From Caballeronia turbans (GTDB taxonomy: Bacteria; Pseudomonadota; Gammaproteobacteria; Burkholderiales; Burkholderiaceae): 64,000 bases of DNA. The stretch covers positions 186,001 to 250,000 of the forward strand of contig FCOD02000003.1 in NCBI GenBank assembly GCA_001544655.2, given 5' to 3'. This document shows positions 1 to 64,000 of this stretch, piece after piece. A program made the translations under genes and the position numbers. The stretch's first letter is position 1, and every line of letters begins with the position of its first letter. Under the pieces are notes generated by a model. The model saw only the letters and a list, made by a program, of their open reading frames with translations, was not told the DNA's origin and did no database searches.

Positions 1-506
1 ACTGGATTCAAATCGGACGCAAAGCTTTCGAGTCCGAGGCGCTGGGCTTCGAGCGGCAAGGCCCCGCCTCCTGCGAAGGGGTCGTGCGTCGCTGGCAGGC
101 GAGAGGCATCGAAGAGCTCGGCCGCCTGAGGATGATTGCGGTTCAGCGCGCAGGTTTCACGCCAACTCTTCCATATTTCCTCCCGCGCTTCGTTGAGAAT
201 CTCTTCGTTGCCCGAGTTTTCCCAAAGCACCAGCCGGCGGATCAAGTTGAAAAGTCGCTCCCGTTCCTCCTGAGCCTTTTCTTTATTCACGCCACGCTGC
301 ATCGAGCGCTCAAAGCCGGGGTCATTGACCATCTGCGCAAAGATAACGGCCCGGGCGGCCGCCAGGGGGCGACGCGCCCACCAAAGGTGAAGCGTGGACG
401 GATGCCCGTGGCGGATCGATTTCTCGCGAGCGGCCGCGGCGTTGATGTCGTCGAGCGGCAGCGCGACTTCGATGAGTTTTTTCGGTTTCTTAATGGGCGT
501 GGTCAT
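1..506 (-). CDS. DUF1156-type adenine-specific DNA methylase, N-terminal part (cut by window edge)
   Basis: The frame opens with ATG at 506 and runs off the left edge without a stop, giving 168 complete codons. The first 65 or so residues (key stretch [19 protein letters not shown], about 35-53) match the DUF1156 domain. DPFAGGG at residues 142-148, followed by SDLNP near 165, is the SAM-binding motif I/II region of N6-adenine methylases. Full-length relatives are usually 900 residues or more, so most of the gene lies outside the window. A GAAGG Shine-Dalgarno sequence overlaps the stop of the upstream gene, and the gap between them is only 8 bases, so it is the third gene of the helicase operon. 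Inferred role: DNA modification in an anti-phage or restriction-like system. Family call is fairly sure; system identity is not. Confidence 0.85.
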
Positions 507-514
507 CTAAACCT

Positions 515-1036
515 TCAAAAATCGTCATACAGGGACTCGTCATGGACGAGCCGTTGGCCGACTGCATGCAGCGCGCCGCGCGTGAGCGACTCAAAGATCG
601 GGCTGGAATAGCCGTCGGCCCAGCGTTCGGCACGCAAAAGCGTGTGGACGTGGTGTCGCAATTCGAAAAAGGACCATGAGCCCACCGACTCCTCGACGCG
701 TTCGCCTGGCTCGACCGTCGGTCCGCTCGGCGCGAAGTCCGTGCACACAAATCCGCAGGCATAGGTTCCTTCGACGAACAGCCGGTATTCCGGCAACGCG
801 AAAAATTCCTCGTAGCGATCGAGGGGCAACCACTCGCGACTCGGCGTTGAAAAGTGGCGTAGCGCAGCCTTTTCCAAATGGTCGATCAGAAGCGCCAGCG
901 CTCGCGCCTGGTATTCGTTGACCGCGCTGCGTTTGCTCGCCGGCCGCCTGCGGATACGCTGTTGACGAAGGCCCGTCGCGAGCGCGGGCGACTGCGCCGT
1001 CAATTCGTTGCTGTCCGTTTCACGCTCGGCGTTCAT
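515..1036 (-). CDS. Hypothetical protein between helicase and DUF1156 methylase
   Basis: A 173-residue protein that I do not recognise. The first 35 residues are polar and Arg-rich, followed by a compact region with aromatic and acidic segments (for example [14 protein letters not shown] around 80-93) and an acidic end LYDDF. There is no signal peptide, membrane segment or obvious catalytic motif. Its ATG overlaps the helicase stop as ATGA, and its own stop lies 8 bases before the methylase start, so the three genes are almost certainly one translationally coupled operon. A role as specificity factor, adaptor or small regulator of the methylase/helicase pair is inferred only from position. 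Expression as a real gene is well supported by the coupling. Confidence 0.7.
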
Positions 1037-4000
1037 TCTCGGCCTCGGGCGCCTTTGCGCAATTTGGCGATGTCATAGTTGACACTGGTGGTCCCCCAAT
1101 CCGGCTCGCGCTGAAAAGGGTTTTGGATGTAAAGCGGAGGTTCCGCTGTCTCTCCGTCCACCATCACGATCGCCAAGAAAAATTTGTCGCCTTGGTTGAG
1201 GCCCTGAATGATCTCGTTGCTCGTGACGGTGATCGTCGTTTGGCCTTTGGCGCGCCCTTTGACTTCGATATGCCGGGGCTCAGACGTTGCGCCGTTGACC
1301 GCGGGCGGCTGAGAGGTGATGTCCCACCCAATGCACTGCGCGGACACGTCCTTAGTGGCGTTTCCCAACGCGTGCTCGGCGTCGAACACTGCTTGCATGG
1401 CGATCCGCTCGACGCGGCTGCGCGCCGCGGCGTCCACGGCCCAGGCCACGGTTTCCTCGGTCGGTTGTCGCTCGGCCCACAAAGCGGCCGGCAGCACGAG
1501 GGCGCCGCCGACGACCAAGGGCGTCGACGACACCACTTGCCGCATCGCCCGCAGCTCGCGCTCGCGGCTTTCCCGACGGGCGGTCAGCTCGTCGATTGTG
1601 CGCCGGACATTCTCCAACGGCAGCCGCGCGTCTTTGCCGGCCGCAAGATCCGCTTTGAGCTTGCTGTGCCGCTCCGACCAATGGTCGATCTCTTTGACCA
1701 GGCGCTCGTGAACGGCCGCCAACGTTTTGTCGACTTGCTGCTCTCGCCGTTGACGCGTCTCGGCCAAGTGCTCCGGCAACAGTTGCGTGGCCGCGTGCGC
1801 GATCGCTCGCGCTTCCAAATCGCGTTGAATCCAGGGCTGCGCCAGCACGTCTTGAACGCGCGCGCGGCCGGCGTCATCGATCGGAACCAAGTCCAAATGC
1901 GGCGCCCAACCGGCATTAGAAACAGCGCCCTGGGCATCGAGATAAACGAAGTGCAGGCGACGGGAAATGACGCGCTCGTCGGGCCCCGCCTCTTTGATGG
2001 CGTGATCGATCAAAAAGAGCGCTTTGGGCTCGTGTCCCGCGTCGTTGGGATCGACAAACAGGGCTCCGCGTTTAAGCGCGCCCCTGTGATCCGTCAAAAC
2101 CAAATCGGTGAGCGCCTGCATCAGCGGTTGGCCGGGGTGCAGAAGCGTCGCCATGGGCGCCTCGGGACGGTCGGCCAAGCGAATCCCGTTTTTTTCAAAG
2201 CAAACGCGCTCGTAGCTGCGCAACACAGGGTCCACCACGCGCGAGCTGCGCTGCGCGAGCAAGCGAGCGTGCTCGCGAATGGCCGCGGGCACAAACCGGA
2301 TCTCCGAGCGGCCGGCCTCACGCGCCTTCAGCGCGCCGCCGTATTGCTCAAAGGCCTGGGAGAAGAAAGAGCGGATGAAATAAGGCTGCAATTTGCGCGC
2401 TTCGGCCTTGTCCATCTCCTCCTTGACCGCGAACAAGCGCCGTTTGTCGATGATCTCCTCGGCCAGGGCGTTTCGATTCATGATGGCCTTGACGTGATCG
2501 GTGTCCAGCGCTCCATCCACTTGCTGAGTCAATCGCGCGCGCACCGCAGGATCCTCGCCATAACGAATTGCCTCGATCAAAAGATCGCGCAGGCTGCGCT
2601 CCTCGAAGACTTCGCCCAGGATGTCAAAGACACGCCCGCCCAAAGCGCCACGCTCGACATCCAATTTGGCCAACAATCGCTGGAAGACCTCGCCCTCGCG
2701 CGTTTCTGCCGCGACCAGGTTCCACAGGTGGCAGACTTCTGTTTGCCCGATCCGGTGAATGCGCCCAAAGCGCTGCTCCAACCGATTCGGATTCCACGGC
2801 AGGTCGTAGTTGACCATGAGGTTGGCGTTTTGCAGATTCACGCCTTCGCCCGCCGCGTCGGTCGCCAGCATGACCAGGGTATTGGCATCATTGCGAAAGA
2901 GCCCCTGAGCGCGCAGGCGTTCCTCGCGCCCCACGCCGCCGTGAATCTGCACCACCGCTTGGTCTTGCCCCAGCAGGCCGCCAATTTTGCCCGCCAGGTA
3001 GTCGAGTGTGTCGCGATGCTCGGTGAAGATGATGATCTTCCGTCGCCGGCCGTCGGCCGCGTGCATCGCAGGGTTGTTTTGCAGGATGCGCGACAGCTCA
3101 TCCCACTTGCGGTCGCGCTCAGAATGCGCCAAAGCCTTCGCCTGCTTTTCCAACGCGCCAAGCGTGAAAATTTCCGCTTCGAGCTGTTGGATGGTTTGCG
3201 CCGCGGTCGCTTGATCGACGACCTCTTCCTCAAACTCCTCGTAGCGCGACGGATCCAAGTCGTCTGCTGTGTCCCAGATGTCGCCAGCGAAGGCCGTCTC
3301 TCGAGTGGCGCTTCGCTGCCCGCTTTTCTCTTCTTCGACGCGGCGCACAAGTTTCTCCCGGCGCCGACGCAGCGACTGGTAGATCGCCGCCGGGCTTGAT
3401 GCGAGACGCCGTTGTAAGGCCGTGAGCGCGAATCCCACCGTGCCTTTGCGCTTGCCGTCGGCCAAGGCGTCCGCTCGGTTCATCTCCTCGCGCACGTAGT
3501 CGGTGACGCTTTGGTAGAGGGCTGCCTCGTCAGGCAACAACGAGTAGTTGACGGTGTAGGCGCGGCGCTCGGGGAACAACGGCGTGTTGTCGAATTTGAC
3601 CAGGTCTTCTTTAACCATTCGCCGCATCAAGTCCGATACGTCGACTTTCATCGCCCCGTCGCGGAACTTTCCGTGGAAGCGATCGGAGTCCAACAGCGAC
3701 ATGAAGAGCTGAAAGTCTTCTTCTTTGCCGTTGTGGGGCGTGGCCGTCATCAACAAAAAATGGCGCGAAATTTCGCCAAGGAGCTTGCCCAGTTTGAAGC
3801 GGCGCGTCTCGTTAATCTTCGCGCCATACCACGTGGCCGACAATTTATGCGCTTCGTCAACGACAACCAAATCCCATCGCGTCAAGGCGAGTTTCTCTTG
3901 CAGCTCGTCATTGCGCGCGAGCATGTCCAAGCGCGCGATCATCAGCTCTGTTTCTTCGAAGGGATTGGGGCCGCGGCTCATTTGCTCGAATTCACGAGAA

Positions 4001-4545
4001 AAAATCGCAAACTGCAGGCCGAATTTTTCGTCCAACTCCTCGCGCCACTGCTCGACCAGGCTGCCGGGCGACACGATCAACACGCGGCGGGCGTCGGCGC
4101 GCATCAGCAGCTCGCGAATCAGCAGCCCCGCCATGATGGTCTTGCCGGCGCCAGGGTCGTCCGCGAGCACGTAGCGCAGCGGCTGGCGCGGCAGCATGGA
4201 CTCGTAGACCGCCGTGATTTGATGAGGCAATGGCTCGACGTTGGAGGTGTGCACCGCCATCATCGGGTCGAAGAGGTGCGCCAGGCTGATGCGGCTCGCT
4301 TCGGTCGCCAATTTGAACGTCGCCCCGGAGGCGTCAAACGCCCAGGGCCGCTCGTCCTGCGCCAGCGCCAAGCCGGCTTCTTCATCCCGCAGGATCATCC
4401 GCTCCGCCAACCGCCCATCGTTCGTTTTGTAGACGACGGCGACGGCGTCAGGCCCGGACGGCTCCGCGCTCAACACCCGCGCAGCTTGCCCCGGCTCCAA
4501 GCCCGTCAAGACAGCGTTTTTGACAATTTGTTCGAGTTTGAGCAT
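1033..4545 (-). CDS. DEAH-box SNF2-like helicase with C-terminal DUF3883-like domain
   Basis: A 1170-residue superfamily 2 ATPase. Visible motifs are Walker A DDPGAGKT (129-136), DEAH (230-233), TATPHNG (267-273), and the C-terminal helicase half with GEGVNLQ and [10 protein letters not shown] (about 560-600). The last 110 residues contain a RHIEVKGRA segment typical of DUF3883, a nuclease-fold-related domain often found at the end of defence helicases. The middle is a long helical region. Family knowledge: such proteins translocate on DNA in phage-defence islands near methylases. It is the first gene of the operon with the two genes above. No strong Shine-Dalgarno sequence precedes the ATG. 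The start is the first ATG after a non-coding stretch and gives a normal N terminus. Function in defence is inferred. Confidence 0.88.
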
Positions 4546-4573
4546 CGGCGCTTGAAAAGGTCACAAGAAAGGA

Positions 4574-4588
4574 CGGCATATTTTGCCG
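4574..4588 (-). promoter_or_regulatory. Inverted repeat upstream of the helicase operon (possible operator)
   Basis: CGGCA-TATTT-TGCCG forms a perfect 5-base inverted repeat 29 bases upstream of the helicase ATG. It sits in an A/T-rich spot where a minus-strand promoter is expected. It could be a regulator site or part of a short leader hairpin. No known consensus is matched. Confidence 0.3.
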
Positions 4589-5175
4589 CGTCAGGCAGAG
4601 CGCAAAGCTACAAATTATCGCGCAATTTCGTCGGGCGAATGCCGGCCGAGTCGATTTTTAGCAACTGCCTGGCGCTCACCATTTTCGGTTCGCTTTGGAT
4701 GAAGCTGATCGCGGCGTCAAACGGTCCTGGTGTTTAGGAGCTACGGCGCCACACCAGACGGATGCCTCGACTAAACACTGGCAATGCGGATCGGGATGTC
4801 AGGCGAAGACACGGGCAAAGGCTGGCAGCGCGAGTAAGCTTAAGACCGGTGCGTCAAGGCCAATTCAGAAACGCGCTGCCACGCGCAGGGAGCGAACATC
4901 GTGCTCGGAATCGTCAAAAGCCGCGGTCGCTACGAAGTCGAACGCCCCAGGCGTGCTTGTGATAGTCATGCGCCCGGCTCCCCTGTGGACGGGGGACTCG
5001 ACGTTCTGGCTCGTTGTGTGCCCGCGTTTGTCCGGCGATATGAAACTTAAAAGTGGAATCTGCGCGAAAGTCGGGAGGCGCCACGTCTGATCTCCGAGTC
5101 CTCGGGAAGCATCCTTCGTTTCGCAGTCAGCAATGCTGTTTCGAACGATTGTCACGTAGTCGGAAGGAGGGAGCC
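4589..5175. other. Non-coding or decayed stretch between helicase operon and prophage remnant
   Basis: About 590 bases with no convincing gene. Frames on both strands lack recognisable protein motifs and good ribosome-binding sites. The stretch must contain the promoter of the minus-strand helicase operon and the upstream signals of the terminase-like remnant. It may be decayed mobile-element DNA, but no inverted terminal repeats or transposase fragment were recognised. Confidence 0.4.
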
Positions 5176-5490
5176 GTGAGTGGACGAAATTCCAATCAAA
5201 TCGGGCAGAAAGCCAGCTTTGAGGATGCAAGCGTGATGAGAAACTTGACCCCAGCTGCCGTAGCTCACTGGCCGGTTGCTATCAGGCAGTTGCGCGATGC
5301 CGACGTGTTGGATGCTGTGGACGCCCGTTCGTTGGCGTCATACTGCGAAGCGTTCGCGCGGTGGTGCGCGGCGGGCGAGGAAGTCGCGAAAATGTTAATC
5401 GAGTTTGGCGTGGCGTCAGGCCGTCGGGTGCAACAGCAGACCGGTCCTTCTCAGGGGGCCAATAGCCGTGGAGTGGTGGGCATCAGGACG
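5176..5490 (+). pseudogene. Truncated P27-type phage terminase small subunit
   Basis: GTG at 5176 is preceded by a very strong Shine-Dalgarno sequence (GGAAGGAGGGA). The product begins with a short GRNSN-type basic start, then a helical stretch (AVAHWPVAIRQLRDADVLDA, SLASYCEAFARWCAAGEEV) that fits the P27 family of phage terminase small subunits, which bind pac/cos DNA. P27 proteins normally continue with a second conserved helical block (NPALS...RKAAE type). Here the frame instead passes through an unrelated linker directly into an AlpA-like sequence with no stop. I read it as a deletion product that removed the 3' part of the terminase gene. It is evidence for an old prophage at this site. 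Confidence 0.55.
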
Positions 5491-5712
5491 ATGACTGAAC
5501 CGATTCGACGAGAGCCGAAAGCGATCATGCGCCTCGGGGAGGTCAAGGGCGAAACGGGTCTTTCCCGGTCAACCATTTACAGCCGCATGAAGGCCGGGAC
5601 TTTTCCCGCTGCAGTGAGGCTCGGCGCGCGGTCGGTCGGATGGCGCGTAGCCGACATTGAAGCATTTCTGGCGTCCCCTTCGGGCTACAAAACAACTACC
5701 GGTGGCACCTGA
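5491..5712 (+). CDS. AlpA-family phage transcriptional regulator
   Basis: A 73-residue protein from ATG 5491. It contains the AlpA-type winged MerR/excisionase helix-turn-helix: IMRLGEVKGETGLSRSTIYS (12-31), then KAGTFPAAVRLGARSVGWR and the closing helix DIEAFLASP. AlpA proteins activate integrase or excision genes of prophages and islands. The reading frame is continuous with the truncated terminase upstream, so an alternative is one 178-residue fusion product starting at 5176. A start at 5491 gives a full normal AlpA length. No integrase is visible nearby; it could lie beyond the left edge or have been lost. Confidence 0.75.
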   Translation: MTEPIRREPKAIMRLGEVKGETGLSRSTIYSRMKAGTFPAAVRLGARSVGWRVADIEAFLASPSGYKTTTGGT

Positions 5713-5986
5713 CGGCCGGCGGTTGGTGGAGCTGCCCAGTTGTTTGCGGACGGTGGGCGGAATGGCCGCGGCAATGCCCAGGCGGCGTCGGGGCAGGCTG
5801 ATCGCGGTCGTGTATGCGTCATCAAACTGATGCAAGGTGGTTGCGACTGGTGTTATTTTGCGGCATGCGAAGCGGGCTGCTGGGTGGGCAGGTTGCGGAT
5901 AGGCAGCAATTACTGATGTGTTGTGTCACATTCAGGTGTCCCGTTTCATTGGCTAAACTAGCCCCAAGCAAGACCGGCAACTGTCT

Positions 5987-6066
5987 GGATAGGTTGGTAG
6001 CTCAGCTGGGAGAGGGTCGCGTTCGCAATGCGAAGGTCGGGAGTTCGATCCTCCTCCTCTCCACCA
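5987..6066 (+). tRNA. tRNA-Ala-like sequence (CGC anticodon) with defective 5' acceptor; probable attachment-site scar
   Basis: From the D stem GCTC at 6000 to the CCA at 6064-6066 this reads as a tRNA: D arm, anticodon stem TCGCG/TGCGA with loop TTCGCAA (anticodon CGC, alanine), variable loop, T arm GGGAG-TTCGATC-CTCCT, acceptor strand CCTCTCC, A, CCA. The 5' side does not fit. The best partner, GGATAGG at 5987-5993, has one mismatch (T4 with C69), and six bases rather than two separate it from the D stem, giving 80 nt. It sits exactly between prophage-like DNA and the first core gene and is followed by a terminator. Either it is an aberrant functional tRNA or the 3'-derived copy left by island integration; I favour the latter. 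Confidence 0.5.
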
Positions 6067-6074
6067 CGAATCCA

Positions 6075-6104
6075 AAGGGCTCGGCTTGAACGCCAAGCCC
6101 TTTT
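6075..6104 (+). terminator. Intrinsic terminator after the tRNA-like sequence
   Basis: AAGGGCT and AAGCCCTT arms with a second short inner pairing are followed by a TTTT tract at 6101-6104, 9 bases after the CCA end. This is typical for a tRNA transcription unit. Confidence 0.6.
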
Positions 6105-6177
6105 CCATTTGTTCCCCCACCCGCCTCCTTCCCCATTCGCGCTAGACTCAATCTCACATCGACTGTGCGAGGGCGAC

Positions 6178-6585
6178 ATGCACTTCAACATCCGCGGAAT
6201 CGATCACGTCGTGATCCGCTGCGCCGATCTCGACAACATGGTGAATTTCTATCGCACCGTGCTGGGCTGTCCAGTGGAGAAAGAACAGCGCGATCTGGGC
6301 CTCGTGCAAATGCGCGCGGGCCGTTCGCTGATCGATCTACTGGCCGTCGGTGCGAAGATCGATCGGCCCGAGAGCGGCCAGCCCGGCAAAGGCCGCAACA
6401 TGGATCATCTTTGCGTGCGCGTCGAGCCGTTCGATGCGGATGCGTTACGCGCGCATCTTGAAAAGCACGGCGCGCGCATCGGGGAAAACGCACGGCGCTA
6501 TGGTGCCGAAGGTTTCGGCCCGTCTCTCTATCTGTTCGATCCCGAAGGCAACATGGTGGAGCTCAAAGGTCCGCCGGAAGCCTGA
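6178..6585 (+). CDS. VOC-family (glyoxalase/bleomycin-resistance fold) protein
   Basis: A 135-residue protein with the vicinal-oxygen-chelate fold: start GIDHVVIRCADLDNMVNFYR with the metal-binding His, a middle NMDHLCVRVEPFD with a second His, and FDPEGNMVELKG at the end with the terminal Glu. These are the usual metal ligands of the family. Members include glyoxalase I, dioxygenases and resistance proteins; the substrate cannot be told from sequence. It is convergent with yaeQ, with only 10 bases between the stops. This is the first core gene right of the island boundary. Confidence 0.88.
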   Translation: MHFNIRGIDHVVIRCADLDNMVNFYRTVLGCPVEKEQRDLGLVQMRAGRSLIDLLAVGAKIDRPESGQPGKGRNMDHLCVRVEPFDADALRAHLEKHGARIGENARRYGAEGFGPSLYLFDPEGNMVELKGPPEA

Positions 6586-6595
6586 ACGTCGACCT

Positions 6596-7147
6596 TCAGG
6601 CCGACCCCGCCTTGAGCACGTTCCAACGAATCGCAACCGGATCGACGGTCTCGCTGCTCAGCGTCACGTCCCCGTCCTGCACCATCAATTGCAAACGCAT
6701 CGTCCGTTCGGCCAGCCTGCCGAGCGCTTCGGCGACGCCATCGGCGAGGGACCACACGGTCACGTTCTGTAGCCGCTCGACCTTACCCTTCACGCCGTTC
6801 CACCAGATGTCAGCGGTCTTGCCGGCATAAGCGATGACGATCACGCGCTCCGAGCGCCCGCTCGCTTTCGAAATGCGCCGTTCGTCGGGCTGGCCGACCT
6901 CGATCCAGGCTTGAATCTGGCCGGTGAGATCTTTCTGCCAGAGATCGGGTTCGTCGGTATCCGAGAGGCCTTTGCAGAATTCGAGTCGCTCGTCGGCGAA
7001 CAGCCCGAAGGCGGCGACGCGAACCATCATTCGCTCGTCGGTCTCCGATGGATGGCGTGCAATAGTCAGGGAATGATCGCCGTAGTAGTGGCGGTCCATG
7101 TCGGCAACTTGAAGGTCGGCCTTGTAAATCGTGGATTTGAGAGCCAT
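6596..7147 (-). CDS. yaeQ: YaeQ family protein
   Basis: A 183-residue protein with the YaeQ start MALKSTIYKADLQVADMDRH and the LSDTDEPDLWQKD segment, which contains the acidic residues of the PD-(D/E)XK nuclease-like fold known for this family. The cellular role is not established; it was reported as a high-copy suppressor of RfaH loss in enterics. It stands alone and is convergent with the VOC gene. Length is as expected. The ribosome-binding site is weak, but the ATG gives the conserved N terminus. Confidence 0.9.
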   Translation of the reverse strand: MALKSTIYKADLQVADMDRHYYGDHSLTIARHPSETDERMMVRVAAFGLFADERLEFCKGLSDTDEPDLWQKDLTGQIQAWIEVGQPDERRISKASGRSERVIVIAYAGKTADIWWNGVKGKVERLQNVTVWSLADGVAEALGRLAERTMRLQLMVQDGDVTLSSETVDPVAIRWNVLKAGSA

Positions 7148-7409
7148 TCAGCATGAGGCGCCGGTTTTTTGGCCGGCGAAAAAGGAATATCGGAACGCTC
7201 CGTTCGATGGGCGCGCGAAACCGATATTGTGCGGCGAATCGATGGAAATGTGGAAGGCAGCCGGAGACGCGCGCTCGAGAGCGCGGCGCAGAGCGATGCG
7301 CACGAATGCAGCGTCGAATTACGTCCAACGATTAATTTGCGGGAAAATCGAAGCGCCGACGCGATTAGAAATCGCGCCGAACTGCCGGCACGGGAAACGC
7401 GAAAAACGC

Positions 7410-7754
7410 TTATTGATCGATGAACCGATCCGCGGTCCACATTCCTTGCGTGTCGCTATTGGCGGCGTTGACGAATTCGACGTCATGGCCCACCACGCGA
7501 ATCACGCGAAAATGCGAATCGACCGGAGTCGAAATACATTCGAATCCCTCGAAAAATTGCTGCATTTTCTGATGCTCGCCGGCTCTCGCATGCTGGTCGG
7601 CCGAATCGAACTTGTCTTTGGACAAGCAGCCATACGAATTGGGACGGAACGTGAAGGTCTGCTGAGCCTGTATGACGCTGTCTTGAGCCTGCACTGCGGA
7701 AACGACTGCGAACAAACCCATCATCGCAAAAAGAGCACCGGCGCGTTTCTGCAT
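7410..7754 (-). CDS. Small secreted hypothetical protein
   Basis: A 114-residue protein. The start at 7754 is chosen because GGAGG lies 6 bases upstream; an ATG 30 bases earlier lacks such a site. MQKRAG followed by ALFAMMGLFAVVSAVQAQ is a clear Sec signal peptide (cleavage after VQAQ or AQA). The mature part is about 90 residues with two cysteines (CLSKDK and FECIST) that could form a disulfide. No family recognised. It is a single-gene unit, with non-coding stretches of 262 bases on the yaeQ side and 399 bases upstream. Confidence 0.65.
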   Translation of the reverse strand: MQKRAGALFAMMGLFAVVSAVQAQDSVIQAQQTFTFRPNSYGCLSKDKFDSADQHARAGEHQKMQQFFEGFECISTPVDSHFRVIRVVGHDVEFVNAANSDTQGMWTADRFIDQ

Positions 7755-8153
7755 GTATAGCCTCCTAACGAAGCCGTTTCGCAATTAGCTATGTATTTAA
7801 AAGCGGATCACCGCAAGACTCATGCTAGATGAGTCAGCCTAACTTGCAAGCATATGTTGTGTGCGGCTGCAACAAGTCAGAATGTCGCAGGTCTATACGG
7901 CGACGCGAGCAAATCGCGGATTAAAAAAAATCGTCGAATTTACGCTTTCAGGAGAATGAAAGCCCACATTTGGAGTCGCGAAAGTGTCGCAATTTGCTTC
8001 CGCGCGTTTTTTGGTGCGGCGCATTAAACACGGGTGAGGTGTGCCCGACAGTTCACGATCGGCGTGGCGTGCGACGTCAAGCTGGCCGAACGGCCTCTTG
8101 CAAGCGATCCGCGTTCATGGATAAATCGACGCATCGAACTCAGGAGAACAAGG
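7755..8153. other. Non-coding stretch between divergent genes
   Basis: About 400 bases with A/T-rich patches (a run of A around 7923-7930). It must hold the promoters of the secreted-protein gene on the minus strand and of the LysE/SnoaL pair on the plus strand. No RNA gene or coding frame is recognised. Confidence 0.4.
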
Positions 8154-8780
8154 ATGACCCTCGCCCAATGGCTGCCGTTCGCGATCGCGTCGGCGATTCT
8201 CGTCGCGATTCCCGGCCCGACCGTGCTGCTCGTCGTGTCCTACGCGCTCGGCCACGGCCGCAAGTACGCCTTTGCGACGACCCTCGGCGTCGCGCTCGGC
8301 GACCTTACCGCGATGACCGCGTCGATGCTCGGGCTCGGCGTGCTGCTGGCGGCATCGGCTGAATTGTTCATGGTGGTGAAGTGGATCGGCGCGGCGTATC
8401 TCGTCTACCTCGGCATCAAGTTGTGGAACGCGCCCGTCGTCGATGCGGACGCCGTCCAGCCCACCGGCGACCTGCGCACGAGCCGCATCATGGCGCACGC
8501 CTACGCTGTCACCACGCTGAATCCGAAGAGCATCATCTTTTTTGTCGCGTTCGTACCGCAATTCGTCGATCCGCATACGGCGAGTGTGTCCCAGATCGCG
8601 ATTCTCGAAGCGACCTTCGTCGGCCTCGCGGCGGCCAACGCATTCGCGTACGCGCTGCTCGCGTCGGGAGCACGCAAGGCGATTCGCAAGGCTTCCGTGC
8701 AGCGCGCCGTGAACCGCACGGGCGGCGCGCTGCTGATGGGCGCGGGCGTTTTCGCGGCGGCGTGGAAGAAGGCAACGTGA
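8154..8780 (+). CDS. LysE/RhtB family amino-acid exporter
   Basis: A 208-residue inner-membrane protein. ATG 8154 follows CAGGAGAACAAGG, and an upstream in-frame extension is not hydrophobic. N-terminal AIASAILVAIPGPTVLLVVS contains the family PGP motif, the middle has GAAYLVYLGIKLW, and NPKSIIFFVAFVPQFV is the second hallmark. Six membrane segments are expected. Family role: export of amino acids, homoserine lactone-like compounds or related metabolites. Its stop overlaps the next gene's GTG (GTGA), so the two are coupled. Confidence 0.9.
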   Translation: MTLAQWLPFAIASAILVAIPGPTVLLVVSYALGHGRKYAFATTLGVALGDLTAMTASMLGLGVLLAASAELFMVVKWIGAAYLVYLGIKLWNAPVVDADAVQPTGDLRTSRIMAHAYAVTTLNPKSIIFFVAFVPQFVDPHTASVSQIAILEATFVGLAAANAFAYALLASGARKAIRKASVQRAVNRTGGALLMGAGVFAAAWKKAT

Positions 8781-9247
8781 GTCAGCCCGACGATTGGACC
8801 GCGAATGCGCGGCGCGTGTACTACGGCCTGCTCGACGACTGGAACAGGCAGGACGCGGTCGCGATGGCCGCGCGGTTTACCGAGCGCGGCAGCATGGTCG
8901 GCTTCGACGGCAGCGCTATTGATGGGCGTGCGAGCATCGAGGCGCATCTTCAGCCGATCTTCGCCCGGCATCCCACACCGCGCTTCGTCGCGAAAGTGCG
9001 CGAGGTGAGGCGCATGGCAAACGGTCAAACGCTGCTGTTGCGCGCCGTCGCCGGGATGTGGCCGCGCGGTGCCACGGAACTCGAACCGAGCCTGAGTGCG
9101 ATTCAGACGATGGTGCTGTCGCTCACCGACGGTGTTTATCTGATCGAAATGTTCCAGAACACGCCGGCGGCGTTTCACGGACGGCCGGAGGAAGCCGAGA
9201 AACTTAACGCGGAACTTCGCGCACTCGGCAAACCCGCGGGCGCGTGA
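8777..9247 (+). CDS. SnoaL-like/SgcJ-type NTF2-fold protein
   Basis: A 156-residue protein from GTG 8777, overlapping the LysE stop by four bases. Features are YYGLLDDWNRQDAVAMAARF, a GFDGSAIDGRASIEAHL segment and the FVAKVREVRRMANGQTLLLR strand, which fit SnoaL-like proteins of the NTF2 fold (SgcJ/EcaC type). These are often small-molecule binding or isomerase/hydrolase proteins. No catalytic assignment is possible. The overlap with the exporter suggests a shared metabolite or stress response, which is inference only. Confidence 0.75.
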   Translation: MSQPDDWTANARRVYYGLLDDWNRQDAVAMAARFTERGSMVGFDGSAIDGRASIEAHLQPIFARHPTPRFVAKVREVRRMANGQTLLLRAVAGMWPRGATELEPSLSAIQTMVLSLTDGVYLIEMFQNTPAAFHGRPEEAEKLNAELRALGKPAGA

Positions 9248-9342
9248 ATTGCCTGTTGAAGAGAGAAGTCGGTTTGGGCCCCCGCTGGCTTTGGCGCATG
9301 TCGCTTCACGGTCCGCGCGGTCGTTCAGTTAGGCTCAGAAGC

Positions 9343-10479
9343 TTATTTCTTCATCAACGTATGCCGCGGAAGACTGATCGTGAATATGCATCCGACGCCC
9401 GGAATATCGCGCACGCTCAGAACACCGTCATTCAGCTCGACGCTCCGGCGTGCAATGGACAGTCCCAGCCCAAGCCCCGATTTATCCGCTCCGAACTGCG
9501 TAAACGGCAGAAACATCTGCTCTGCTTTGCCCGGCGGGAGACCGCCGCCATGATCCTTCACTTCGATAAGAATCTTGTCGGCGATGGCATATGCGTTCAG
9601 GGTGACTTCGGAATGTGGTCGCGTAAATTTGATCGCGTTTTGTATGAGATTGCCGAGCGCCGAATAAAGCAGGTCGCGATTGCCGCTGACAGCGAGCCGG
9701 GCATCGACTGGCGTTACGACAAAGCCGCATCCGCGTAGTTGTGCGGCCAGATTTGCCGCGTGCTTCGTTTCGTTTATGAAGTCCGAAAGTGAAAACAGCG
9801 TCCACTTCGCGGCATCGCCAGAGGGTTTGCGAGCGTCTTCGATCGAATGCTCAATGAGTTTCCCCAAGCCCGCCAGACTGCGCTCCAGAACGGCGCCCGT
9901 AGCACCGAACAAAGGCAAGTTCCCGGCCTTCGCGGCGGCGAATGCGAGAGTCGCCGTGTGCAGGAAGTTGCGAAGCTCGTGCGCGAACGATCCCATGCGT
10001 TCGCCTTCTTCCAGTGCGTGCTGAGTGGCCATGTTGAAATCGCGTTGATAACTGAATTCAGTCACAGCGTCGGCGATCGCGTTGTCCAGGCAGCGGTTCA
10101 GCGTGCGGAATTCGTCGATCGAAAACGGGGCATCGCGTTCATGTGCCAGGTCCGTGATGGCCTGACACAGGTCTCCGTAATCATGGACGACCTGGTCGAC
10201 CGTGTACCCCAGCCGTAGCAACTCGTGTCCGTGCCGGGCTGCGGCCTCGCCAATCTCCGATCGGCCGGAGTTGCCTCCCGACGAGCCTGACACGATGACG
10301 CTGTCTGCGGGGCGGTCCGTTTGCTCGATTCTCAACGTTTCTATCAGCTGTTCGAGGAACAGCGGAACGCCGTTTTCGAGTTGCAGCACGGAAGCGCCGC
10401 GCGCTGGCCGTTGCGCGACTTTGATCCTGCATCGCGATATCAGTTCGTCGCGATTATTGGCCAGAAATGTGTGAAGCAT
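9343..10479 (-). CDS. Soluble sensor histidine kinase
   Basis: A 378-residue kinase with no membrane segment. ATG 10479 is preceded by AGGAGG at ideal spacing. Residues 1-150 form an all-helical sensor region resembling the RsbRD-like N terminus of bacterial kinases. The H-box HELRN carries His167, followed by NLIQNAIKFT (N box), KDHGGGLP (G1) and SGLGLGLSIARR (G2). The H-box lacks the usual Pro (HELRN, not HELRNP), seen in some families. No response regulator or second kinase gene is adjacent, so it is an orphan cytoplasmic kinase of unknown signal. Confidence 0.88.
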   Translation of the reverse strand: MLHTFLANNRDELISRCRIKVAQRPARGASVLQLENGVPLFLEQLIETLRIEQTDRPADSVIVSGSSGGNSGRSEIGEAAARHGHELLRLGYTVDQVVHDYGDLCQAITDLAHERDAPFSIDEFRTLNRCLDNAIADAVTEFSYQRDFNMATQHALEEGERMGSFAHELRNFLHTATLAFAAAKAGNLPLFGATGAVLERSLAGLGKLIEHSIEDARKPSGDAAKWTLFSLSDFINETKHAANLAAQLRGCGFVVTPVDARLAVSGNRDLLYSALGNLIQNAIKFTRPHSEVTLNAYAIADKILIEVKDHGGGLPPGKAEQMFLPFTQFGADKSGLGLGLSIARRSVELNDGVLSVRDIPGVGCIFTISLPRHTLMKK

Positions 10480-10948
10480 GGCGCCTCCTGCACGGTGGAT
10501 GCCGGTAGCCGAACTACGAGATCTGGTGCGGCCCTTCGGTTCCAGAACTCGCCGTTCTTCACCGCGGAAAGCCAGACCGGTGCGCCCGCACGAAAATCGT
10601 GAGCCTCGATGGAGCAGTCAGTCAAGGTATTCGAGGACGTCGATTGTGTGGCGCGGCGTCGAGGGAGTGCGCTGCTTCATAGTAAAGAAAAAGCGAGAGC
10701 CTGACGAATCTGCATCGGAATACCTGCAAGGTCCAGAGCAAAAAAGAAGCCCATAATCGGCTTGGAACGCGCCTGGTTTTTCATGGGAAGGTCATAAGGC
10801 CAATCCCCGAAGCCTTCGCGGCGCAGCTGGAACGCCAGGTTGCGTCTGGCTCGTGTCTATCTCCTTCGGTGGCGGGACTTGCGTTCTCCGCGACCGTCCG
10901 GTCGACGACGCCTTCCGTGCTAGTCTCCGCTGCCAAATGGGAGGTTTT
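10480..10948. other. Non-coding stretch upstream of histidine kinase
   Basis: About 470 bases. A 61-codon minus-strand frame (10440-10625) starts only at TTG without a ribosome-binding site and overlaps the kinase start, so I do not call it. The stretch should hold the kinase promoter and that of the small plus-strand gene at 10949. Confidence 0.35.
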
Positions 10949-11185
10949 ATGAAGCGGACGATCGAGTACCGAGGTTTTGAGATTCATGTCGAGCTCACTC
11001 CTTCTGCGCAGGACCTGTTTGACGTGATCGTCCAGATCAAAGGCGCCGAGAACATCGAGGTACTCGGGGCACGGGCGGATCGCGTAAGACTGCGTAACGG
11101 CCCTTTTACGGAGCGATGGGCGTATCTCGTCGGAGAAGTTGCAGGACAGGCTGCAATCGACGTCTTGTTGGGCCCTGCGGACTGA
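10949..11185 (+). CDS. Small conserved-looking hypothetical protein
   Basis: A 78-residue protein. GGGAGG sits 4 bases before the ATG, a strong ribosome-binding site. The sequence alternates beta-like segments (TIEYRGFEIHVELTP, LFDVIVQIKG) and ends in a helix, AYLVGEVAGQAAIDVLLGPAD. It is soluble and acidic, with no cysteines or signal peptide. I cannot name a family. It stands alone between the kinase promoter region and the 3' end of mnmE, which is on the opposite strand. Confidence 0.6.
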   Translation: MKRTIEYRGFEIHVELTPSAQDLFDVIVQIKGAENIEVLGARADRVRLRNGPFTERWAYLVGEVAGQAAIDVLLGPAD

Positions 11186-11353
11186 ACTCGCGTTAGCTGT
11201 TCTGGGTGCTCAGCGCGCCGCGACACCGGCGTCGAGAACAGACAAAGGCGCCGCGCGCGATACGGCCGCGTTCGACGGTCCGCAACGCATCGTCAGGCGG
11301 TCGCTGAATGTGAGGGATAGTTTCAGACATCGTCGCCGTGCACGACAGCAGGG

Positions 11354-12742
11354 CTACTTGCCAATGCAGAAGCGGCTGAAGATCACACCCAACAAGTCGT
11401 CGGACGTGAACTCCCCCGTGATCGAGTTGAGATTGTCCTGCGCGAGCCGCAACTCTTCCGCGAACAGATCGAGCACCTGCGAGTGCTGGTCGGCATGTCC
11501 GGCGGCAAATCCGAGGTGATCGCGCGCCTCGCGCAGTGCGATCAAGTGACGCTCGCGCGCCAGATACACGCTTTCCGCGCCCGCCTGCCAGCCTGCGATT
11601 TTCAACAGTTCATCGCGCAGCAGCGAGATGCCGTCGCCGGTTTTCGCCGACAGGTTGACCTCGCGCGCGTGACCTTCACCCTCATGTGCCGCGGACGGCG
11701 CGCCCGCGAGATCCGTCTTGTTCAGCACTCGCACGACGGGCACGCCCGCCGGAAAGCGCGCCGCGATGGCCTGGTCTTCCGGCGTCAAGCCTTCGCGCGC
11801 ATCCAGCAGATGCAGTACGACATCGGCGCGCTCGATCTCTCCCCAAGTGCGCTCGATGCCGATCCGCTCCACTTCGTCCTGCGTCTCGCGCAGTCCAGCC
11901 GTATCGATGATATGAAGCGGTATGCCTTCGACCTGAATCGTCTGCGCGACCTTGTCGCGCGTCGTCCCGGCGATAGGCGTGACGATCGCGAGTTCCGCGC
12001 CCGCGAGCGCGTTCAACAGCGACGACTTGCCCACGTTCGGCTGACCCGCGAGCACAACCGACAAGCCTTCGCGCAGAAGCGCGCCCTGCCGCGCGTCGGC
12101 GAGCACGGTGTCGAGCCGCTGCCGGATGCGTGCGAGTTTGCCGCGCGCATCGGCTGCTTCGAGAAAGTCGATCTCTTCTTCGGGAAAATCCAGCGTCGCC
12201 TCGACGAGCATGCGCAGATTGATCACGTCTTCGACGAGCGCATGGATTTCGCGCGAGAACGCGCCTTCCAGCGAGCGGCCGGCCGAGCGCGCGGCGGCTT
12301 CCGTACTGGCTTCGATCAGATCGGCGACGGCTTCTGCCTGGGCGAGATCGAGCTTGTCGTTGAGAAACGCGCGTCGCGTGAATTCGCCGGGCTCGGCGAG
12401 CCGCAGGCCGAATTCGCGGCCGGCTTCGAGCGCCCGTTGCAGCACCAGTTGCAGCACGATCGGGCCGCCGTGGCCTTGCAGTTCCAGTACGTGCTCGCCC
12501 GTGTAGGAATGCGGCGCGGGGAAATAGAGCGCGATGCCACGATCGAGGGCTTCGCCGTTGCCGTCGATGAACGGCACATAGCTCGCGTGACGCGCCGCCA
12601 GCCCCTGACCGCATAAAGCGTGCATCGCCTTTTGCGCGGCAGCCTCGCCCGCACGACCGAACGACAGACGCACCACGCCGATTCCGCCCCGCCCGGGCGC
12701 GGTGGCGATTGCGACGATCGGATCGGTGTCGTTGCTCAGCAT
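11354..12742 (-). CDS. mnmE: tRNA modification GTPase MnmE
   Basis: A 462-residue GTPase that with MnmG installs the carboxymethylaminomethyl group on wobble U34 of certain tRNAs. Start at 12742 gives the classical N terminus ([20 protein letters not shown]); an upstream in-frame extension is not conserved. The N-terminal tetrahydrofolate-binding domain is followed by a helical domain and an inserted G domain: GQPNVGKSS (233-241), DTAGLRE (280-286), NKTD. The end FCIGK carries the catalytic Cys of the family. It lies last in the rpmH-rnpA-yidD-yidC-mnmE series, the usual origin-proximal order, but is separated from yidC by a convergent regulator gene. Confidence 0.96.
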
Positions 12743-13054
12743 GTCGGTCGTGTCGTCGGATGGTTTCGAAGTGCGGGCATTGTATCGCGGGGTACGGATG
12801 GAGCCTCTCGCGCCCTCGCGCAGCAACACCGGGAGTGTTAGCCCTTTTGAGATAAAAAGTTACACTGAGGCTGAAACGGAAACTTTCACGCCGTCTGACG
12901 GATGAGGCATACGGAAGCTCACGTTGCGCCGGAAATTTGTTGCCACATAGCAGTCAACTCGCGTGCGTATTCAAGATAAAAGCACGCGGAGTCGCGCCAA
13001 ATCTAGCCCGGATGGTTGACTGGTAAGCAGCGATTGCCTCGCACAATCCAGCCC
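12743..13054. other. Divergent promoter region between mnmE and the XRE-type gene
   Basis: About 310 bases without a gene. A/T-rich patches at 12840-12890 could hold promoters for both directions. Since the XRE gene and yidC are convergent further right, mnmE probably has its own promoter here rather than depending on the rpmH promoter. Confidence 0.4.
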
Positions 13055-13471
13055 ATGCCTACACCACAAGAAAAGGCCGATTTTTCCGAGCGGCTCAAAT
13101 TCTCGATGACCCGTGCACCCGAAAAGATGCGCGGCGCGACTGATCTCGCACTGCATTTCAATCTGCGCTATCAAGGCGAATCGGTTTCGCCACAGACGGC
13201 GCACAAGTGGCTCACCGGACGCTCGATTCCCACCGTCGACAAGCTGAAGACGCTCGCCGAATGGTTCAAGGTCGATCAGCACTGGCTGCACTACGGGCCG
13301 CCGCCGAGCGGCAATCCGCAAGCGACGCCGAAGCCGCTCGCGCGCGACGAGCGGTATCCCGCGTCCGAGGAGACGCTCGAACTGGCGACGAAGATCGAAG
13401 CGCTGTCGCCGCATCATCGATATTTGCTCGAAGAACTCATCGAGCAGTTTTATGGTTCGATGAAGGGGTAA
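13055..13471 (+). CDS. XRE-like helix-turn-helix transcriptional regulator
   Basis: A 138-residue protein. I start it at MPTPQEKADF (13055); an in-frame ATG 39 bases earlier is possible. Residues 29-78 form a helix-turn-helix: LALHFNLR, then SPQTAHKWLTGRSIPTVDKL as the recognition region. The C terminus is a helical segment (LELATKIEALSPHHRYLLEE) likely to dimerise. Targets unknown. The gene separates mnmE from yidC and is convergent with yidC across a shared terminator. Confidence 0.82.
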   Translation: MPTPQEKADFSERLKFSMTRAPEKMRGATDLALHFNLRYQGESVSPQTAHKWLTGRSIPTVDKLKTLAEWFKVDQHWLHYGPPPSGNPQATPKPLARDERYPASEETLELATKIEALSPHHRYLLEELIEQFYGSMKG

Positions 13472-13490
13472 ATCCGGTCCCACAAAAGCA

Positions 13491-13514
13491 AAACGCCCGG
13501 CAAGCCGGGCGTTT
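13491..13514. terminator. Bidirectional hairpin between XRE gene and yidC
   Basis: AAACGCCCGGC and GCCGGGCGTTT are perfect inverted arms placed between two convergent stops (13471 and 13542). The A and T ends can serve as a terminator on both strands. Confidence 0.7.
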
Positions 13515-13541
13515 CCACATCTGGAAGAGCAAAGCCGCCGC

Positions 13542-15212
13542 TTACGCCGGCTTTTGCTTGCTCTTGCCCATCATGCGCGTGATGTAGTACTGCTGCGCGA
13601 TCGACAGCACGTTGTTCACCACGTAGTACAGCACGAGACCGGCCGGGAAGAAGAAGAACATGACCGAGAACGCGATCGGCATGAACATCATCATCTTCGC
13701 CTGAACGGGGTCGGGCGGCGTCGGGTTCAGCTTGGTCTGCACGAACATAGAGACGGCCATCAGCACCGGCAGGATGAAGTACGGGTCTTGCTGCGACAGA
13801 TCGTGAATCCAGAGAACCCACGGCGCGCCGCGCATTTCCACCGACGACAGCAGCACCCAGTACAGCGAGATGAACACCGGAATCTGCACGACGACCGGCA
13901 GACAGCCGCCGAACGGATTCACCTTCTCGGTCTTGTAGAGCTCCATCAGCGCGGCGTTCATCTTCTGCGGGTCGCTCTTGAAGCGTTCGCGGAGCTGCTG
14001 CATGCGCGGCGTGATTTCCTTCATGCGCGCCATCGACTTGTAGCTCGCCGCCGACAGCGGGAAGAACACGGCCTTGATGAGCAGCGTAAGGAGCACGATC
14101 GCCCAGCCCCAGTTGCCCACGTAGCTGTGAATCTTCTCGAGCAGCCAGAAGAGCGGCTTGGCGATGATCGTCACCATGCCGTAGTCCTTCACGAGCTCCA
14201 GTCCCGGCGCGATGCCTTCGAGCATGCGTTCTTCTTCCGGACCGGCAAAGAGACGCGCATCGACGTTCACGGTCTGTCCCGGCGCGATCGTCTGCGCGGG
14301 CAGGGTCATGCCGACGCGATACAGTTCCGGATCGATCTTCTGCACGTAGATGTCGCGCTTCACGCCTTGCTGCGGAATCCACGCGGACGCGAAGTAATGC
14401 TGCACCATCGCGACCCAGCCGTTATCCGACGAAGGCTCGAACGTTGCCTTGTTCTTGTCGATGTCCGAGAAGTCGATTTTCTGGAAGTGCTTCTGTTCCG
14501 TATAGACCGCCGGCCCGATGAAGGTGTGCGAGAAACGCGGCGTCTCGACCGGCGTGTTGTCGCGCACGAGTTCCATGTAAAGCTTCGGCGAGACGGGCGC
14601 GGTGCCGACGTTCTCGATCTTCGTATCGACGTTGATCACATAGCTGCCGCGCGTGAACGTATAGGTCTTGATGACCTTCACGCCACCCTTCACCGGCGAT
14701 TCGAACGCGATCTTCAGCGTCTTTTCGTCGCCCGTCAGCGACGTCTGGCCGGGCACCGGCGTGAAGATGTCGTTGTGGTTCGGGAAGTCGCCGCCCAGAA
14801 GGCCCGTACGCGCAAGGTACGTGTGGTTCGCGGTGTGATCGAAGAGCGTGATGTAGAGGTCCGGCTGCTTGCCGTCGCCTTCCTTCATCAGCGCGAGCTT
14901 CGAGAGCGTGCCGCCGCGCGTGTCGATCTCACCGGAATACACGTCCGTTGTGAACTTGACGAGCTGGGCTTGCGCCGTGGCGGGGGGCGTCGCGGTGCCG
15001 GGGGCGGCCGCGCCCGCGGGCGCGTTCGGCAGCTCGGACGGCTGTGCGCCGGATGCGGCGGAGCCCGGTGCCGGGTTGCTGGCGGTCTTGGCGGGTTGCG
15101 TCGCGCTCGGGAAGAACATCGACGGGCGCCCATGGTCCCGTTGCCAGTTGTCGAACAGCAGGACAACTGACACGAAGAAGATGACCCATAGGACGGTGCG
15201 TTTGATATCCAT
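13542..15212 (-). CDS. yidC: Membrane protein insertase YidC
   Basis: A 556-residue inner-membrane insertase working alone or with SecYEG. N-terminal membrane anchor ([15 protein letters not shown]), an Ala/Pro-rich linker (about 40-80), a large periplasmic domain (about 85-345), then the conserved insertase core with five predicted segments. The core includes [40 protein letters not shown] and the end [18 protein letters not shown]. Length is typical for Gram-negative YidC. It lies 8 bases downstream of yidD in the rpmH-rnpA-yidD-yidC series. Confidence 0.97.
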
Positions 15213-15220
15213 GCGTTGTC

Positions 15221-15538
15221 TCAGTGTCGATCGGAAAGCGCTTCAGCGCCGTTTAGTGTTGAAAGCTTGTCTTGCCCCGAATCCGGGCGCGATTCGGACG
15301 CGTCGTCAGAGCCGACGTGTCCGCGGGGAGGCGGCACGAGATCGACGCCGCCCGCCGAAAAAGGATGGCAGCGGCACAGCCGTTTCACGGCGAGATACGT
15401 GCCATGCGCGGCGCCATGATACTGGATTGCCTCGCGCGCGTAGTCGGAACAGGAAGGATAAAAACGGCACCGGTTGCCGAGCAGCGGGCTCACAGCAACC
15501 TTGTAGAAGCGCAACAACGCGATGAGTGCCGTTTGCAT
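15221..15538 (-). CDS. yidD: Membrane protein insertion efficiency factor YidD
   Basis: A 105-residue protein from ATG 15538. [20 protein letters not shown] with [15 protein letters not shown] and a second Cys pair LCRCHPF is the YidD signature. The product is membrane-associated through its N-terminal amphipathic helix and assists YidC. The C-terminal 35 residues are a polar low-complexity extension. It lies between rnpA (59 bases upstream) and yidC. A longer frame exists upstream but would overlap rnpA and lacks the family start. Confidence 0.93.
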
Positions 15539-15597
15539 AGTCTTCGCGCCGTACGCCGGACCCGCCGTAAAAGGCAAACGTCTGGCGCAACCGCGCT

Positions 15598-16122
15598 TCA
15601 TGACCCTGACGGGCCGGATGATTCGTCGACGGCGGGCGCCTCGGGCGGCGCCGCCACGGTTTCGGCCCTGCGGCGCGCGGCTTCGCGCACGGCACGGTCG
15701 AACAATGCTTCAAGCTCGCTGCCGACGAGCGCCCTGAGCGGCGGCGAACTCGCGCTCGGCATCGCCTTGCGGTCGATCTTCGCGTGCAGCCGAACGAGGA
15801 TATCGAATCCGTTCAGCTGCGCACGCCGCAACCGGAACGTGTCGCGCGCAAGCCGTTTGATCAGATTGCGCGTGACGGCGCGCGGCGCCTGCTTCTTGCC
15901 GATCACGAGCCCGAGCCGCGCTTGCGTCCCGGACGGCTTGCCGTACAAAACGAAGTGCGGCGAACGCCGCCAGGGGCGCAAACGAAAAACGGATGAGAAC
16001 TCATCCGTTTTCAGCAGCCTTGCGGCCTTGGGGAACGCGGCCTGCGCCGGCAACTGAACGATGTCCTGTTTCAAGACTTCTGTGCGGCGCGTGAGCGGCT
16101 CGCTGTCGAGTGCAAGATCCAA
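15598..16122 (-). CDS. rnpA: Ribonuclease P protein component
   Basis: The protein subunit of RNase P, which with the RNA subunit removes tRNA 5' leaders. Conserved elements are [26 protein letters not shown], and the RNA-binding RNR-type motif [13 protein letters not shown]. The frame is 174 residues, longer than the usual 120-150. The excess is an N-terminal region before AFPKAARL, where the true start may lie further in, and a C-terminal Ala/Pro-rich tail. It is 23 bases after rpmH, the normal arrangement. Confidence 0.93.
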
Positions 16123-16145
16123 CCGCGAGCGGGCATTCGGCAGAC

Positions 16146-16280
16146 TTAGATGGCCAGGCGCTTGCGGCCCTTCGCGCGGCGAGCGTTGATGACCTTGCGG
16201 CCGCCAGCGGTCTTCATGCGAACGCGGAAGCCATGGGTGCGCTTGCGGCGCGTCACGGAAGGTTGGTAAGTACGTTTCAT
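16146..16280 (-). CDS. rpmH: 50S ribosomal protein L34
   Basis: A 44-residue basic protein: [19 protein letters not shown] at the start and KGRKRLAI at the end, the full L34 sequence pattern. ATG at 16280, TAA at 16146. It is the first gene of the minus-strand series and directly follows the promoter at 16385-16413. Confidence 0.97.
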
Positions 16281-16384
16281 GGTGCTCTCACTTGAGTTGA
16301 TTGACCGCGCGGGCTTGGCTCCAGTGTGGTCACTGCAAGCGCGATGGCCGGAGGTTCAGGAATTCTGTTTTCGCGGAACCCGCT

Positions 16385-16413
16385 ATTTAAACCGTTTTCC
16401 TATTGACCGTCAA
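16385..16413 (-). promoter_or_regulatory. Sigma-70-type promoter of rpmH-rnpA series
   Basis: On the minus strand TTGACG (16413-16408), 17 bases, then TTAAAT (16390-16385) form a near-consensus promoter about 105 bases upstream of rpmH. It is the only strong match in the rpmH-dnaA gap in that direction. Confidence 0.65.
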
Positions 16414-16479
16414 TAGGTTAGCGCGAGCGAACGCGCATTCCGGCGGATTTGCGGCCTCGTCGACGTGCTGATTTGACCC

Positions 16480-16488
16480 TGTGGATAA
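16480..16488 (-). promoter_or_regulatory. DnaA box
   Basis: TTATCCACA, a perfect consensus DnaA-binding 9-mer on the minus strand, lies 197 bases upstream of dnaA. It fits DnaA autoregulation. I see no cluster of further boxes in the 404-base rpmH-dnaA gap, so this alone does not show an origin, although the A/T-rich part at 16355-16425 could be an unwinding element. Confidence 0.6.
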
Positions 16489-16684
16489 CTCGCGCGCCGC
16501 CCTCGTTTGGCGTTAGAATCTCGCCTTACTCCCAAATATCCGCCCGCTGCTTCGGCCCGCCGTCCGCCCGCAAACCCTTGCGGCGTAAGCCTCCGGAGCA
16601 TCCCTGCTCGGCTGTGCCGGGACTTGTCCGAACGTTCGGCAAGCACGGCCCGCAGGTGCGGAGCAACCATAACGACTGCATTCG

Positions 16685-18265
16685 ATGAACGATTTCTGGG
16701 AACACTGTTCCGCACTGCTTGCGCGAGAACTCACGCCGCAGCAGTACGTCACGTGGATCAAGCCGCTGACCCCGGTCGACTTCGATGCCGACGCAAACAC
16801 CCTGCGCATCGCCGCTCCCAACCGCTTCAAGCTCGACTGGGTGAAAAGCCAGTTTTCGGGCCGCATCGCCGACGCGGCGCGCGACTTCTTCAGCGCACCC
16901 ATCGATGTTCAGTTCGTACTCGATCCCAAAGCGACTGCGCGCAACGCGATCGGCGGCGGATTGAGCGCCGCGCCGCGCCCGACCGCGAGCGCACCCGCCG
17001 CGCCGCGCGCTCCGGCGCCGTCGGCGGCGGTGCCGCAAGCGCCTTCCGTGGTTGCGCACGCGAATGCCACCGCGCATATCAACGCGCTCGCCGCCGAAGC
17101 GGCGCAACAGGCGCAAGCCACGCAGGACGACCAGGCCGATCTCGATCTGCCGAGCCTCGACGCCAACGAAGCCGCCGCCGGCCGGCGCACGTGGCGCCCG
17201 GGCGGCGCGCCGTCGGCGGGCGGTGAAACCGATTCCGCCTACGAGCGTTCCAAACTGAACCCGGTGCTGACGTTCGACAACTTCGTCACCGGTAAGGCGA
17301 ACCAGCTCGCGCGCGCGGCCGCCATTCAGGTCGCCGACAATCCGGGCATTTCGTATAACCCGCTCTTCCTGTATGGCGGCGTGGGTCTCGGCAAGACGCA
17401 TCTGATTCACGCCATCGGCAATCAGTTGCTGATGGACAAGGCGGGCGCGCGCATTCGTTACATTCACGCGGAACAATACGTATCGGATGTCGTAAAGGCG
17501 TACCAGCGCAAGGCGTTCGACGACTTCAAACGCTATTACCATTCGCTCGATCTGCTGCTCATCGACGATATTCAGTTTTTCTCCGGCAAGTCGCGCACGC
17601 AGGAAGAGTTCTTCTACGCGTTCGAGGCGCTCGTCGCGAACAAGGCTCAGGTCATCATCACGAGCGATACCTATCCGAAGGAAATTTCCGGTATCGACGA
17701 CCGCCTGATCTCGCGCTTCGACTCCGGCCTGACGGTCGCGATCGAGCCGCCCGAGCTGGAAATGCGCGTGGCCATTCTGATGAGGAAGGCGCAGTCCGAA
17801 GGCGTGAGCCTGTCGGAGGACGTCGCGTTTTTCGTCGCGAAGCATCTGCGCTCGAACGTTCGCGAGCTCGAAGGTGCGTTGCGCAAGATCCTCGCGTACT
17901 CGAAGTTTCACGGCCGCGACATCACGATCGAGCTGACCAAGGAAGCGCTCAAAGATTTGTTGACGGTGCAGAACCGGCAGATCTCGGTGGAGAACATTCA
18001 GAAGACGGTCGCCGACTTCTACAACATCAAGGTCGCCGACATGTACTCGAAAAAGCGGCCGGCCAACATTGCGCGCCCGCGCCAGATCGCGATGTATCTG
18101 GCGAAGGAGCTGACGCAGAAGAGCCTGCCCGAAATCGGCGAACTGTTCGGAGGACGCGATCACACGACCGTGCTGCACGCGGTGCGCAAGATCGCGGCCG
18201 AGCGCGGCACTGATGCGCAGTTGAACCACGAACTGCACGTGCTCGAACAGACGCTGAAGGGCTAA
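16685..18265 (+). CDS. dnaA: Chromosomal replication initiator DnaA
   Basis: A 526-residue initiator that binds DnaA boxes and opens the origin. Domain I (about 1-80, starts [20 protein letters not shown]), an Ala/Pro-rich domain II linker (about 100-185), AAA+ domain III with Walker [10 protein letters not shown] (near 231-239) and Walker [11 protein letters not shown], and DNA-binding domain IV with [20 protein letters not shown]. It is followed by dnaN and gyrB in the classical order. Upstream lie the DnaA box and the divergent rpmH series. Confidence 0.98.
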
Positions 18266-18336
18266 GGGCCTGCGGGCGCGGCGCGGAGAACGCACGCGTC
18301 ATTTATTGCGTTCGAGCGCCTGTTTTTTGATGAAAA

Positions 18337-18357
18337 CGCCCCCATTTTTAGGGGGCG
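18337..18357 (+). terminator. Hairpin downstream of dnaA
   Basis: CGCCCCC and GGGGGCG flank the loop ATTTTTA, 71 bases after the dnaA stop. It is followed by ATTCCGTTTT rather than a pure T run, so termination may be partial and dnaN can also be read from dnaA transcripts. Confidence 0.5.
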
Positions 18358-18529
18358 ATTCCGTTTTGAGGCACAATATAGGTTTAGCCGTCCGTGGCCT
18401 GGGCGGCTTTCGAGCGCAGTTTTCGCGAGTGACCGGCGGGGGGCCGGCAACGCGTGTTACGAGGTTGTCCGCTGGGCAAATCTGGTGGCGAAACCGGCGG
18501 ACAGGCCGTCACATCAACGAAGGAACTCT

Positions 18530-19633
18530 ATGCAACTGGTCAAGACCGAACGAGATAATCTTCTAAGGCCGCTGCAAACCGTGAGCGGCATCGTAGAACG
18601 CCGCCATACGTTGCCGATCCTCGCGAATTTGCTCATTACCAAGAACGGCGCAGATGTGTCGTTCCTCTCGACCGACCTCGAACTCCAGATCACGACCCAC
18701 GCCGATTTCGGCGTCGGCAGCGACCAGGTCGCCACCACGGTCGCCGCGCGCAAGCTGCTCGACATTCTGCGCGCGATGCCTTCCGGCGAAGTGGTGCTCG
18801 ATCTTTCCGACAAGCGCCTCACGGTGCGGTCCGGCAAAAGCCGCTTCGCGCTGCAGACGCTCGCCGCCGACGAATTTCCCACGGTCAACCAGGCTACTGA
18901 CTTCGGCGCGAGCCTTTCGGTTCCGCAAAAGACATTCCGCCAGTTGCTCGGCATGGTCTATTTCGCGATGGCCCAGCAGGACATCCGCTACTACCTGAAC
19001 GGCATGCTGCTCGTGGTGGACGGCGACCAGCTGATGGCGGTCGCGACCGACGGCCACCGTCTCGCGTTCTCGTCGATGAAGATCGAAGGCTCGTTCGCGC
19101 GCCAGGAAGTGATCATCCCGCGCAAGACGATTCTCGAGCTCCAGCGTCTGCTCGAAGACATCGACGATTCCTTGAAGATCGACATCGCCGCGACGCAGGT
19201 GAAGTTCAGCTTCGGCCAGGTGGAGCTCGTGTCGAAGCTGGTCGAGGGCAAATTCCCCGACTTCCAGCGCGTGATCCCGAAGTCTCACAAGAACACGTTC
19301 GAAATCGGCCGTGAAGAGTTGCAGCGTTCGTTGCAGCGCGCGGCGATTCTGACTTCCGACAAGTTCAAGGGCGTGCGTTGCCTGGTCGAGCCGGGCCAGC
19401 TCAAGATCATGTCGACCAACGCCGACCAGGAAGAGGCGCAGGAAGAACTGGAGATCGCTTATCAGGGCGATACCGTCGATATCGGATTCAACGTCACGTA
19501 TCTGCTCGATGTGCTCGCGAATCTGAAGATCGACACGCTCAAAGTGAGCCTCGGCGATGCCAATTCCAGTGCGCTCATCACGATTCCCGAGAACGAGGAA
19601 TTCAAGTACGTGGTGATGCCGATGCGCATCTGA
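18530..19633 (+). CDS. dnaN: DNA polymerase III beta subunit (sliding clamp)
   Basis: A 367-residue clamp that tethers DNA polymerase III to DNA. ATG 18530 follows AACGAAGGAACTCT and yields the normal start MQLVKTERDNLLRPLQTVSG. Landmarks are ERRHTLPILANLL, ATDGHRLAF and the C terminus FKYVVMPMRI, which belongs to the partner-binding cleft. Length is typical. It sits between dnaA and gyrB and is separated from gyrB by a hairpin that may partly terminate transcription. Confidence 0.98.
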   Translation: MQLVKTERDNLLRPLQTVSGIVERRHTLPILANLLITKNGADVSFLSTDLELQITTHADFGVGSDQVATTVAARKLLDILRAMPSGEVVLDLSDKRLTVRSGKSRFALQTLAADEFPTVNQATDFGASLSVPQKTFRQLLGMVYFAMAQQDIRYYLNGMLLVVDGDQLMAVATDGHRLAFSSMKIEGSFARQEVIIPRKTILELQRLLEDIDDSLKIDIAATQVKFSFGQVELVSKLVEGKFPDFQRVIPKSHKNTFEIGREELQRSLQRAAILTSDKFKGVRCLVEPGQLKIMSTNADQEEAQEELEIAYQGDTVDIGFNVTYLLDVLANLKIDTLKVSLGDANSSALITIPENEEFKYVVMPMRI

Positions 19634-19655
19634 CGCGCGCAATACCGGGAACACT

Positions 19656-19686
19656 CCAAGGGGCGGCGCGCCCCTTTGGCGTTTTT
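19656..19686 (+). terminator. Terminator or attenuator between dnaN and gyrB
   Basis: CCAAGGGGCG and CGCCCCTTTGG arms (19656-19679) are followed by GTTTTT at 19681-19686. A good intrinsic terminator that would uncouple gyrB from dnaN. Confidence 0.65.
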
Positions 19687-19688
19687 AA

Positions 19689-22229
<2,541 letters not shown>

Positions 22230-22317
22230 TTCAAAAGCGCAGCAATGTCCTAAACCGTAATCGCCGCATTTCGAACCGGCGATTACGGCGCGTCGAGAAT
22301 AAAAACAACACGCAGTA

Positions 22318-23217
22318 ATGGCTCCCGCGACTTCCGCTGAGATTCTCCAGCGCTTCGAAAACTTGAACGTCTGGCGGCGCGGCGATGTTCGCGCGCCGCA
22401 TAAGCCGTTGCTCGTGCTTCTCGCACTCGGCTTGTTCGTTCGGGATATCCGCGTCATTCCGTTCGTCGAATATGGCAGTTCGCTGACCGACTTGCTACGC
22501 GAGTTCGGTCCGCAACGGCAAACGTACTACCCCGAGCTTCCATTTCTGCATCTCCGTAGCGACCACGTCTGGCAGGTGGCGATTCACGGCACACGCGACG
22601 AACTCGTTCTGCGCGTCCATTTGACGAAGACGCAACTACGCGAACTGAATGCGACCGGGCGATTTCCGGACGACGTTCAGCAATGCTTCGACGAAGATCC
22701 CCGCCGCATCGCGACGGTCGCGCGACTTCTGCTCGACAGGCATTTTCCAGAGAGCGTCCATCGCGACATACTGGACGCGACCGGACTTTCGCTCGACGTT
22801 TCCGCGCCCGCCACGCAAAGGCGTGATCCGATGTTCCGCGGCCAGGTTCTGACCGCCTATCAATATCGCTGCGCGCTGTGCGATCTCGACGTGCGCATCG
22901 GCAATATGTCGGTCGGTCTCGAGGCCGCGCATATCAAATGGCATCAGGCGCACGGACCCGACGTCGTCGCTAACGGCGTCGCGTTGTGCTGCATGCATCA
23001 CAAGCTTTTCGACCTTGGCGCCTTCACCCTGGGCGACGATCGACGCGTTCTCGTATCGGACGCAGCTTACGGATCTTCGCGCCAATTCGATGAAATTCTG
23101 CTGCGGCACCACGGGCGTCAGATGAACGCCCCGGTTCACGCGGAAGATCATCCTTCGGGCGACTTCATCGTCTGGCATCGCGCGCAGGTGTTCAAGGGAC
23201 GCGCGAGGCCGATCTAG
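22318..23217 (+). CDS. HNH restriction endonuclease with phosphorothioate-DNA-binding type N-terminal domain
   Basis: A 299-residue protein. Residues 1-160 resemble the sulfur-binding domain of ScoMcrA-type enzymes: RAPHKPLLVLLALG (25-38), LLREFGPQRQTYYPELPFLH and RSDHVWQV. Residues 180-240 form an HNH nuclease: CALC (185-188), AAHIKWH with His205, an Asn near 219, CCMHHKLFDLGAF with the final His. Family knowledge: such enzymes cut DNA that carries phosphorothioate or other modifications. No dnd modification genes are visible in the window, so a Type IV restriction role against foreign modified DNA is inferred. Its stop overlaps the stop of the opposite araC-type gene in the palindrome CTAG. 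Confidence 0.82.
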   Translation: MAPATSAEILQRFENLNVWRRGDVRAPHKPLLVLLALGLFVRDIRVIPFVEYGSSLTDLLREFGPQRQTYYPELPFLHLRSDHVWQVAIHGTRDELVLRVHLTKTQLRELNATGRFPDDVQQCFDEDPRRIATVARLLLDRHFPESVHRDILDATGLSLDVSAPATQRRDPMFRGQVLTAYQYRCALCDLDVRIGNMSVGLEAAHIKWHQAHGPDVVANGVALCCMHHKLFDLGAFTLGDDRRVLVSDAAYGSSRQFDEILLRHHGRQMNAPVHAEDHPSGDFIVWHRAQVFKGRARPI

Positions 23218-24071
23218 GCCGCCTTCAACGGCAACCAGATCTCCGTCACCAAATCCGCCGGCGCCGTCTCCCTCGGATCGCTGACATACACCTCGAACAC
23301 GGGCGCGTCGCCGGTTTCTCGTCCCGATTTTGGCAGCCATTCGCCATAAAGCCACTGATACGCGAAGCAAAGCTGCGCATACGGCCCGACATGCGTGAGC
23401 ACCGCAAACTCTCCGCCCGTGACTTCCACGCGCGACACCGGCGCTTCGAATCTCACGGAGTCCGGCTCGAACAGTTCACAACACGCCATCGACCGAAGTT
23501 CATCATCAGCCACGGCCGCCGGATCATCGAAATAAATGCCGAGCGAACGCGCGCGAGGATCGATCAACCCGCGCATCGCGAGCCAATGAAACAGCAGTTC
23601 AAACGCCCGCCCGATGTTCATATACGACCCGCGATGTGCCATCGCGGCGACGGCGAAACCCTTCCGGGTACGAATATCGACCTGATGCATCGCGGTATCT
23701 CCTGATCGGGCTTCATCGAAAGGAACAAACATCGAAGCGCCGCCTTCGTTGCGAAATTGCCCAGGCGCCATCCGGTAGCTCGCCTGAAACGCCCGCGAAA
23801 ACGCCTGCACGCTGCCATACCCGGCTCGCTCGGCGATGGAATCGATGGGCACGCCGCCGTGCACGAGCTCATGCGCCGCGCGATGCAACCGCAACCGCCG
23901 CACGGTTGCAGCCGCAGTCTCCCGATAAAACGCGTGATATATCCGATGCCAGTGATAAGGCGACAAACAGGCCACCTCGGCGAGCCGATTGAGATCGAGC
24001 TCATCATCGAGATGGTCGTGGATATACGCGACCACGCGCGCGAGCCGCGCCTCGTAGAGCTTGCTGCTCAT
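23214..24071 (-). CDS. AraC-family regulator with GyrI-like effector domain
   Basis: A 285-residue protein from ATG 24071 (MSSKLYEARLARVVAYIHDH). Residues 1-105 hold two helix-turn-helices of the AraC type: LNRLAEVACLSPYHWHRIYH and SIAERAGYGSVQAFSRAFQA. Residues 130-285 form a GyrI/SOUL-like small-molecule-binding domain (VDIRTRKGFAVAAMAHRGSY at its start, EIWLPLKA at its end). This architecture is as in Rob/SoxS-related drug-responsive regulators. Ligand and targets unknown. The start 30 bases further upstream is less likely. Confidence 0.88.
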   Translation of the reverse strand: MSSKLYEARLARVVAYIHDHLDDELDLNRLAEVACLSPYHWHRIYHAFYRETAAATVRRLRLHRAAHELVHGGVPIDSIAERAGYGSVQAFSRAFQASYRMAPGQFRNEGGASMFVPFDEARSGDTAMHQVDIRTRKGFAVAAMAHRGSYMNIGRAFELLFHWLAMRGLIDPRARSLGIYFDDPAAVADDELRSMACCELFEPDSVRFEAPVSRVEVTGGEFAVLTHVGPYAQLCFAYQWLYGEWLPKSGRETGDAPVFEVYVSDPRETAPADLVTEIWLPLKAA

Positions 24072-24224
24072 GGTTCGCTCCGGAAAGTAGACTCGATGCA
24101 AAGCAAAGTAGCACGACCGGCTTTAGCATTTCTTGCGGACTTGCGCGGACCGCGCCGGCGCGAGAGACGCGTACACTTTCGCCTTTGGGCGCACGAACGC
24201 GCCACGAACCAGAGAAATTCGAAT

Positions 24225-24419
24225 ATGTTCACCTGTCGAAACCAGTCCTGCGGCGCCGAGTGGGCGCTGTCGGATGTCGTTATCAAGAACGAGGGCCAAG
24301 GCCTGCTGTTCCGCTGCCCGATGTGCGGCGCGCGCAACTACGTGACGCGCAACGATGCCGACGACGGCACCGCCACGTACGAGCAGGTCACTGAAATCCC
24401 GCCGCGCGGAACACGCTGA
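24225..24419 (+). CDS. Small zinc-ribbon protein
   Basis: A 64-residue protein: MFTCRNQSCGAEWALS gives a Cys-X4-Cys pair and LLFRCPMCGARNYVTR a CxxC pair, together a four-cysteine zinc ribbon. The rest is short and acidic. It ends 4 bases before the dbpA start, so co-translation is likely. Function unknown; nucleic-acid or protein binding is inferred from the fold only. Confidence 0.72.
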   Translation: MFTCRNQSCGAEWALSDVVIKNEGQGLLFRCPMCGARNYVTRNDADDGTATYEQVTEIPPRGTR

Positions 24420-24423
24420 AATC

Positions 24424-25806
24424 ATGACGACCGAAACCTCCTTCAGCAGTCTGCCGCTCTCACCGGCGATGCAGTCGAACCTGCAGCAACTCGGCTATCT
24501 GTCGATGACGCCGATCCAGGCGGCAAGCCTGCCGCCGGCGCTCGCGGGCCAGGATCTCATCGCGCAGGCCAAAACGGGCAGCGGCAAGACGGCGGCCTTT
24601 ACCCTGCCGCTGCTCTCCAGGCTCGACGCGAGCCAGTTCGACGTGCAAGCGCTCGTCCTCTGCCCGACACGGGAACTCGCCGATCAGGTCACGCAGGAAA
24701 TCCGCCGCCTCGCGCGCGCGGAAGAGAACGTGAAAGTGCTGACGCTGTGCGGCGGCACGCCGATGCGCCCGCAGGTCGCGAGCCTGGAGCACGGCGCGCA
24801 CATCGTCGTGGGGACGCCTGGCCGCATCATGGATCACCTCGACCGGGGCACGCTCGCGCTCGACGCCGTGCGCACGCTCGTCCTCGACGAAGCCGACCGC
24901 ATGCTCGACATGGGCTTCTTCGACGATATCGCGTCAGTTGCGCGGAAATGCCCGAAGGATCGCCAGACCTTGCTGTTCTCGGCGACGTATCCCGAGGGCA
25001 TCGCGAAACTGAGCCAGCAATTCCTGCGCAATCCGCGCGAGATCAAGCTCACCGAACAGCACAGCAACGCGAAAATCAAGCAGCGCTTCTATCAGGTCGA
25101 GGATCACGAGCGCCTGCACGCGGTCGGCCTGCTCCTCGATCACTATCGTCCGGTGAGCACGCTCGCGTTCTGCAACACGAAGCAGCAGTGCCGCGACCTG
25201 CTCGACGTGCTGCGCGCGCAAGGCTTCGAAGCGCTGACGCTGCACGGCGAGCTGGAGCAACGCGAACGCGATCAGGTGCTCGTGCAGTTCGCGAATCGCA
25301 GTTGCTCGGTGCTCGTCGCAACCGATGTCGCCGCGCGCGGCCTCGACATCTCGCAACTCGAAGCAGTGATCAACGTCGATGTGACGCCGGATCCGGAAGT
25401 GCACGTGCATCGAATCGGCCGCACGGGACGCGGGGACGAAGAGGGCTGGGCGCTGTCGCTCGCGAGCATGGACGAGATGGGACGCGTCGGCTCGATCGAA
25501 CAGGCGCAGCGCGCGGAAGTGGAATGGCATCCGCTCGACGAACTGACATCGGCGGAACCGGGTCACCTGAAGCCGCCAATGGCGACGCTGCAAATCCTCG
25601 GCGGCCGCAAGGACAAGATCCGCCCGGGTGACGTGCTCGGCGCGCTCACCGGCGAAGCGGGCTTCGACGGCAAGCAGATCGGCAAGATCAACGTGATGGA
25701 TATGGTGACGTACGTGGCCGTCGAGCGAAACGTCGCGGACGAAGCGGTGCGCAAGCTGGGCGCGGGCAAGCTCAAGGGCCGCAAGGTGAAAGTGCGGAGA
25801 ATGTGA
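24424..25806 (+). CDS. dbpA: ATP-dependent RNA helicase DbpA
   Basis: A 460-residue DEAD-box helicase that acts on 23S rRNA helix 92 in 50S assembly. Q motif YLSMTPIQAASLP, Walker A AKTGSGKT (49-56), PTRELADQV, VLDEADRMLDMGF, SAT, ARGLD and HRIGRTGR are all present. The C-terminal 75 residues (TLQILGGRKDKIRPGDVLGA onward) are the DbpA RNA-binding domain, which decides the name. The start ATG 24424 follows the zinc-ribbon gene by 4 bases. It is convergent with the MFS gene, 6 bases apart. Confidence 0.94.
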   Translation: MTTETSFSSLPLSPAMQSNLQQLGYLSMTPIQAASLPPALAGQDLIAQAKTGSGKTAAFTLPLLSRLDASQFDVQALVLCPTRELADQVTQEIRRLARAEENVKVLTLCGGTPMRPQVASLEHGAHIVVGTPGRIMDHLDRGTLALDAVRTLVLDEADRMLDMGFFDDIASVARKCPKDRQTLLFSATYPEGIAKLSQQFLRNPREIKLTEQHSNAKIKQRFYQVEDHERLHAVGLLLDHYRPVSTLAFCNTKQQCRDLLDVLRAQGFEALTLHGELEQRERDQVLVQFANRSCSVLVATDVAARGLDISQLEAVINVDVTPDPEVHVHRIGRTGRGDEEGWALSLASMDEMGRVGSIEQAQRAEVEWHPLDELTSAEPGHLKPPMATLQILGGRKDKIRPGDVLGALTGEAGFDGKQIGKINVMDMVTYVAVERNVADEAVRKLGAGKLKGRKVKVRRM

Positions 25807-25812
25807 GCGCGC

Positions 25813-27312
25813 TCAGGTCTCGCGCGACGGCTCTCCGACGATTCGCTCAGACGACGGATGGCGCGTCACCAGCCGCAGACCGCTTGCAATACTGCCCGCG
25901 CCCGCGAACGCCGCACCGAGCGACAGCGCGAGCGCCGGGCCATGCTTTCCGGCGATGCTGAAGCACAGCGCGACGAGCGCCGCGCCTGTCGCCTGCCCGA
26001 TGAGACGCGATGTGGCGATCGTGCCGCTGGCACCGCCGCTGCGTTCACGCGGCGCGCTCGACATGAACGCCTTCAGATTCGGCGACTGAAAGAACCCGAA
26101 GCCCGCGCCGCAGATCGCCATTCGGATGCAGATCTCCAGCGCGTGCGGCTGGGCCGGCAGCATCGCGAGCGACACCATCCCGACGCACAGAATGGCCAAT
26201 CCGACGCCGCCGAGCAAGCCGGGCGCGTGGCGATCGGAGAGGCGTCCCGCGATGGGCGCCATCAGCGCGACGAGCGCGGACCACGGCGTCATCAGAAATC
26301 CCGTTTCGACCTGGCTGCGGCCCAGCACGCTTTCGAAAAAGAACGGCAGTGACACGAACGCGAGCCCTTGCGCCGCGAACGAGCAGATGGCGGTCATCGT
26401 CGAGAGCGCGAACATCGGGCGGCGAAAGAGATCGACGGGCAACATCGGCGCGGGATGGCCGCGTTCGCGTCGCAGCAGAAGAACGCCCGCGAGCAGCGCG
26501 ACGCCGAAAGCCGTCAGCACCGTATGAGCCGGCGCGCGCTGGGACGCTTCGCCGAGCGCGAAAATCAGCGACGCAAACGTGACGACGTTGAGCAGGGCCG
26601 CGACGCGATCGAAGCCGTGCTCGGCTCGTTTGGTCTGCGGCAGCGACGGCCACGCGATCATCAGCGCGAACACGCCGACGGGCAGGTTGACCGCGAAGAG
26701 CCACGGCCAGGTGCCGAGCGAGAGCACGATCGACGCGACCGTCGGCCCGACCGCGAACGCGATGCCGACGACGAGCGCATTCAGCCCGACGCCGCGCCCC
26801 AGCCGATGCGGCGGGAAGATCGCGCTGATGAGCGCCGCGTTGACGCTCATGATCGCGCTCGCGCCGAGGCCTTGCAGCAGGCGCGCGGCGACGAGCGTCG
26901 GCAGCGACCAGGAGAAAGCGCATATCGCCGAGGCGATGAGAAACAGGACGAGCCCGCCGAGATAGACGCGCCGATGGCCGAGGATGCCGCCGAGCGCCGC
27001 GAGGGGAAGCAGGGTCGCGACCATCGCGAGTTGATACGCGTTGATGATCCAGACCGACGCGGCGGGCGTCGTATGCAAATCGGCGGCGATGGCGGGCAGC
27101 GCGGTATTGGCGATCGCGGTGTCGAGCGTCGCGAGCGCGACCGAGAGCAGGATCGCGGCCATGCCGCGGCGCTCGAGCGGGGTCATCGGGGCGTCGGGAT
27201 CGTGCGGCAGAGTTTGGGGGCGTTCTTCGGTGGGCACGGCGGGATTCCGGATGTAAGCGAACGGAGAATAATCCGAAACGATACGGGAAGATGGCCGGTC
27301 TTGCTGCGCCAA
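25813..27312 (-). CDS. MFS drug exporter, DHA2 (EmrB/QacA-like) family
   Basis: A 499-residue inner-membrane protein with 14 likely membrane segments. The first membrane segment is AAILLSVALATLDTAIANTALP with the DHA2 motif. WIINAYQLAMVATLLPLAALGG and GHRRVYLGGLVLFLIAS form motif A, and RLLQGLGASAIMS is motif B/C-like. The N-terminal 45 residues are polar and long; a start at the in-frame ATG near 27186 (MTPLERRG) is an alternative. Family role: proton-driven efflux of drugs or hydrophobic compounds. No adjacent regulator is obvious. Confidence 0.9.
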   Translation of the reverse strand: MAQQDRPSSRIVSDYSPFAYIRNPAVPTEERPQTLPHDPDAPMTPLERRGMAAILLSVALATLDTAIANTALPAIAADLHTTPAASVWIINAYQLAMVATLLPLAALGGILGHRRVYLGGLVLFLIASAICAFSWSLPTLVAARLLQGLGASAIMSVNAALISAIFPPHRLGRGVGLNALVVGIAFAVGPTVASIVLSLGTWPWLFAVNLPVGVFALMIAWPSLPQTKRAEHGFDRVAALLNVVTFASLIFALGEASQRAPAHTVLTAFGVALLAGVLLLRRERGHPAPMLPVDLFRRPMFALSTMTAICSFAAQGLAFVSLPFFFESVLGRSQVETGFLMTPWSALVALMAPIAGRLSDRHAPGLLGGVGLAILCVGMVSLAMLPAQPHALEICIRMAICGAGFGFFQSPNLKAFMSSAPRERSGGASGTIATSRLIGQATGAALVALCFSIAGKHGPALALSLGAAFAGAGSIASGLRLVTRHPSSERIVGEPSRET

Positions 27313-27379
27313 TGCGCGGGAGCTTTCAAAGCGGTGTCAGCGGTTATGCTTTGCGCACGAGTATCGAAGGAGACCAGGG

Positions 27380-27766
27380 ATGACCATTCGAATAGTCAGA
27401 TTGGGGACGCCGCGCGCGGAGGATGAAGGGTTGCGCGTCGGCACGGTGCGCCGGCCGCCGCGCGGGGTGCCGAAGGCCGAATTTGCGAAGCGTGATTTTT
27501 ATGATGTGTGGTATCCGGTGCTGTCGCCGACGCAGGAACTCGTCACGGAAGCGCTTCACGCCGAAGACGAGAAGGCGTGGCGCGCGTTCGTGAAGAAGTT
27601 CAAGGCGCAGATGGCGGAGCCGGATGCCAGCAAGACGCTCGATCTGCTCGCGGCCCTGTCGCATCGGACGAATATGTCGGTTGGATGTTATTGCGAGGAT
27701 GAGGCGAGGTGTCATCGCTCGGTGTTGCGCGAGATGTTGACAGCGCGTGGGGCGGATGTGATTTGA
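27380..27766 (+). CDS. DUF488/YeaO-family protein
   Basis: A 128-residue protein. The core FYDVWYPVLSPTQELVTEAL, the lysine-rich helix AWRAFVKKFKAQM and the SVGCYCEDEARCHRSVL segment near the end match DUF488 proteins. In these a Cys-containing loop CYCxDExxCHR is the hallmark. Function unknown, with metal or nucleotide binding suggested for the family. Single gene, followed by a terminator-like hairpin that belongs to the opposite-strand tRNA-Lys. Confidence 0.85.
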   Translation: MTIRIVRLGTPRAEDEGLRVGTVRRPPRGVPKAEFAKRDFYDVWYPVLSPTQELVTEALHAEDEKAWRAFVKKFKAQMAEPDASKTLDLLAALSHRTNMSVGCYCEDEARCHRSVLREMLTARGADVI

Positions 27767-27775
27767 CGCGGAAAT

Positions 27776-27804
27776 GAAAAAGGGCTGCGCGTTGCGCAGC
27801 CCTT
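27776..27804 (-). terminator. Intrinsic terminator of tRNA-Lys
   Basis: AAGGGCTGCGC and GCGCAGCCCTT are arms of a perfect hairpin (27780-27804). On the minus strand it is followed by TTTTC, directly after the tRNA 3' end. The hairpin may also stop plus-strand transcription from the DUF488 gene. Confidence 0.8.
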
Positions 27805-27813
27805 CGAATCTGG

Positions 27814-27889
27814 TGGTGGGGCGTGAGTGACTCGAACACTCGACCTACGGATTAAGAGTCCGCTGCTCTACCAACTGAGCTAACGCCCC
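27814..27889 (-). tRNA. tRNA-Lys (CTT anticodon)
   Basis: A 76-nt cloverleaf on the minus strand: acceptor GGGGCGT/ACGCCCC fully paired, D arm GCTC/GAGC, anticodon stem GCGGA/TCCGT with loop CTCTTAA (anticodon CTT), T arm GAGTG/CACTC with TTCGAGT, discriminator A and encoded CCA. Confidence 0.96.
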
Positions 27890-28058
27890 AACAGAAACAA
27901 AATTATAGCGGCAGCTTTTGCAGAAGCGCAAGCCCCCGGCCCCAAAAATTCTTAACTTTCCGACGAAGCCCTCCGAGAGGCGCATCCGCACGCACGGCAC
28001 GGCCCGGTATCATGACGCATCCTTCAAAACCATGAAGCCTGCAAATCAAAAAGGAACC

Positions 28059-28466
28059 ATGGACGAAACCGCCATCAGCGCGCTGCTCGACAGTATCCTG
28101 GCCCCGTGGGTCAGGGAACTTCGGCTCGTGCCCGAATCAGTCGCCGAGAACGCCGTCACATTGCGCTTGCCGTATTCGGACCACTTGCGCCACGCAGGCG
28201 GCGTCATCTGCGGACAGGTCTTCATGGCCGCGGCGGATACCGCGATGGTCGTCGCCGTCTCGCACGTCATGGGCGGCTTCGTCCCGATGACCACCGTGTC
28301 CCTCAACACGACCTTCATGCGACCGGTGAAAGCCGGCGACGTGCTGATCACCGCCCACATCCAGCGTCGCGGGCGCAACCTCGTCTTCGGGGAAATCGAC
28401 ATCCACGATGACGAGGGCGAACTCGCCGCTCACGCGACCACCACCTACGCGCTCATCAACAAGTAA
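28059..28466 (+). CDS. PaaI-type hotdog-fold thioesterase
   Basis: A 135-residue protein. ATG 28059 is chosen because AAAAAGGAACC precedes it; an ATG at 28032 in frame is possible. The hotdog motif HAGGVICGQVFMAAADTAMV and the strand TTVSLNTTFMRPVKAGDVLI are diagnostic, as in PaaI/YbdB-type acyl-CoA thioesterases. The product is soluble and likely tetrameric. Its stop is immediately followed by the ATG of the patatin gene (TAAATG), so a common lipid or acyl-CoA role is plausible but inferred. Confidence 0.87.
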   Translation: MDETAISALLDSILAPWVRELRLVPESVAENAVTLRLPYSDHLRHAGGVICGQVFMAAADTAMVVAVSHVMGGFVPMTTVSLNTTFMRPVKAGDVLITAHIQRRGRNLVFGEIDIHDDEGELAAHATTTYALINK

Positions 28467-29336
28467 ATGTTCGACCAAGTCGTATTCGCCGGCGGGGGAA
28501 ACCGCTGCTGGTGGCAAGCCGGTTTCTGGGACGTGATCCGGCCGGAACTGGATCTCAAACCGCGCATCATCGCCGGTATTTCGGCGGGTGCGGCCACCGC
28601 CGGCATGCTCTACACGAACGAGTCGCGCTGGGTCATGGACTACTACGCCCACGCGCTGCGCGACAACACGCGCAACGCCTACTGGGGCAACCTGCTGCGC
28701 CGGCAATCCGTGTTTCCGCATTACCGCATCTATCGACAGGCGCTGCTCGACATCTTCGCGGACCGTTTCCATGAGCTCGCGAACGCGCCCGAGATTCGCA
28801 TCGGCGTGTCGCATCTGCCGCGCTGGCTCGGCGCGCGCAGCGCAGTCGCGGCGGGGCTGATCGCATACAACATCGAGAAATATGTCCGCAAGACGCTTCA
28901 CCCGACGCTCGGTCAGGCGCTCGGTTTTCATCCCGAATTCGTGAAAGCGCAGGAGTGCGCGACGATCGAAGATCTCGCCGATCTCATCCTGCAATCGTCG
29001 AGCACGCCGCCGTTCACGCCGATCCTGCGACGCAACGGCCGTCCCGTCCTCGACGGCGGCATGGTCGACAACGTCCCGGTCGCCGCGCTCGATGCGTCGC
29101 CGGGTGTCGTTCTCGTGATGGTCACGCGCCTGTATCCGCGCGAGCGCATGTTCGTCGTGCCGCACGGCGAGCAGAAGCGCATCTACATCCAGCCATCGCG
29201 CAAGGTGCCGATTTCGAGCTGGGACTATACGAGCCCGTCCCAGATGCAACATGCTTATGACCTGGGCCGCGCGGACGGCGAGGATTTTCTCGAGCGCTTG
29301 CCGCGTCTGATGGAAACCGCTTCGCATCCCGCTTGA
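28467..29336 (+). CDS. Patatin-like phospholipase
   Basis: A 289-residue serine hydrolase. Oxyanion loop GGGNRCWW (9-16), nucleophile elbow GISAG (37-41, Ser39), and the catalytic dyad Asp in DGGMVDNVPV (Asp196). No signal peptide. The GNRCW form in place of GxRG and the small size mark a divergent subgroup. It begins directly at the stop of the thioesterase gene and precedes the OsmC gene by 10 bases. Substrate unknown; membrane lipid or stored acyl ester hydrolysis is inferred. Confidence 0.9.
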   Translation: MFDQVVFAGGGNRCWWQAGFWDVIRPELDLKPRIIAGISAGAATAGMLYTNESRWVMDYYAHALRDNTRNAYWGNLLRRQSVFPHYRIYRQALLDIFADRFHELANAPEIRIGVSHLPRWLGARSAVAAGLIAYNIEKYVRKTLHPTLGQALGFHPEFVKAQECATIEDLADLILQSSSTPPFTPILRRNGRPVLDGGMVDNVPVAALDASPGVVLVMVTRLYPRERMFVVPHGEQKRIYIQPSRKVPISSWDYTSPSQMQHAYDLGRADGEDFLERLPRLMETASHPA

Positions 29337-29346
29337 GGAGCAGACC

Positions 29347-29823
29347 GTGGCGAAGAAGCATACGTACGAACTGACCGTCGACTGGACCGGCAATCTCGGT
29401 TCCGGCACATCGGCTTACGACGCGTATTCGCGGGATCATCTGGTGCGCGTCGGCACGAAGGCGGCGATCGAGGCGTCGAGCGATCCGGCGTTTCGCGGCG
29501 ACCCCGCCCGCCACAATCCCGAGGAGCTGTTCGTGGCGTCTTTGTCGTCGTGCCACATGCTCTGGTATCTGCACTTGTGCGCGACGAACAAGATCGTCGT
29601 CACGGGTTATGTCGATGAAGCCATCGGCACGATGCAGGAGGAGTCAAAGGGCGAAGGGCGCTTCGTCGATGTGCTGTTGCGTCCGCGCGTGACCATCGGC
29701 GCGGGGGGCAATGTCGATCTCGCGGCGCGCCTGCACGAGGAGGCGCATCGCTTCTGTTTCATCGCGAACTCGGTGAATTTTCCCGTGCGATGCGAGCCGT
29801 CGATCGAGATGTCGACCGTCTGA
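29347..29823 (+). CDS. OsmC-family protein
   Basis: A 158-residue protein from GTG 29347. The two redox cysteines of the OsmC/Ohr fold are visible: Cys69 in VASLSSCHMLWYLH and Cys137 in EAHRFCFIANSVNFPV. Family members reduce organic peroxides or respond to osmotic stress. It is the third gene of the thioesterase-patatin-OsmC cluster, a combination that would fit lipid peroxide handling (inference). Convergent with the dehydrogenase gene, 9 bases apart. Confidence 0.9.
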   Translation: MAKKHTYELTVDWTGNLGSGTSAYDAYSRDHLVRVGTKAAIEASSDPAFRGDPARHNPEELFVASLSSCHMLWYLHLCATNKIVVTGYVDEAIGTMQEESKGEGRFVDVLLRPRVTIGAGGNVDLAARLHEEAHRFCFIANSVNFPVRCEPSIEMSTV

Positions 29824-29832
29824 ATCCGACAC

Positions 29833-30849
29833 TCAGCGGCGGCGCGCGTGCTGAAGCGCTTCCTTGTTGAAGACGCTCGACGTATCGCCCGCATCGAAGG
29901 CGAGGATGTTTCTGAACGCCGCGCCGAAATACAGTTCGTAACTTTCGCGCTCCACATATCCGATGTGCGGCGTGCAGATCACGTTCTCGAGTCGCAGCAA
30001 TCCGTAACCTTGCAGAATCGGCTCGCTCTCGAAAACGTCGACGGCAACCATGCCCGGCCGGTTGTGATGCAGCGAGTTGAGCAGCGCGTTCTCTTCGAGC
30101 AGCTCGGCGCGGCTCGTGTTGACGAAGAGCGCCGTGGGCTTCATGCGCATCAGGTCGTCTTGCTTGACGATGCCCGCCGTCTCATCGGTCAGGCGCAGAT
30201 GCAGCGTCAGCACGTCGCTCTGTTCGAAAAGCGCCTCGCGGCTTTCAACGACCGCGAAGCCATCTTCGCGTGCCGCGCTCTGCGAATGCTCGCGCCCGTA
30301 GACGAGCACGTTCATCCCGAACGCTTTCCCGTACCCCGCCACCAGCTTGCCGATTTTGCCGTATCCCCAGATGCCGAGCGTTTGCCCGCGCAGCACCTGA
30401 CCGAGGCCGAAGTTCGGCGGCAGCGCGGACGTCTTCAGCCCGGACTGCTGCCACGCGCCTTGCTTCAGGTTCGCGACGTATTGCGGAATGCGCCGCTGCG
30501 CCGACATGATGAGCGCCCACGTCAGTTCGGCGGGCGCCACCGGCGAGCCCGTGCCTTCCAGCACCGCGATGCCGCGTTCCGTACAGGCATCGATGTCGAT
30601 ATGACCGCCGCCCGCGCGTCCCGTCTGGCTGATCATGCGCAGCTTGGGGCACTTGTCGAGCAATTGAGAGCTGATGCGCGTGCGTTCGCGAATGAGCACG
30701 AGCGCATCCACTTCAGATAGCCGGCTCGCCAACTGCCCGAGACCACGCACCGTGTTATTGAAGACCTTCACCTCATGGTCATCGAGCAGATGGAAGCAAT
30801 CGAGCTTCCGGACGGCATCCTGGTAGTCGTCGAGAATGGCGATTTTCAT
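29833..30849 (-). CDS. D-2-hydroxyacid dehydrogenase family protein
   Basis: A 338-residue NAD(P)-dependent oxidoreductase. ATG 30849 gives MKIAILDDYQDAVRKL, the usual start of this subfamily; a longer frame is probably not used. The Rossmann motif is GIWGYGKIGKLVAGYG, catalytic Arg lies in NTSRAEL, and catalytic His in CTPHIGYVE. Members convert 2-keto acids and D-hydroxy acids; the substrate is undecided. An unlinked single-gene unit upstream of the pckG promoter region. Confidence 0.9.
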   Translation of the reverse strand: MKIAILDDYQDAVRKLDCFHLLDDHEVKVFNNTVRGLGQLASRLSEVDALVLIRERTRISSQLLDKCPKLRMISQTGRAGGGHIDIDACTERGIAVLEGTGSPVAPAELTWALIMSAQRRIPQYVANLKQGAWQQSGLKTSALPPNFGLGQVLRGQTLGIWGYGKIGKLVAGYGKAFGMNVLVYGREHSQSAAREDGFAVVESREALFEQSDVLTLHLRLTDETAGIVKQDDLMRMKPTALFVNTSRAELLEENALLNSLHHNRPGMVAVDVFESEPILQGYGLLRLENVICTPHIGYVERESYELYFGAAFRNILAFDAGDTSSVFNKEALQHARRR

Positions 30850-31338
30850 GGGCTTTGATTGGCTTTTGTTGGGCATCAAACGTGCTGCTTTTTTATGAAG
30901 GGCGAGAATGGAGTACTTAAATTCGGGTAAATACCGATAAATTGCGCTCTTTTGCGCTTTATTGCGCTGCATCACAGAGTTCGCGCGCCGCGGTGTTATG
31001 CTTGACTCCCCTTTTTTCCGGGAGCGTCATACGGCGGCGCGATGACGGAAAGATAATCCGCGCAACTTGCGGAAAACACGATGATCCGCGAAGAGACAGG
31101 CCACTTAGTATCTCTTTTTAACAGTTTGTTCCTTTGCGACGCAAGCCGCGAAGGATTACGGTTGCTGTGTAAAGAATTCAGGCCCGTGACGCCGCATTGG
31201 CTCGCGAACCGCATTTCGTGCGATGAAAGCGCGTAACAGAAGTGCACGGATGCGCCCGGCGGTTCGAGTCGCAACGCCTCTCGCATGCAGCGTCAGTTGG
31301 GCGATTGGTTTTCATTGCAGAAGAACGGAGACAGCTCG
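30850..31338. other. Divergent non-coding region upstream of pckG
   Basis: About 490 bases without a gene, moderately A/T-rich (30890-31130). It holds the promoters of the dehydrogenase gene (minus) and pckG (plus). No riboswitch or known operator was recognised. The long leader fits regulated gluconeogenic expression. Confidence 0.4.
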
Positions 31339-33210
31339 ATGAACCAGCCCGCAGTAGTCGAAGACACCAATAAAAATGCCGTCGATATCAAAGCGCCGGC
31401 CTATGTCCGGCACCGAAGACTCATCGAATGGGTGCAGCAAATCGCGGCCCTGACCAAACCGGACCGCGTCGAATGGTGCGACGGTTCGCAGGAAGAATAC
31501 GACCGGCTCTGCCAGCAGATGGTCGAAGCCGGCACGATGAAGAAGCTCAACCCCGAGAAGCGCCCGAATTCGTTCCTCGCGTGTTCCGATCCGTCGGACG
31601 TGGCGCGGGTCGAAGACCGCACGTTCATCTGCTCAGAGCGCCGTGAGGATGCCGGCCCGACGAACAACTGGATCGATCCGCAAGACATGCGCGTCACGCT
31701 CGACGGCCTGTTCGACGGCTCGATGCGCGGCCGCACGATGTACGTCGTGCCGTTCTCGATGGGCCCGCTCGGCTCGCCGATCGCGCACATCGGCGTCGAG
31801 TTGTCGGATAGCCCGTATGTCGTCACGAACATGCGCATCATGACGCGCATGGGCCGCGCCGTGTATGACGTGCTGGGCGCGGACGGCGAGTTCGTGCCGT
31901 GCGTGCATTCGGTCGGCGCGCCGCTCGCGCACGGCCGCAAGGACGTGCCTTGGCCGTGCAACGACACGAAATACATCGTCCATTTTCCCGAATCGCGTGA
32001 AATCTGGAGCTTCGGCTCGGGCTATGGCGGCAACGCGCTGCTTGGCAAGAAATGCTTCGCGCTGCGCATCGCATCGACGATGGGTCGCGATGAAGGCTGG
32101 CTCGCCGAGCACATGCTGATTCTCGGCGTGACATCGCCGCAAGGGCGCAAGTATCACGTCGCGGCGGCGTTCCCGTCGGCGTGCGGCAAGACCAATTTCG
32201 CGATGCTGATCCCGCCGAGCGATCTCAACGGCTGGAAAGTGACGACGATCGGCGACGATATCGCGTGGATCAAGCCGGGTCGGGACGGCCGGCTCTACGC
32301 GATCAATCCGGAAGCGGGCTATTTCGGCGTCGCGCCCGGCACGAGCGAAAAGACCAATTTCAACGCGATGGCGACGCTGAAGGAAAACGTGATTTTCACG
32401 AACGTCGCGCTGACCGATGACGGTGACGTCTGGTGGGAAGGCATGACCGACACGCCGCCCGCGCATCTGATCGACTGGCAGGGCCGCGACTGGACGCCCG
32501 AAATCGCGAAGGAAACGGGAGCCAAGGCCGCGCATCCGAACGCGCGTTTCACGGCGCCGGCCTCGCAATGTCCGTCGATCGACCCGGACTGGGAGAATCC
32601 GGCCGGCGTGCCGATCGACGCGTTCATCTTCGGCGGTCGCCGCTCGAACACGGTGCCGCTCGTCACCGAGGCGCGCGACTGGAAGGAAGGCGTCTATATG
32701 GCCGCCACGATGGGCTCCGAAACCACTGCCGCCGCCGCGGGCCAGCAGGGTGTCGTGCGCCGCGATCCATTCGCGATGCTGCCGTTCTGCGGCTACAACA
32801 TGGCCGACTACTTCGGCCACTGGCTGAAGATGGGCGAGCGCCTCGAAGCGATGCACGCGAAGGCGCCGAAGTTCTTCTGCGTCAACTGGTTCCGCAAAGG
32901 CGACGATGGCAAGTTCGTGTGGCCCGGCTTCGGCGAGAACATGCGCGTGCTGAACTGGATGATCGGTCGCGTCGAAGGCACAGCGAAGGGCGAAGAGCAC
33001 GCGTTCGGCATTTCGCCGGGCTATGAGGACATCGACTGGGGCGCGCTCGGCTTCACGCGCGAGCAGTTCGAGCAGGTCATATCGGTCAACGACGCCGCCT
33101 GGCGCGACGAACTCGCGCTGCACGACGAACTGTTCACCAAGTTGCAGCACGGTTTGCCGCAAGCGCTGACCGAGGCCAAGGCCGGAATGGAGAAGCGTCT
33201 CGCCGCGTGA
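31339..33210 (+). CDS. pckG: Phosphoenolpyruvate carboxykinase (GTP)
   Basis: A 623-residue enzyme converting oxaloacetate and GTP to phosphoenolpyruvate, GDP and CO2 in gluconeogenesis. ATG 31339 gives a short lead before [20 protein letters not shown]. The P-loop [16 protein letters not shown] with the reactive Cys and the [20 protein letters not shown] block are typical of the GTP class, and length fits. Monocistronic, with a hairpin terminator about 65 bases downstream. Confidence 0.97.
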
Positions 33211-33273
33211 ATGAATCGGCCGGCGCGTGTATGCGCCGGGGTCGTCTCATAAACTGAATCAATCCCCATATTT

Positions 33274-33303
33274 CGGGCTCGCATCTGCGGGCCCGTTTCT
33301 TTG
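33274..33303 (+). terminator. Probable terminator of pckG
   Basis: CGGGC and GCCCG arms around an 11-base loop are followed by TTTCTTT. The stem is short, so efficiency is uncertain. An extra GC-rich hairpin lies at 33220-33240. Confidence 0.45.
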
Positions 33304-33489
33304 TTGCCTACACCGTCAAAATTGACGCGGCCAGTAATTTCAGTATTTCGTCCATCGGAGTTTGCTTAACCGAGTGTTGTGCGAATGACAACAGTCGGTG
33401 ATCTTTCATCCGCGTAAGACGTCTAACTGCCAGATTTTTTTCGACTTTCTAGCCCTTCCCGGCAACTTCTGCACGAAAGCGCCGGTCCT

Positions 33490-33500
33490 AGGATAATCCT
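33490..33500. promoter_or_regulatory. Palindrome upstream of LysR-type gene
   Basis: AGGAT-A-ATCCT is a perfect 5-base palindrome 50 bases before the LysR start. It could be an autoregulatory operator; no known consensus is matched. Confidence 0.25.
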
Positions 33501-33549
33501 GAATTGCTTTGCAGCAGAATTCGAGCCGTCTAGCGGCAGGAGTTGTCTT

Positions 33550-34629
33550 ATGGATCATTTGCAGTCGATGAGAGTGTTCGTCCGCGTCGCGGATCTCGGG
33601 AGTTTCGCCCGGGCCGCCAGCGCGATGGACATCTCCAACGCGGTAGCTACGCGCCACGTCGCGGACCTGGAAGGCCGCCTCGGCACGCGCTTGCTCAACC
33701 GCACGACGCGCAGCCTCTCGCTCACCGAGTCCGGTCAGGTGTATCTGGAACGGGCGCGGCAGATTCTCGACGAACTGGAAGACGTCGAACAGATGGTGGT
33801 TGCGCGCAATCATGAACCGCTCGGTTCGTTGAGGATCGTCGCGCCTGTGGTGTTCGGTCTGCATAATCTCGCGCCTGTCTTGCAGACGTACGCGCAGCGC
33901 TATCCGAAGGTCGTGCCGGACGTGACTTTGGTGGACCGTCAGGTCGATCTGGTCGAGGAAGGTTTCGATGTCGGCATCGTTATCGCGCGGCAGGTGAAGA
34001 GCGCGAGCGTCGTCACGCGACGCCTGACGACCGGTTGCATGACCGTCTGCGCGACGCCCGCGTATCTGGAAACGCACGGCACGCCGACGCGTCCCGAGCA
34101 TCTGCTCGAGCATCCGTGTCTGAGCCTGCCCGCCGAATACTGGGGCGACGAGCGTGTGTTCACAGGGCCGGATGGTGAAGTGCGTGTGCGGCCGCAGAAC
34201 GTGATCATCGCGAACAACACCGAGATGCTGCGGCAGTTCGCGCTGCTCGGCATGGGCATCGCGATTCTGCCGAGCTATCTGATCGGCAACGACACGACAC
34301 GCGGCCAGCTCGTGCGCCTGCTTGGCGACTATCAATTGCCGCAGGTCGAGATCAACGTCGCGTATCCGAGCCGCCGTCATTTGCCGGCGAAAGTGCGCAC
34401 GTTTATCGATCATCTCGTCGAGCATTTCAGCCAGACGCCGAATCATCAGCTCGGCGAGCAGTGGATTCGCGATGGCCGCGGCAGGCCGGGTTCGCATCCC
34501 CACTATGAGCAAGCCGAGGAAGCCGCGATTGCCGCGCCGCGCTCACGGCCGATCGACGGTGAACTGGCCCCGAAGCTGTCGAAGCCTTCGCGACCGCGAG
34601 GGCGCCTGCCGGCGGCTTCTCCCTTCTGA
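33550..34629 (+). CDS. LysR-family transcriptional regulator
   Basis: A 359-residue protein. The winged helix-turn-helix occupies residues 1-60 (MDHLQSMRVFVRVADLGSFA, ISNAVATRHVADLEGRLGTR). It is followed by a linker and a periplasmic-binding-like effector domain to about 300 (SLRIVAPVVFGLHNLAPVLQ, FALLGMGIAILPSYLI). The last 55 residues are a Pro/Arg-rich tail not typical for the family (usual length about 300). It belongs to the CrgA/DhcR-type branch by its short linker. Targets unknown. Convergent with topB across a strong bidirectional terminator. Confidence 0.92.
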   Translation: MDHLQSMRVFVRVADLGSFARAASAMDISNAVATRHVADLEGRLGTRLLNRTTRSLSLTESGQVYLERARQILDELEDVEQMVVARNHEPLGSLRIVAPVVFGLHNLAPVLQTYAQRYPKVVPDVTLVDRQVDLVEEGFDVGIVIARQVKSASVVTRRLTTGCMTVCATPAYLETHGTPTRPEHLLEHPCLSLPAEYWGDERVFTGPDGEVRVRPQNVIIANNTEMLRQFALLGMGIAILPSYLIGNDTTRGQLVRLLGDYQLPQVEINVAYPSRRHLPAKVRTFIDHLVEHFSQTPNHQLGEQWIRDGRGRPGSHPHYEQAEEAAIAAPRSRPIDGELAPKLSKPSRPRGRLPAASPF

Positions 34630-34652
34630 AGGGCTCGCGCCAGGCGCAAATG

Positions 34653-34686
34653 AAAAACCCCCGCGAAGCGATTCGCGGGGGTTTTT
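34653..34686. terminator. Bidirectional terminator between LysR gene and topB
   Basis: AAAAACCCCCGCGAA and TTCGCGGGGGTTTTT form a perfect 15-base hairpin, with T tracts on either strand, between the two convergent stops. Confidence 0.9.
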
Positions 34687-34711
34687 CTCTTTTAGCCGGC
34701 AAAACGGGCGA

Positions 34712-37357
34712 TCAGCTCGCCTTCTTCGCCGCGGTCTTTTTCGCTGGGGCCTTTTTCGCGGGCGCTTTCTTCGCTGCGGTCTTCGCCGACGTGGTCTTGG
34801 CGGCCACCGCGACATCGCTGTCGCCGCTTTCGTCGCCGCTATCGGCTGGCGCTTCAGTGGCCGCGCCGCGCTTACCCGCCGTCTTCGCTGCCGGCTTGCC
34901 TTCCTTCTTCTCGAACTCGAAGCCGATCTTGCCGTCCGGCTGCTTCACGAGAAACGCCTTGAAGTTGCGCCCGGTGCGCGACGACTTGAAGTTCGTCAGC
35001 AGATCCGTGCGGCCTTCATTGAGCAGCTTTTCCATCTGCTCGCGGCTGATTTCCTGTTGAAGAATCACCTTGCCTGAGCGGAAGTCGCACGTTTTCGGAT
35101 TCGACACCGAGTTTTCGCACACATAGCTCATGCCGTGCTCGAATACGCGCGATTGGCACTTGGGACACGCGCCGACCGGCGTTTGCTCGGAGAAATCAGG
35201 CGGTTCGCCGTCTTCGCCGCCGGAATCCTGCCCGAAGTCGAATTCGAGCTTGTAGTTCTTGATCTCGTCGTCGAATGAAAGTTTGAGAATGGCGGAGAAC
35301 GGCCGGCCCATTTTGCTGCGGAATCCCGACAGCGGTCCGATGGTTTTCTCGCGCAGCAACTCCTCAACTTCCGGGATTTCGAATTGTCGGCCGCCTGGAA
35401 TCTTCGAGATCGAGAACTCGCACTTCGTGCACGCAAAGCGGCGATAGTTTTCCTTAACCTGCGCGCCGCAGTTCGGGCACGGCGTTTCGAGCGTCGCGTA
35501 ATCGCCGGGAATCGTGTCGGAGTCGTATTCCTTCGCGCGTTTGACGATGGTCTGCGTCATGCGCGCGATTTCCTGCATGAACGCATCGCGGTGCAGGTTG
35601 CCGCGCTCCATCTGCGAAAGCTTGTGTTCCCACTGGCCGGTCAATTCGGGCGCGGTCAGCTCCTCGACGCCCAGGCCCCGGAGCAACGTCATCAACTGGA
35701 ACGCCTTGGCTGTCGGAATGAGCTCGCGGCCTTCGCGCACCATATATTTCTCGCCGAGCAGCCCTTCGATGATCGCCGCGCGCGTGGCCGGCGTGCCGAG
35801 GCCCTTCGCGGCCATCGCGTCGCGCAACTCTTCGTCTTCGACGAGCTTGCCCGCGCCTTCCATCGCCGAAAGCAGCGACGCTTCGTTGTAGCGCGCGGGC
35901 GGCTTGGTCACGAGACCGTGCGCCTGAACCTTCTCGACATCGACCTTTTCGTTCTTCTGCACCGGCACGAGATTGCCTTCTTCGCCCGCGGCTTCGCGGC
36001 CGTAGACCTGCAGCCAGCCCGGCTCGACGAGCACCTTGCCTTCCGTCTTGAAGTGATGCCCCGACACTTCGGTGATGCGCGTGGTCACGAGATATTCCGC
36101 CGCCGGGAAGAACACCGACAGGAAACGCTTGACGACGAGGTCGTACAGCTTCTGCTCGGGTTCCGACAGCGCCTTCGGCGCCTGCAGCGTCGGGATGATC
36201 GCGAAGTGATCGCTGATTTTCGAATTATCGAAAATGCGCTTGTTCGGTTTCACCCAGCCCTTGTCGAGCACCTGCTTCGCGAACGGCAGATAGTTGTTGC
36301 TCTCCTTGAGCATGGTCAGGGTGTCCTTGACCGTGTTCAGGTAGTCCTCGGGCAGCGCGCGTGCATCGGTACGCGGATAGGTCAGGACCTTGTGCTTCTC
36401 ATACAGCGCCTGCGCGAGTCCGAGCGTGTTCTTCGCCGAGAAGCCGAAGCGGCCATTGGCTTCGCGCTGCAAGCTGGTCAGATCGAAGAGAAGCGGCGAC
36501 ATCTGCGTCGACGGCTTCGATTCCTCGGTCACGACGCCGGTCTTGCCGCGGCACGCAGCGACCACCGTTTCCGCGGCCGCGAGACTCCACAGGCGCGAAT
36601 CGCGCTGCTCGGGGTCGTTTTCGACGCGCTTGAACTTCGGGTCGAACCAGCGGCCTTCATAAAGGCCCTTCGCGGCGATGAACTCCGCGCGCACTTCCCA
36701 GTAATCGCGCGGAACAAAGCGGCGAATTTTCTCTTCACGTTCGACGACGATCGACAACGTAGGCGTCTGAACTCGACCGACGGTCGTCAGAAAAAAGCCG
36801 CCGCCCTTGCTGTTGAACGCGGTCATCGCGCGCGTGCCGTTGATGCCGACAAGCCAGTCCGCTTCCGAACGGCAGCGCGCCGCATCGGCGAGCGGCTGCA
36901 TGTCGGCGTCGCTGCGCAGGTTCGCGAAGCCTTCCCGGATCGCGGCGGGCGTCATGGATTGCAGCCACAGGCGTTGCACCGGCTGCTTCGCCTTCGCGTG
37001 CTGCGCGATCAGGCGGAAGATCAGCTCACCTTCGCGCCCCGCGTCACATGCGTTGATGAGGCGGTCGACATCCTTGCGCTTCATCAGTTTCGTCAGCACC
37101 TTCAGGCGCGACTCGCTCTTCGCGATCGGATTCAGGTCGAAATGCGGCGGAATCACCGGCAGATTGGCGAAGCTCCATTTGCCGCGCTTGACGTCGTACT
37201 CTTCCGGCGCGGCAATCTCTAGCAGGTGGCCGACCGCGGACGAGAGCACGTAGTCGTCGCTCTCGTAGTACTCGTCATGCTTGGTGAAGCCGCCCAGCGC
37301 ACGCGCGATGTCGTTCGCGACGGAGGGCTTCTCAGCGATGATCAGGGCTTTGGACAT
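34712..37357 (-). CDS. topB: DNA topoisomerase III
   Basis: An 881-residue type IA topoisomerase that decatenates and relaxes DNA. The N-terminal Toprim part has ALIIAEKPSVANDIARALGG and DAGREGELIFRLI. The catalytic Tyr is at 327 in LTYPRTDARALPEDY, close to Tyr328 of the E. coli enzyme. C-terminal zinc-finger-like repeats (CPNCG and CTKCEF; CPKCQSR and CENSVSNPKTC) are followed by a long Lys/Ala tail (KKAPAKK and similar repeats, last 40 residues). The tail is histone H1-like and probably binds DNA unspecifically. It is the first convergent neighbour of the LysR gene and lies downstream of dprA and the thioredoxin-like gene. Confidence 0.96.
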   Translation of the reverse strand: MSKALIIAEKPSVANDIARALGGFTKHDEYYESDDYVLSSAVGHLLEIAAPEEYDVKRGKWSFANLPVIPPHFDLNPIAKSESRLKVLTKLMKRKDVDRLINACDAGREGELIFRLIAQHAKAKQPVQRLWLQSMTPAAIREGFANLRSDADMQPLADAARCRSEADWLVGINGTRAMTAFNSKGGGFFLTTVGRVQTPTLSIVVEREEKIRRFVPRDYWEVRAEFIAAKGLYEGRWFDPKFKRVENDPEQRDSRLWSLAAAETVVAACRGKTGVVTEESKPSTQMSPLLFDLTSLQREANGRFGFSAKNTLGLAQALYEKHKVLTYPRTDARALPEDYLNTVKDTLTMLKESNNYLPFAKQVLDKGWVKPNKRIFDNSKISDHFAIIPTLQAPKALSEPEQKLYDLVVKRFLSVFFPAAEYLVTTRITEVSGHHFKTEGKVLVEPGWLQVYGREAAGEEGNLVPVQKNEKVDVEKVQAHGLVTKPPARYNEASLLSAMEGAGKLVEDEELRDAMAAKGLGTPATRAAIIEGLLGEKYMVREGRELIPTAKAFQLMTLLRGLGVEELTAPELTGQWEHKLSQMERGNLHRDAFMQEIARMTQTIVKRAKEYDSDTIPGDYATLETPCPNCGAQVKENYRRFACTKCEFSISKIPGGRQFEIPEVEELLREKTIGPLSGFRSKMGRPFSAILKLSFDDEIKNYKLEFDFGQDSGGEDGEPPDFSEQTPVGACPKCQSRVFEHGMSYVCENSVSNPKTCDFRSGKVILQQEISREQMEKLLNEGRTDLLTNFKSSRTGRNFKAFLVKQPDGKIGFEFEKKEGKPAAKTAGKRGAATEAPADSGDESGDSDVAVAAKTTSAKTAAKKAPAKKAPAKKTAAKKAS

Positions 37358-37527
37358 GACTCAAAAGGTTGGTAACTGGCAGCGGCCCGGTTTGGACTGC
37401 TTTAACGACCGCTTTATAGCACACGCTTTGCGCGGCAGGCGTCGAAGCTGGAATCGGGGCGTTTCAATATCTGGCTCGAAAAGCGCACAGCGAGAGGCGC
37501 AAAACGCGCGTTTCGCGTGCGTCGTAT

Positions 37528-37905
37528 TCAGGCCGCAGCAAGCGCCGGGCGCAGTTTCGGCGCGCCGACCATGCCCGGCAGCGCGGTCAGATCGGTCAGC
37601 ATCCGCTCGACGATCGACACTTGCGGCAGCACCGTGCCGAAAAACCGCGTCGTGACGGCGTCCTCGATCAGGATGGTAGGAAAATTTTCGACGTCGAGGT
37701 CGTCGAAGCGATCGGCGTGGTTCTCGATATCGATCCAGGCGAAGCAGATTTCCGGATGCGCGGCCGCCAGCCTGTCGAACCCTTCGCGATATTCGCGGCA
37801 GGTCCCGCACCATTCCGCGCACAGGCAGGCGACGAACAGCGTGCCGGGCACGGCGATGCGCTCCGCGATGCGGTCGGCATCGGTATCGAGATTCAGCGCA
37901 GACAT
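37528..37905 (-). CDS. Thioredoxin-like protein
   Basis: A 125-residue protein from ATG 37905 (MSALNLDTDAD); a GTG 66 bases upstream is an alternative. The active-site motif is CAEWCGTCREY (CxxC as CGTC), followed by a thioredoxin fold segment EICFAWIDIENHADRF and the cis-Pro region FPTILIED. No signal peptide, so cytoplasmic. It probably reduces or isomerises protein disulfides, or protects a partner; target unknown. It follows dprA by 75 bases and precedes topB. Confidence 0.82.
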   Translation of the reverse strand: MSALNLDTDADRIAERIAVPGTLFVACLCAEWCGTCREYREGFDRLAAAHPEICFAWIDIENHADRFDDLDVENFPTILIEDAVTTRFFGTVLPQVSIVERMLTDLTALPGMVGAPKLRPALAAA

Positions 37906-37980
37906 GGCGGGTGCGAAATCCTTTATTGGTATCGGCTGCGGGGGAGGCTCATTTTTCCGCGAATGTAGCACGACGCGGCG

Positions 37981-39198
37981 TCACGAGCGCTCCACCGCCG
38001 CGTAGCGGCCGCCTCCGAGCGCGGCCACATGGCCCGACAGTTCGAGTTGCAGGAGCGCGCCCTGAAGTGCCGCGCCGTCCAGATCGGTGCGCATCGCGAG
38101 AATTTCAAGCGTCGCGGGTGCGTGGCCGAGTGCGCCGAGAACGCGCCCGGCATCGCCGCTGATCGGGCATTCGACGTCTGCCGAACTCGCCGATGCCCAC
38201 GACGCGCTGACCGGACGCGGCTTTGCGCGTTTCGCCGCTGCGGTAGCCGCGCGCGCTGTCGCCGGCGGGAAACCGAACTCCTCGAGCACTTCTTCCGGCG
38301 TTTCGACGAGCTTCGCGCCCTGCTTGATCAGCCGATGACAACCTTGCGAAAGCGGTGCGTGAATCGAGCCGGGAATCGCAAACACATCGCGCCCCATTTC
38401 GTTGGCGAGCCGGGCGGTGATGAGCGAGCCGGAACGCATCGCGGCCTCGACGATCAGCACGCCGCTCGACATTCCCGCGATCAGCCTGTTTCTTTGCGGA
38501 AAATTGGCGGAACGCGCCGGCGTGCCGAGCGGCCATTCGGAGACGATCGCGCCGTCGCGGGCGATCTCATGCGCGAGCGTGTGATGCGCCGCCGGGTACA
38601 CCAGATCGGCGCCCGTGCCGATCACCGAGACCGTGCCCGTGGCGCCCTCCAGCGCGCCGCGATGCGCGGATGCGTCGATGCCGAGCGCGAGACCGGACAC
38701 CACGGATAGTCCCGCATCCGACAGCGCGCGGGCGAAGCGGCGCGCGTCTTCGAGTCCTTGCGGCGTGGCATGCCGGCTCCCGACAATGGCCACCGCGCGC
38801 ACCTGAAGCAGATCGAGCCGGCCTTTCGCGTAGAGCAGCGGCGGCGGATCCGGCATCGTGAGAAGCGCCCGCGGATAGGTCGCGTCGGCGAGCGTCAGAA
38901 TGTGATTACCCGGTTCGGACGCCCACGCCAGAACCGCTTCAATATAGTCATCGAACTGAACGCCTTCGATATCCTCCGGCGGCGCGAGCACGGCTTCGGC
39001 GGCGCGGGCATCGGCGGTTTCGGCGAGCGACGCGAAACTCTCCGACAAAACTTCGCGCGGACCGCCGAACGCACCGAGCAGCGTGCGCAGCGCGAGCGGC
39101 CGCAGCCCCTTCGCATGCGCGAGCCGCAGCCACGCGCGCAGTTCGTCGGCGTCGAGTATCGGGGCGGTGTCCCCGGTCGGCAGGTCGGCGGTCGTCAT
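37981..39198 (-). CDS. dprA: DNA-processing protein DprA
   Basis: A 405-residue protein that loads RecA on incoming single-stranded DNA during natural transformation. The Rossmann-type core has VAIVGSRHATPQGLEDARRF, SGLALGIDASAHRGALEGA, FPQRNRLIAGMSSGVLIVEA and SGSLITARLANEMGRDVFA. The N-terminal helical SAM-like domain and a C-terminal winged helix (ECPISGDAGRVLGALGHA onward) are both present, so the protein looks complete. Divergent from def-fmt, as in related genomes. Confidence 0.95.
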   Translation of the reverse strand: MTTADLPTGDTAPILDADELRAWLRLAHAKGLRPLALRTLLGAFGGPREVLSESFASLAETADARAAEAVLAPPEDIEGVQFDDYIEAVLAWASEPGNHILTLADATYPRALLTMPDPPPLLYAKGRLDLLQVRAVAIVGSRHATPQGLEDARRFARALSDAGLSVVSGLALGIDASAHRGALEGATGTVSVIGTGADLVYPAAHHTLAHEIARDGAIVSEWPLGTPARSANFPQRNRLIAGMSSGVLIVEAAMRSGSLITARLANEMGRDVFAIPGSIHAPLSQGCHRLIKQGAKLVETPEEVLEEFGFPPATARAATAAAKRAKPRPVSASWASASSADVECPISGDAGRVLGALGHAPATLEILAMRTDLDGAALQGALLQLELSGHVAALGGGRYAAVERS

Positions 39199-39398
39199 GT
39201 TAAAATTTTTGATCCGGAACAGATAAAGAAAGGTCGCTCAGGCGTGGTCCAAAGCCCGACGCGACGCCCATTGGCCGCTTGCCGGCGGCGTTGAATCCAC
39301 TGGATTCGCCCGCATATCTTCGGCAGGCCGCCACTCACCCGCAACCTGGCCGAATGGCCGATTTACACGCGCCGCGGCGCGCGTAGACAATCCGAATC

Positions 39399-39902
39399 AT
39401 GGCTCTGCTCAAGATACTCAACTACCCGGACAAGCGGCTGAACAAGGTGGCAAAGCCCGTCGCCGTGGTCGACGACCGCATCCGCAAGCTCGTCGCCGAC
39501 ATGGCCGAGACGATGTACGCCGCGCCCGGCGTCGGCCTCGCCGCGACGCAGGTGGACGTGCATGAGCGCGTGATCGTGATCGATGTCTCCGACGCGCACG
39601 ACCAGCTCATGGTGTTCATCAACCCTGAGCTCGTCTGGACGAGCGACCAGAAGAAGGAGTGGGAAGAGGGTTGTCTCTCGGTGCCCGGCATTTACGATTT
39701 CGTCGAGCGCCCGGATAAAGTGCGCGTGAAGGCGCTGAACGAGAAGGGCGAAACCTTCGAGCTCGATTGCGACGGCCTGCTCGCGGTCTGTATTCAGCAC
39801 GAGATGGATCACCTGGCAGGGCATGTGTTCGTCGAATATCTGTCGCAGCTCAAGCAGACGCGCATCCGCGGCAAGATGAAGAAGCTGGAAAAGGCGCTGT
39901 AA
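39399..39902 (+). CDS. def: Peptide deformylase
   Basis: A 167-residue metalloenzyme that removes the formyl group from the N-terminal Met of new proteins. Motif 1 GVGLAATQ (44-51), motif 2 EGCLSVP (90-96, metal Cys92), motif 3 QHEMDH (133-138, metal His and catalytic Glu). Length is typical of Gram-negative type I enzymes. Its stop is 3 bases before fmt, so the two are co-translated and work on the same formyl cycle. Confidence 0.97.
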
Positions 39903-39905
39903 CTG

Positions 39906-40895
39906 ATGACTCAGTCGTTGCGCGTGGTTTTCGCCGGTACGCCGGAATTCGCTGCGGCCGCGCTTGCGGCCATTCACGCGGCGGGATTTTCCGTGCCGCT
40001 CGTGCTTACGCAGCCCGACCGGCCGGCCGGACGCGGCATGAAGTTGACCGCGAGCCCGGTCAAGCGCTTCGCGGTCGAGCATGGCCTGAAGGTCGCACAG
40101 CCCACTTCGCTGCGGCGCTCGGGCAAATATCCGCAAGAGGCGGCGGAGGCCATCGACCTTCTGCGGGCAACGCCGCACGACGTCATGGTCGTCGCCGCTT
40201 ACGGGCTGATCCTGCCGCAAGAAGTGCTCGATATTCCGCCGCGCGGCGCGATCAACATCCACGCGTCGCTGTTGCCGCGCTGGCGTGGCGCTGCGCCGAT
40301 CCATCGCGCGATCGAAGCGGGCGACGCCGAAACCGGCATCACGCTCATGCAGATGGACGCCGGCCTCGACACCGGCGCCATGATCCGCGAAGCGCGCACG
40401 CCAATTCTCGCCGACGACACCACGGCCACCCTGCACGACCGGCTCGCGCGAATCGGCGCGGAGTTGATCGTCGCGGGGCTGCGTGATCTCGAGCGTGACG
40501 GCTCGCTCCCGTCCACGCCACAGCCGGAAGACGGCACGACTTACGCCGAAAAGATCGCCAAGAACGAGGCCGCGCTCGATTGGCGGCGTCCCGCAGAAGA
40601 ACTGGCGCGCCAGATTCGCGCGTTCGATCCGTTTCCCGGCGCGTTCGGCACGCTCGAGAACGCTGCGATCAAGATCTGGGCCGCGCATCCCGTCGATGTG
40701 CCGTCACGCGCGGAGCCCGGCACCATCGCCGAGGTTTCGTCGGACGGTATCGTCGTGATTTGCGGCGGCGGCGCGCTCAAGCTCACGCAATTGCAAAAAC
40801 CCGGCGGCAAACGCCTGCCGGTGCGCGAATTCCTCGCGGGCGCGTCGCTCGCGAAAGGTCAGCGTTTCGCCTTTCCGGAAGCCGCTCGACAGTAA
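39906..40895 (+). CDS. fmt: Methionyl-tRNA formyltransferase
   Basis: A 329-residue enzyme that formylates initiator Met-tRNA using 10-formyl-tetrahydrofolate. The N-terminal [12 protein letters not shown], the folate-site loop [14 protein letters not shown] (118-131) and the C-terminal tRNA-binding domain (about 210-329) are all recognisable. Second gene of the def-fmt pair. Confidence 0.97.
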
Positions 40896-40963
40896 GGACG
40901 CCGCGACGGGCGCAGCGCTAAAATAAAGCGCTTTCCGTGCGTTCCGTCTGTCTGGAGTGTTCG

Positions 40964-41611
40964 ATGCTCGGCATCACCGGTTTTACCTTCTTCGTCATCG
41001 CCGTATTTCTTCTCAACGTCACGCCCGGTCCCGACACCGCGTATATCGTCGGGCGCAGCGTCGCCCAAGGGCGTGGCGCGGGCATCGTGTCGGCGCTCGG
41101 TATTTCGGCCGGCTGCATCGTCCATACGCTCGCGTGCGCGTTCGGTTTGACGGCGATCCTCGCCGCATCGGCGACTGCGTTCACGGTCATCAAGATCGCC
41201 GGCGCGATCTATCTGATTTACCTCGGCGTGCGCCTCATTCTCGCGAAGCATGACGATGCCACCGCCGCGCGTCAGGCGCACGCCAGCGAGAAAGCCACGC
41301 CGAAATCGCTGCTTCGGCTTTTCGCGCAAGGTTTCGTCACGAATGTGCTCAATCCGAAGGTCGTGTTGTTCTTCGTGTCGTTCTTTCCGCAATTCGTCGC
41401 TGCGGAAAGCCAGCACAAGACGCTCGCGTTCCTCGCGCTCGGCATCGTTTTCATCGCCATGAGCACGGTCTGGAACAGCTTCGTCGCATGGATCGCGGGC
41501 AGCGTCACGGAGCGCTTCGCGGGCAAATCAGGCGTGAAGAAGTGGCTGGACCGCGGCGTCGGCAGCGCGTTCGTCGGCCTCGGCATCAAGCTCGCGACTT
41601 CGCATCGATAA
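40964..41611 (+). CDS. LysE/RhtB family exporter (second copy)
   Basis: A 215-residue membrane protein from ATG 40964, preceded by CTGGAGTGTTCG. FFVIAVFLLNVTPGPDTAYI carries the family PGP motif, and NPKVVLFFVSFFPQF is the second hallmark. About six membrane segments. It differs clearly in sequence from the LysE gene at 8154, so the two are distant paralogues. Export of threonine, homoserine or related compounds is the family role. It lies 68 bases after fmt and may belong to the same unit. Confidence 0.9.
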   Translation: MLGITGFTFFVIAVFLLNVTPGPDTAYIVGRSVAQGRGAGIVSALGISAGCIVHTLACAFGLTAILAASATAFTVIKIAGAIYLIYLGVRLILAKHDDATAARQAHASEKATPKSLLRLFAQGFVTNVLNPKVVLFFVSFFPQFVAAESQHKTLAFLALGIVFIAMSTVWNSFVAWIAGSVTERFAGKSGVKKWLDRGVGSAFVGLGIKLATSHR

Positions 41612-41627
41612 ATCGCGCAATGGCGGA

Positions 41628-41655
41628 TTGAATTATTGACGGGCGCCGCTATCTA
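41628..41655 (+). promoter_or_regulatory. Candidate promoter of htpX
   Basis: TTGAAT (41628-41633), 16 bases, TATCTA (41650-41655), about 90 bases before the htpX start. TTGAA also fits the sigma-32 -35 element, but the -10 side is not the C-rich heat-shock form, so sigma-70 is preferred. Confidence 0.4.
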
Positions 41656-41743
41656 ACATTTTGCTTACAATCGTCGTTCCGGTCATGTCGGCCGGGACAA
41701 CCGCGCACTTCGCGCAGCGTATTCCGGGAGAGGAGTTCCAGCA

Positions 41744-42598
41744 ATGTTCAACTGGGTCAAAACCGCGATGCTGATGGCTGCGATCACGGCCCTCTTTGTC
41801 GTGATCGGCGGTGTGATCGGCGGATCGAAGGGCATGATGCTCGCGCTGATCATCGCGCTCGGCATGAATTTCTTTTCGTACTGGTTCTCGGACAAGCTGG
41901 TCCTGCGCATGTACAACGCGCAGGAAGTCGACGAGACCACTGCGCCGCAGTTCTATCGCATGGTGCGCGAGCTCGCCGCGCGCGCTCAATTGCCGATGCC
42001 GCGCGTCTACCTGATCAACGAAGACGCGCCGAACGCGTTCGCCACGGGCCGCAACCCGGAGCACGCGGCGGTCGCGGCGACCACGGGCATTCTGCGCGTG
42101 CTGTCGGATCGCGAAATGCGAGGCGTGATGGCGCACGAACTGGCGCACGTGAAGCACCGCGATATCCTGATCTCGACGATCTCCGCGACGATGGCCGGCG
42201 CGATCTCGGCACTCGCCAACTTCGCGATGTTCTTCGGCGGCCGCGACGACGAAGGCCGTCCGTCGAATCCGATCGCGAGCATTCTGGTGGCGATTCTCGC
42301 GCCGATCGCGGGCGCGTTGATCCAGATGGCGATTTCCCGTGCGCGCGAGTTCGAAGCCGATCGCGGCGGCGCCGAGATTTCAGGGGACCCGCAAGCGCTC
42401 GCGAGCGCGCTGGAAAAGATTCACGCTTACGCAACCGGCGTGCCGTTCCCGACAGCGGAAGCGAACCCGGCGACCGCGCAGATGATGATCATGAATCCGC
42501 TCTCGGGCGGCGGCATCGCGAATCTGTTCTCGACGCACCCGGCGACGGAAGAGCGCGTCGCACGTCTGATGGAAATGGCGCGCACGGGCCGCATCTGA
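41744..42598 (+). CDS. htpX: Membrane zinc metalloprotease HtpX
   Basis: A 284-residue inner-membrane protease of the M48 family involved in membrane protein quality control. Two N-terminal membrane segments (about 6-26 and 31-48), zinc motif HELAH (131-135), two further hydrophobic segments (about 146-165 and 178-198), and the third ligand region [14 protein letters not shown] strong ribosome-binding site GGGAGAGGAG precedes the ATG. The following terminator separates it from rsmB. Confidence 0.96.
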
Positions 42599-42617
42599 CG
42601 CTAACGAAGTCGTAGCG

Positions 42618-42652
42618 AAGGCCGTTCCGGGTTGCGCCGGAACGGCCTTTTT
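42618..42652 (+). terminator. Intrinsic terminator after htpX
   Basis: AAGGCCGTTCCGG and CCGGAACGGCCTTTTT form a 13-base-pair stem with a 6-base loop and a T tract. Confidence 0.9.
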
Positions 42653-42752
42653 GCTGGTCCTCGGCAGCCCGTCCGGGCGCGCAATCCCCGCACGTTACAA
42701 TCCTCGTTCGCGCAAGCCGTCCGCTTGCCGCTCGACCGTTCCCGTTTTCGCC

Positions 42753-44171
42753 ATGACCGACAAGCCTCCCCGGCGGCACGCCGCCGCGCATACCCGCCTG
42801 AGCGCCCTCCGTCTCGCGCCCGATTCGCTCGCGTTCGCGCTCGATTGCGCGGCGCAGGCCGTGGGCGCGGTGCGCGCAGGCTCGGCGTTGCCGGCCGCGC
42901 TGCAGACGGTCATTGCGTCGGCGAAGCATGCGGAGGCGCGCGGGGCGGTGCAGGACATCGCGTATCGCGCGATGCGCCGTCTCGCCCTTGCCGATTCGCT
43001 CCTGCACAAGCTCGTGAAGAAGGCGCCGCCGCCGCATGTGGCGAATATGCTGGTCTGCGCGTTCACGCTGTTGACCGACGACGAAGCGCACGCGGCGTAT
43101 GCGCCGTTCACCGTCGTCGATCAGGCGGTGAGCGCGATCGCGGCGCGGCGCGAGTTCGCGTTCGCGAAGGGGCTGGTCAACGCGGTGTTGCGCAACTTTC
43201 TGCGCGAGCGCGAAGCGCTCATCGACGAAGCGCGCCGGGATCCCGTCGTGCGCTGGAATTATCCGCAATGGTGGATCGACGCCGTAAAGCGCGGACAACC
43301 CGATGCCTGGGAGCGCATTCTTGAAGCGGGCAACGCGCAAGGGCCGCTTACGTTGCGCGTGAATGCGCGTCACGCCACTGTCGATCAATATCTCGCGCGC
43401 CTGAAAGACGCGCATATCGAAGCCGAAGCCGCGGGCCTCCACGCGGTGCGCCTGAAGACGCCGATGTCCGTCGATCGCATTCCGGGCTTCGACGAAGGCG
43501 TCGTGTCGGTGCAGGACGCGGGCGCGCAACGCGCGGCGCAACTACTCGACGTGAAAGACGGCATGCGCGTGCTCGACGCGTGCGCCGCGCCGGGCGGCAA
43601 GACCGGGCATATCCTCGAACTCGCGACCGTCGATCTCATCGCGCTCGAAAGCGATGCCGAGCGCTCGGGCCGCATCGAGCAGAATCTGAAGCGCCTCAAG
43701 CTCGAGGCGCAAATCAAAGTGGGTGACGCGGGCGATCCCGCGCAATGGTTCGACGGCGCGCCGTTCGATCGCATTCTCGCCGATGTGCCGTGCTCGGCAT
43801 CGGGCATCGTGCGCCGTCATCCGGACATCCGGTGGCTGCGGCGCCCATCGGACATCGATGCGCTCGTCGCCGAGCAGCGGCGCATCGTGAGCGCGCTGTG
43901 GCCGCTCGTCGCGAAGGGCGGCGAATTGCTTTACGTGACATGCTCCATCTTTCCCGAGGAAGGCGAACAACAGGCCCGCTGGTTTGGAGCCGCGCATGAA
44001 GATGCGGTACGATTGGACGCGCCGGGGCAATTGTTACCGACAGCGGCGCGCACGAGCGCGGGCGCGGTGCAGGCCTCACCAGACGGTACAAATCTCGCGA
44101 ACCCGGATCGGGACGCCGAGACCTTAGCGGACCACGACGGATTCTTCTACGCGCGCTTTCAGAAACGGTGA
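42753..44171 (+). CDS. rsmB: 16S rRNA m5C967 methyltransferase RsmB
   Basis: A 472-residue protein from ATG 42753. The N-terminal NusB-like domain (about 1-150, with VQDIAYRAMRR and GLVNAVLRNFLRE) is followed by the SAM methylase: VLDACAAPGGKTGHIL (motif I), ADVPCSASGIVRRHPDI (PC motif) and YVTCSIFPEE with the catalytic Cys. It modifies C967 of 16S rRNA. The end overlaps the DUF4390 gene by GTGA. This rsmB-DUF4390-ntrYX order is usual in Burkholderiales. Confidence 0.95.
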   Translation: MTDKPPRRHAAAHTRLSALRLAPDSLAFALDCAAQAVGAVRAGSALPAALQTVIASAKHAEARGAVQDIAYRAMRRLALADSLLHKLVKKAPPPHVANMLVCAFTLLTDDEAHAAYAPFTVVDQAVSAIAARREFAFAKGLVNAVLRNFLREREALIDEARRDPVVRWNYPQWWIDAVKRGQPDAWERILEAGNAQGPLTLRVNARHATVDQYLARLKDAHIEAEAAGLHAVRLKTPMSVDRIPGFDEGVVSVQDAGAQRAAQLLDVKDGMRVLDACAAPGGKTGHILELATVDLIALESDAERSGRIEQNLKRLKLEAQIKVGDAGDPAQWFDGAPFDRILADVPCSASGIVRRHPDIRWLRRPSDIDALVAEQRRIVSALWPLVAKGGELLYVTCSIFPEEGEQQARWFGAAHEDAVRLDAPGQLLPTAARTSAGAVQASPDGTNLANPDRDAETLADHDGFFYARFQKR

Positions 44172-44764
44172 CGATCAAACGCTTCTTTCCGCTTCGGCTC
44201 GCGGCCGTCATCTGGACTGCGCTGACGCTCTGGCTGGCATTCGCCGCAGCCGACCCCGCGTTTGCCGAAACGATCGCCGTGCAACGCGCGTCGCTGCAAG
44301 CGGACAACGCCGGCTGGAGTCTCGACGCACATTTCGACTTCGACCTGAACAACAGCCTCGAAGATGCCGTGAACCGCAGCGTGCCGCTTTATTTCACGAT
44401 CGATTTCAACCTGTCGAGGCCGCGCTGGTACTGGTTCGACGAAGAGCCGGTCAACGTGTCGCAGAGCATCCGCCTTTCCTATCAGCCGCTCACGAACGAA
44501 TATCGTGTATCGACGGGCGGGCTGCAATTGCGTTTCGCATCGCTCAACGAGGCGCTCGCGGTCATCAGGCACGTGACCTCGTGGCACGTGATCGACCGGA
44601 ACCAGGTGCGTGGCGGCGAAACCTATACCGCATCGGTGCGCATGCAGCTCGACATCGCACTCATGCCCAAGCCGTTCCAGATCGACGCGGTGAATAACCG
44701 CGACTGGAACCTTTCCTCGGACTGGAAGCGTTTTACTTTTACGGCGGCAGAACGTGCGAAATAG
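44168..44764 (+). CDS. DUF4390 exported protein
   Basis: A 198-residue protein from GTG 44168, overlapping the rsmB stop. A signal peptide is clear (LRLAAVIWTALTLWLAFAAA, cleavage likely after AFA-ET near residue 34). The rest is beta-rich: ASLQADNAGWSLDAHFDFDL, PLYFTIDFNLSRPRWYWFDE. This matches DUF4390. Function unknown, periplasmic. Its last bases overlap the ntrY start, so it is coupled to the two-component genes and could be a sensing or envelope-linked accessory (inference). Confidence 0.88.
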   Translation: MTIKRFFPLRLAAVIWTALTLWLAFAAADPAFAETIAVQRASLQADNAGWSLDAHFDFDLNNSLEDAVNRSVPLYFTIDFNLSRPRWYWFDEEPVNVSQSIRLSYQPLTNEYRVSTGGLQLRFASLNEALAVIRHVTSWHVIDRNQVRGGETYTASVRMQLDIALMPKPFQIDAVNNRDWNLSSDWKRFTFTAAERAK

Positions 44765-47216
44765 ATTTCGACGCGGCCGCACGGACATGAAGAGTCTCAT
44801 CGTCCGCTTGCTGGTCTCCACGGTGGCGCTCACGGCGGTTCTGCTGCTCGTGATGCTCGCGCTCGCGAGTGCGAACACGGAATTCTTCGACCGCTACTAC
44901 GGCTGGCTCTATGCCGCGAACGTTGCGGTGGCGGTCGTCTTCATGCTGATCGTCATCGCCCTGTTCATCATCATCGTGTCGCGGGTCAGGCAAGGGCGCT
45001 TCGGCACGCGATTGCTCGCGAAGCTCGCGTTGATCTTCGCGCTCGTCGGCGTCGTGCCGGGCGTGATCATCTACGTGGTGTCCTACCAGTTCGTGTCGCG
45101 CAGTATCGAATCGTGGTTCGACGTGAACGTCGAGACGGCGCTGTCATCGGGCCTGACGCTCGGCCGCGGCATGCTCGAAACCTCGCTCGCCGATTTCAAG
45201 GGACGCGGCCGGCAGATGAGCGATCAGCTCGCGAGCGCCGATCCATCGAGTCTCACGCTGTCGCTCTTGCGCCTGCGCGATCAATACGGCGTGCAGGACG
45301 CAGTCGTGTTCGAGCGCCCGCGCGATCAGTACAACCGCGAGGATCTCGCGTCGAACAACAGTTCGCTGCGCGTGCCGGGGCTTCGCACGGTCGCGCAGGC
45401 GTCGGGCAATTACTACGCCCTGCTGCCGACCAACGAGCCGACCAGCGCGATGCTGAGGGAGGCGCAGGATCATCCGTATGGCGCGATCGAAGGCGAGATA
45501 GACGGCGATCCGAAATCGAATGGACCGAAGGGCGCGCTGCGTCTGCGCGTGGTCACGAAGATTCCGGATCCCACGACCACGACCGAATTCCAGCATGTCG
45601 ATCGCTTTCTGCAGATCGAGCAGCCCGTGAGTCAGGAGCTCGCGCGCAATGCCGACGCCGTGCAGCGCGCGTATCGCGAGTATCAGGAAAAGCGGCTCGG
45701 GCGCACGGGCTTGCGCAAGATGTATATCGGCACGCTGACGCTCGCGCTCTTCCTCGCGACCTTCATCGCGATGATGCTCGCGCTCGCGCTCGGCAATCAG
45801 CTCGCGCGGCCGCTGTTCCTGCTCGCGCAAGGCACGAAAGAAGTGGCCGAAGGCGACTACACGCCCAAGCGAGAGATCAATTCGCGCGACGAACTGGGCT
45901 TTCTCACGCAGTCCTTCAACGCGATGACGCGCCAGCTTTCCGAGGCGCGCGCGGCGGTCGAGAACAATCGCGTCGCGCTGGAGCATTCGAAGGCGTATCT
46001 CGAAAGCATCCTTGCGAATCTGACGGCGGGCGTGTTCGTGTTCGACCGGCAGTTCCGCTTGACCACCGCGAATCGCGGCGCGGAGCGCATCTTCCGCCAG
46101 CCGTTCAACGCGTTGCTCAATCAGCCGCTCGATCAGATCGGCGTGCTCGCCGAACTCGGCGCGATGGTGAAGAAGGCCTTCGCCGAACGCGATGCGGCCG
46201 AGGTCGGCAGCGGACATCCGCTTGGCGATCGAGGCCACTGGCAGCAGCAGGTCGCCGTGTCGGTGCCCGGCGAGAACGAGCCGCTCACGCTCCTCGTGCG
46301 CGGCACGCAGTTGCTGAGCGTGACCGAAAGCGATGCCGACGATGCCGAAACGACCGGCTACGTCGTCGTGTTCGATGACATCTCGGACGTGATCTCCGCG
46401 CAGCGCTCGGTCGCGTGGGGCGAAGTCGCGCGGCGTCTCGCGCACGAGATCAAGAATCCGCTCACGCCGATTCAGCTTTCCGCCGAACGCTTGCAGATGA
46501 AGCTCGCGGACAAGCTCGCGCCGCCCGACGCGGAGGTGCTCAAGCGAGCGTCGACGACCATCGTCAATCAGGTGCAGGCGATGAAGCAGATGGTCGACGA
46601 TTTCCGCGAATACGCGCGCACGCCGCCCGCGGTGCTCGGCAATCTGCAACTGAACGATCTCGTCGCGGAAGTGCTGACGTTGTACGGCATCGAAGATGGC
46701 AAGACGCCGATCAAGGTGGATCTCGCGAAGCTGCCCGTGATTCGCGGTGACGCGACGCAGATCCGCCAGGTGATCCACAACCTGTTGCAGAACGCGCAGG
46801 ACGCGGTGGCGGATGTCGCGGAGCCACGCGTGCTGCTCGAAACGAGGACAGTAGAATATGGCGAGCCCGATGCATCGGGTCATGCGCGTGTCGCGGTTCG
46901 CCTCACTGTCTCGGATAACGGCTCGGGTTTTCCGGCGCGAATCCTTTCGCGTGCTTTCGAGCCTTACGTGACGACCAAGGCGAAGGGCACGGGCCTGGGA
47001 CTTGCAACGGTGAAGAAGATCGTCGACGAGCACGGCGCGCGCATCGACATACGCAACCGCTCGAAGACAGCGGATGTGATCGAAGGCGCGCAGATATCGA
47101 TTCTGTTTCTACAACTCGCGGACGATACCGCGGCGCCCGGCGCAACGCCTCCGGCGGCCGGTGCGGCGGCGAATCACGGAACGACAAAAGCAACAGTGCA
47201 GACAAGGGCAGCGTAA
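44754..47216 (+). CDS. NtrY-like sensor histidine kinase
   Basis: An 820-residue membrane kinase. Three N-terminal membrane segments lie at about 15-100, then a periplasmic-type loop to about 320, a further segment (MYIGTLTLALFLATFIAMML), HAMP (EVAEGDYTPKREINSRDELG) and PAS (VFVFDRQFRLTTANRGAERI). The kinase core has H-box RRLAHEIKNPLTPIQ, N-box QVIHNLLQNAQDAV, VSDNGSGFP and GTGLGLATVKKIV. GTG 44754 overlaps the DUF4390 stop; MKSLIVRLL at 44787 is an alternative start. NtrY members respond to nitrogen or redox/envelope cues. The partner regulator is the next gene. Confidence 0.92.
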   Translation: MRNRFRRGRTDMKSLIVRLLVSTVALTAVLLLVMLALASANTEFFDRYYGWLYAANVAVAVVFMLIVIALFIIIVSRVRQGRFGTRLLAKLALIFALVGVVPGVIIYVVSYQFVSRSIESWFDVNVETALSSGLTLGRGMLETSLADFKGRGRQMSDQLASADPSSLTLSLLRLRDQYGVQDAVVFERPRDQYNREDLASNNSSLRVPGLRTVAQASGNYYALLPTNEPTSAMLREAQDHPYGAIEGEIDGDPKSNGPKGALRLRVVTKIPDPTTTTEFQHVDRFLQIEQPVSQELARNADAVQRAYREYQEKRLGRTGLRKMYIGTLTLALFLATFIAMMLALALGNQLARPLFLLAQGTKEVAEGDYTPKREINSRDELGFLTQSFNAMTRQLSEARAAVENNRVALEHSKAYLESILANLTAGVFVFDRQFRLTTANRGAERIFRQPFNALLNQPLDQIGVLAELGAMVKKAFAERDAAEVGSGHPLGDRGHWQQQVAVSVPGENEPLTLLVRGTQLLSVTESDADDAETTGYVVVFDDISDVISAQRSVAWGEVARRLAHEIKNPLTPIQLSAERLQMKLADKLAPPDAEVLKRASTTIVNQVQAMKQMVDDFREYARTPPAVLGNLQLNDLVAEVLTLYGIEDGKTPIKVDLAKLPVIRGDATQIRQVIHNLLQNAQDAVADVAEPRVLLETRTVEYGEPDASGHARVAVRLTVSDNGSGFPARILSRAFEPYVTTKAKGTGLGLATVKKIVDEHGARIDIRNRSKTADVIEGAQISILFLQLADDTAAPGATPPAAGAAANHGTTKATVQTRAA

Positions 47217-47930
47217 ATGGCAACCATCCTGGTGGTAGACGATGAAATGGGGATCCGGGAACTGCTCTCCGAGATCCTGAGCGACGAAGGCCACGTTGTT
47301 GATGTAGCGGAAAACGCGCAGCATGCGCGCGACTATCGCCTGCAGCAAACGCCCGACCTCGTTTTGCTCGACATCTGGATGCCCGATACCGACGGCGTGA
47401 CCCTGCTCAAGGAGTGGGCCGCGCAGGGCAAGCTCACGATGCCGGTCATCATGATGTCGGGTCACGCGACCATCGACACGGCTGTCGAAGCGACGAAGAT
47501 CGGCGCGCTCAACTTCCTCGAGAAGCCGATCGCGCTACAGAAGCTCCTGAAGGCCGTCGAGCAGGGGCTCGCGCACGGCACCGCAGCGGCGCCCGTGACG
47601 ACGCTAGCCAAGCCTCCGGCGAGCGCGATGGCATCGGGGGTGCCTGTGGCGGCCGCGCTGCCGACGGCGTCGGCGCTGAACGCATCGGGCGAAGCGGGAG
47701 CGGGCGGCGCGACGCAGAATCAGGCGGGGCAGACGGCATCCATCTCGTTCGATATCCCGTTGCGCGATGCACGCGATGCGTTCGAGCGCGCGTACTTCGA
47801 GTATCACCTGGCGCGCGAGAACGGCAGCATGACGCGCGTCGCCGAGAAGACGGGGCTCGAGCGCACGCATCTCTATCGCAAGCTCAAGCAACTGGGCGTC
47901 GATCTCGGAAAGAACAAGAACGAGGTCTGA
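47217..47930 (+). CDS. NtrX-like response regulator without AAA+ domain
   Basis: A 237-residue regulator starting on the base after the ntrY stop. Receiver domain 1-125 with acidic pocket VVDDE (7-10) and phosphoacceptor Asp52 in LLDIWMPDTDG, then an Ala/Gly-rich linker (about 125-185) and a Fis-type helix-turn-helix (RVAEKTGLERTHLYRKLKQLG) at the end. Classical NtrX (about 450 residues) has a sigma-54 AAA+ domain between the two; here it is absent. It thus cannot activate sigma-54 polymerase directly and probably works by DNA binding alone. Confidence 0.9.
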   Translation: MATILVVDDEMGIRELLSEILSDEGHVVDVAENAQHARDYRLQQTPDLVLLDIWMPDTDGVTLLKEWAAQGKLTMPVIMMSGHATIDTAVEATKIGALNFLEKPIALQKLLKAVEQGLAHGTAAAPVTTLAKPPASAMASGVPVAAALPTASALNASGEAGAGGATQNQAGQTASISFDIPLRDARDAFERAYFEYHLARENGSMTRVAEKTGLERTHLYRKLKQLGVDLGKNKNEV

Positions 47931-48016
47931 GCAAAATGCTCCGAACATTTTCAGAAAAAATGTGTGGAGGGGCTTGAGGGGCGAAAATGAGTCTGCTATA
48001 GTTTCACCTCTTCGTT

Positions 48017-48092
48017 GGCCCGGTAGCTCAGTTGGTAGAGCAGCGGATTGAAAATCCGCGTGTCGGTGGTTCGATTCCGCCCCAGGCCACCA
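48017..48092 (+). tRNA. tRNA-Phe (GAA anticodon) with one acceptor mismatch
   Basis: A 76-nt cloverleaf: D arm GCTC/GAGC, anticodon stem GCGGA/TCCGC with loop TTGAAAA (anticodon GAA), T arm GGTGG/CCGCC with TTCGATT, discriminator A and encoded CCA. The acceptor GGCCCGG/CCAGGCC has C5 opposite A68; otherwise paired. A terminator follows. Confidence 0.95.
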
Positions 48093-48102
48093 GAATGCAA
48101 GA

Positions 48103-48134
48103 AGCCCGAGAGTGTCATCGCTCTCGGGCTTTTT
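48103..48134 (+). terminator. Intrinsic terminator of tRNA-Phe
   Basis: AGCCCGAGAG and CTCTCGGGCT arms with an 8-base loop are followed by TTTTT, starting 10 bases after the tRNA CCA. Confidence 0.9.
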
Positions 48135-48148
48135 CATTTTCCATATGC

Positions 48149-48190
48149 AAAAGCGGGCACGTTCGATTGAGCGCACGTGCCCGCTTTTTT
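48149..48190. terminator. Bidirectional terminator between tRNA-Phe unit and glycosidase gene
   Basis: AAAAGCGGGCACGT and ACGTGCCCGCTTTTTT form a perfect stem with T tracts on both strands. It ends the minus-strand glycosidase gene (stop at 48205) and backs up the tRNA terminator. Confidence 0.85.
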
Positions 48191-48204
48191 CCACTATACG
48201 ATCC

Positions 48205-49596
48205 TCACCTTGGATTCGCCGCGACGAAGTTCTTGAACGCCGCGTAGGCCGCTTTCTGCGTCTTGCCGTCGTTCTTCAGAAGGCCATATGCGCCTTCGCC
48301 GCCCGCGGGATCGTCGTACAGCTCGTACGTCTGGATCGCCTGGATGTTGTACTTCGACGCCACCGCGACGAACTCCGCCATCATCTTGTTGCCGACGAGG
48401 TAGGCCGCGATCTGCTGTTCGCTGCCGAGCCACGGACGCACGCCGAACTCGTTGATCCAGATCGGCTTGCCCATCTGCTGCAGCGCCGCGAGCACGTCGT
48501 GACAACCCGTGCCGCCACATGCGTTCGTGATGTCGCCCATATCCGAGTACCAGTGCCACGCGGTGATGTCCCAGTTCACGACCGGATGACCCGTCGTGCC
48601 GTCGGGCTGCGTGCCGTTGGCGAGCATCTGATCGAGGCCGTAATGCATCCACGTGCCGCCGCCCATGACGATCTTGCCGTTCGGATCGACTGACTTCACG
48701 CCAGCGATCATCCCGCGAATCACGCCGCGCGCGATCTGGAATTTGGTGTTGTCGAATTGCTGCCCATAAACGCCGTCGACGTTGCCGCTGATCGCGCTGG
48801 CGTCGAGTTCGTTCGTCACTTCGTAGTACGGGTACTGGTACGAGGTCGCCGTCCAGACGCCGAGTTGATAACCCGCGTTGTAGGCATCGGTCTCGCTGGA
48901 GAAGGCGAGGCTCATCAACATCACCGGATACACGGTTACGCCGCCTGCCGCCATTGTTTTCGCGATGCCCGCGAGCTTGTTCGCAGTCCCCTGGCTGTAC
49001 ACCTCGTTTCGATACAGCTTCACGCCGAGATCCTGCAGTTGTGAGAGTTGCAAAGCCGGGCTGGAGAGGTCGTAGGCGCCGCCCTCATTGTTGTGCCCAT
49101 TCGCGCCGTAAAAGATCGAGGTGGCCGACGTCGCATTCTTCACGACGACGTTCACGTTCTGCACCGTGCGTGTGGCGCCTTTGGCGTCGGTGGCCGTGAT
49201 TTGCCATGTGTGCGTGCCGTTGGTCTGACTCGTCGTGTTGACGGTCGTCGAGAACGCCCCGTTCGAGGGCGTTGCATCAGGCGCGACCTTGTTGCCGGTG
49301 GTCATGTCGACGACGGAGACTTTCGTCCAAGTCGTGCCCGCCGTCCCTTTCACCGTCGCGGTGCCGGAAACGGCGGTGTTCACTGTTGGCGAGGTGACGG
49401 CGAAAGCGGTTGTATTGCGATTCGCTGCGGCGGCTGCTGCGGTGGAGGCGGTATCGAAGGCGTCGCTACTACCGCCGCCGCAGGCGCCGAGCAGCAAGCT
49501 GGCCGCGACTGCAACGGCGAACAGGCTCGCTCTTGGGACGGAAAGGGCGCCGACAGTGCAGTCGGCATGAATGTTGGTCTGAATGTAATTTTTCAT
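48205..49596 (-). CDS. Lipoprotein glycoside hydrolase (clan GH-A type) with Ig-like domain
   Basis: A 463-residue exported enzyme. Start at 49596 gives a lipoprotein signal peptide with lipobox LLGAC (Cys39). Residues 65-155 form an Ig/cadherin-like beta domain (VTSPTVNTAVSGTATVKG, THTWQITATDAKG). The rest is a TIM-barrel glycosidase with the clan A acid/base Glu263 in YYEVTNELD and nucleophile Glu383 in KPIWINEFGVRPW. The exact GH family (GH5, GH39 or related) is not decided. Attached to the outer membrane, it may trim or degrade polysaccharide. Monocistronic, with a long non-coding upstream region. Confidence 0.85.
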   Translation of the reverse strand: MKNYIQTNIHADCTVGALSVPRASLFAVAVAASLLLGACGGGSSDAFDTASTAAAAAANRNTTAFAVTSPTVNTAVSGTATVKGTAGTTWTKVSVVDMTTGNKVAPDATPSNGAFSTTVNTTSQTNGTHTWQITATDAKGATRTVQNVNVVVKNATSATSIFYGANGHNNEGGAYDLSSPALQLSQLQDLGVKLYRNEVYSQGTANKLAGIAKTMAAGGVTVYPVMLMSLAFSSETDAYNAGYQLGVWTATSYQYPYYEVTNELDASAISGNVDGVYGQQFDNTKFQIARGVIRGMIAGVKSVDPNGKIVMGGGTWMHYGLDQMLANGTQPDGTTGHPVVNWDITAWHWYSDMGDITNACGGTGCHDVLAALQQMGKPIWINEFGVRPWLGSEQQIAAYLVGNKMMAEFVAVASKYNIQAIQTYELYDDPAGGEGAYGLLKNDGKTQKAAYAAFKNFVAANPR

Positions 49597-50330
49597 TGTT
49601 CGTAGTGCTAATCGGGTAGTTGGCGTCAACAAAAATGGGTGCGATCGCCGGAGCGCCGCGAGAAGGGCGGATCGGAGACGGACCTGCGGCCCCGCGTAAC
49701 CCTGCGGGAGGGTTTGAAAATCAATCTTCGTTATGCGAATCAATTGGCCGCGTGAATGTCCCGGGCGGCGCGTACGAAAAGCGGCGCGTGGTCCGAAATC
49801 GCGCTATGGATGATCTAGCTATGCAACCGGACGAATTGCTGGTCTCGTATTAGTTCAGACGATTCAATTGTCTGTATAACGACCGGTTGTCCGTTGGGTT
49901 GAGGGAGATTTCCAGAAATTGCCGATCCGACCGTGTTGTTTGCGGCAATTTATTCCGTTTGCAGGGTGTTGCGGCAAGATTGAAAGTGCTGGCCGCGACG
50001 GCGCGCGCCAAGCTCGGCGAACACCCGTGCTCCGTGCTAAAATTCCCGCCGAATTAAGGACTTGCCTCGTCCTCGGACTCGCAAGTCCTTTTCTTTTCGA
50101 CGCTCCGAATTGCCCGTGTGACGCGCCGGAATTCTTCACCCGGCGCTCGTTCATCCGTCTCGTACTCCGCTATCGGCGGAATAAAGGGCGTGCGCGTCCG
50201 GGCGAAGGTCGCCGGCCTATACTGGACTCGCGGGCGTCGCGCCCGTGCCGCTCATGGCGAAGTCCGGTCATTCCGACAGCCAGTGCGGCGTGCGACGCCA
50301 ATCTCATTCACGGAGTACGGAGTTTTCACG
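49597..50330. other. Long non-coding region between glycosidase gene and queC
   Basis: About 730 bases without a convincing gene. It contains promoters for the glycosidase (minus) and queC (plus), plus an isolated intrinsic terminator at 50056-50097 with a TAAAAT element just upstream (50038-50043). No preQ1-I riboswitch pattern was recognised. A 96-codon minus-strand frame at 49864-50154 has no protein-like features and is not called. Confidence 0.45.
50056..50097 (+). terminator. Isolated intrinsic terminator upstream of queC
   Basis: AAGGACTTGC (50056-50065) and GCAAGTCCTT (50081-50090) are a perfect 10-base stem followed by TTTTCTTTT. No plus-strand gene precedes it, so it ends either a small RNA or a leader that controls queC by attenuation. 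Confidence 0.7.
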
Positions 50331-51065
50331 GTGACTCGGATAGACGCTAAAGACAGCGCGCTCGTGCTGTTTTCCGGCGGCCAGGACTCGGCCACGTGCC
50401 TTGCCTGGGCGCTTGATCGCTACAAGACGGTAGAGACGCTCGGGTTCGACTATGGACAGCGTCATCGCGTGGAACTCGAATGCCGCGACGGCTTTCGTGC
50501 CGCGATCGCGCGCGAGTTTCCGCAGTGGACGGAGCGCCTGGGCGAAGATCACATGATCGATCTGTCCGTGCTCGGCGCGATCAGCGATACCGCAATGACG
50601 CGTGAGATCGAGATCCAGGCGAACGCGAGCGGCTTGCCCAATACGTTCGTGCCGGGCCGCAATTTGCTGTTCATGACGATTGCCGCGGCGGTGGCGTACC
50701 GGCGCGGGCTGAAGGTGCTGGTTGGCGGCATGTGCGAAACGGACTTTTCCGGCTATCCGGATTGCCGCGACGACACGATGAAGGCGCTCCAAGTCGCGCT
50801 CAATCTCGGGATGGAAACGCGCTACGCGCTGGAAACGCCGCTGATGTGGCTCGACAAGGCCGACACCTGGCGGCTTGCGAAAACGCTCGGCGGCGAACCG
50901 CTCGTCGAACTGATCCGCGTCGAAACGCACACGTGTTATGTCGGCGAGCGCGCCGAACTGCACGACTGGGGCTTCGGCTGCGGTCAGTGCCCGGCATGCA
51001 AGCTGCGCAAGCGCGGCTACGAGGCGTATCGCGCGGGCGAGCAGGTCACCACCGCGCCGGTTTGA
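50331..51065 (+). CDS. queC: 7-cyano-7-deazaguanine synthase QueC
   Basis: A 244-residue ATP-dependent enzyme that turns 7-carboxy-7-deazaguanine into preQ0 on the queuosine route. GTG 50331 gives [20 protein letters not shown] with the PP-loop SGGQDS (15-20). The C-terminal zinc site is [19 protein letters not shown]. Longer upstream extensions of the frame are not conserved. It is followed by queE and queD on the same strand. Confidence 0.96.
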
Positions 51066-51102
51066 TTTTTACGACACGTTTTACGAGGCAGGCAGAGCAG
51101 TC

Positions 51103-51735
51103 ATGACGTACGCGGTAAAGGAAATTTTCTACACGTTGCAGGGCGAGGGCGCCAATGCCGGGCGCCCGGCCGTGTTCTGCCGTTTCGCGGGCTGCAATCT
51201 GTGGTCGGGGCGCGAGGAAGATCGCGCGGACGCCGTCTGCCAGTTTTGCGACACCGATTTCGTCGGCACGGACGGCGAGAACGGCGGCAAGTACAAGACG
51301 CCGGCGGAACTCGTCGCGAAGATCGCATCGTTGTGGCCGGAAGGCGCGGCGCACAGATTCGTCGTGTGTACGGGCGGCGAGCCGATGCTGCAGATCGATC
51401 AGCCTTTCGTCGACGCGCTGCATGAAGCCGGCTTCGAAATGGCGATCGAGACGAACGGCTCGCTGCCCGTGCTCGAGAGCATCGACTGGATTTGCGTGAG
51501 CCCGAAAGCCGATGCGCCGCTCGTCGTCACGAAGGGCAACGAACTGAAGGTTGTCGTCCCGCAGGACAACCAGCGACTGGCGCAATACGAGAAGCTCGAC
51601 TTCGACTACTTTCTCGTACAGCCGATGGACGGCCCGTCGCGCGACATCAACACGAAGCTGGCGATCGACTGGTGCAAGCGCCATCCGAAGTGGCGCCTGT
51701 CGATGCAGACGCATAAATATTTGAACATCCCCTGA
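51103..51735 (+). CDS. queE: 7-carboxy-7-deazaguanine synthase QueE
   Basis: A 210-residue radical SAM enzyme converting 6-carboxytetrahydropterin to 7-carboxy-7-deazaguanine. The cluster-binding cysteines are CNLW...VCQFCD, a C-X14-C-X2-C loop in place of the usual CX3CX2C. This variant is known for the Burkholderia QueE clade. The start MTYAVKEIFYTLQGEGANAG and VVCTGGEPMLQID support the call. It lies 37 bases after queC and 17 before queD. Confidence 0.94.
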   Translation: MTYAVKEIFYTLQGEGANAGRPAVFCRFAGCNLWSGREEDRADAVCQFCDTDFVGTDGENGGKYKTPAELVAKIASLWPEGAAHRFVVCTGGEPMLQIDQPFVDALHEAGFEMAIETNGSLPVLESIDWICVSPKADAPLVVTKGNELKVVVPQDNQRLAQYEKLDFDYFLVQPMDGPSRDINTKLAIDWCKRHPKWRLSMQTHKYLNIP

Positions 51736-51752
51736 TAAGACGGTCAGCCGAC

Positions 51753-52199
51753 GTGCAGACGATTACCCGAAAACTCGAATTCGATGCGGGCCACCGCATC
51801 CCCGATCACCGCAGCCAGTGCCGCAATCTGCACGGGCATCGCTATGTGCTCGAGATCACGCTGCAAGGCGATCTCGTCGACGTGGAAGGCGCGCCCGACC
51901 GCGGCATGGTGATGGACTTCGCCGACGTGAAAGCGCTCGCGATGGAGCATCTCGTCAACAAGTGGGATCATGCGTTCATCGTCTATGAAGGCGATGTCAA
52001 AGTGCGCGAATTCCTGCACACGCTGCCGGATCACAAGACCGTCGTGCTGGATCGCATTCCGACCGTCGAGAACCTGGCGGCGGTTGCGTTCAACATCCTC
52101 GCCGAAGTCTACGATGCCCATTACGGCGTCAACCTCAAGCTGAAGCGCGTGCGTCTTTTCGAAACGCCGAACTGCTGGGCCGACGTCGAGCGCGGCTGA
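51753..52199 (+). CDS. queD: 6-carboxytetrahydropterin synthase QueD
   Basis: A 148-residue enzyme that converts dihydroneopterin triphosphate to 6-carboxy-tetrahydropterin, the step before QueE. GTG 51753 gives MQTITRKLEFDAGHRIPDH. Zinc ligands His14, His27 and His29 and catalytic Cys23 (SQCRNLHGHR) are in place. WDHAFIVYEGD holds the His of the active site. It ends the queC-queE-queD set; queF or other queuosine genes are not in the window. Confidence 0.95.
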   Translation: MQTITRKLEFDAGHRIPDHRSQCRNLHGHRYVLEITLQGDLVDVEGAPDRGMVMDFADVKALAMEHLVNKWDHAFIVYEGDVKVREFLHTLPDHKTVVLDRIPTVENLAAVAFNILAEVYDAHYGVNLKLKRVRLFETPNCWADVERG

Positions 52200-52385
52200 T
52201 CTTCGGCGCGCGCCAGGCCCGGAGCACGCCCGGCGCGCGCGCGTGCGTCACGGTATGATCGTCCGATGAGTCGCCCACCTCCGAGGCGACGAGACACGGA
52301 GCGCACGCATGCCGTCACTTCTGCCATCGTTTTCATCGCTGCGGCCGCGCGCGGCCGTCCTTCGATCTCTCGAAGGAGCCGCGCG

Positions 52386-53168
52386 ATGAGCACGTTCACC
52401 AATCCCCTCAAGCAGCGCTTTTCAGAATCGGGCACCCTCTTCGGACTGTGGCTGTCGCTCGGCAGCGCCGATGCCGCCGAAGCGCTCGCGCACGCGGGCT
52501 TCGACTGGCTGTGCATCGACATGGAGCATTCGCCGAACGATAGCGCCGACGTCGTCGCTCAACTGCGGGCGATCGCCGCCGCGCATCTGCCGAGCGAGCC
52601 GATCGTGCGTGTGCCGGCCAACGAGGGCTGGCTCGTCAAACGCGCGCTCGATGCGGGCGCGCGCACGCTGATGTTCCCGAACGTGCAATCGGCCGAAGAG
52701 GCGGCGCGCATCGTGCGGCTCACGCAGTATCCGACCGAAGCGGCGCTGCACGGCTTGCGCGGCGTCGCGGGCGCGGTGCGCGCGGCGGCATACGGCATGC
52801 GGCGCGACTACATGGCGAGCGCGAATGCGCAGATTGCGACGATCGTGCAGATCGAATCGGTGGCGGCGCTCGAAGCGGTCGATGAGATCGCCGCGACGCC
52901 GGGCGTCGATTGTCTGTTCATCGGGCCGGCGGATCTGGCGGCGAGCCTCGGTCATCTCGGCGACGGCAAGCATCCGGATGTGCAGGCGGCGATCACGAAG
53001 ATCGTCGACGCCGCGAATCGCGCGGGCATCGCGAGCGGCATCTTCGCGCTCGATGCGGCGAGCGCGAAGCAATACGCGCAGGCGGGCATCAAGCTCGTCG
53101 CGATCGGCGCGGATGTGATGTGGCTGTTGAAGGCGACGCGTCAGGCGTTGCAGGAGGCGCGAACATGA
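52386..53168 (+). CDS. HpcH/HpaI-type class II aldolase
   Basis: A 260-residue metal-dependent aldolase from ATG 52386; upstream frame extensions are Arg-rich and unlikely. FGLWLSLGSADAAEALAHAG, FDWLCIDMEHSPND, IVQIESVAALEAVDEI (metal Glu) and DCLFIGPADLAASLG (metal Asp) are the family motifs. Members cleave 4-hydroxy-2-oxo acids or 2-keto-3-deoxy sugars; substrate open. Its stop overlaps the SEL1 gene start as ATGA, so the two are coupled. Confidence 0.91.
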   Translation: MSTFTNPLKQRFSESGTLFGLWLSLGSADAAEALAHAGFDWLCIDMEHSPNDSADVVAQLRAIAAAHLPSEPIVRVPANEGWLVKRALDAGARTLMFPNVQSAEEAARIVRLTQYPTEAALHGLRGVAGAVRAAAYGMRRDYMASANAQIATIVQIESVAALEAVDEIAATPGVDCLFIGPADLAASLGHLGDGKHPDVQAAITKIVDAANRAGIASGIFALDAASAKQYAQAGIKLVAIGADVMWLLKATRQALQEART

Positions 53169-53845
53169 AAACCGTCGTGGCGTCGGTGGTCGCCGCGGTG
53201 ATTCTGTCGATATCGATCGGCGCGGCGCACGCCGACAACGCGCCGAAGTCGACCGATATCGCCACGCAAAACGCCGTCGCCGACTACAACGCGGGCAATC
53301 TCGTCGCGGCGCGCTCCGAGTTCCGGCGCGCCGCGCAGAAGGGCAGCCGCCTTGCCCAATTCAATTTCGCGATGATGCTGCTCAACGGCGAGGGCGGCCC
53401 GGTGGACGTGCCGGAAGGCAAGAAATGGTTGCGCCGCGCAGCCGATGCCAACATGACCCACGCGCAATACGTGTACGGCAAGATGTACGACGATGGACAG
53501 TTCGTCGAGAAAGACCCGGCGGAGGCGCATCGCTGGTTCCTGCGCGCGGCGAATCAGGGACACGTGCAGGCCGAACTCGCGCTCGCCAATCAGTTTCTCG
53601 ATGGACGTGGCACCACGCGCGATAACACGCAGGCGTTCACCTGGTACAAGAAGGCCGCGCAAGGCGGCGACATGACGGCGCAATACGTCGCGGGTTCGTT
53701 CTATGAGCGCGGCGGTGATGGCGTCGAGCGCAACCTGAACGTTGCGCGCGCCTATTACGCTGCGGCGGCGGCGCAAGGCGATCCGGCCGCCAAGCTGAAA
53801 TATCTGCAGTTGAGCGCAGAACTGGAGCAGCAAAAGCCGCAGTGA
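53165..53845 (+). CDS. Secreted SEL1-repeat (TPR-like) protein
   Basis: A 226-residue protein from ATG 53165, overlapping the aldolase stop. A signal peptide is clear (VVASVVAAVILSISIGAAHA, cleavage before DNA at about 24). Four SEL1/TPR-like helical repeats follow (AQFNFAMMLLNGEGGPVDVP, THAQYVYGKMYDDGQFVEKD, VQAELALANQFLDGRGTTRD, MTAQYVAGSFYERGGDGVER). Likely a periplasmic scaffold; partner unknown. It is convergent with rodA, 15 bases apart. Confidence 0.88.
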   Translation: MKTVVASVVAAVILSISIGAAHADNAPKSTDIATQNAVADYNAGNLVAARSEFRRAAQKGSRLAQFNFAMMLLNGEGGPVDVPEGKKWLRRAADANMTHAQYVYGKMYDDGQFVEKDPAEAHRWFLRAANQGHVQAELALANQFLDGRGTTRDNTQAFTWYKKAAQGGDMTAQYVAGSFYERGGDGVERNLNVARAYYAAAAAQGDPAAKLKYLQLSAELEQQKPQ

Positions 53846-53860
53846 CGAGGACGGCGCGCG

Positions 53861-55021
53861 CTAACTCTGCATCAACCGCTTTTGACGAGCGACGCTCATG
53901 ATCAGCCCAACCGCGACGCCGAGCGTCGTCAACGCGGTCCCGCCGTAACTCATGAACGGAAGCGGCACGCCGACCACGGGCAGAATGCCGCTCACCATGC
54001 CGATATTGACGAACGCGTAAGTAAAGAACGCGAGCGTGAGCGATCCGGCCAATAATCGCCCGAAGAAAGTGGCGCCGTTCGCCGCGATGAAGAGCCCGCG
54101 CGCGATGAGCGCCATATAAAGGAAGAGCAGCACGAGCCCGCCCGCGAGCCCGAACTCCTCGGAGAACACGGCGAAAATGAAGTCGGTGTGCTTTTCGGGG
54201 ATGAATTCGAGGTGCGCCTGCGTGCCCTTCAACCAGCCTTTCCCGAACGTGCCGCCCGAACCGATCGCGATCACCGCCTGAATCGTGTGGAAGCCTTTGC
54301 CGAGCGGATCGGAAGTCGGGTCGAGCAGCGTGCAGATGCGGTGCTTTTGATAGTCGTGCATCATCGGCCAGACCACATCCGGCTGGCAGATCTTGTCCTG
54401 AAACACCGCGATGCTCGCGACCGCAATGACGGCTGCGATCAGCACGGGCAGGATGAGCTTGAAACTCAGCCCGGCGAAATAGATGACGAACATGCCCGCC
54501 GCGAACACGAGCACCGCGGTGCCCAGATCCGGCTGCTTCGCGATCAGCCCGACCGGCAGCAACAGAATGACAAAGCCGACGATGTAATCCCACCAGCGGA
54601 CATTGCTTTCGCGCTTCTGGTAGTACCAGGCGAGCATCAGCGGCATCGCGATCTTCATGATTTCGGATGGCTGGATCACCACGCCGACATTGAGCCAGCG
54701 TTTCGCGCCCTTGCGCGTCAGCCCGAACGCGGCGACCGCGACCAGCAACGCGACGCCGACGGTGTAGAGCGGCACGGCGAAGCGCATCAGCATCTGCGGC
54801 GGGATGTTGGCGAGCACCCACATCAGACCGAAGGTCAGCATGATGTTGCGCAACTGGTCCTCGACACGCCCAGGCATGTCGAGGCTCGCGCTGTACAGCG
54901 TCACGATGCCGACGCCGAGCAGCAGGAACACGATGAGCGCGAGCGGCTTGTCGAAGCCCGCGAACATGCGCTTGGCGCGGTCCAGCAGCTCCCGCTTGTC
55001 GAATTGCATGTGCAGTTGCAT
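53861..55021 (-). CDS. rodA: Peptidoglycan glycosyltransferase RodA
   Basis: A 386-residue SEDS-family membrane polymerase of the rod complex. About ten membrane segments. SEDS hallmarks: KGAKRWLNVGVVIQPSEIMK, LIAKQPDLGTAVLVFAAGMF, GKGWLKGTQAHLEFIPEKHT with the catalytic region Asp/Glu, and VGVPLPFMSYGGTALTTLG at the end. It lies 11 bases after mrdA, the usual pairing with its transpeptidase PBP2. Last gene of the mreB-mreC-mreD-mrdA-rodA order. Confidence 0.96.
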   Translation of the reverse strand: MQLHMQFDKRELLDRAKRMFAGFDKPLALIVFLLLGVGIVTLYSASLDMPGRVEDQLRNIMLTFGLMWVLANIPPQMLMRFAVPLYTVGVALLVAVAAFGLTRKGAKRWLNVGVVIQPSEIMKIAMPLMLAWYYQKRESNVRWWDYIVGFVILLLPVGLIAKQPDLGTAVLVFAAGMFVIYFAGLSFKLILPVLIAAVIAVASIAVFQDKICQPDVVWPMMHDYQKHRICTLLDPTSDPLGKGFHTIQAVIAIGSGGTFGKGWLKGTQAHLEFIPEKHTDFIFAVFSEEFGLAGGLVLLFLYMALIARGLFIAANGATFFGRLLAGSLTLAFFTYAFVNIGMVSGILPVVGVPLPFMSYGGTALTTLGVAVGLIMSVARQKRLMQS

Positions 55022-55032
55022 GGCGGTTTCCT

Positions 55033-57315
55033 TTACTCGTCGATGCCGCCGGACGGCGCGAGAACGCGCACGCCGTCGTTTTCATTGCCGCGCACCATCG
55101 AAGGCGTCGGCTCCGTCGGGCGCTTTTTCGGCGCGGGCGTGCGGCCAGGCGTGGAGGCGGGCAGTGCCGCAGCAGGCGCTGCGGGCGTCGCCGATGCGGC
55201 GCGCGGCGCCGACGCTTTCGGTGTGGAAGCAGGAAGCGCCGGCGCGGAAGCCGCTTTCGCGACTGCGGGATTCGACGCAGCCTGAGGCGAAAACGCCGGC
55301 GACGAATTCGCGACGGACGCAGGCAACGCGATGGCGGCGGGCGGTTGCGTGCCGCCGATCGTCGGCAGGCCGGCGTCGGTCGTCGCCGAGGCCGCCGCCG
55401 CGACAGCGGCCGCCTCCGCGCCTGGCTTCAGACGATCGATCAGATAATAGTCGAGCACCTTGCGCGCGATCGGTCCTGCGGATTCAGCGCCCCAGCCGCC
55501 GTTCTCGACGATCAGCGCAAGTGCGATCTTCGGCTGTTCCGCCGGCGCGAACGCGATGAACAGCGCGTGATCGCGCAGATGCTCCGCAAGCGCGTGTCCT
55601 TTGTAGTTCGACCCCTGCAGCGAATAGACCTGCGCCGTGCCGGTCTTGCCCGCCGCCTGGTACGGCGCGCCCGCGAACACCTTCGCCGCCGTGCCGCTGG
55701 TGACGACGCCTTCCATCGCCCGCTTGATGAAATCCACGTCCTTCTGCTGCACGGCGATCTTGTCGCTCGGATCGCGTACGACGGCGCGCGTCGCCTTCGA
55801 GATCGGATTTTCGATATCCCGCACGAGGTGCGGCTTCATCACGACGCCGTTGTTCGCGAGCGTCGCGGTAGCGTGCGCGAGTTGCAGGATCGTGAACGAG
55901 TTATAGCCCTGGCCGATGCCCAGGCTGATCGTTTCGCCTTCGTACCAGCGCTGCTGCTCGGGCTTGCGGTACGCCTTGCGCTTCCATTCCGTCGACGGCA
56001 GGATGCCGCGCGCCTCGCCCGCGATATCGATGCCGGTGATCTGCCCGAAACCCCACGGCTTCATGAAGCCGGCCATCGCGTTCACGCCGAGATCGCGCGC
56101 GAGCATGTAGAAGTACGTGTCGTTCGATACGACGATCGCGCGGTTCATGTCCACCCAGCCCTGGCCCGAGCGCACGTCGTTGCGGAACGTGTGGCCGCCG
56201 AACGTGAAGTAGCCCGGATCCTGGAAGCCCCAGCCCGGCGTGCGCTTGTGCAGCGTCAGCGCGGCGAGCGCCATGAACGGCTTGTAGGTCGAGCCGGGCG
56301 GATACGTGCCGTGCAGCGGACGATTCAGCAGCGGGTGGTCCGACGAATTGTTGAGCGCGTCCCACGTCTGCTGATCGATGCCGTCGACGAACGAATTCGG
56401 ATCGAAGCTCGGCGCGGACACGAACGCGAGCACGTCGCCGGTGGAAGGCTCGATCGCGACGAGCGCGCCGCGCTTGCCCGCGAACGCCTGCTCGGCGACC
56501 TGCTGCAAGCCGATATCCAGCGAGAGTTGAAGGTTGTTGCCCGGCGTCGCCTGCGTGCGCGACATGGTGCGCACCGGGCGCCCGCCCGCCGTGACTTCCA
56601 CTTCCTCGAAACCCGTCAGTCCGTGCAACTCGGTTTCGTAACTCTGCTCGACCCCGATCTTGCCGACGTAGTCGGTGCCCTTGTAGTTGTTGGCGTCGAC
56701 GCGCGGATCGTAATGATCCGAGCTTTGGTCGTTGGCGTCGCTCGCGTCGTCGATGCGCTCCTGATCGCGCTGCGAAATCCGTCCGATATACCCGATCACG
56801 TGCGCGGCAGTCGTGCCCAGCGGATATTGGCGGAACAGTCGCGCGCGCACCTCGACGCCCGGGAAGCGATAGCGCTGCGCGGTGAACTTCGCGACTTCCT
56901 CGTCGGTGAGACGCGTGCGGATCGGCAGGCTTTCGAAATTCTTCGAGTCTTCGAGCAGCTTCTTGAAACGGCGACGGTCGCGTGCGTCGATCGGAATGAC
57001 TTGCGAGAGCTCGTCGATGGTTTCATCGAGCGTGCCGTTGATCTTCGAACGCGTGATTTCCAGCGTGTACGCGGAGTAGTTCTTCGCCAGCACGACGCCG
57101 TTGCGGTCGGTGATGATGCCGCGGTTCGGCACGATCGGCGCAACGGAAATGCGGTTCTCGTTCGCCTGCAACGAGTATTTGCTGAAATGCCAGACCTGCA
57201 GATAGAGAAAGCGCAGCCCGATCAGACCGAAGCAGACGAACACGAACAGTCCCGCCGCCGCGACGCGCAGGCGGAACTTCGACAACTGTTGCTCGGTGTT
57301 CTTTATTTCGGTCAT
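55033..57315 (-). CDS. mrdA: Penicillin-binding protein 2
   Basis: A 760-residue cell-elongation transpeptidase, longer than the usual 630-650. N-terminal membrane anchor (RVAAAGLFVFVCFGLIGLRF), dimerisation domain (NRGIITDRNGVVLAKNY), transpeptidase with SxxK PPGSTYKPFMALAAL, SND (VSNDTYFYML) and KTG (AAGKTGTAQV). After about residue 635 an Ala/Pro/Ser-rich tail of about 120 residues ends SPGGIDE-like (key residues LAPSGGIDE), not part of the usual fold. It is followed by rodA. Confidence 0.95.
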   Translation of the reverse strand: MTEIKNTEQQLSKFRLRVAAAGLFVFVCFGLIGLRFLYLQVWHFSKYSLQANENRISVAPIVPNRGIITDRNGVVLAKNYSAYTLEITRSKINGTLDETIDELSQVIPIDARDRRRFKKLLEDSKNFESLPIRTRLTDEEVAKFTAQRYRFPGVEVRARLFRQYPLGTTAAHVIGYIGRISQRDQERIDDASDANDQSSDHYDPRVDANNYKGTDYVGKIGVEQSYETELHGLTGFEEVEVTAGGRPVRTMSRTQATPGNNLQLSLDIGLQQVAEQAFAGKRGALVAIEPSTGDVLAFVSAPSFDPNSFVDGIDQQTWDALNNSSDHPLLNRPLHGTYPPGSTYKPFMALAALTLHKRTPGWGFQDPGYFTFGGHTFRNDVRSGQGWVDMNRAIVVSNDTYFYMLARDLGVNAMAGFMKPWGFGQITGIDIAGEARGILPSTEWKRKAYRKPEQQRWYEGETISLGIGQGYNSFTILQLAHATATLANNGVVMKPHLVRDIENPISKATRAVVRDPSDKIAVQQKDVDFIKRAMEGVVTSGTAAKVFAGAPYQAAGKTGTAQVYSLQGSNYKGHALAEHLRDHALFIAFAPAEQPKIALALIVENGGWGAESAGPIARKVLDYYLIDRLKPGAEAAAVAAAASATTDAGLPTIGGTQPPAAIALPASVANSSPAFSPQAASNPAVAKAASAPALPASTPKASAPRAASATPAAPAAALPASTPGRTPAPKKRPTEPTPSMVRGNENDGVRVLAPSGGIDE

Positions 57316-57397
57316 GCAGCTTTCGCGGTGTGCTCGCGATTCAAGTGTAGTTCGCGCGCGGCGGTTTATTCGATGACCCGGCGCCGCGCGGCAAGAC

Positions 57398-57910
57398 TCA
57401 GATTGGACGCGTGTCGTCCGGGTCGGCGGCGCGGCGCTGCGGCATCAGCAAGAGAAAGCTCGCGATCGGCCAGAGCAGCGCCTCGACGAATCCGTTGACC
57501 GGATAACTCCAGCCGGGGAACGCCGCGCCCGTCATCAGGCGGATGATGAAGGGCACGAGATGCGCGCCGACGAGGAGCGGCGCGACGACGAACATCTGCA
57601 CGGGCAGCGTCATCCACAACACGCGGCGGTGAATGGTGATCGCGCCGTACGAAAGAAGCGTGTAAGCCAGCGCGTGTTCGCCGAGCAGATTCGCGTTGTG
57701 CACATCCATCAGAATGCCGAGCATGAACGCGATGCCCATGCCGACCTTGCGCGGCTGATGCACATTCCAGAACAGCAGTACGAGCGCCACGAAATCCGGC
57801 ACGCCGATGAGCCGTCCCCACGGCATCAGGTTCAGCAGAAACGCAGCAGCCAGACTGAACGTGATGAAGTACGGATTGACTGGCTGGAGGATGTATTGCG
57901 GGCGGTTCAT
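57398..57910 (-). CDS. mreD: Rod shape-determining protein MreD
   Basis: A 170-residue inner-membrane protein with about five membrane segments: YFITFSLAAAFLLNLMPWGR, DFVALVLLFWNVHQPRKVGM, AFMLGILMDVHNANLLGEHA, ALAYTLLSYGAITIH and VQMFVVAPLLVGAHLVPFII. Its start overlaps the mreC stop (ATGA), so the two are coupled. It connects MreC to the rod complex; the exact biochemical role is unknown. Confidence 0.92.
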   Translation of the reverse strand: MNRPQYILQPVNPYFITFSLAAAFLLNLMPWGRLIGVPDFVALVLLFWNVHQPRKVGMGIAFMLGILMDVHNANLLGEHALAYTLLSYGAITIHRRVLWMTLPVQMFVVAPLLVGAHLVPFIIRLMTGAAFPGWSYPVNGFVEALLWPIASFLLLMPQRRAADPDDTRPI

Positions 57911-59040
57911 CGCGCGGCTCCCGAGGATGCGGGTTTCGGCGCATGCGCCTTCTTCGACGGCTTCGCCGCCGCGCCCGATGCCGCCTTGGGCGAGGCCGCT
58001 TTCGCCGGCGCAGCCTCAGCGGGCTTTGCGGGTGCAGCCGCCGCAGCCGCGGAGCCCGGCGCCGGAGCGGACGCGCCTGCCGCGGCCGAAGCGCCGCTCG
58101 CGCCCGCTGCCGCCGCAGCCTTCGGCGCGGCCTTCTTCTTGCCCTTGTTTTCCTTCGCTTCCTTCGCAGCCGCGGCCGCTTCGACTTCGATCGGATTCGG
58201 CGGCACGTTGACGTTGTAATGCAGCACGAGTAACTGACGCGCGCCACGCACTGCCGCAATCGGCACGCACACGACGCGCGCGAACGCCGTGTCGGCCTGC
58301 TTGTCGACGCGTAGCACCTTCGCGACCGGCAGTCCCGGCGGATAGATGCCGTCGAGACCGCTCGTGACGAGTTCATCGCCGGCTTGCACGTCGGCGCTGA
58401 TCGGCACGAAGCGCAGATCGAGCGTGTCGCCCTTGGGCGTCCCGTAGATCACGCTGCGCAAGCCGGTGCGCGCGATCTGAACGGGCACGGCCTGATCCTT
58501 GTCGGTGAGCAGCGTGACTTCCGATTGCAGCGGAAACACGCGCGTCACCTGGCCGATCACACCGTCTTCGGTGACGACCGGCGCGCCGTCCTGGATATTT
58601 TGCTGCGAACCTTTGCCGATCACGACTTTCTGCGTAAACGGATCGCGCGTGTCGTACTGAATTTCGGCGGGCGTTTCGTCGGTGGTGGCGCGCGATTGGA
58701 GATTGAGCAGCGCGCGCAGATGCGCGTTTTCGATGGCGAGCTGCGCCGCATCGCCGGCCTTCACGGACAGTTCCAGATTCTTGTTGGCGAGCTTCGCGTT
58801 TTCGCTGCGCAGCGTCGCGCTCGTCACGGCGAGATCGGCCGCGCCCATGAAGATGTCGCGCGGCACCAGCGCTGCGCGCTGCAACGGATAGAGCCCTGCG
58901 CCGAGCATTCCGCGAACGATTTCCAGCGTGCTGTAGCGAGCATCCGAAATGAGCAGGGCGATCGCGAGCACCACGAAGAAAATCAGGCGCGCGAGCGCGG
59001 AGGGGCCTTGCTTGAAAAGGGGCGGCGGACTGTATTCCAT
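57907..59040 (-). CDS. mreC: Rod shape-determining protein MreC
   Basis: A 377-residue protein. One membrane segment (ARLIFFVVLAIALLISDARY), a coiled coil (about 75-115) and periplasmic beta barrels (GDELVTSGLDGIYPPGLPVA, TPKGDTLDLRFVPIS). From about 285 a long Ala/Pro/Lys-rich tail replaces the usual short end (typical length 280-300), similar in composition to the tail of PBP2 in this operon. Bridges MreB and the peptidoglycan enzymes. Confidence 0.94.
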   Translation of the reverse strand: MEYSPPPLFKQGPSALARLIFFVVLAIALLISDARYSTLEIVRGMLGAGLYPLQRAALVPRDIFMGAADLAVTSATLRSENAKLANKNLELSVKAGDAAQLAIENAHLRALLNLQSRATTDETPAEIQYDTRDPFTQKVVIGKGSQQNIQDGAPVVTEDGVIGQVTRVFPLQSEVTLLTDKDQAVPVQIARTGLRSVIYGTPKGDTLDLRFVPISADVQAGDELVTSGLDGIYPPGLPVAKVLRVDKQADTAFARVVCVPIAAVRGARQLLVLHYNVNVPPNPIEVEAAAAAKEAKENKGKKKAAPKAAAAAGASGASAAAGASAPAPGSAAAAAAPAKPAEAAPAKAASPKAASGAAAKPSKKAHAPKPASSGAAR

Positions 59041-59127
59041 GGTCGGCGCCGAGGGCGTGAACGGATGGATCGATGCTGCAGGTTTTTTTTTCGCCGATGG
59101 CGAAGCCTGCCCTACGCAGTTTCGACA

Positions 59128-59152
59128 ACGGCCCGGACAGATGCCGGGCCGT
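59128..59152 (-). terminator. Hairpin between mreB and mreC
   Basis: ACGGCCCGG and CCGGGCCGT are a perfect 9-base stem with a 7-base loop, about 90 bases downstream of the mreB stop. There is no T tract. It may slow transcription, or act as an RNA end or stabiliser that keeps MreB more abundant than MreC and MreD. Confidence 0.45.
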
Positions 59153-59243
59153 GCGCCCGCCGCGTTATGCGGGTGCGTTTAGCTGTCGCGTCGAAGACCA
59201 TTCAGCCTCAAGGGAAGAAGAGCGATAGCCTTCAGCAGGGAGA

Positions 59244-60287
<1,044 letters not shown>

Positions 60288-60489
60288 TCAAAAATCCTGT
60301 CTCGCTGGGTGGCCGTTCGTCGCGAGGAGCGCCGGGGACGGCAGCGGAAAAAATAACGGTTTGCCCGGACGGCGAACGCTCGCCGCGAAGTGCAAATCCG
60401 GGAAGAAATCTACCGCAGAATGGAACGCCGTACGCAAACGTTTCTCACAATTCAATGATTCAGGGAGAAAGCCGCTGACAAGCCGATCC

Positions 60490-60524
60490 AGGGGTGAGTC
60501 GAACGTGTAATGATACCTTATAAT
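60490..60524 (+). promoter_or_regulatory. Candidate promoter in the mreB-gatC divergent region
   Basis: TATAAT at 60519-60524 is a perfect -10 element in the 375-base divergent gap. The -35 region (GAGTCG at 60496-60501, 17-base spacing) is poor. The A/T-rich patch 60505-60545 may also hold the mreB promoter on the other strand. The rest of the gap (60288-60489) shows no gene. Confidence 0.4.
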
Positions 60525-60662
60525 TTGCGGGTATCTATAGGAAAAGGATGGCACTTTTTGCCATCGCCAGGCCTGCTTCCGAGGGCTCCTTTCAATATCG
60601 TAACTGGCTGTCGCAGCGCAGGTTTTCGAATTGAGGCTGCCCACGCTTTCTCCGGTGATTCC

Positions 60663-60962
60663 ATGTCTTTGACCCTGACCGACGTAAAACGCATCGCGCA
60701 CCTCGCGCGGCTCGAATTGCCCGACCACGAAGCCGAACCCACGCTCGCGCGTCTCAACGATTTTTTCGGCCTTGTCGAGCAGATGCAGGCCGTCGATACG
60801 ACCGGCATCGAACCGCTCGCGCATCCGATCGAGCAGATCGAGGAAGTCGCGCTGCGTCTGCGTGACGACGCTGTCTCAGAGCGCGTCGAGCGCGAAGAGT
60901 TCCAGCGTTGCGCGCCTGCCGTGCAGGACGGGCTCTATCTCGTGCCGAAGGTGATCGAATAA
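60663..60962 (+). CDS. gatC: Asp/Glu-tRNA amidotransferase subunit GatC
   Basis: A 99-residue subunit that clamps GatA to GatB. ATG 60663 gives [41 protein letters not shown] and the end LVPKVIE are the family pattern. First gene of the gatC-gatA-gatB operon. Confidence 0.96.
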
Positions 60963-61030
60963 GGCGCTTCGTGCGCCCACCAAGTGACATTGCGCGCGGA
61001 TCGAATGCCCGCGCTCATCAGGGAACTGCA

Positions 61031-62524
61031 ATGCATCAAAAAAGCTTGACCGAACTGCGCGCGGCGCTCGACTCGAAGGAAGTCTCCGCGGTCGAACTGG
61101 CGCAGTCGTATCTGCAACGCATCGAGGGCGCGAAGGCGCTGAACGCGTTCATCGGCGTCGATCCCGAGCTCACGCTCGAGCAGGCGAAAGCCGCCGACGC
61201 GCTCATCGCCCAAGGCAATGCCGGCGCGCTCACGGGCCTGCCGATCGCGCACAAGGACGTGTTCGTCACGCGCGGCTGGGCCTCGACGGCCGGCTCGCAC
61301 ATGCTCGAAAACTACGCGAGCCCGTTCGATGCGACCGTCGTCGATCGCCTGAAGCACGCCGGCATGGTGTGCCTCGGCAAGACCAACATGGACGAGTTCG
61401 CGATGGGCTCGTCCAACGAGAATTCGTACTTCGGCGCGGTGAAGAATCCGTGGGATCCGAAGGCGGTGCCGGGCGGCTCGTCGGGTGGCTCGGCCGCGGC
61501 CGTGGCCGCGCGTCTCGCGCCCGCCGCGACCGGCACCGACACCGGCGGCTCGATCCGCCAGCCCGCGTCGTTCACCGGCATCACGGGCATCAAGCCGACC
61601 TACGGCCGCGTGTCGCGTTACGGGATGATCGCGTTCGCATCGTCGCTGGATCAGGGCGGCCCGATGGCGCAAACCGCGCACGACTGCGCGCTGCTGCTCA
61701 ACGCGATGGGCGGCTTCGACGAGCGCGACTCGACCAGCCTGCAGCGTGAGAACGAAGACTACACGCGCTATCTCGGCAAGACGTGGAACGGCGGGGACGC
61801 GGCCAAGCCGCTCGCCGGCCTGCGCATCGGCATGCCGAAGGAGTACTTCGGCGCCGGGCTAGCCGAGGACGTCCGCGCCGCCATCGACGCGGCATTGAAG
61901 CAATACGAAGCGCTCGGCGCGACGCTCGTCGAAGTGTCGCTGCCGCAGACCGAGCTCTCGATTCCCGTGTACTACATCATCGCGCCGGCGGAGGCTTCGT
62001 CGAACCTGTCGCGTTTCGACGGCGTGCGCTACGGACATCGTGCGGCGCAGTACAAGGATCTGCTCGACATGTACAAGAAGTCGCGCGCGGAAGGCTTCGG
62101 GCCGGAAGTGAAGCGCCGGATTCTCGTCGGGACGTATGTGCTGTCGCACGGGTATTACGACGCGTACTACCTGCAGGCGCAGAAGATCCGCCGCATCATC
62201 GCGCGGGACTTTCAGGAAGCGTTCAAACAGTGCGACGTCATCATGGGGCCGGTCGCGCCGTCCGTCGCGTGGAATCTGGGCGAGAAGGCCGACGATCCCG
62301 TGCAGATGTATCTCGCGGATATCTACACGCTTTCCGTGAGCCTCGCGGGTCTGCCCGGCATGAGCGTGCCGTGCGGCTTCGGCGCGGGCGCGAACGCGGA
62401 TCGCCCGGTCGGTCTGCAGATCATCGGCAACTATTTCAACGAAGCCCGGATGCTCCAGGTCGCCGACGCGTTCCAGCGTGCGACCGACTGGCACCGCAAG
62501 GCACCATCGGCATCGGGAGTGTGA
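61031..62524 (+). CDS. gatA: Asp/Glu-tRNA amidotransferase subunit GatA
   Basis: A 497-residue amidase that releases ammonia from Gln for transamidation. ATG 61031 gives [17 protein letters not shown]. The Ser-cisSer-Lys triad is visible: Lys75 (IAHKDVF), Ser150 (GGSSGGS) and Ser174 ([10 protein letters not shown]). It lies 68 bases after gatC and 2 bases before gatB. Operon logic: correction of misacylated Asp-tRNA-Asn or Glu-tRNA-Gln. Confidence 0.97.
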
Positions 62525-62526
62525 AC

Positions 62527-63996
62527 ATGCAGTGGGAAGTCGTCATCGGTCTGGAAACGCACGCGCAGCTTTCCACCGTCTCCAAGATTTTCTCGGGCGC
62601 GCCGACGCAATTCGGCGCGAGCCCGAACTCGCAGGCGAGTCCTGTCGATCTCGCGCTGCCCGGCGTGCTGCCCGTGATGAACAAGGGCGCCGTGGAGCGC
62701 GCGATCCGCTTCGGCCTGTCGATCGGCGCGCACATCGCACCGCGCAGCATCTTCGCGCGCAAGAACTACTTCTATCCGGATCTTCCGAAGGGCTATCAGA
62801 TCAGCCAGTACGAGATTCCGGTCGTGCAGGGCGGTCAGATCACGATCCAGGTTCCGGCCAACGAGAAGGCGGGCAAGGAAGCGTATTCGAAGACCATCAA
62901 CCTGACGCGCGCGCACCTCGAAGAGGACGCGGGCAAGTCGCTGCACGAAGACTTCGCGGGCATGACGGGCATCGACCTGAACCGCGCGGGCACGCCGCTG
63001 CTCGAGATCGTCACGGAGCCGGAAATGCGCAGCGCGGCGGAAGCCGTTGCGTATGCGAAGGCGCTGCATGGCCTCGTCGTGTGGCTCGGCATTTGTGACG
63101 GCAACATGCAGGAAGGCTCGTTCCGTTGCGACGCGAACGTTTCGGTGCGGCCGGTCGGCCAGAAGGAATTCGGCACGCGCGCGGAGATCAAGAACCTGAA
63201 CTCGTTCCGTTTTCTCGAAGAAGCGATCCAGTACGAAGTGCGCCGTCAGATCGAGCTGATCGAAGACGGCGGCACGGTGGTCCAGGAAACGCGTCTCTAC
63301 GATCCGGACAAACGCGAAACGCGTTCGATGCGCAGCAAGGAAGACGCGCACGATTACCGCTATTTCCCGGATCCGGACCTGATGCCGCTCGTGATCGAAT
63401 CGTCGTGGATCGAGCGCGTGAAGGGCGAAATGCCGGAGCTTCCGGCGGACATGCAGAAGCGTTTCGTCGATACCTACGGCCTCACGCCGTATGACGCGGG
63501 CGTGCTGACGTCGTCGAAAGCGATGGCGTCGTACTTCGAGGCGCTCGTGCAGAAAGCAGGTTCGGCACAAGCGAAGATCGCCGCGAACTGGATGATGGGC
63601 GACGTCTCCGCGCAACTGAACCGCGAATCGCTCGACATCAGCGAATCGCCGGTTTCGAGCGCGCAACTCGCGCTGATTCTTCAACGCATCGCCGACGGCA
63701 CCATCTCCAACAAGATCGCGAAGGACATCTTCCAGACGATCTGGGACGAGAAGGCGACGGACGACGCGGCAGCGGATCGCATCATCGAGGCGAAGGGCCT
63801 GAAGCAGATTTCCGACACCGGCGCGCTCGAAGCAATCATCGACGAAGTGCTCGCGGCGAACCAGAAATCGGTCGAAGAATTCCGCGCGGGCAAGGAGAAG
63901 GCGTTCAACGCGCTGATCGGCCAGGCGATGAAGGCGACCAAAGGCAAGGCGAATCCGCAGCAGGTCAACGAACTGCTGAAGAAAAAGTTATCCTGA
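62527..63996 (+). CDS. gatB: Asp/Glu-tRNA amidotransferase subunit GatB
   Basis: A 489-residue subunit that activates the misacylated tRNA with [23 protein letters not shown] at the start, [12 protein letters not shown] and HLEEDAGKS in the kinase-like core, and a C-terminal YqeY-like helical tail ([20 protein letters not shown] onward, ends in NELLKKKLS). The stop at 63994-63996 lies inside the window, so the gene is complete. Confidence 0.97.
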
Positions 63997-64000
63997 TCGC

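Follow-up and report, generated by a model that had tools for sequence, protein, structure and literature searches.

A probably passenger-type small gene at a variable hmaA/hmaB junction in an Hma operon on a tRNA-Ala(CGC) island of Caballeronia turbans

Which defence system lies across the left edge of this stretch of the Caballeronia turbans genome, and what is the small protein in its middle? The window, the whole stretch analysed, is 64,000 nucleotides long. A preliminary description had recognised an island-borne operon of anti-phage type, related to DUF1156/DUF499 gene sets and cut off at the left edge. It likened the operon to DISARM but found its gene order not nameable. We are fairly confident that this is a complete hmaA-M-hmaB-hmaC defence operon on an island in tRNA-Ala(CGC), with M, the small middle gene, riding as a passenger between hmaA and hmaB.

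The gene set is that of the Hma system (helicase, methylase and ATPase), which also goes by the name of Type-1 BREX-related system. hmaA (1033..4545, minus strand) encodes an SNF2/SF2 helicase of 1170 amino acids that matches the PADLOC model HmaA (PDLC00659) with 1913.7 bits over residues 1-1166. The first 168 of the 952 residues of HmaB, a DUF1156 DNA methylase, are encoded at 1..506 on the same strand. Its reading frame continues left of the window to L008:3648 (contig position 183648), and the whole protein scores 1588.8 bits against HmaB (PDLC00660) over residues 1-951. Outside the window and again on that strand, hmaC (L007:14728-17658) encodes a DUF499 ATPase that matches HmaC (PDLC00662) with 1458.9 bits. 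All three models are matched over almost their full length. The operon thus continues leftwards as had been anticipated, with the DUF499 gene proposed for that flank indeed following the methylase, and the PADLOC check suggested earlier returns a described system, Hma, into which one more gene is set between hmaA and hmaB.

Pfam identifies SNF2/ResIII/Helicase_C domains in HmaA and, at its C terminus, the PD-(D/E)XK-like domain NOV_C (PF13020, 9.5e-19), presumably the former DUF3883. A DEAH helicase with a DUF3883-like end had been read correctly from the sequence. The motifs of HmaA comprise a ten-residue Walker motif from residue 128, DEAH at 230-233, and D1075 followed by E1094-x-K1096. E1094 and K1096 are kept in all 50 aligned HmaA proteins and D1075 in 49 of them; these three are putative catalytic residues of the C-terminal nuclease domain. 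HmaB carries DUF1156 (PF06634, 1.2e-32) with DPFAGGG at 142 and DPPY at 558, and HmaC has no HEPN match in Pfam. The operon is therefore complete and apparently intact, with catalytic motifs present. A helicase with C-terminal NOV_C, a DUF1156 methylase with DPPY and a DUF499 ATPase lacking a Pfam HEPN match are what it shares with Hma. It differs in the extra 173-residue gene and in a DUF3800 gene after hmaC (L007:13727-14617, outside the window). We do not count the latter as part of the system, because a tblastn search of 38 other Hma loci, a few of them reaching no further than hmaC or stopping short of it, gave no relative.

The Hma system of Payne 2021 (PMC8565338) corresponds to the Type-1 BREX-related system of PMC12839542, which cites a study as confirming a phage-defence role for an HmaA. 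By analogy with the published model for systems of this kind, HmaB would methylate host DNA at some motif, HmaC would assemble a scanning complex, and HmaA would act on unmodified DNA, which its C-terminal nuclease domain would then cut. Phage defence by the operon described here is predicted by the same analogy.

The operon belongs to an integrative island, about 29.4 kb long, that occupies tRNA-Ala(CGC). Its left end is the intact tRNA-Ala(CGC) gene (contig 162626-162701, outside the window) and its right end a displaced 3' copy of that gene (5996..6066, plus strand; 98.6% identical over 71 bp), which bears out the tRNA-like boundary of the preliminary description. A tmRNA-clan match at 6009-6066 (22.9 bits) falls short of the gathering score of 47. 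An empty, contiguous site was found in at least 10 of 57 genus relatives. The prophage remnants described earlier find some support: an AlpA-type island regulator (5053..5712, plus strand; PF05930, 1.9e-15), a terminase small subunit match in the N-terminal half of that reading frame (PF05119, 7.8e-5; 23.4 bits, under the cut-off of 24.7) and a phage-type integrase at the opposite end of the island. No other phage gene appeared among the 13 of 26 listed reading frames that were run against Pfam.

M (515..1036, minus strand) encodes 173 residues. Its start overlaps the hmaA stop codon as ATGA at 1033-1036 and an 8-base gap (507-514) separates it from hmaB, all as first described. Its translation is probably coupled to that stop codon. 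A homologue in Paraburkholderia ginsengiterrae (L013) is 61% identical across residues 1-171. Over 172 codons, dN is 0.30 and dS 1.52, so that dN/dS is about 0.2 with dS near saturation, and changes at codon positions 1, 2 and 3 number 50, 39 and 89. Because of this homologue, together with the dN/dS and codon-position pattern, we regard M as a real gene.

M belongs to no described family in the libraries searched, in line with its first description as an unknown protein, although it is perhaps distantly DUF6508-like. Pfam yielded no convincing match, its only hit being Phage_Gp84 (E 0.15 over about 20 residues), and PADLOC and NCBIfam no family at E up to 1. The homologues L013 and L057 likewise had no PADLOC match at E up to 0.01. 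With M as query, we found 0 matches in 72,556 plasmid records at E 0.01 and 0 in 50,697 phage records at E 0.1. The gene is also rare among genomes: across overlapping samples of 369, 58 and 299, one genome besides its own (G1038) gave a clear match. The 369 class genomes also gave two marginal matches, with E values of 0.006 and 0.007 and an internal stop in one of them, which were treated as chance. A match on a viral contig (L017) was rejected for being antisense to a 728-residue reading frame.

The junction at which M sits is a variable slot that holds other genes, or none, in related operons. We surveyed 52 loci: our own, 32 genome regions (taken among 42 distinct non-own matches listed, with 10 dropped as truncated or weak) and 19 plasmid regions (of 62 records with matches, 40 listed). 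Excluding L033, L050 and L068, which have no complete hmaA stop or no downstream hmaB match, left 49. In 32 of these 49 operons, at least 300 nt separate hmaA from hmaB. In 16 of the 32 wide junctions, the start of a reading frame of at least 60 codons overlaps the hmaA stop by 4 nt; in the other 16 the first gene does not start there, including the HEC-09 type gene of L045. Where the gap is small, hmaB itself overlaps the hmaA stop by 4 nt in 8 of 17 operons. The same overlap test gave 4 of 45 at the hmaB stop and 2 of 36 at the hmaC stop. Note that these counts are not independent, since some loci are close by HmaA (L036/L038/L039 and L022/L042/L064). The overlap count at the hmaA stop yields a simple rule, open to testing, for the start sites of many embedded genes.

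Embedded reading frames were called mechanically and a subset was run against PADLOC. Occupants so tested include Septu PtuA/PtuB (L020, L046), a TmtA-like gene (L028), HEC-09 (L045), PDC-M38A/B (L041) and HEC-08 (L036). On a tree of 49 rows with labels that we assigned, junction content changes 28 times against the 21 changes forced by 22 labels. As this is barely above the forced number, what the tree says for turnover comes chiefly from close neighbours with unlike contents: in the operons whose HmaA is closest to our own, the junction holds Septu, an NYN gene or nothing.

Hma-embedded candidates (HEC) and PADLOC defence candidates (PDC) were named in a 2024 preprint by Payne, as described in the papers citing it. 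Both these candidates and the Hma system were therefore already known; what is new is M as an embedded gene without a described family. M resembles the candidates in lying between core Hma genes, with HEC-08 and HEC-09 at the same junction, and differs in matching none of the HEC or PDC models of PADLOC-DB 2.0.0 at E up to 1. Genes inside known defence operons are a productive source of new anti-phage proteins. M is most likely an embedded, independent defence or counter-defence helper, and probably not a core part of Hma. It would act as a second defence layer, a guard or a helper, for example by sensing or relieving phage inhibition of Hma.

Less probably, M is no independent module but serves the Hma complex of this operon as an accessory subunit or regulator, such as a reader or brake. 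The tight spacing to both neighbours would fit that role, as would the small size of M and its AlphaFold model, which is mostly helical at low confidence (mean pLDDT 48.4, from a two-sequence alignment) and gives no function. Type-2 BREX-related systems also have a small in-operon partner, the DUF3780 protein (PMC12839542). However, M has no DUF3780 match and HmaA no HKD/PLD match (Pfam, E up to 1), and HmaA scores 169.1 bits against phospholipD_antiphage, whose cut-off is 1100. The earlier suggestion to look for DUF3780 and a PLD-type nuclease thus yielded neither in these two proteins. Nor is there an M-like gene at other Hma loci: when embedded reading frames were searched with an HMM built from three sequences, M alone was recovered (next best E 0.094 and 0.12), and six-frame searches of 38 other Hma loci found none. 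The junctions nearest by HmaA likewise lack it. Furthermore, relatives of M occur with no Hma on the stretches examined around them (L013 and L057), which argues against a core subunit.

More doubtful again is a functionally neutral hitch-hiker that landed in the junction by chance. The rarity of M would suit such an origin. So would the surroundings of the Paraburkholderia homologue, which lies among catabolic genes, the nearest 8 kb showing no recognised defence gene; here the defence-library run covered the homologue itself and its neighbours were judged by eye. The M family is accordingly not strictly linked to defence. Against neutrality stand the low dN/dS, read with dS near saturation, the start of M exactly on the hmaA stop codon, and the defence-type genes among the junction occupants.

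That the operon is a relative of DISARM or BREX instead of Hma is very improbable, since HmaA also matches the PADLOC models DrmD (399.5 bits) and BrxHI/BrxHII (316.5 bits) but far below its 1913.7 bits for HmaA, with HmaB and HmaC in the same operon, and the DISARM likeness proposed earlier fails with DrmD at 371 bits against a curated cut-off of 610. DrmB and DrmC are the core partners in DISARM; the core genes of this operon are explained by Hma models. Scores and gene content thus reject both readings. PMC12839542 relates Hma and Type-3 BREX at depth, so the distinction from BREX is one of rank and not a lack of kinship.

Returning to M as a passenger, its relatives permit a more tentative extension. 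DUF6508 (PF20118) is a family of unknown function. It is matched below its 23.6-bit gathering cut-off by L013 (E 0.0015, 18.8 bits, profile positions 5-124 of 129), by the N-terminal 152 residues of the L057 protein (E 0.011, 16.0 bits) and by a relative on an Atlantibacter plasmid (E 0.038, 14.3 bits), whereas Pfam gave no such match for M itself or for a relative on an E. coli plasmid. The whole L057 protein also matches APH over residues 97-170 (E 0.0016, 18.7 bits; cut-off 23.2), which competes with the DUF6508 reading. Our own genome (E up to 1) and samples of 90 and 55 genomes contained none of the DUF6508 members sought for a profile-profile test, with some control genomes matching, so the link rests on sub-threshold single-sequence matches.

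In the L057 protein, encoded about 6 kb from dndB on a contig that carries dndB and dndC, an M relative (43%) is fused to another domain. This second domain is also seen between hmaA and hmaB on a Rhodobacter plasmid (L021) and in a 305-residue gene of Polaromonas pPNAP05 (L077:5857-6774; 47.5% over 80 residues). M is an embedded gene whose homologue shows constraint and whose fused relative has its second domain inside two other modification-based systems. Possibly, though this is the less likely case, M founds an undescribed family of small adaptor proteins, perhaps distantly DUF6508-like, that slot into defences based on DNA modification, with the hmaA stop as a favoured 'docking' point where genes would be swapped while translational coupling is kept. 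This idea draws on M within Hma, the fusion on the dndB/dndC contig, and the second domain in L021 and L077. The Polaromonas gene is embedded in a Type I restriction operon, where it resembles M in overlapping hsdR by 4 nt; it differs in having no M-like domain (best HMM E 0.11), and PDDEXK and LprI-family genes lie between it and hsdS.

From its sequence, we identify the operon at the left edge of the window as Hma. We added the left flank of the window (bases 186001-250000 of contig 48 in the 7.35-Mb genome) to the analysis. Three genes are read on the reverse strand: hmaA, encoding a helicase of 1170 aa (window 4545-1033); the gene for M, a protein of 173 aa (window 1036-515); and hmaB, which starts at window 506, runs out of the window and encodes a methylase of 952 aa once the left flank is included. 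The preliminary description's stack of helicase, 173-residue protein and methylase was confirmed, with an ATGA overlap between hmaA and M and a spacing of 8 bases between M and hmaB. Its proposed leftward search for DUF499 was also borne out, as a DUF499 ATPase gene (hmaC) comes after hmaB in the left flank. It had given this gene order no name, and had suggested a DISARM-like kinship. The set matches Hma in PADLOC-DB, each protein over nearly its full length (HmaA, 1913.7 bits; HmaB, 1588.8 bits; HmaC, 1458.9 bits). These scores are far above those of the next best PADLOC systems for the helicase (DrmD, 399.5 bits; BrxHI/BrxHII, 316.5 bits), and assignment to DISARM falls because the helicase reached 371 bits against a curated DrmD cut-off of 610.

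None of hmaA, hmaB and hmaC is interrupted by a stop. Among 50 aligned HmaA rows, the Walker A, DEAH and C-terminal D...ExK residues are present and conserved (D1075 in 49 of 50 rows, E1094 and K1096 in all 50), and DPFAGGG, DPPY, GGGKT and ILIDE motifs were found in HmaB and HmaC. We infer that the Hma proteins are active. The DPPY motif at position 558 of HmaB fits an amino-methyltransferase, and PADLOC describes its HmaB model as a DNA-adenine methylase. In excerpts of the two papers concerned, Hma was named in 2021 for helicase, methylase and ATPase, with HmaB termed an m5C methyltransferase (PMC8565338), and was handled in 2026 as a Type-1 BREX-related system, in agreement with the amino-methyltransferase or DNA-adenine methylase reading (PMC12839542).

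The DNA between hmaA and hmaB, where M lies, varies among operons. We surveyed this junction in 52 Hma loci (our own, 32 genome regions and 19 plasmids), 49 of which were measurable; the two genes are at least 300 nt apart in 32 of the 49. The junction is empty in Acidovorax and Methylomonas, and holds a Septu pair in Rhizobium rhizogenes, a single hypothetical gene in Rhodobacter, a hypothetical gene with a transposase in Chlorohelix and four genes in Bradyrhizobium. PADLOC recognized PtuA/PtuB (loci L020 and L046), TmtA (L028), HEC-09 (L045), PDC-M38A/B (L041) and HEC-08 (L036), and similarity clustering placed PtuB-like genes in six loci, TmtA-like genes in five and NYN/HEC-09-type genes in five. 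By this comparison, not all occupants are recognized defence genes, because PADLOC matches were lacking for the junction proteins of L058 (at E 1e-5), L021, L040 and the first gene of L022 (at E 0.01), and M (at E 1). The L058 protein, from Aeromonas caviae (L058:12549-13046, 166 aa; no Pfam match at E 0.01), is perhaps the product of another undescribed embedded gene. Between hmaB and hmaC, spacing is at least 600 nt in 18 of 42 loci and 462-557 nt in 13, the latter fitting an N-terminal HEPN extension that is annotated in several loci. Separately, the hmaB of Thermus oshimai (L063:12635-17327) is apparently interrupted, with an annotated IS4 transposase within the span of its tblastn match.

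At the junction, the closest neighbours of the window's HmaA on a 50-row HmaA tree have Septu (L044, L047, L046), an NYN gene (L045) or nothing (L018), and the smallest well-supported group that contains this HmaA has 22 rows. L036 and L039, both on short branches, also differ in junction content (HEC-08 versus NYN).

Of the 32 junctions that hold extra DNA, 16 have an open reading frame of at least 60 codons (M among them) whose start shares 4 nt (ATGA, GTGA or TTGA) with the stop of hmaA, and hmaB itself starts in this way in 8 of the 17 remaining loci. The same test gave 4 of 45 at the hmaB stop and 2 of 36 at the hmaC stop, a large contrast, although these counts include related loci and are not a probability. 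One of the 16, a 62-codon frame in L054, is probably spurious. The remaining 16 junctions with extra DNA depart from the rule: in L038, L039, L045 and L063, for instance, the NYN genes begin about 130-150 nt downstream, and in L044 the first junction gene shares 11 nt with hmaA. We take the pattern to mean that translation of the gene behind hmaA may often be coupled to that of hmaA, and that embedded genes may often acquire a start on the hmaA stop. We found no description of this overlap in the titles and abstract openings of the literature searched.

The principle of defence genes embedded in Hma is already published, since the HEC ('Hma-embedded candidate') families stem from a 2024 preprint (as cited in excerpts of PMC12988326, PMC12629846, PMC11411939 and PMC12111858) and nuclease effectors inside such operons are reported in an excerpt of PMC12839542. 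As far as PADLOC-DB 2.0.0 (2023), Pfam and NCBIfam go, M is a new occupant.

By profile search, M has no convincing family. Its sole Pfam match, to Phage_Gp84, was judged to be chance (E 0.15 over about 20 residues; 0.27 for residues 39-173), and PADLOC and NCBIfam, searched to a limit of E 1, gave zero matches. In the GTDB contig collection, a scan seeded with peptides yielded one confirmed relative, from Paraburkholderia ginsengiterrae (L013), which is 61% identical over nearly the full length. Its neighbours look catabolic by eye, and hmaA, hmaB, hmaC and the DUF3800 gene that follows our hmaC are absent from its 16.5 kb (tblastn, best E 0.059). The dN of 0.30 against a dS of 1.52 between the two indicates that the M protein is under constraint. 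Among 58 genomes of the genus (own counted), one other, G1038, has a relative (43%), the N-terminal half of a 314-aa fusion protein (L057). Its contig carries dndB and dndC (PF14072, 431 bits; PADLOC DndC, 553.8 bits; DndB, 531.9 bits), and other open reading frames lie in the roughly 6 kb that separate dndB from the fusion gene. Among 299 family genomes our own alone matched M at E 0.001, and M as query matched zero plasmids at E 0.01 and zero phage records at E 0.1. With the L013 protein as query, distant relatives appeared on two enterobacterial plasmids (E 4e-5 and 2e-4), and pairwise comparison confirmed them.

Kinship of this group to DUF6508, a family of unknown function unnamed in the literature searched, has matches on its side that all lie below cut-off: the L013 protein (E 0.0015), the N-terminal part of the L057 fusion (0.011) and an Atlantibacter reading frame (0.038). 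M and the Escherichia coli plasmid reading frame gave no match. We counted two results against the link: the whole fusion matched APH (E 0.0016, under the APH cut-off) with DUF6508 not shown, and our own genome, searched for DUF6508 to a limit of E 1, returned zero matches.

Two proteins match the fusion in its C-terminal part: the Rhodobacter junction protein (L021), at 36.7% over 49 aa, and a 305-aa protein of the Polaromonas plasmid pPNAP05, at 47.5% over 80 aa. They also match one another along some 143 aa. The Polaromonas gene (L077:5857-6774) lies inside a type I restriction operon, overlapping hsdR by 4 nt (order: methyltransferase, hsdS, YhcG-type PDDEXK, LprI-family gene, 305-aa gene, hsdR), and its product has zero Pfam matches at E up to 10. 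These mutual matches among three proteins are suggestive only, hinting that the domain fused to an M-like protein may turn up again, encoded by embedded genes, in two more modification-based systems.

The operon lies on an island bounded by an intact tRNA-Ala(CGC) (contig 162626-162701) on the left and, on the right, by a 71-bp copy of it, 98.6% identical (contig 191996-192066, window 5996-6066), which is the tRNA-like boundary noticed earlier. Adjoining the intact tRNA is a tyrosine integrase that has DUF6538 at its N-terminus (L009:16760-18373, in the left flank). The DUF3800 gene (L007:13727-14617, contig 179727-180617) lies 110 nt after hmaC on the same strand; a search of 38 other Hma loci, some of them stopping at hmaC or short of it, gave no relative. 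A Pfam run covered 13 of the 26 island reading frames. Also on the island are a pentapeptide-repeat protein, two genes of RepB/ParB type and an HNH_3 protein (L007:9585-10466) that gave HTH matches in its N-terminal part and a weak match to ZorE (E 0.004). The island further carries an AlpA regulator (window 5056-5712), whose N-terminal half matches a phage terminase small subunit just under the cut-off (PF05119, 7.8e-5); this match may be a remnant of a phage or satellite. We joined 401 nt from the two outer island flanks and searched the 57 other genomes of the genus. At least 10 genomes have the site empty, the query matching there almost in full and without a break (G1022, G1043, G1037, G1038, G1070, G1035, G1042, G1056, G1061 and G1058). 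In at least 11 further genomes its two halves are on a single contig but separated by about 11 to 54 kb of other DNA. The island is thus an insertion absent from many relatives, and the tRNA-Ala(CGC) site (G000:C48:162626-192066) is a recurrent integration point in the genus.
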